Assembly (NCBI GenBank): GCA_029940245.1
Contig: JAOZRF010000023.1
Location: 1 to 13,456 of the forward strand
DNA: 13,456 nt
Source: Desulfobacula sp.
GTDB taxonomy: Bacteria; Desulfobacterota; Desulfobacteria; Desulfobacterales; Desulfobacteraceae
Direction: 5' to 3'
The translations under genes were made by a program, and so were the position numbers. The notes under the pieces are model-generated. The model had not been told where the DNA came from. It saw only the letters and a list, made by a program, of their open reading frames with translations, and did no database searches. Shown piece by piece: positions 1 to 13,456 of this stretch. How positions within the stretch are numbered: position 1 is the first letter of the stretch; the number at the start of each line of letters is the position of its first letter.

Positions 1-2
1 CT

Positions 3-521
3 GTAAATCAGGGCTGGAACCTTTTGAGTTCCGATATGGTTTTCAGCGTGACGGAGAAGCTATCTGATAATACCAAGTTTAGCAGCGTGTGGAAGTGGGA
101 AGAAGGCGGCTGGGCCGTATATCTGCCGGGTGGGGGGACGCAGATTTACGCAGATTCAAAAGGGTTTAATGTGCTTTCTACCATCAGCCCAGGCGAGGGA
201 TTCTGGGTAAACAGTGTGGGATCAGAAAGCATTTCCATTGAAGGCACTCTAACCACGGGCAGCCTGACTCTGACTTCAGGCTGGAACCTCATCGGGCTAA
301 AGAGCGGCGAGACAAAGTTGATCACTGCGCTCATCTCCGGCAACAAAAGCAGTATAGCCTCTATCTGGAAATGGGAGAACAGTGCATGGGCAGTTTATCT
401 GCCGGGACAGGATGATGGGGGCGAAGCCTATGCAGGAAGCAAAGGCTTTACTGTGCTTAGCAATATTAAGCCGGGTGAAGGCTTCTGGGTAAATGCAACA
501 CAGCAAATTACCTTGGATTAG
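3..521 (+). CDS. Secreted Trp-rich repeat protein, C-terminal part (5' partial)
   Basis: The reading frame is open from the first complete codon (base 3) to a TAG at 519-521, so the gene starts upstream of the window. A TTG at 24-26 lies inside a repeat and is unlikely to be the real start, because the repeat's opening Gly-Trp-Asn is encoded before it (12-20). Two repeat units are visible, each opening with GWNL and containing a (S/A)(V/I)WKWE...WAVYLPG core, a SKGF segment and a PGEGFWVN ending. They are joined by a Ser/Thr/Gly-rich linker. The last ~80 residues closely match the C-terminus of the transglutaminase-like protein at 11564-12904, and both end NATQQxTLD. The missing upstream part may carry a signal peptide or an enzyme domain. 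I do not recognise a named family; a role in surface attachment, binding or sorting is inference. Confidence 0.75.
   Translation, partial: VNQGWNLLSSDMVFSVTEKLSDNTKFSSVWKWEEGGWAVYLPGGGTQIYADSKGFNVLSTISPGEGFWVNSVGSESISIEGTLTTGSLTLTSGWNLIGLKSGETKLITALISGNKSSIASIWKWENSAWAVYLPGQDDGGEAYAGSKGFTVLSNIKPGEGFWVNATQQITLD
12..215 (+). repeat. Trp-rich repeat unit 1 (type A)
   Basis: Type A unit: GWNLLSSD opening, VWKWEEGGWAVYLPG core and PGEGFWVNS end. It shares a 19-base identical stretch (83-101) with the units at 12671 and 13083 and is similar to the 12671 unit along most of its length. Confidence 0.75.
279..518 (+). repeat. Trp-rich repeat unit 2 (type B)
   Basis: Type B unit: it opens GWNLIGLK rather than GWNLLSS, then has IWKWENSAWAVYLPG and a PGEGFWVN ending. 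Its 3' half is close to the 3' half of the unit at 12671, up to the stop codon. Confidence 0.75.
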
Positions 522-550
522 CTGAAAATCAAAGTCTGTTACCTTTATTT

Positions 551-587
551 AGTGTCTGAACGAAAACCTCGTTCAGGCACTGTTTTA
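551..587 (+). terminator. Rho-independent terminator after the repeat-protein gene
   Basis: An 11-bp stem (552-562 with 570-580, one G-T pair, extendable by an A-T pair) encloses a 7-base loop and is followed by TGTTTT at 581-586. It lies 30 bases after the stop codon and separates the first gene from the operon that starts at 707. The upstream flank has no A-run, so it acts only on the + strand. Confidence 0.8.
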
Positions 588-607
588 AGTATCAGGAAAA
601 TATTTCC

Positions 608-636
608 TTTACAGAATTAAGCTATCTTGATACAGT
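608..636 (+). promoter_or_regulatory. Candidate sigma-70 promoter for the five-gene operon
   Basis: TTTACA (608-613, 5 of 6 against TTGACA) is followed after 17 bases by TACAGT (631-636, 4 of 6 against TATAAT). It lies between the terminator and the gene at 707. A small inverted repeat, AGGAAA-ATA-TTTCCT (594-608), overlaps its upstream edge and could be an operator. This is assigned from consensus only. Confidence 0.3.
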
Positions 637-706
637 TTTTTATTGTAAGAAATGGCGAGTATGTTCGTCTAAACAGGTAGAATACATTTAAGGAAATAAA
701 GGACTG

Positions 707-2068
707 GTGATTTCAGTGAGCCATCGAATTTCTGAGAGATTGATTATTGTACTGCTTGTTTCTGCACTATTGACTATTTTTTTTGCAGGCGGATTACATG
801 CCCAGATTGCTCAGACAATAACTATATCATCCTCACCAAACCCTGTGGGCTCGGGAGCCAGAGCACTCGGTATGGGAGGGGCATTCATAGGGATTGCCGA
901 TGATGCAACTGCCGCATCCTGGAACCCGGCCGGCCTTATCCAGCTTGAAACACCTGAACTCTCCGTTGTGGGGGAATATAACAGCAGGACGGAAGACACG
1001 TCCTATACCGCCTTCCCCGAGGCATCCGGTCCTCAAAGGGTTTCCAGTTTTGAACTCAACTACTTCAGCCTGGCCTGCCCATTTAATTTCTTAAACTGGA
1101 ACATGATTGCGTCGTTAAACTTTCAGCACCTGTATGATTTCAACAAAAAAGTGGGGTTCAGCTATACGGATAACCCTTCTTCCGGACCGCCCCTGAGCCT
1201 TAAAAACAGCATTGATTACAAGCAGGAAGGGGGCTTGAGCGCCATTTCTCCAGCCTTTGCAGTTCAGATAACCCCTGAAATATCTTTTGGCTTTACTTTA
1301 AATTTCTGGGAGGATACATTTCAAGATAACGGCTGGAAATCTGTTTATAATTCCATGGGCACGGGAACATTTGCCGGTTTTCCCTTTACAGTCAAAACAA
1401 ATATCCGGGAAGAATACGAGATGAGCGGTTTTAATTACAATGCAGGGATCTTTTGGAATATTAACCATATATTTTCTATGGGTGCTGTATTTAAGTCACC
1501 GTTTTCTGCCAAATTAAAGCACGATTATAGTTCTGTCTCCTCTGTTACTTTCCCCACGGCGCCCGCATCCAACACTTCCAATAAGATCAATTATTCGGAA
1601 GAGGAAACCCTGGATATGGCTTATTCCTATGGATTGGGGCTTTCCGCACGGTTAAGCGATGCCTTGACTTTAGGTATAGATGTTTATCGTACGGAATGGG
1701 GAGATTATGTGCTTCATCGTGCAGATGGAACGGAAACAAACCCCATTACGGGAAAACTACAGAGTGAATCCGATATTTGCGCAACTACACAGGTCAGGAT
1801 AGGGGGTGAATATCTGATCATCGGGGAAAAAACGATAGTGCCGATTCGAGCAGGAATCTTTTATGATCCTGAACCATCAGAAAAAAATCCGGAAGATTTC
1901 TGGGGCATCAGCTTTGGCTCAGGAATTGCTTATAAGAAAATTGTTTACGATGTTGCTTATCAATACCGTTTCGGCAGGAATGTCAGAACAACGACGGTGG
2001 GCAATGAACCATCTCACCAGGATGTGGATCAGCACACGGTTTATATGTCCGTGATCTATCATTTTTAA
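707..2068 (+). CDS. PorV/FadL-like outer-membrane beta-barrel protein
   Basis: Predicted outer-membrane protein of 453 residues. It has a basic N-terminus, a hydrophobic segment at about 11-29 and a likely signal-peptidase I site after the HA at 31-32. The mature N-terminus carries the signature GARALGMGGAFIGIADDA (residues 50-67) and then SWNPAGL (71-77), typical of the PorV/PorQ and FadL/OmpP1 barrel families. The remainder alternates polar and aromatic residues as in beta-strands, and the protein ends Tyr-His-Phe; a C-terminal Phe is usual for BAM-assembled barrels. The GTG at 707 follows AAAGGA (698-703) at a short 3-base spacing; the in-frame GTG at 716 is an alternative start. It is the first gene of the operon, 10 bases ahead of the lipoprotein gene, which suggests the two products work together at the outer membrane. 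The transported or bound substrate is unknown. Confidence 0.8.
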   Translation: MISVSHRISERLIIVLLVSALLTIFFAGGLHAQIAQTITISSSPNPVGSGARALGMGGAFIGIADDATAASWNPAGLIQLETPELSVVGEYNSRTEDTSYTAFPEASGPQRVSSFELNYFSLACPFNFLNWNMIASLNFQHLYDFNKKVGFSYTDNPSSGPPLSLKNSIDYKQEGGLSAISPAFAVQITPEISFGFTLNFWEDTFQDNGWKSVYNSMGTGTFAGFPFTVKTNIREEYEMSGFNYNAGIFWNINHIFSMGAVFKSPFSAKLKHDYSSVSSVTFPTAPASNTSNKINYSEEETLDMAYSYGLGLSARLSDALTLGIDVYRTEWGDYVLHRADGTETNPITGKLQSESDICATTQVRIGGEYLIIGEKTIVPIRAGIFYDPEPSEKNPEDFWGISFGSGIAYKKIVYDVAYQYRFGRNVRTTTVGNEPSHQDVDQHTVYMSVIYHF

Positions 2069-2073
2069 GGAGG
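2067..2073 (+). promoter_or_regulatory. Shine-Dalgarno site fixing the TTG start at 2079
   Basis: AAGGAGG overlaps the stop codon of the outer-membrane protein gene and sits 5 bases before TTG 2079. This strong site supports TTG as the real start and implies coupling to translation of the upstream gene. Confidence 0.8.
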
Positions 2074-2078
2074 AAGCA

Positions 2079-4100
2079 TTGAAGTTTGTGAGGAAAAGAG
2101 GGCTTGTTTTAATAATCCTTATTGCGTTGTGCCTGTTTTCCGGGTGTATTTCCTCTCCTGGGGAAAATCTCTATATTAAGGATAACAAGACCTATGGCGT
2201 GACAGAGGGGGCTTTTCGACACAGGTGGTGGAATTACTACGAGCGGGGGCTTTCTTTTGCAGATGGGCAATTTTTTCAGGAGGCCGTTTCAGATCTTAAG
2301 CAGGCTGCTAAATATAGGATAAAAGATCAGCGCAGAGCCAGAACTTACGGGATGCACTTTGTTGATTATTTCCCCCACAGGGAGTTGGGTATCGTTTATT
2401 ATCAGATGGGGAATCTAAAGGAAGCCGGAAGGGAATTGGAGCTTTCTTTAAACAATTTTCCTTCAGCAAAGGCCCGGTTTTATCTTGACAGAGTCCGTAA
2501 GGCTTTGATTGAGCATGAGGCAAAAGCAGCGCTGCCGCCACGGCTTACCTTAAGCTTCAAGGCCGATGAGATCTGGACGCGGGAAGACCCTGTGGTTGTG
2601 TCTGGTGTTGCCGAAGATGAACAATATGTAGCAGGCCTTTTTATCAGGGGCGTGCCCCTGTTTCTGGAAGGCTCACAAAAAAGGATTCCCTTTAAGAAAA
2701 GTCTGGTCCTTTCCCAGGGGCGGCACGCCATTGAGGTTGCGGCAAAAAATCTTTTGGGAAAGGTTACAAAAGATCGGGTGATTATCCATGTGGACCGGGA
2801 AGGACCCATGATTACGCTGGATGAAATACTGTTTGACGAAGCCGTATCAGGACGATCCGTAACAATTTTAGGCTCGATTTATGATGAAGCCGGCGTGTCT
2901 GAACTGAACATCAATGGCCGGTCGATTCCTGTTCAGGAGAGTAAAGAGTTTTTTTTCTCTGAAAGGTTCCTGGCAGACAAAAACGATTTTAAATTAAAAA
3001 CCAGAGATCGACTGGGAAACCAGACATCCACCATTATTCCCCTTTCCAGTATCCAATCCACAACTCCAAATTCAGTACTAGTTGCCAGCGCAGATTCTGA
3101 TTTTACGGATTATCTTGTGGCCGGCATTTTTGGCACTAAAGATACCACTCCTCCATTAATAAAATTAAAGGGCTGGACGGACACGCAAACGGTGTTTCTG
3201 GAAAAAATATATCTTGAAGGGCAGATAAGTGACGAGGGCAATGTTGTGAGTCTTGAAGCAAATGGGGTTCCAATGCTGCGCCGCGAGGGCCGGGACATCT
3301 TTTTTAACCACCTTGTGGATCTGAAGGAAGGGGAAAATATTATTTTGCTTGAGGCCATGGACAAGACGGGCAATAAGGCAAGCAGGAAAATCTTTGTGAT
3401 AAGAAAGATTCCCCAGGCCCTCCAGCTTAGTGAGCGCCTGAGCCTGACTGTTTTTCCTTTTGAGAGAAAAGGAGCAGTTGCTCAAGGCGGTCTTTCCTTT
3501 CAGGATAATCTGATCGATAATCTGATTAATCAAAATCGATTCAGGATTGTTGAGAGGGATAAGCTTGATATTATTTTAAACGAACAAAAACTCAGCCGAA
3601 CAAAGCTGATCGACAAGAGCACTGCCTTGAAACTGGGCAGGTTAGTGGCAGCCCAGTCCATTATTGCAGGAAGTATTATTGAAACCGGCACGGGTATTGA
3701 GATAGTGGCCAGACTGATTGATACTGAGACATCCGAGGTACTGGCTGCAGAGGATGTCTATGACGAAGTTAAAGATCTTCCTGCATTAAAATCTCTGGCT
3801 GAAGGGATGGCCGTTAAATTTCACAGGGACTTTCCTTTAATGGAGGGTCTGATTCTTCAGAAAAAGGGCAAATACATATTTACGGACTTGGGGCAGGGCA
3901 GGGTAAAGATCCAGAGGCGGTTAATCGTCTATCGCGAGGAGCCTGTAAAACATCCGGTTACGGGAAAAATAATTGGGTCAGATAACCAGATTATTGGACG
4001 CGCCCGTGTGACCCAGGTTATGCCTGAGATGTCAAAAGCTGAGCTTCTGGATGCCGGAGACGAATCTATCAAACCTCTAGACAAGGTTATAACTGAGTGA
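2079..4100 (+). CDS. Lipoprotein with TPR, Ig-like, CsgG-like and FlgT-C-like domains
   Basis: Exported lipoprotein of 673 residues. A KFVRKR N-terminus, a hydrophobic core and the lipobox FSGC give lipidated Cys23; the residue after it is Ile, so the lipoprotein should go to the outer membrane. Residues ~50-145 are TPR-like helices. Residues ~155-440 hold about three Ig-like or glucodextranase-B-like beta domains, each ending in a pattern such as 'vDREGP', 'rDRLGN' or 'mDKTGN'. Residues ~455-590 resemble CsgG/FlgO-type domains (VFPFERKG, then RFRIVERDKLD, then LGRLVAAQSIIAGSI, then ARLIDTETSEV). Residues ~590-655 resemble the FlgT C-terminal domain (GKYIFTDLGQGRVK, then ITGK-like and GRARVTQV). 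CsgG-family proteins form or stabilise outer-membrane assemblies. The same two-domain module ends the protein at 5466-8657, which suggests the two interact. Its stop overlaps the GTG start of the sigma gene. Function is not known. Confidence 0.8.
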   Translation: MKFVRKRGLVLIILIALCLFSGCISSPGENLYIKDNKTYGVTEGAFRHRWWNYYERGLSFADGQFFQEAVSDLKQAAKYRIKDQRRARTYGMHFVDYFPHRELGIVYYQMGNLKEAGRELELSLNNFPSAKARFYLDRVRKALIEHEAKAALPPRLTLSFKADEIWTREDPVVVSGVAEDEQYVAGLFIRGVPLFLEGSQKRIPFKKSLVLSQGRHAIEVAAKNLLGKVTKDRVIIHVDREGPMITLDEILFDEAVSGRSVTILGSIYDEAGVSELNINGRSIPVQESKEFFFSERFLADKNDFKLKTRDRLGNQTSTIIPLSSIQSTTPNSVLVASADSDFTDYLVAGIFGTKDTTPPLIKLKGWTDTQTVFLEKIYLEGQISDEGNVVSLEANGVPMLRREGRDIFFNHLVDLKEGENIILLEAMDKTGNKASRKIFVIRKIPQALQLSERLSLTVFPFERKGAVAQGGLSFQDNLIDNLINQNRFRIVERDKLDIILNEQKLSRTKLIDKSTALKLGRLVAAQSIIAGSIIETGTGIEIVARLIDTETSEVLAAEDVYDEVKDLPALKSLAEGMAVKFHRDFPLMEGLILQKKGKYIFTDLGQGRVKIQRRLIVYREEPVKHPVTGKIIGSDNQIIGRARVTQVMPEMSKAELLDAGDESIKPLDKVITE

Positions 4101-4714
4101 AATTTTCTGTTGAGGAAGATCGGCAGTTGTTATTCAGATGTTTTTCCGGAAACAGGAAGGCAACAGAAATCCTGGTTCGGCGATTTTCAGACCTTGTTTA
4201 CCGATCTGTCCAATATACCCTTATGAATAAACAGGTTTCTTTTAATAAATATGACCTTGAAGATCTCCACAACACCATATTTTTACGACTTTTTGAGCAT
4301 GAATACAAAAGGCTTCGGCAGTATCAGGGTAAAAATGGGTGCTCCCTTGGGTCATGGATCAGGACTGTCGCAGTGAGAACAGTGCTGGATCATCTTAGGA
4401 AAAAAGGTCTTGATGCCATGGTATGGCAGAAAAAACTGGTGCCGATTGAACAGGCTTTTGGAATAACGCAAGATGAGATTGAACCATTGGCCGCAATGAA
4501 AAAGGAGGAACAAGGGCATTTACTCCAGGACGGAATCCAAAGCCTGTCCCCACGATATCAATTATTCATGCAGCTCCATTTTGACCATGAGCTTCCAGTT
4601 AAAGAAGTTGCTGAGGCTATGCAGTTGTCTATTGAACACGCCTATACTGTGAAACATCGGGCAATTCAGAAATTAAAAGTGTACGTGGCAGGGGCTATGA
4701 ATACTGAGGTGTAA
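4097..4714 (+). CDS. ECF-type sigma-70 family RNA polymerase sigma factor
   Basis: Sigma factor of 205 residues with only regions 2 and 4, as in the ECF group. Region 2 spans ~20-105: DLEDLHNTIFLRLFEHEY matches the -10-recognising helix area, and GSWIRTVAVRTVLDHLRKK is the typical end of the region. Region 4 spans ~145-196: LSPRYQLFMQLHF, then a helix-turn-helix (LPVKEVAEAMQLSIEHAYTVKHRAIQKL in outline) for the -35 element. The GTG start shares GTGA with the stop of the lipoprotein gene and has no Shine-Dalgarno of its own, so it probably depends on translational coupling. A zinc-finger anti-sigma-like protein follows, as is common for ECF pairs. The regulon cannot be read from here; no convincing self-type ECF promoter was found in the window. 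Confidence 0.88.
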   Translation: MKFSVEEDRQLLFRCFSGNRKATEILVRRFSDLVYRSVQYTLMNKQVSFNKYDLEDLHNTIFLRLFEHEYKRLRQYQGKNGCSLGSWIRTVAVRTVLDHLRKKGLDAMVWQKKLVPIEQAFGITQDEIEPLAAMKKEEQGHLLQDGIQSLSPRYQLFMQLHFDHELPVKEVAEAMQLSIEHAYTVKHRAIQKLKVYVAGAMNTEV

Positions 4715-4786
4715 GAAAAAAAGAATCTTTACGTCTATATGAGTAGAAATTAATTTTTTTTAGACTATGTTTCAACGGAGTTTGTT

Positions 4787-5476
4787 ATGGAAATATTATG
4801 CTCGTATGATGAAATGCTTGCGGATTATTTTGAAGGCCGTCTTTCTGATGAAGATAGAATCGAGATGGAAGCACATCTCTCAAAGTGTAATCTCTGCCGG
4901 GAAACGCTTGTGGCTGTAAATGGTGTTGTGCGGGGCCAGAGCCGGTTTCAACTGGAGGATGCGCCAAAGGAAGTGACCGAGGCTGCAGTATGTCTCATCA
5001 ATAAGCAGATTTGCGTATCGTGCGAGCCCTTGATACAAAGAGTGAGGCGATTTGTTATTGGCATGCCCTTTTATAAAATGCTGAACAGTCTGTACACAAA
5101 AATATCGGAATTTTTTACAACGCCCTGGGCAGGGTGGCGACTTGCACCGATTCGAGGTTCCGAGCGAACAATATCCAAAGATCTTATTAACGTCAGGAAG
5201 CGCTTTAATGGGATTGAAACAGAGATCGAAATCGAAAAAACAGGACACAATAAGGCGCGCATCCGCGTAGAATTACCGGAATATGACACGCAAAAAAAAA
5301 AGCTCCGGGTTACCCTGAAAAGAGATGACAGAGAGATTTCTTCATTTCTCTTGAATGTAGATCGCGTGTTTTTTGAAGACATACCTTTTGGCCATTACAG
5401 CTTAATCTTTGTCAGGGATGATGCAAAGATAGGAACATACCTTTTTGAGATCAGGGAAACTCGTCATGATGGATGA
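4787..5476 (+). CDS. Soluble zinc-finger (zf-HC2-like) anti-sigma factor candidate
   Basis: Protein of 229 residues, well started at ATG 4787 with GGAG 6 bases ahead. Residues 1-40 match the anti-sigma zinc-binding fold: Cys5, then YFEGRLSDEDRIEMEAHL, with His30-x3-Cys34-x2-Cys37, close to the zf-HC2 pattern. Further cysteines lie at 69, 76 and 79. Residues ~145-225 look like a small beta-sandwich (VELPEY, then KKLRVTLKRDD, then FEDIPFGHYSLIF). I see no convincing membrane segment, unlike many anti-sigma factors of this class, so it should be cytoplasmic. It lies between the sigma gene (72 bases upstream) and the cyclase-CHAT gene (11-base overlap), so it probably holds the sigma factor inactive. 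It is also the best candidate substrate or partner of the CHAT protease. The anti-sigma role is inferred from the finger and the gene order. Confidence 0.75.
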   Translation: MEILCSYDEMLADYFEGRLSDEDRIEMEAHLSKCNLCRETLVAVNGVVRGQSRFQLEDAPKEVTEAAVCLINKQICVSCEPLIQRVRRFVIGMPFYKMLNSLYTKISEFFTTPWAGWRLAPIRGSERTISKDLINVRKRFNGIETEIEIEKTGHNKARIRVELPEYDTQKKKLRVTLKRDDREISSFLLNVDRVFFEDIPFGHYSLIFVRDDAKIGTYLFEIRETRHDG

Positions 5477-8400
5477 TAAGACAAAAGAGGCAGGGGATAA
5501 ATCAAACAATATTGAAGGAATCCTGAGGGAGCGTGATCGTCTGGATCAGATACTTTCGGATCGGTTCAAAAAAGAAGTAGTCATTCTTTTCAGTGATATA
5601 TGCGGCTATACACAATATATAGACACAAAGGGTGATATCAGCGGTAGGGCCATGCTTAGGAGACATAATGATATTGTTTTGCCTCAGATTAAAAAACACA
5701 ATGGCGTGCTTATTAAGACGATCGGGGATGCTGTTATGGTTTCCTTTTCAACATCATTGGATGCGATTAAAGCTGCCATAGAAATCCAGAACGATTTGTA
5801 TGAATATAATAACAAGTCAGGGGCTAAAGACAGTATTCGTGTAAAGATCGGGATCAACGTCGGGGAAGCCCTGGTGGAGGAGTCTGATGTCTATGGGGAT
5901 GTTGTCAATGTTGCCTCTCGTATCCAGTCCGAGGCCGGACCGTATCAGATACTGATATCCAGGGTGGTTTACGATCAGGTTCGAGGAAGAGATGATATTC
6001 TCTGCAGATCCCACGGAACAGCCAAGGTAAAGGGTAAAGCCGAGAACTTGGAACTCTACAGGGTGGTTTGGGGAGACGAGGATATTCTTTCCGATGCTGC
6101 ACCAAAGGTTCGATCCTATGGGGCCGAGGGTGAAAAGATAGCCAGGCAGCCTTTTAAAGTGCTTCATCTTGAGGTTACCCGGGAGGGAGAGCGACTGAAG
6201 ATCAGTGCCTGTGAGCAGATGACAGGTGAGGCGAGCACAATCCGGCACTATGAAGAGATACCAGCTTCCATAGACTGGATTGAAAAACAATGCCTTGAGA
6301 TGGTGAATATTTTGAATAATGCCAGTCGCAGGGGCAGTGTTCCCCGCGATATACTGGTAAAACTTAGAGAAGTCGGGCAGGTCTTTTACGACGAGCTATT
6401 CACGCATACTGTCAAGGAGAAGATTAAGAATACCACTGCAGAATATTTAAGCCTTAACCTTGATGATCGACTGGTTCAGATTCCCTGGGAATTACTCAAT
6501 GATGGCCGGCAATTTCTCTGCCAGCGCTTTAACATGGGACGATTGGTCAGGACCCGGCAGACTGTTCCGGGCATCAAGACCCGGATATTGGCGCAGCCAC
6601 TTAAGATGTTGATATTGGCTGATCCCAAGGGTGATTTAAAGGGAGCCTATGCCGAGGGTACGCAGGTGCGCGATCATATGGATAAGGATAAGGATCTGAT
6701 TGATGTATCTCTGCATTCCGGCGAGATCACTTCTGATTTTATAAAGGGAAAGATTAGAAATTTTGACTTTGTACACTTTGCCGGTCATGCAGATTACAAT
6801 TCGGAAAATCCGGGAGAAAGCGGATGGCGATTGACCAAAGGTACCTTTAAAGCCAGCGATATTACAAAAATGGGCGGTGCTGCCGCCATGCCCGCTCTTA
6901 TTTTTTCAAATGCATGCCAGTCGGCCCGCACCAATGAATGGGCCTTAAAAGGGCGTTTTCAGGATGAGATATTTGGATTGGCCAATGCCTTTCTGATAAC
7001 GGGTGTAAAACATTATGTGGGAACCTTCTGGGAGATACTGGATGAACCGAGCAGTTATTTTGCCCTGGAATTTTATAAACAATTATTTTTGGGAAAAACA
7101 ACGGGCGAAGCCATAAAAAATGCGCGAAATGCTCTGATCAAGCAATACGGAGAAGAAAACATAGTCTGGGCAAGTTATCTTTTGTACGGAGACCCCACTT
7201 CCAATTACATGGATCAAATTAAAGGGGTCGGAGAATATGACAAGCCTGCTGCCCGGATTCCACAGGAAGGAAAACCCGGGGCTGCCCGTATTTCTAACGC
7301 AGATGCAGGGGTCAGGGCCAGTGAAGAGGTTATAGATTTTTCCGGAGCCGAGGTTTCAAGAAAAAAAAGGGGCTGGTGGGCCGTGGCAGCCGGGATTATC
7401 CTGTTGGTCGCTGTAATGCTTTGGGGTTATCCCGGGCTGTTGAGACAGGGGACCCAAGAATATGAAAAGGCGGCCCTGGCCTATTACAGTCAGGGTAATT
7501 TCAAAGAAGCATTGAATGCCTGCAATCTTATCGAGGATAAAAGCCCGGATGTTCGTCTGCCTTATCTGATTGCAGGAAACATCTCTTTGAGAAAGGGAGA
7601 TTTGAATGCGGCGAAAGCCTCCTATCAAAGTGCGCTTGCCGCCACAAATGGCACAGATTCACAAAAGGCCGAAGCCTTTGCCGGTCTGGGCCGTATTGCT
7701 TCACTCCAAAAACAGCCGGACGCAGCCCTGAAGTATTATCAACAGTCCACGGATGCAGCCCCGGAGAGCAGCATGGGATACTTGTCCCAGGCACTTTTGC
7801 TTGAAGACAGCGGAAATTATAACCAGGCCCTGGGACTGTTGGGAAAAGCCGGAAAATTTGCCCCGAAGGATCAGGCCCTTGCCGCGATTACGAGAGAAAC
7901 CCGCAGGAAAGTTGCTTTGGCAGGGGATCAGGAAAAACAGGAACGTATCGACAAAATGGTCAAGGACCTGCTGGAAAGTATGAAAACGCCCACCCGGGTC
8001 CTGCCTTCTGACAATTGGACTTCCCCACCCTTAACCCTGTGGCTGATGGATTTTGTAACCCATGGCTACTCCCTTCAGGAAGGAGATGACCGGTTGCTTG
8101 CCTCTGCCATTACAGATCAGATCATCCAGCACAGCCGGGTTCAGATAGTAGAGCGAGCGCTTCTGGATAAACTTTTGGGAGAATTAAAACTGAGTTCCTC
8201 TAAATTGGCAGATCCCGGCACTGCTTTATCGCTGGGAAGGATCATTGCGGCCAGGCTCATCATAAGTGGTAAGATCATCTACTCCGGGCCCCAGACCCAG
8301 GTATCACTGCGTGTTATCGAGATTGAGACAGGCAGGATTTCTGCCGCAGTAAGTGAATCCTTTGGAAGCGCCATGCCCGCGTCATTGCTGGCAGACAAAT

Positions 8401-8657
8401 TATCCAAAAATCTTTTGGAAAAATTAGACAAGCTCTACCCTCTTAGAACCAGGATATCAGAGATAGGAGACAGCGGGATCAGATTGAATGCAGGACAAAA
8501 GACCGGAGTCAAGGAGGGCCAGCGATTCAAGGTGATTGATAAAGATGTAATTCTAAAAGCAGTATCAGTTGAAGCGGACACAAGCCTTTCCAGAATAGTG
8601 GCAGGTAAAAATACTCTCCAGGAAGGCCTCCGCTTAGAAGCCATCAATGAAGAGTAG
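5466..8657 (+). CDS. Class III adenylate cyclase-CHAT protease-TM-TPR-CsgG/FlgT-C fusion protein
   Basis: Protein of 1063 residues from ATG 5466 (AGGGA 8 bases upstream; ATG 5469 directly behind it). An in-frame TTG at 5445 would add 7 residues but has poorer support. Order: (1) class III cyclase ~36-200 with metal-binding Asp44 (FSDICGY) and Asp88 (KTIGDA), adenine-selecting Lys84 and Asp141 (DVYGDVVNVASR), Asn148 and Arg152, all present, so adenylate cyclase is likely; (2) CHAT caspase-like peptidase ~230-578 with dyad His441 (HFAGHA) and Cys484 (SNACQS) and the final YGDPT; (3) KKR then one membrane span ~637-659, which by the positive-inside rule puts the N-terminal half in the cytoplasm; (4) about four TPRs ~664-800; (5) a CsgG-like domain ~853-990 and a FlgT-C-like end ~993-1063, both expected in the periplasm. 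It closes the operon with the sigma/anti-sigma pair. It looks like a transmembrane signal transducer with two cytoplasmic enzymatic outputs; its ligand and protease substrate are unknown. Confidence 0.85.
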   Translation: MMDDKTKEAGDKSNNIEGILRERDRLDQILSDRFKKEVVILFSDICGYTQYIDTKGDISGRAMLRRHNDIVLPQIKKHNGVLIKTIGDAVMVSFSTSLDAIKAAIEIQNDLYEYNNKSGAKDSIRVKIGINVGEALVEESDVYGDVVNVASRIQSEAGPYQILISRVVYDQVRGRDDILCRSHGTAKVKGKAENLELYRVVWGDEDILSDAAPKVRSYGAEGEKIARQPFKVLHLEVTREGERLKISACEQMTGEASTIRHYEEIPASIDWIEKQCLEMVNILNNASRRGSVPRDILVKLREVGQVFYDELFTHTVKEKIKNTTAEYLSLNLDDRLVQIPWELLNDGRQFLCQRFNMGRLVRTRQTVPGIKTRILAQPLKMLILADPKGDLKGAYAEGTQVRDHMDKDKDLIDVSLHSGEITSDFIKGKIRNFDFVHFAGHADYNSENPGESGWRLTKGTFKASDITKMGGAAAMPALIFSNACQSARTNEWALKGRFQDEIFGLANAFLITGVKHYVGTFWEILDEPSSYFALEFYKQLFLGKTTGEAIKNARNALIKQYGEENIVWASYLLYGDPTSNYMDQIKGVGEYDKPAARIPQEGKPGAARISNADAGVRASEEVIDFSGAEVSRKKRGWWAVAAGIILLVAVMLWGYPGLLRQGTQEYEKAALAYYSQGNFKEALNACNLIEDKSPDVRLPYLIAGNISLRKGDLNAAKASYQSALAATNGTDSQKAEAFAGLGRIASLQKQPDAALKYYQQSTDAAPESSMGYLSQALLLEDSGNYNQALGLLGKAGKFAPKDQALAAITRETRRKVALAGDQEKQERIDKMVKDLLESMKTPTRVLPSDNWTSPPLTLWLMDFVTHGYSLQEGDDRLLASAITDQIIQHSRVQIVERALLDKLLGELKLSSSKLADPGTALSLGRIIAARLIISGKIIYSGPQTQVSLRVIEIETGRISAAVSESFGSAMPASLLADKLSKNLLEKLDKLYPLRTRISEIGDSGIRLNAGQKTGVKEGQRFKVIDKDVILKAVSVEADTSLSRIVAGKNTLQEGLRLEAINEE

Positions 8658-8744
8658 GGTTGTTATGGTCTTTATTAAAATTTTTCTTGACTTGGGTCTG
8701 AATATGGGTCACGTCTAAATGGGGCTTGGGCAGATGGAATATGT

Positions 8745-8752
8745 GAGGAGGA
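8745..8752 (+). promoter_or_regulatory. Strong Shine-Dalgarno for the AAA/nuclease gene
   Basis: GAGGAGGA lies 7 bases before ATG 8760 and fixes that start. The gap before it (8658-8744) holds no clear terminator or promoter. Confidence 0.75.
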
Positions 8753-8759
8753 ATTAATA

Positions 8760-10541
8760 ATGAAATATCCATATGGTATATCTGACTTTAAAAGCCTTAT
8801 CACAGAGGGGTATTTTTATTGTGACAGGACAGATAAAATTCCCCTGCTTGAGAGTACCAAGTCTCAACTATTCATCCGCCCCAGACGTTTTGGCAAGAGC
8901 CTTGTTCTTTCAATGCTGGAAAATTATTATGATGTGGCAAAAAAGGACGAGTTCGAGTCAATTTTTGGCAATTTAAAAATCGGGAAGAATCCCACTAAAT
9001 TGCGCAATTCATATTTTATTCTGAAGCTGGACTTTTCCTGCGTTGATCCTACTGGAAGCGCTGAAGAGGTGAAAAAGGCTCTGTTTAATCACATTAATGG
9101 TTGTATTGAAGAATTTTATGCTTTTTATAATTATAAAGGATATGAACTGTCTCAAATAAAAATCAATTTTGATGATGCTTTATACTCTTTGAAATCCCTT
9201 GTCAGTTCAGTTCGCATGACTCCATACCCGGTTTATCTACTAATAGATGAATATGATAATTTTGCTAATACTATAATGATGGGTGTGCAGAGCGCCAAAA
9301 AGAGGTATGAAGCTCTTGTGCATGACGAAGGACCTTTAAGAACTTTTTTCAAGGCTGTAAAATCTGCCACTTCAGGTTCCATGTTTGACAAAGTCTTTAT
9401 AACAGGGGTTTCACCTGTTGTCATGAGCGATATTACAAGCGGATATAATATTGCAAAGAATATTTATTTTGAGCCAAAATTCAACGACTTATGTGGTTTT
9501 AGAGAAAATGAGGTGCGCAGAGTAATTGAACAAGTTGTGGCTGAATGCAGCTTTGACGCAGAAAAAACAGATGAAGCCCTTAATTTAATGAAAACATATT
9601 ACAATGGATATCGTTTTGCATTTGGCCTGGATGAATATATTTATAATCCCACATTATGTCTTTATTTTTTTGAGCAGTTCCAGGAAATGTGCACTTATCC
9701 GAGAAAAATGCTGGATTCAAATCTTGCCGTGGACGAATCAAAGCTGGAGTATATTGCCCAGATTCCCGCTGGAAGAGATCTTTTAATGACTCTGGTGCAG
9801 AAAGATCAAGGTGTTGTTTTATCAGATATTGAAGATCGTTTTGGTATTAAGGAGATGCTGACGGACAAATCCAAAGACAACACATTCCTGGTTTCTTTTC
9901 TTTACTATTTCGGGGTATTGACGATTGCAGGTGAGACAGAAGAATTGCAGGTGATTTTAAAAGTTCCCAACCTGGTTATGAAAAGTCTTTATGTGGAGCG
10001 GTTACAGAAGATGCATCTACCGGAACCGGAAGACAGGGATGATGGCAGGGAAGCGGCAAAACTTGTATATCAAAAAGGAAAGATGGCTCCTCTGTGCAGA
10101 TTCATGGAGGAGAGATATTTCAAGGTATTTCATAACCGTGATTACAGATGGGCAAATGAGCTGACATTAAAAACAGCATTTCTGACCCTGCTTTACAACG
10201 ATATTATTTTTATCATGGATTCTGAAACCGAGATTGGCCGCCGCTATGCCGACCTTACCATGATCATCCGACCGGATAAAAGATATGGCAAAATATTTGA
10301 TATATTGATTGAGTTCAAGTTTGTAAAACTCAAAGATGCCGGAATAAGCGCTGAACAGGCAAGGCAGCTTTCTGAAAATGAGTTGGAACAGATTTCTGAA
10401 ATTGCAAAGCAGATAAAAGGTGGTGAAAAGCAGGTGCAGGAGTACGGCAAAAAGCTTGAACAAAGATATGGAAACCTCCGGCTGCAGAAATTTGTGGTCG
10501 TAGCCCTGGGGTTTGAAAGGGTGTGTTTTAAAAAGGTTTAG
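8760..10541 (+). CDS. Stand-alone AAA-ATPase-like/PD-(D/E)XK nuclease-like protein
   Basis: Protein of 593 residues matching the widespread AAA-ATPase_like plus PDDEXK_9-type family. Residues 4-48 carry the family hallmark: YGISDF, YFYCDRTDKIPLL and the Walker A variant RPRRFGKS (40-47), which in this family replaces the canonical GxxGxGKS. Walker B is YLLIDEYDNF (159-168; Asp163, Glu164), followed by FITGVSPV (213-220). The C-terminal nuclease-like core has Asp498 (ADLTMIIRP) and Glu518-x-Lys520 (ILIEFKF), then a helix rich in Gln and Lys. It is about full length for the family. It lies 102 bases after the operon with its own strong ribosome site, and its codon use is visibly more AT-rich than that operon, which suggests separate acquisition. 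Members are often highly multiplied in anaerobic bacterial genomes; the biological role is not established. Confidence 0.88.
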   Translation: MKYPYGISDFKSLITEGYFYCDRTDKIPLLESTKSQLFIRPRRFGKSLVLSMLENYYDVAKKDEFESIFGNLKIGKNPTKLRNSYFILKLDFSCVDPTGSAEEVKKALFNHINGCIEEFYAFYNYKGYELSQIKINFDDALYSLKSLVSSVRMTPYPVYLLIDEYDNFANTIMMGVQSAKKRYEALVHDEGPLRTFFKAVKSATSGSMFDKVFITGVSPVVMSDITSGYNIAKNIYFEPKFNDLCGFRENEVRRVIEQVVAECSFDAEKTDEALNLMKTYYNGYRFAFGLDEYIYNPTLCLYFFEQFQEMCTYPRKMLDSNLAVDESKLEYIAQIPAGRDLLMTLVQKDQGVVLSDIEDRFGIKEMLTDKSKDNTFLVSFLYYFGVLTIAGETEELQVILKVPNLVMKSLYVERLQKMHLPEPEDRDDGREAAKLVYQKGKMAPLCRFMEERYFKVFHNRDYRWANELTLKTAFLTLLYNDIIFIMDSETEIGRRYADLTMIIRPDKRYGKIFDILIEFKFVKLKDAGISAEQARQLSENELEQISEIAKQIKGGEKQVQEYGKKLEQRYGNLRLQKFVVVALGFERVCFKKV

Positions 10542-10611
10542 TATTGTGTTCCCGGAATTCTAAGTACTAAAGGCTGAGTGCTGGAAGCTGATCTGTCTTT
10601 GCAGGGAACCA

Positions 10612-10782
10612 ATTTATAGTTCATTTTTTAAGGAAGATATTATCGGTTCTGATTTGGATGAAAAATATGCAACCGATGAATTTTTATCCGTATGCGGAAC
10701 TTGGGAAGATGACAGGACTATTGATGAGCAAAAAAAAGATATCTATTTGAGCAGAAAATATGATACAAGGACTGAGGGATAA
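10612..10782 (+). pseudogene. Remnant of a type II antitoxin-like gene (5' end missing)
   Basis: The frame is open from 10564 to the TAA at 10780-10782, but has no ATG or GTG start; a TTG at 10651 is the only usual start and has no clear ribosome site. Its last ~35 residues (FLSVCGTWEDDRTIDEQKKD, then IYLSR) resemble the acidic C-terminal tails of small antitoxins, which commonly read F..xxGxWxDDRxxEEIIxDIxxSR. The residues before ~10612 look non-coding in character. No toxin gene follows; the CAP protein gene begins 13 bases after the stop. I read it as a decayed antitoxin fragment joined to the end of the AAA/nuclease region. The resemblance is from memory of the motif, so the call is tentative. 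Confidence 0.4.
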
Positions 10783-10787
10783 GGAGG
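10781..10787 (+). promoter_or_regulatory. Shine-Dalgarno site fixing the TTG start at 10796
   Basis: AAGGAGG sits 8 bases before TTG 10796. It overlaps the stop codon of the antitoxin-like remnant. Confidence 0.75.
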
Positions 10788-10795
10788 TTTGAAAA

Positions 10796-11563
10796 TTGAA
10801 AAACTATATATATTTTTTTATGATAGCGGTCTTTTGCTGGATATTACTGCATCCATTTGCGGCTAGCTGTTCCGGAGAAAATGGAATGGATATGACAGTT
10901 GAGGAAAATGCAATTCTAGAATGGGTCAATGCCTTAAGGGCAAAGGAGGGAATTGCCGAGGTAAAGATCGATCCTTTGCTGAACCAGGTGGCTTTAGAAC
11001 ACAGTCAGGATATGGCTGTAAAGAAAATATTGGACACTGGCCCGCCAGTGTATCAGACACCCTTTGAAAGGGCCTCCGGTAAAAGGCTGAGTGACATAAA
11101 TAATCTGGTTGTAGTGGCAACGGGTACTCAGGATGCCCTGAAAAACGTTATTCAATCAGATACGGGTGCAATAGAAAAATTGCTGTCACCTGCAATGACC
11201 CATATCGGAGTCAAGATATACTCTGCCGGGGATGACATAAGATGGTTGACCATTCACATGCTGGAGCGTGCCATCACATTTACGGGTTTTAAGTTGGAGA
11301 CACGCGCGGGTGTTACCATGGGGAAATTCATTACAATTCAGGGTGTCACGCCGGTTGCAAAGGTAAAGGTTGATATGATCTTTGATGGGGATATGGATAC
11401 AGAAGACTATGACCGCACAAAGATTGTCATTCCGGATTCAAAAGAGAGTTTTTCCGTGAGTTTTGATTTTGATCTCGGGGATGGGCAGTATGGTTTCCTG
11501 TTTTGGGTTTATGAAAACGGACAATATAGAAAGAGCAACTATTTTCATATTAAGGTCAACTAA
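10796..11563 (+). CDS. Diverged CAP/SCP-family exported protein
   Basis: Exported protein of 255 residues. The N-terminus has a hydrophobic segment (~5-22) ending AASC at 22-25; with Ala at -3 this is only a marginal lipobox, so either a lipoprotein (Cys25) or an ordinary signal peptide is possible. Residues ~36-160 follow the bacterial CAP (SCP/PR-1-like) pattern: ILEWVNALRAKEGI, then DPLLNQVALEHSQDMA, then THIGVKIY. His69 of EHSQDMA is the conserved cavity histidine, but the usual FSH segment shortly after it is absent and replaced by ILDTGP. Residues ~165-255 form a beta-rich C-terminal domain. The stop codon is directly followed by the ATG of the transglutaminase-like gene, so the two are co-expressed and probably act together outside the cytoplasm. 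CAP proteins bind lipids or act on cell-wall or protein targets in different lineages; none is evident here. Confidence 0.75.
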   Translation: MKNYIYFFMIAVFCWILLHPFAASCSGENGMDMTVEENAILEWVNALRAKEGIAEVKIDPLLNQVALEHSQDMAVKKILDTGPPVYQTPFERASGKRLSDINNLVVVATGTQDALKNVIQSDTGAIEKLLSPAMTHIGVKIYSAGDDIRWLTIHMLERAITFTGFKLETRAGVTMGKFITIQGVTPVAKVKVDMIFDGDMDTEDYDRTKIVIPDSKESFSVSFDFDLGDGQYGFLFWVYENGQYRKSNYFHIKVN

Positions 11564-12904
11564 ATGAAAAAATATATTATACTTTTATTTTTTATATGGA
11601 TTGCTGCAGGCATAAGCAACACTGCCTCGGCTAATATTTATTATTATTCCGGAACCATGGATGCAGCCTTTACTATGGAAGAGAATACTGCGATTTCCAT
11701 GCCTGACGGGGTCACAAAGTTTATTTACAACTATTCACTTCCCCAGAATTATGATTACAGCGTTAACAGCCAGAGTGCGGATTCTCCTCAAATTCTTTTC
11801 AATCCTCAGCCAAGTTCATCTGAAATCAAGACTGATGAATTTGGAAATAAATACGCTGAACTGATCTGGAACAACCCTGCATCTGGAACTATTACCGGTA
11901 CAGTCACATATTCCATTAATACCACGGCAGACTGGGATAAATTTGTGACAAGCGATCTGTTTCCAGTTAAAAGCAATCTAATTCCCCAGGATGTTGCGCA
12001 GTTCCTGGAGGCCACAGACCAGGTTCAGTCGGACAATGCCATGATTAAGTTACTGGCTGACGACCTGACCTATGACCCTGGTCAGCAGTGGCAGGCAGTA
12101 ACTGCCATATGCGGATGGGTCATGGATAATATTACTTATGGGACAAATTCGAATATTGATGCAGTTTCCACCTACACTGATAAAGTTGGCGTCTGCTCAA
12201 ATTATTCTCATTTGGCCTGTGCTATTTTGAGGGCTGCGGGAATTCCGGCAAGGTTTGTGGGCGGCCGTGCCTTGTCCAAATCCTATTCTTTGCCCTATCA
12301 AGGTGGAAGCAGCTTTTCAGGAGTCGACTGGAGTCCAAGTCTTCATGCCTGGATAGAGGTCTATTATCCATCGCTTGGATGGGTTCCCTACGAACCCCAG
12401 AGAGATCTTCATCATATAGACACCCACCGAATAACCCATGGAGCGGGAACGGATAACAGCAGTCTTATTTTCGGATCATCACAATGGTTTTATATGGGTG
12501 TTCCTCCTTCTTCATATCCGAGCATTTCTTCAGGTCCGGACACAATTACCTGGAATACTGATAATATTGATCTTGCCTATGTAAAAGAGAGTGATGAAAT
12601 TAATGCCACGGCTTTCAGTACCCCTGTTACTTTCATCTCTTCTAAAACTGTTAACCTGTCTTTAAACAAAGGTTGGAACCTGTTGAGTTCTGATATCGCA
12701 TTCAGCGTGACAGACAAGCTATCTGACGACTCCAAGTTTGCCAGCGTGTGGAAGTGGGAAGGCGGGGGCTGGGCCGTCTATCTGCCGGGTGAAGATGACG
12801 GTGGCGCTGACTATGCAGACAGTAAGGGCTTTACCGTACTTTCAAATATTGAGCCGGGAGAAGGGTGCTGGGTGAATGCAACACAGCAGACTACATTGGA
12901 TTGA
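11564..12904 (+). CDS. Secreted transglutaminase-like (cysteine peptidase fold) protein with C-terminal Trp-rich repeat
   Basis: Exported protein of 446 residues beginning at the base after the previous stop. The signal peptide is ~1-23 with cleavage after ASA. Residues ~28-135 form a beta-rich domain, as often precedes transglutaminase cores. The core (~155-300) matches the transglutaminase-like superfamily: WVMDNITYG, nucleophile Cys211 in GVCSNYS, AAGIPARFVGG, His261 in LHAWIEVYY, then GWVPYEP. The third catalytic position is Glu277, where the family normally has Asp. Bacterial members are peptidases, amidases or cross-linking enzymes, and the substrate cannot be told from sequence. Residues 370-446 are one Trp-rich repeat ending NATQQTTLD, nearly the same ending as the gene at the left edge. 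The shared C-terminal tail suggests a common anchoring, binding or sorting module. No terminator with a T-run follows. Confidence 0.82.
   Translation: MKKYIILLFFIWIAAGISNTASANIYYYSGTMDAAFTMEENTAISMPDGVTKFIYNYSLPQNYDYSVNSQSADSPQILFNPQPSSSEIKTDEFGNKYAELIWNNPASGTITGTVTYSINTTADWDKFVTSDLFPVKSNLIPQDVAQFLEATDQVQSDNAMIKLLADDLTYDPGQQWQAVTAICGWVMDNITYGTNSNIDAVSTYTDKVGVCSNYSHLACAILRAAGIPARFVGGRALSKSYSLPYQGGSSFSGVDWSPSLHAWIEVYYPSLGWVPYEPQRDLHHIDTHRITHGAGTDNSSLIFGSSQWFYMGVPPSSYPSISSGPDTITWNTDNIDLAYVKESDEINATAFSTPVTFISSKTVNLSLNKGWNLLSSDIAFSVTDKLSDDSKFASVWKWEGGGWAVYLPGEDDGGADYADSKGFTVLSNIEPGEGCWVNATQQTTLD
12671..12901 (+). repeat. Trp-rich repeat unit 3
   Basis: It opens GWNLLSSD as in type A, then has VWKWEGGGWAVYLPG and a PGEGCWVNATQQ ending as in the type B unit at 279. 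It therefore looks like an A front joined to a B end. It shares the 19-base identical stretch (12742-12760) with the units at 12 and 13083. Confidence 0.78.
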
Positions 12905-12951
12905 TTCAAGTTTCACTTGGCAGGATCAGACCATGAAAACCAAAGATCTAA

Positions 12952-13083
12952 CCTGGGACCAGTTCATAATATAATAAGGAAACTAATAGATTATTATGAA
13001 AAAACTGTTTTTATCTATATTATTAATTCTTGTAATATGCGCACCATCCCTGGCGGATGAATTTAAGATTGAACTGGTCCAGG
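12952..13083. repeat. Long-spaced imperfect inverted repeat around the start of the last gene
   Basis: CCTGGGACCAGTTC (12952-12965) is the reverse complement of GAACTGGTCCAGG (13071-13083) apart from one extra G; 10 bases are perfect (12956-12965 with 13071-13080). The arms enclose the AAGGA at 12976-12980, the ATG at 12996 and the signal-peptide codons. In RNA they could pair and hold the start region in a large loop. Confidence 0.5.
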
Positions 13084-13456
13084 GCTGGAATTTGAAAAGC
13101 TCCAGGATTGCCATTACTATTGCTGATACCTTTTCCAGTTCTGATAGCTTTGCCAGCGTGTGGAAGTGGGAAAATGGCGGTTGGGCAGTCTATCTGCCGG
13201 GTGAAGAAACACAAGGAGGCTATGCGGAGTCAAAAGGCTTCACCACATTTTCAACGATAAGTCCGGGCGAGGGTTTCTGGGTAAACAGCAAGGGAACCCA
13301 GACCAGTGTAACGATAACTGGTACACAGGTGGATATCGATACCATATCCATGGTAGATGGCTGGAATTTGAAAGGTCTTAAAGCAGAAAGCTCCATAATA
13401 GTTTCCTCCCTTTTTGCAAATTCAACAAAATTTGCCAGTGTTTGGAAATGGGAGAG
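12996..13456 (+). CDS. Secreted Trp-rich two-repeat protein (3' partial)
   Basis: Open from ATG 12996 to the window edge (153 full codons, no stop), so the 3' end is missing. The N-terminus MKKLFLSILLILVICAPSLA is a clean signal peptide with likely cleavage after SLA (residue 20). A type A repeat follows (GWNLKSSR, VWKWENGGWAVYLPG, PGEGFWVNS; residues 30-98), then a Thr/Val-rich linker and the start of a type B repeat (GWNLKGLK, VWKWE; from residue 122). This A-linker-B layout copies the partial gene at the left edge, so the two are paralogues. The repeat starts only ten residues after the signal peptide, so the protein may consist mostly of repeats. AAGGA (12976-12980) lies 15 bases before the ATG, too far for a normal ribosome site, and a TAG at 12987 bars an in-frame upstream ATG. 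A TATAAT at 12970-12975 could be a -10 element, but no good -35 element accompanies it. Confidence 0.75.
   Translation, partial: MKKLFLSILLILVICAPSLADEFKIELVQGWNLKSSRIAITIADTFSSSDSFASVWKWENGGWAVYLPGEETQGGYAESKGFTTFSTISPGEGFWVNSKGTQTSVTITGTQVDIDTISMVDGWNLKGLKAESSIIVSSLFANSTKFASVWKWE
13083..13289 (+). repeat. Trp-rich repeat unit 4 (type A)
   Basis: Type A unit, GWNLKSSR to PGEGFWVNS. It contains the same 19-base stretch (13154-13172) found in the units at 12 and 12671. Confidence 0.75.
13359..13456 (+). repeat. Trp-rich repeat unit 5 (type B, cut by window end)
   Basis: It opens GWNLKGLK like the type B unit at 279 and reaches FASVWKWE before the window stops. Confidence 0.7.

Follow-up and report, generated by a model that had tools for sequence, protein, structure and literature searches.

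How could an event at the surface of a Desulfobacula cell be passed on to a sigma factor in the cytoplasm? This question is raised by five neighboring genes in a 13,456-nucleotide stretch of DNA (the window), whose products range from an outer-membrane barrel to an extracytoplasmic function (ECF) sigma factor (Table 1). An earlier note on this DNA had described the five genes and their positions. We found all five open reading frames (ORFs) open as described, the last starting at 5445/5466, with Pfam domain matches that fit each of them. The overlapping start and stop codons that it pointed out are also real, with 4 bases shared at 4097-4100 and 11 bases at 5466-5476.

Table 1 Features of the five-gene locus in the window.
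Feature	Position	Strand	Evidence or remark
Predicted ECF promoter TGTAAGAAA-N13-CGTCTA before the operon	644..671	+	Exact motif match
OMP, FadL/PorV-kind outer-membrane beta-barrel	707..2068	+	Pfam Toluene_X/FadL 2e-17; signal peptide by eye
LIPO, lipoprotein (LFSG-C)	2079..4100	+	TPR-like start, Ig-like domain(s), CsgG/LpoB/FlgO-like domain
SIG, ECF sigma factor	4097..4714	+	Pfam sigma70 r2/r4; TIGR02937 8e-21
Predicted internal ECF promoter TGTAAGAAA-N13-CGTCTA before the anti-sigma gene	4710..4737	+	Exact motif match
ANTI, soluble zf-HC2 anti-sigma factor	4787..5476	+	zf-HC2 and C-terminal beta-sandwich-like domain
Arg123 codon, candidate cleavage site I-R-G (cut after R)	5153..5155	+	Invariant, 44/44
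CYC-CHAT, class III cyclase, CHAT, one TM and periplasmic TPR, CsgG/LpoB-like domain	5466..8657	+	Pfam
Class III nucleotide cyclase domain	5571..6056	+	Pfam Guanylate_cyc 6e-21; FSDICGYT, KTIGDAVM, GDVVNVASR
CHAT (caspase-like) domain	6369..7193	+	Pfam CHAT 2.5e-29
CHAT dyad codons	His441 6786-6788, Cys484 6915-6917	+	
Single TM segment (residues 640-658) between CHAT and periplasmic part	7383..7439	+	Hydropathy
Periplasmic CsgG/LpoB-like domain	8085..8339	+	Pfam LpoB 1.7e-6, CsgG 5e-6

At the outer membrane, OMP matched PorV, BamG and FadL barrels. In NCBIfam, the BamG (2.7e-23) and PorV_fam (6.8e-15) matches were both under the curated cut-offs, and the PorV score of 55.4 bits against a cut-off of 90 does not mark OMP as a PorV of type IX secretion. 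LIPO had Pfam matches to CsgG (3.5e-13), LpoB and Glucodextran_B and weak matches to FlgO and TPR; its family gave weak or partial matches to solved structures. The LIPO alignment (A1) held 14 sequences and omitted L025 (partial LIPO), L029 (LIPO in two overlapping frames) and L036. CsgG and LpoB matches were found in both LIPO and the CHAT protein, so that these domains occur here in a signalling pair, whereas elsewhere domains of the LpoB/CsgG/FlgO type serve curli export, PBP activation or a flagellar ring. Curli secretion was considered and rejected, as the CsgG profile was matched at positions 39-102 of 210 alone and no curli family was found by Pfam in the ten window proteins.

Distribution of the gene set

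Among the matches listed for 94 related genomes, 20 places encode the anti-sigma family. The CHAT gene lies directly downstream of the anti-sigma gene in 19 of these, again among the matches listed, and the remaining anti-sigma gene is 275 bases from a contig end. The 20 comparison regions were hand-picked from the best matches listed. A second collection of 80 loci was anchored on the lipoprotein and overlaps with the first (several contigs occur both among L042-L121 and among the G loci, e.g., L082/L028 and L121/L040). Lipoprotein, sigma, anti-sigma and CHAT genes were found together in 37 of the 80 loci, in two gene orders. LIPO relatives in another 29 loci had no sigma, anti-sigma or CHAT gene with them; many of these loci, not all, are on short contigs. 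Its recurrence in many genomes shows that the gene order is not due to chance. The genes thus form a conserved trans-envelope set that feeds into an ECF sigma factor. The earlier note had proposed a search for co-occurrence and would have counted the absence of the gene order from all other genomes as a refutation; this did not come about. The note knew of no described system with this gene set, and our literature search likewise found none published with these components. In sulfate-reducing bacteria and some of their relatives, the five genes look like an alarm at the cell surface.

A membrane-anchored CHAT protein and a soluble anti-sigma factor

Full-length relatives of CYC-CHAT, which also has a Pfam TPR match, were 84, 54 and 52% identical among the matches listed. 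The protease dyad was invariant among CHAT proteins (His441 in 56/56 and Cys484 in 54/54), and a TM segment follows the CHAT domain in 42 of the 44 relatives with a tail. The best solved-structure match of the CHAT profile was SAVED-CHAT (PDB 8tl0, E 4.5e-6, 55 positions only). Chains labelled 'CHAT domain protein' (7x8a, 8d9f and others), which we take to be the Craspase subunit, were matched weakly (E 0.12-0.14), and the rest of the protein matched cyclase and TPR structures.

ANTI carries a zf-HC2 domain (Pfam 4e-6) with the HxxxCxxC zinc motif of ZAS/zf-HC2 anti-sigma factors. In the N-terminal domain, matches were to RsiW (5.5e-4) and to chain B of 3hug (2.9e-5); matches of the family to solved structures were weak or partial. 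The zf-HC2 domain was found in 106 of 107 family members; matches to the beta-sandwich were weak. The window protein and 34 of its 37 relatives have no hydrophobic segment that could span the membrane, as in RseA.

Database relatives of ANTI above threshold numbered 242. In an alignment of 44 anti-sigma proteins, from which identical sequences had been removed beforehand, two columns were fully invariant, Arg123 and Tyr204. Tyr204 is in the beta domain. Arg123, within the motif [IV]-R-[GS], lies in the inter-domain linker (residues 85-131), where the next best column reached 68% and the median was 20%. A larger, hand-chosen alignment (A2) comprised the window protein, 73 of 119 other listed database relatives and 33 of the 37 locus proteins. 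Arginine was present in 106 of its 107 rows, and the odd row (L091) has an arginine two columns off. The preceding residue was I or V in 103/106 and the following one G or S in 100/106, and linker length varied on both sides of the arginine (58-96 and 24-36 aa). A further alignment (A4) comprised the window and 40 of 42 stretches. Because Arg123 is invariant inside an otherwise variable linker, we regard it as a candidate cleavage site. It could also be structural, as Tyr204 presumably is. Cleavage after arginine by CHAT proteases, as in the proposed cut, is not established.

Predicted promoter and target genes

SIG matched sigma regions 2 and 4 and not region 3, as expected for an ECF factor, and its solved-structure matches were generic ECF/FliA chains. 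Across the entire 3.19 Mb assembly, the motif TGTAAGAAA-N13-CGTCTA occurs without mismatch at exactly three places, two of them in this locus (ahead of the operon and ahead of the anti-sigma gene) and the third ahead of a gene for a 1243-aa exported protein. The site before the OMP gene was exact in L042 and L044 and had one mismatch in L050. Across the 94 genomes, six exact sites were found, all in three genomes with close anti-sigma relatives, against one for the reversed control; the 83 related genomes without the anti-sigma family had none. Of 37 loci, 24 have a comparable site ahead of the anti-sigma gene (<=3 of 100 shuffles), with -10 variants that were picked after seeing the relatives' sites and applied equally to the shuffles; a convincing site was absent in the other 13. 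Promoter sites in 24 genomes numbered 32 against 3 for reversed controls, and the TGTATT form in six genomes numbered 24 against 0. Desulfonema magnum, with four full-length anti-sigma genes, accounts for nine predicted sites in the latter survey. The -10 type tracked sigma relatedness in 24 of the 25 loci typed by eye, the remaining loci being omitted, and none of 2000 shuffles did as well. In the organism's own genome, a looser pattern gave 3 matches against 7 for reversed controls, and a two-mismatch pattern gave 5 against 25. The weight therefore rests on the full exact form.

From these comparisons, we infer that the sigma factor binds promoters of the TGTAAGAAA-N13-CGTCTA type. The earlier note took the genes to act as one unit. 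This is an oversimplification, as there are promoter-like sites fitting the sigma factor both before the operon and between the sigma and anti-sigma genes. Transcription of the operon would thus probably have two sigma-driven entry points.

We then took as the target of each site the longest ORF with a start within 450 or 600 bases. Exported-like products, by a crude hydropathy rule of our own that membrane-anchored proteins also meet (L208), were encoded by 22 of 28 non-operon target genes versus 188 of 587 background ORFs (P 6e-7). This P value excludes sites before anti-sigma genes (L169, L172), and also those of G095, because several of them lie at the end of a contig or are followed by a very short ORF. 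Of the G095 sites examined (12 of 13), seven precede an exported-like gene and five do not. The survey of TGTATT targets covered 22 of 24 sites, six of which had no exported-like gene after them. In L096, promoter-like sites clustered at 10840-12973 had no exported gene downstream and were set aside. The predicted regulon comprises outer-membrane efflux proteins as well as exported surface proteins.

Proposed mechanism and alternatives

We propose that the locus encodes trans-envelope regulated proteolysis, a reading to which we give a probability of roughly 0.6. OMP and LIPO would signal an event at the cell surface or in export to the CHAT protein through its periplasmic TPR/CsgG-like half, and the cytoplasmic CHAT protease would thereby become active. 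The protease would then cut the soluble anti-sigma factor in the linker after Arg123, as suggested by the conservation of this residue and the linkage of the genes. The freed sigma factor would start transcription at its predicted promoters, which serve the operon itself, the anti-sigma and CHAT genes (a feedback), and genes for surface proteins that are exported and in many cases very large. The earlier note had recognized the CHAT half as a transducer, and the CHAT domain is confirmed; it had missed the likely protease role, with the adjoining anti-sigma factor as the probable substrate.

The linkage and the invariant arginine would also suit a binding site. The CHAT protein might sequester or allosterically displace an uncut anti-sigma factor, with Arg123 as a binding residue, and the dyad is indeed also kept where no anti-sigma gene is nearby. 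Eight of the 45 CHAT proteins with an intact N-terminus have no neighboring sigma/anti-sigma genes, and the dyad is kept in all seven with a readable region; in these, the protease must work with other partners. Three of these eight genomes had no anti-sigma match, four had partial matches only, and one had a full-length gene elsewhere. We nevertheless consider such partner switching unlikely. An arginine in a length-variable, otherwise poorly conserved linker and followed by a small residue is more typical of a cut site, and the dyad cysteine was never lost in the 54 proteins. A signal carried chiefly by cAMP from the cyclase half, with sigma and anti-sigma as a parallel, independently controlled branch, seems less probable still. 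In class III cyclases, an Asp pair binds metal, a Lys/Asp pair defines the substrate, and Asn/Arg stabilize the transition state. All of these residues are present in the window protein, which is predicted from them to be a class III cyclase, and 21 of the 45 CHAT proteins carry a cyclase (L069 and L093, which lack the N-terminus, are omitted), including seven of the eight without neighboring sigma/anti-sigma genes. However, 23 of the 45 have no cyclase and yet stand beside sigma/anti-sigma genes (23 of the 37 such loci), and the substrate-defining Lys is replaced by E, D or V in the cyclase-bearing relatives L006, L025, L044, L045 and L049-L052. Since cyclase and sigma/anti-sigma genes each occur without the other, the core output is not cAMP, and in proteins that have it the cyclase is predicted to provide a dispensable second one. 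Of the outputs named in the earlier note, transcription through the ECF factor is retained in the proposed mechanism, and the interpretation in that note is partly supported overall.

A phage-defence device akin to the CRISPR-associated CHAT/anti-sigma/ECF switches is very improbable. The three-part logic is shared with Craspase/CASP as outlined in PMC10028731, and PADLOC gave distant matches to PycC cyclases, TPR proteins and BovA. These matches were weak and partial, and neither a Cas7-11/gRAMP effector or other cas-like gene nor a CRISPR array was found in the window (Pfam of the ten window proteins; repeat search). Periplasmic and outer-membrane parts and a predicted regulon of exported proteins also argue against defence.

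Relation to known switches

Returning to regulated proteolysis, the closest likeness is to Craspase/CASP of type III-E CRISPR, as in Desulfonema ishimotonii, with the TPR-CHAT protein Csx29, the anti-sigma factor Csx30 and the ECF factor CASP-sigma. Both systems combine a CHAT protease, an anti-sigma factor and an ECF sigma factor in one locus, and the His/Cys dyad is intact here too. In Craspase, the activated protease cuts the anti-sigma factor, with the cut in Csx30 placed between residues 427 and 429 (PMC10028731). Unlike Craspase, the present locus lacks a Cas effector, and its CHAT domain continues into a membrane segment and a TPR/CsgG-like periplasmic half. Its anti-sigma factor is of the zf-HC2 type with a different candidate site, and its predicted regulon consists of exported proteins. 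Type III CRISPR systems offer two further comparisons, SAVED-CHAT (PDB 8tl0), a CHAT protease in a proteolytic cascade, and CalpL/CalpT/CalpS, in which a protease cuts an anti-sigma factor and frees an ECF factor, as given in PMC11229360 and PMC11417357. SAVED-CHAT differs in being soluble and activated by cA3 through its SAVED domain, and CalpL (SAVED-Lon) in being a Lon-type protease activated by cA4. In the RseA/DegS and RsiW systems, the anti-sigma factor undergoes proteolysis in response to an envelope signal, and the ECF factor is released. Such regulated proteolysis is referred to in PMC10028731. In contrast to the RseA type, it is the protease that spans the membrane here, and the anti-sigma factor is soluble.

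We read the CHAT/anti-sigma/ECF set as a non-CRISPR trans-envelope switch that may work like Craspase. More tentatively, at slightly less than even odds, it may represent an undescribed chromosomal family in which a membrane-anchored CHAT protease cuts a cytoplasmic anti-sigma factor at an invariant arginine and controls exported surface proteins, as a housekeeping counterpart, perhaps the source, of the type III-E switch. To our knowledge, few bacterial CHAT proteases have a proposed substrate. The conserved gene pair supplies a protease together with a candidate substrate in which a single residue is predicted as the site, and the readable promoter names target genes. The mechanism would carry regulated anti-sigma proteolysis over to caspase-like enzymes outside CRISPR and would point to a natural non-immune context as a possible origin of the CRISPR version. 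For sulfate-reducing bacteria, it would provide a control circuit for their very large exported proteins.

Gene content and conservation of the operon

Reading of the ORFs placed all five genes on the forward strand where the earlier note had put them, and Pfam matches bore out its domain assignments. A TTG at 5445 is a possible alternative start of the cyclase-CHAT gene. The assembly holding the window comprises 3.19 Mb and is 79.5% complete.

Genes of the operon and exact copies of the predicted promoter motif
Feature	Position	Strand	Description
Predicted promoter before OMP	644-671		Exact motif copy
OMP	707-2068	+	ORF; FadL/PorV-like barrel (Pfam)
LIPO	2079-4100	+	ORF; lipoprotein with Ig-like and CsgG/LpoB-like parts (Pfam)
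SIG	4097-4714	+	ORF; ECF sigma factor (Pfam)
Predicted promoter before ANTI	4710-4737		Exact motif copy
ANTI	4787-5476	+	ORF; soluble zf-HC2 protein (Pfam)
Cyclase-CHAT gene	5466-8657	+	ORF; cyclase, CHAT, one TM segment, TPR and CsgG/LpoB-like domain (Pfam)
Third predicted promoter	contig 211		Exact motif copy, 147 bases upstream of a 1243-aa exported protein

The operon is conserved, and there is more to it than had been described. A near copy was found on contig 44 of genome G044, with a CHAT protein 84% identical and promoter sites the same as those of the window. When the CHAT protein was used as query, some match was found in 89 of 97 genomes, mainly via cyclase domains of a generic kind; the CHAT part itself was strongly matched much less often (both among the matches listed). 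The architectures co-occur in other genomes. From the better of the listed matches 20 regions were fetched, and BLAST identified LIPO, SIG, ANTI and CHAT in this order in 15, two of which contained the cyclase. A sixteenth region (L040, the same contig as L121) holds the set, its anti-sigma being detected by profile only. Two regions (L006, L008) were truncated by contig ends, and no sigma factor was found by BLAST in two others (L039, L041).

A second, overlapping collection was anchored on the LIPO family and comprised 141 relatives, of which 80 were kept. The hosts were Desulfobacterales, Syntrophobacteraceae, other deltaproteobacteria, and MAGs labelled Nitrospirae, Nitrospinia, Schekmanbacteria and others. 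SIG, ANTI and CHAT were all present at 37 of the 80 loci, including L064, L083 and L091 from Nitrospirae; the gene order was that of the window at 27 of these and SIG-ANTI-CHAT-[OMP]-LIPO at 10. A partial set was observed at 14 loci and none of the three genes at 29. Many of these 29 are short contigs; in several (L056, L081, L107) the flanks are long, showing that LIPO occurs by itself too.

Anti-sigma anchoring is cleaner than LIPO anchoring. The search (E up to 1e-15) returned 20 places in 11 of 94 genomes, 19 with CHAT immediately downstream among the matches listed, while the twentieth (G063:C968) lies 275 bases from a contig end. The 8.03 Mb chromosome of Desulfonema magnum carries four full-length anti-sigma genes of this family. 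The distribution of the family is patchy, with 3 positive genomes among the 26 from the window's genus, and among the matches listed the window's CHAT protein is 84% identical to one from another genus versus 54 and 52% within its own. Together, the patchiness and the closer relative elsewhere suggest transfer of the system.

Downstream of the operon, secreted CAP-domain and transglutaminase-like proteins are encoded at 10796-12904 and are kept in G044 (73 and 70% identity); no exact promoter match was found before these genes. An AAA-ATPase_like/PDDEXK_9 gene (8760-10541) separates the CHAT and CAP genes. It looks like an insertion, because the near copy (L024/L042) lacks it and has the CAP and transglutaminase genes directly after the CHAT gene. 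GWNL...VWKWE...GFTVLSxIxPGEGFWVN-type repeats flank the operon on both sides (3-521, 12647-12904, 12996-13454), and the two partial window genes carrying them matched no Pfam family.

A shared promoter motif and its predicted targets

The regions upstream of OMP and ANTI have in common the motif TGTAAGAAA-N13-CGTCTA, a predicted ECF promoter with exactly three exact copies in the window's genome. In the exported protein behind the contig 211 copy, GWNL...GFWVN repeats of this type recur, similar to those in window genes located at 3-521, 11564-12904 and from 12996 onward. Looser forms were not above background in this genome, whether GTAAG-N15-17-CGTCTA (3 versus 7 reversed controls) or the motif with two mismatches (5 versus 25), which was not outstanding in the window either (3 versus 1.44 expected). 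Across 94 relatives the exact form (TGY) occurs at 6 sites, confined to G000, G003 and G044, with 1 in the reversed control. It is missing from all 83 genomes that lack the anti-sigma family, from G018 (contig cut inside ANTI) and from the 7 genomes with more distant anti-sigmas.

A site near the ANTI start that at most 3 of 100 shuffles equal was present at 24 of 37 loci with ANTI; the other 13 had no site of this quality. The sigma factors can be grouped by -10 sequence into CGTCTA/TGTCTA, TGTATT and CATATA types. The nearest sigma relative was of the same type at 24 of 25 typed loci, versus 10.5 in shuffles (0/2000 as good), an agreement that common descent alone could explain.

The first promoter pattern gave 32 sites, spread over 14 of 24 genomes (3 sites with the reversed pattern), and the TGTATT form gave 24 sites in 6 of 6 genomes (0 reversed). 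Downstream regions were fetched for 20 of the 32 sites, the remaining 12 being operon sites, and for 22 of the 24. The predicted targets are mainly exported: leaving out G095 and sites before anti-sigma genes, the first gene was exported-like in 22 of 28 cases, compared with 188 of 587 among the loci's other ORFs (P 6e-7). The six others are L205 and L215-L219, L218 being masked. Among the targets are a PKD-containing C25 peptidase, a PQQ-propeller/cohesin protein (dockerin match sub-threshold), one cadherin/Big_9 and one laminin-G protein, an M23 peptidase and, in two genomes, outer-membrane efflux (OEP) proteins. Genome G095 has 13 promoter sites, 12 outside the operon, and 7 of the 12 sites examined have exported-like first genes. 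The genes behind the non-operon sites include one type IV pilin-like, one PilM-like and two encoding paralogous proteins of 586-589 aa (names by eye). At another locus, L096, the stretch 10840-12973 beside the operon packs five promoter-like sites of nearly identical sequence (TGAAAGAAATTC...GCGTATA) into 2 kb; this cluster does not precede exported genes.

Protease domain, anti-sigma linker and proposed outputs

The catalytic His is present in 56 of 56 CHAT domains and the Cys in 54 of 54, two rows being without the Cys region. Of the 44 proteins with a tail, 42 carry a TM segment after CHAT and 38 carry just one; we infer from this that CHAT is cytoplasmic and that the TPR/CsgG-like half is periplasmic.

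In 44 anti-sigma proteins only two columns are fully invariant, Tyr204 in the beta domain and Arg123 in the linker, where the remaining columns of 85-131 are at most 68% conserved (median 20%). Zinc ligands are kept in 43 of 44, with Cys5 in 41 of 43. In a larger alignment Arg123 is kept in 106 of 107 rows, the odd one (L091) having the Arg shifted by two columns. Of the 106 rows, 103 have I or V immediately before it and 100 have G or S immediately after it; its distance from the last zinc Cys ranges over 58-96 residues and that to Glu150 over 24-36. The C-terminal domain gives weak beta-sandwich matches, with EMC7_beta-sandw in 19 of 107 members (E up to 0.1). [IV]-R-[GS] is the predicted CHAT cleavage site.

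The N-terminus is intact in 45 CHAT proteins; of these, 14 have both the cyclase and sigma/anti-sigma neighbours, 23 the neighbours and no cyclase, 7 the cyclase and no such neighbours, and 1 neither. These counts fit the cyclase and the sigma/anti-sigma pair being two exchangeable outputs. Eight genomes lack the pair beside CHAT: G110 has a full-length anti-sigma with promoter on another contig, four have partial anti-sigma matches only, mainly zinc-finger, and no anti-sigma match was found in three. CHAT must therefore have other roles where matches are partial or absent. At one CHAT-LIPO operon without the pair (L084), the promoter occurs at two nearby exported-protein genes (3345-3953, 5672-7732), one site with one mismatch; elsewhere in that genome, a different contig carries an anti-sigma gene with the promoter.

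In keeping with the earlier note, literature searches turned up no description of a system made up of these genes; subscription journals were thinly covered, and absence is not proof. The nearest described systems found are CRISPR systems, namely Craspase/CASP (PMC10028731), CalpL/T/S and SAVED-CHAT (PMC11229360, PMC11417357). We class the present system as a variant of protease-triggered anti-sigma release, in which OMP and LIPO would act in sensing, ANTI would bind the sigma factor, and cleavage of ANTI would release it.
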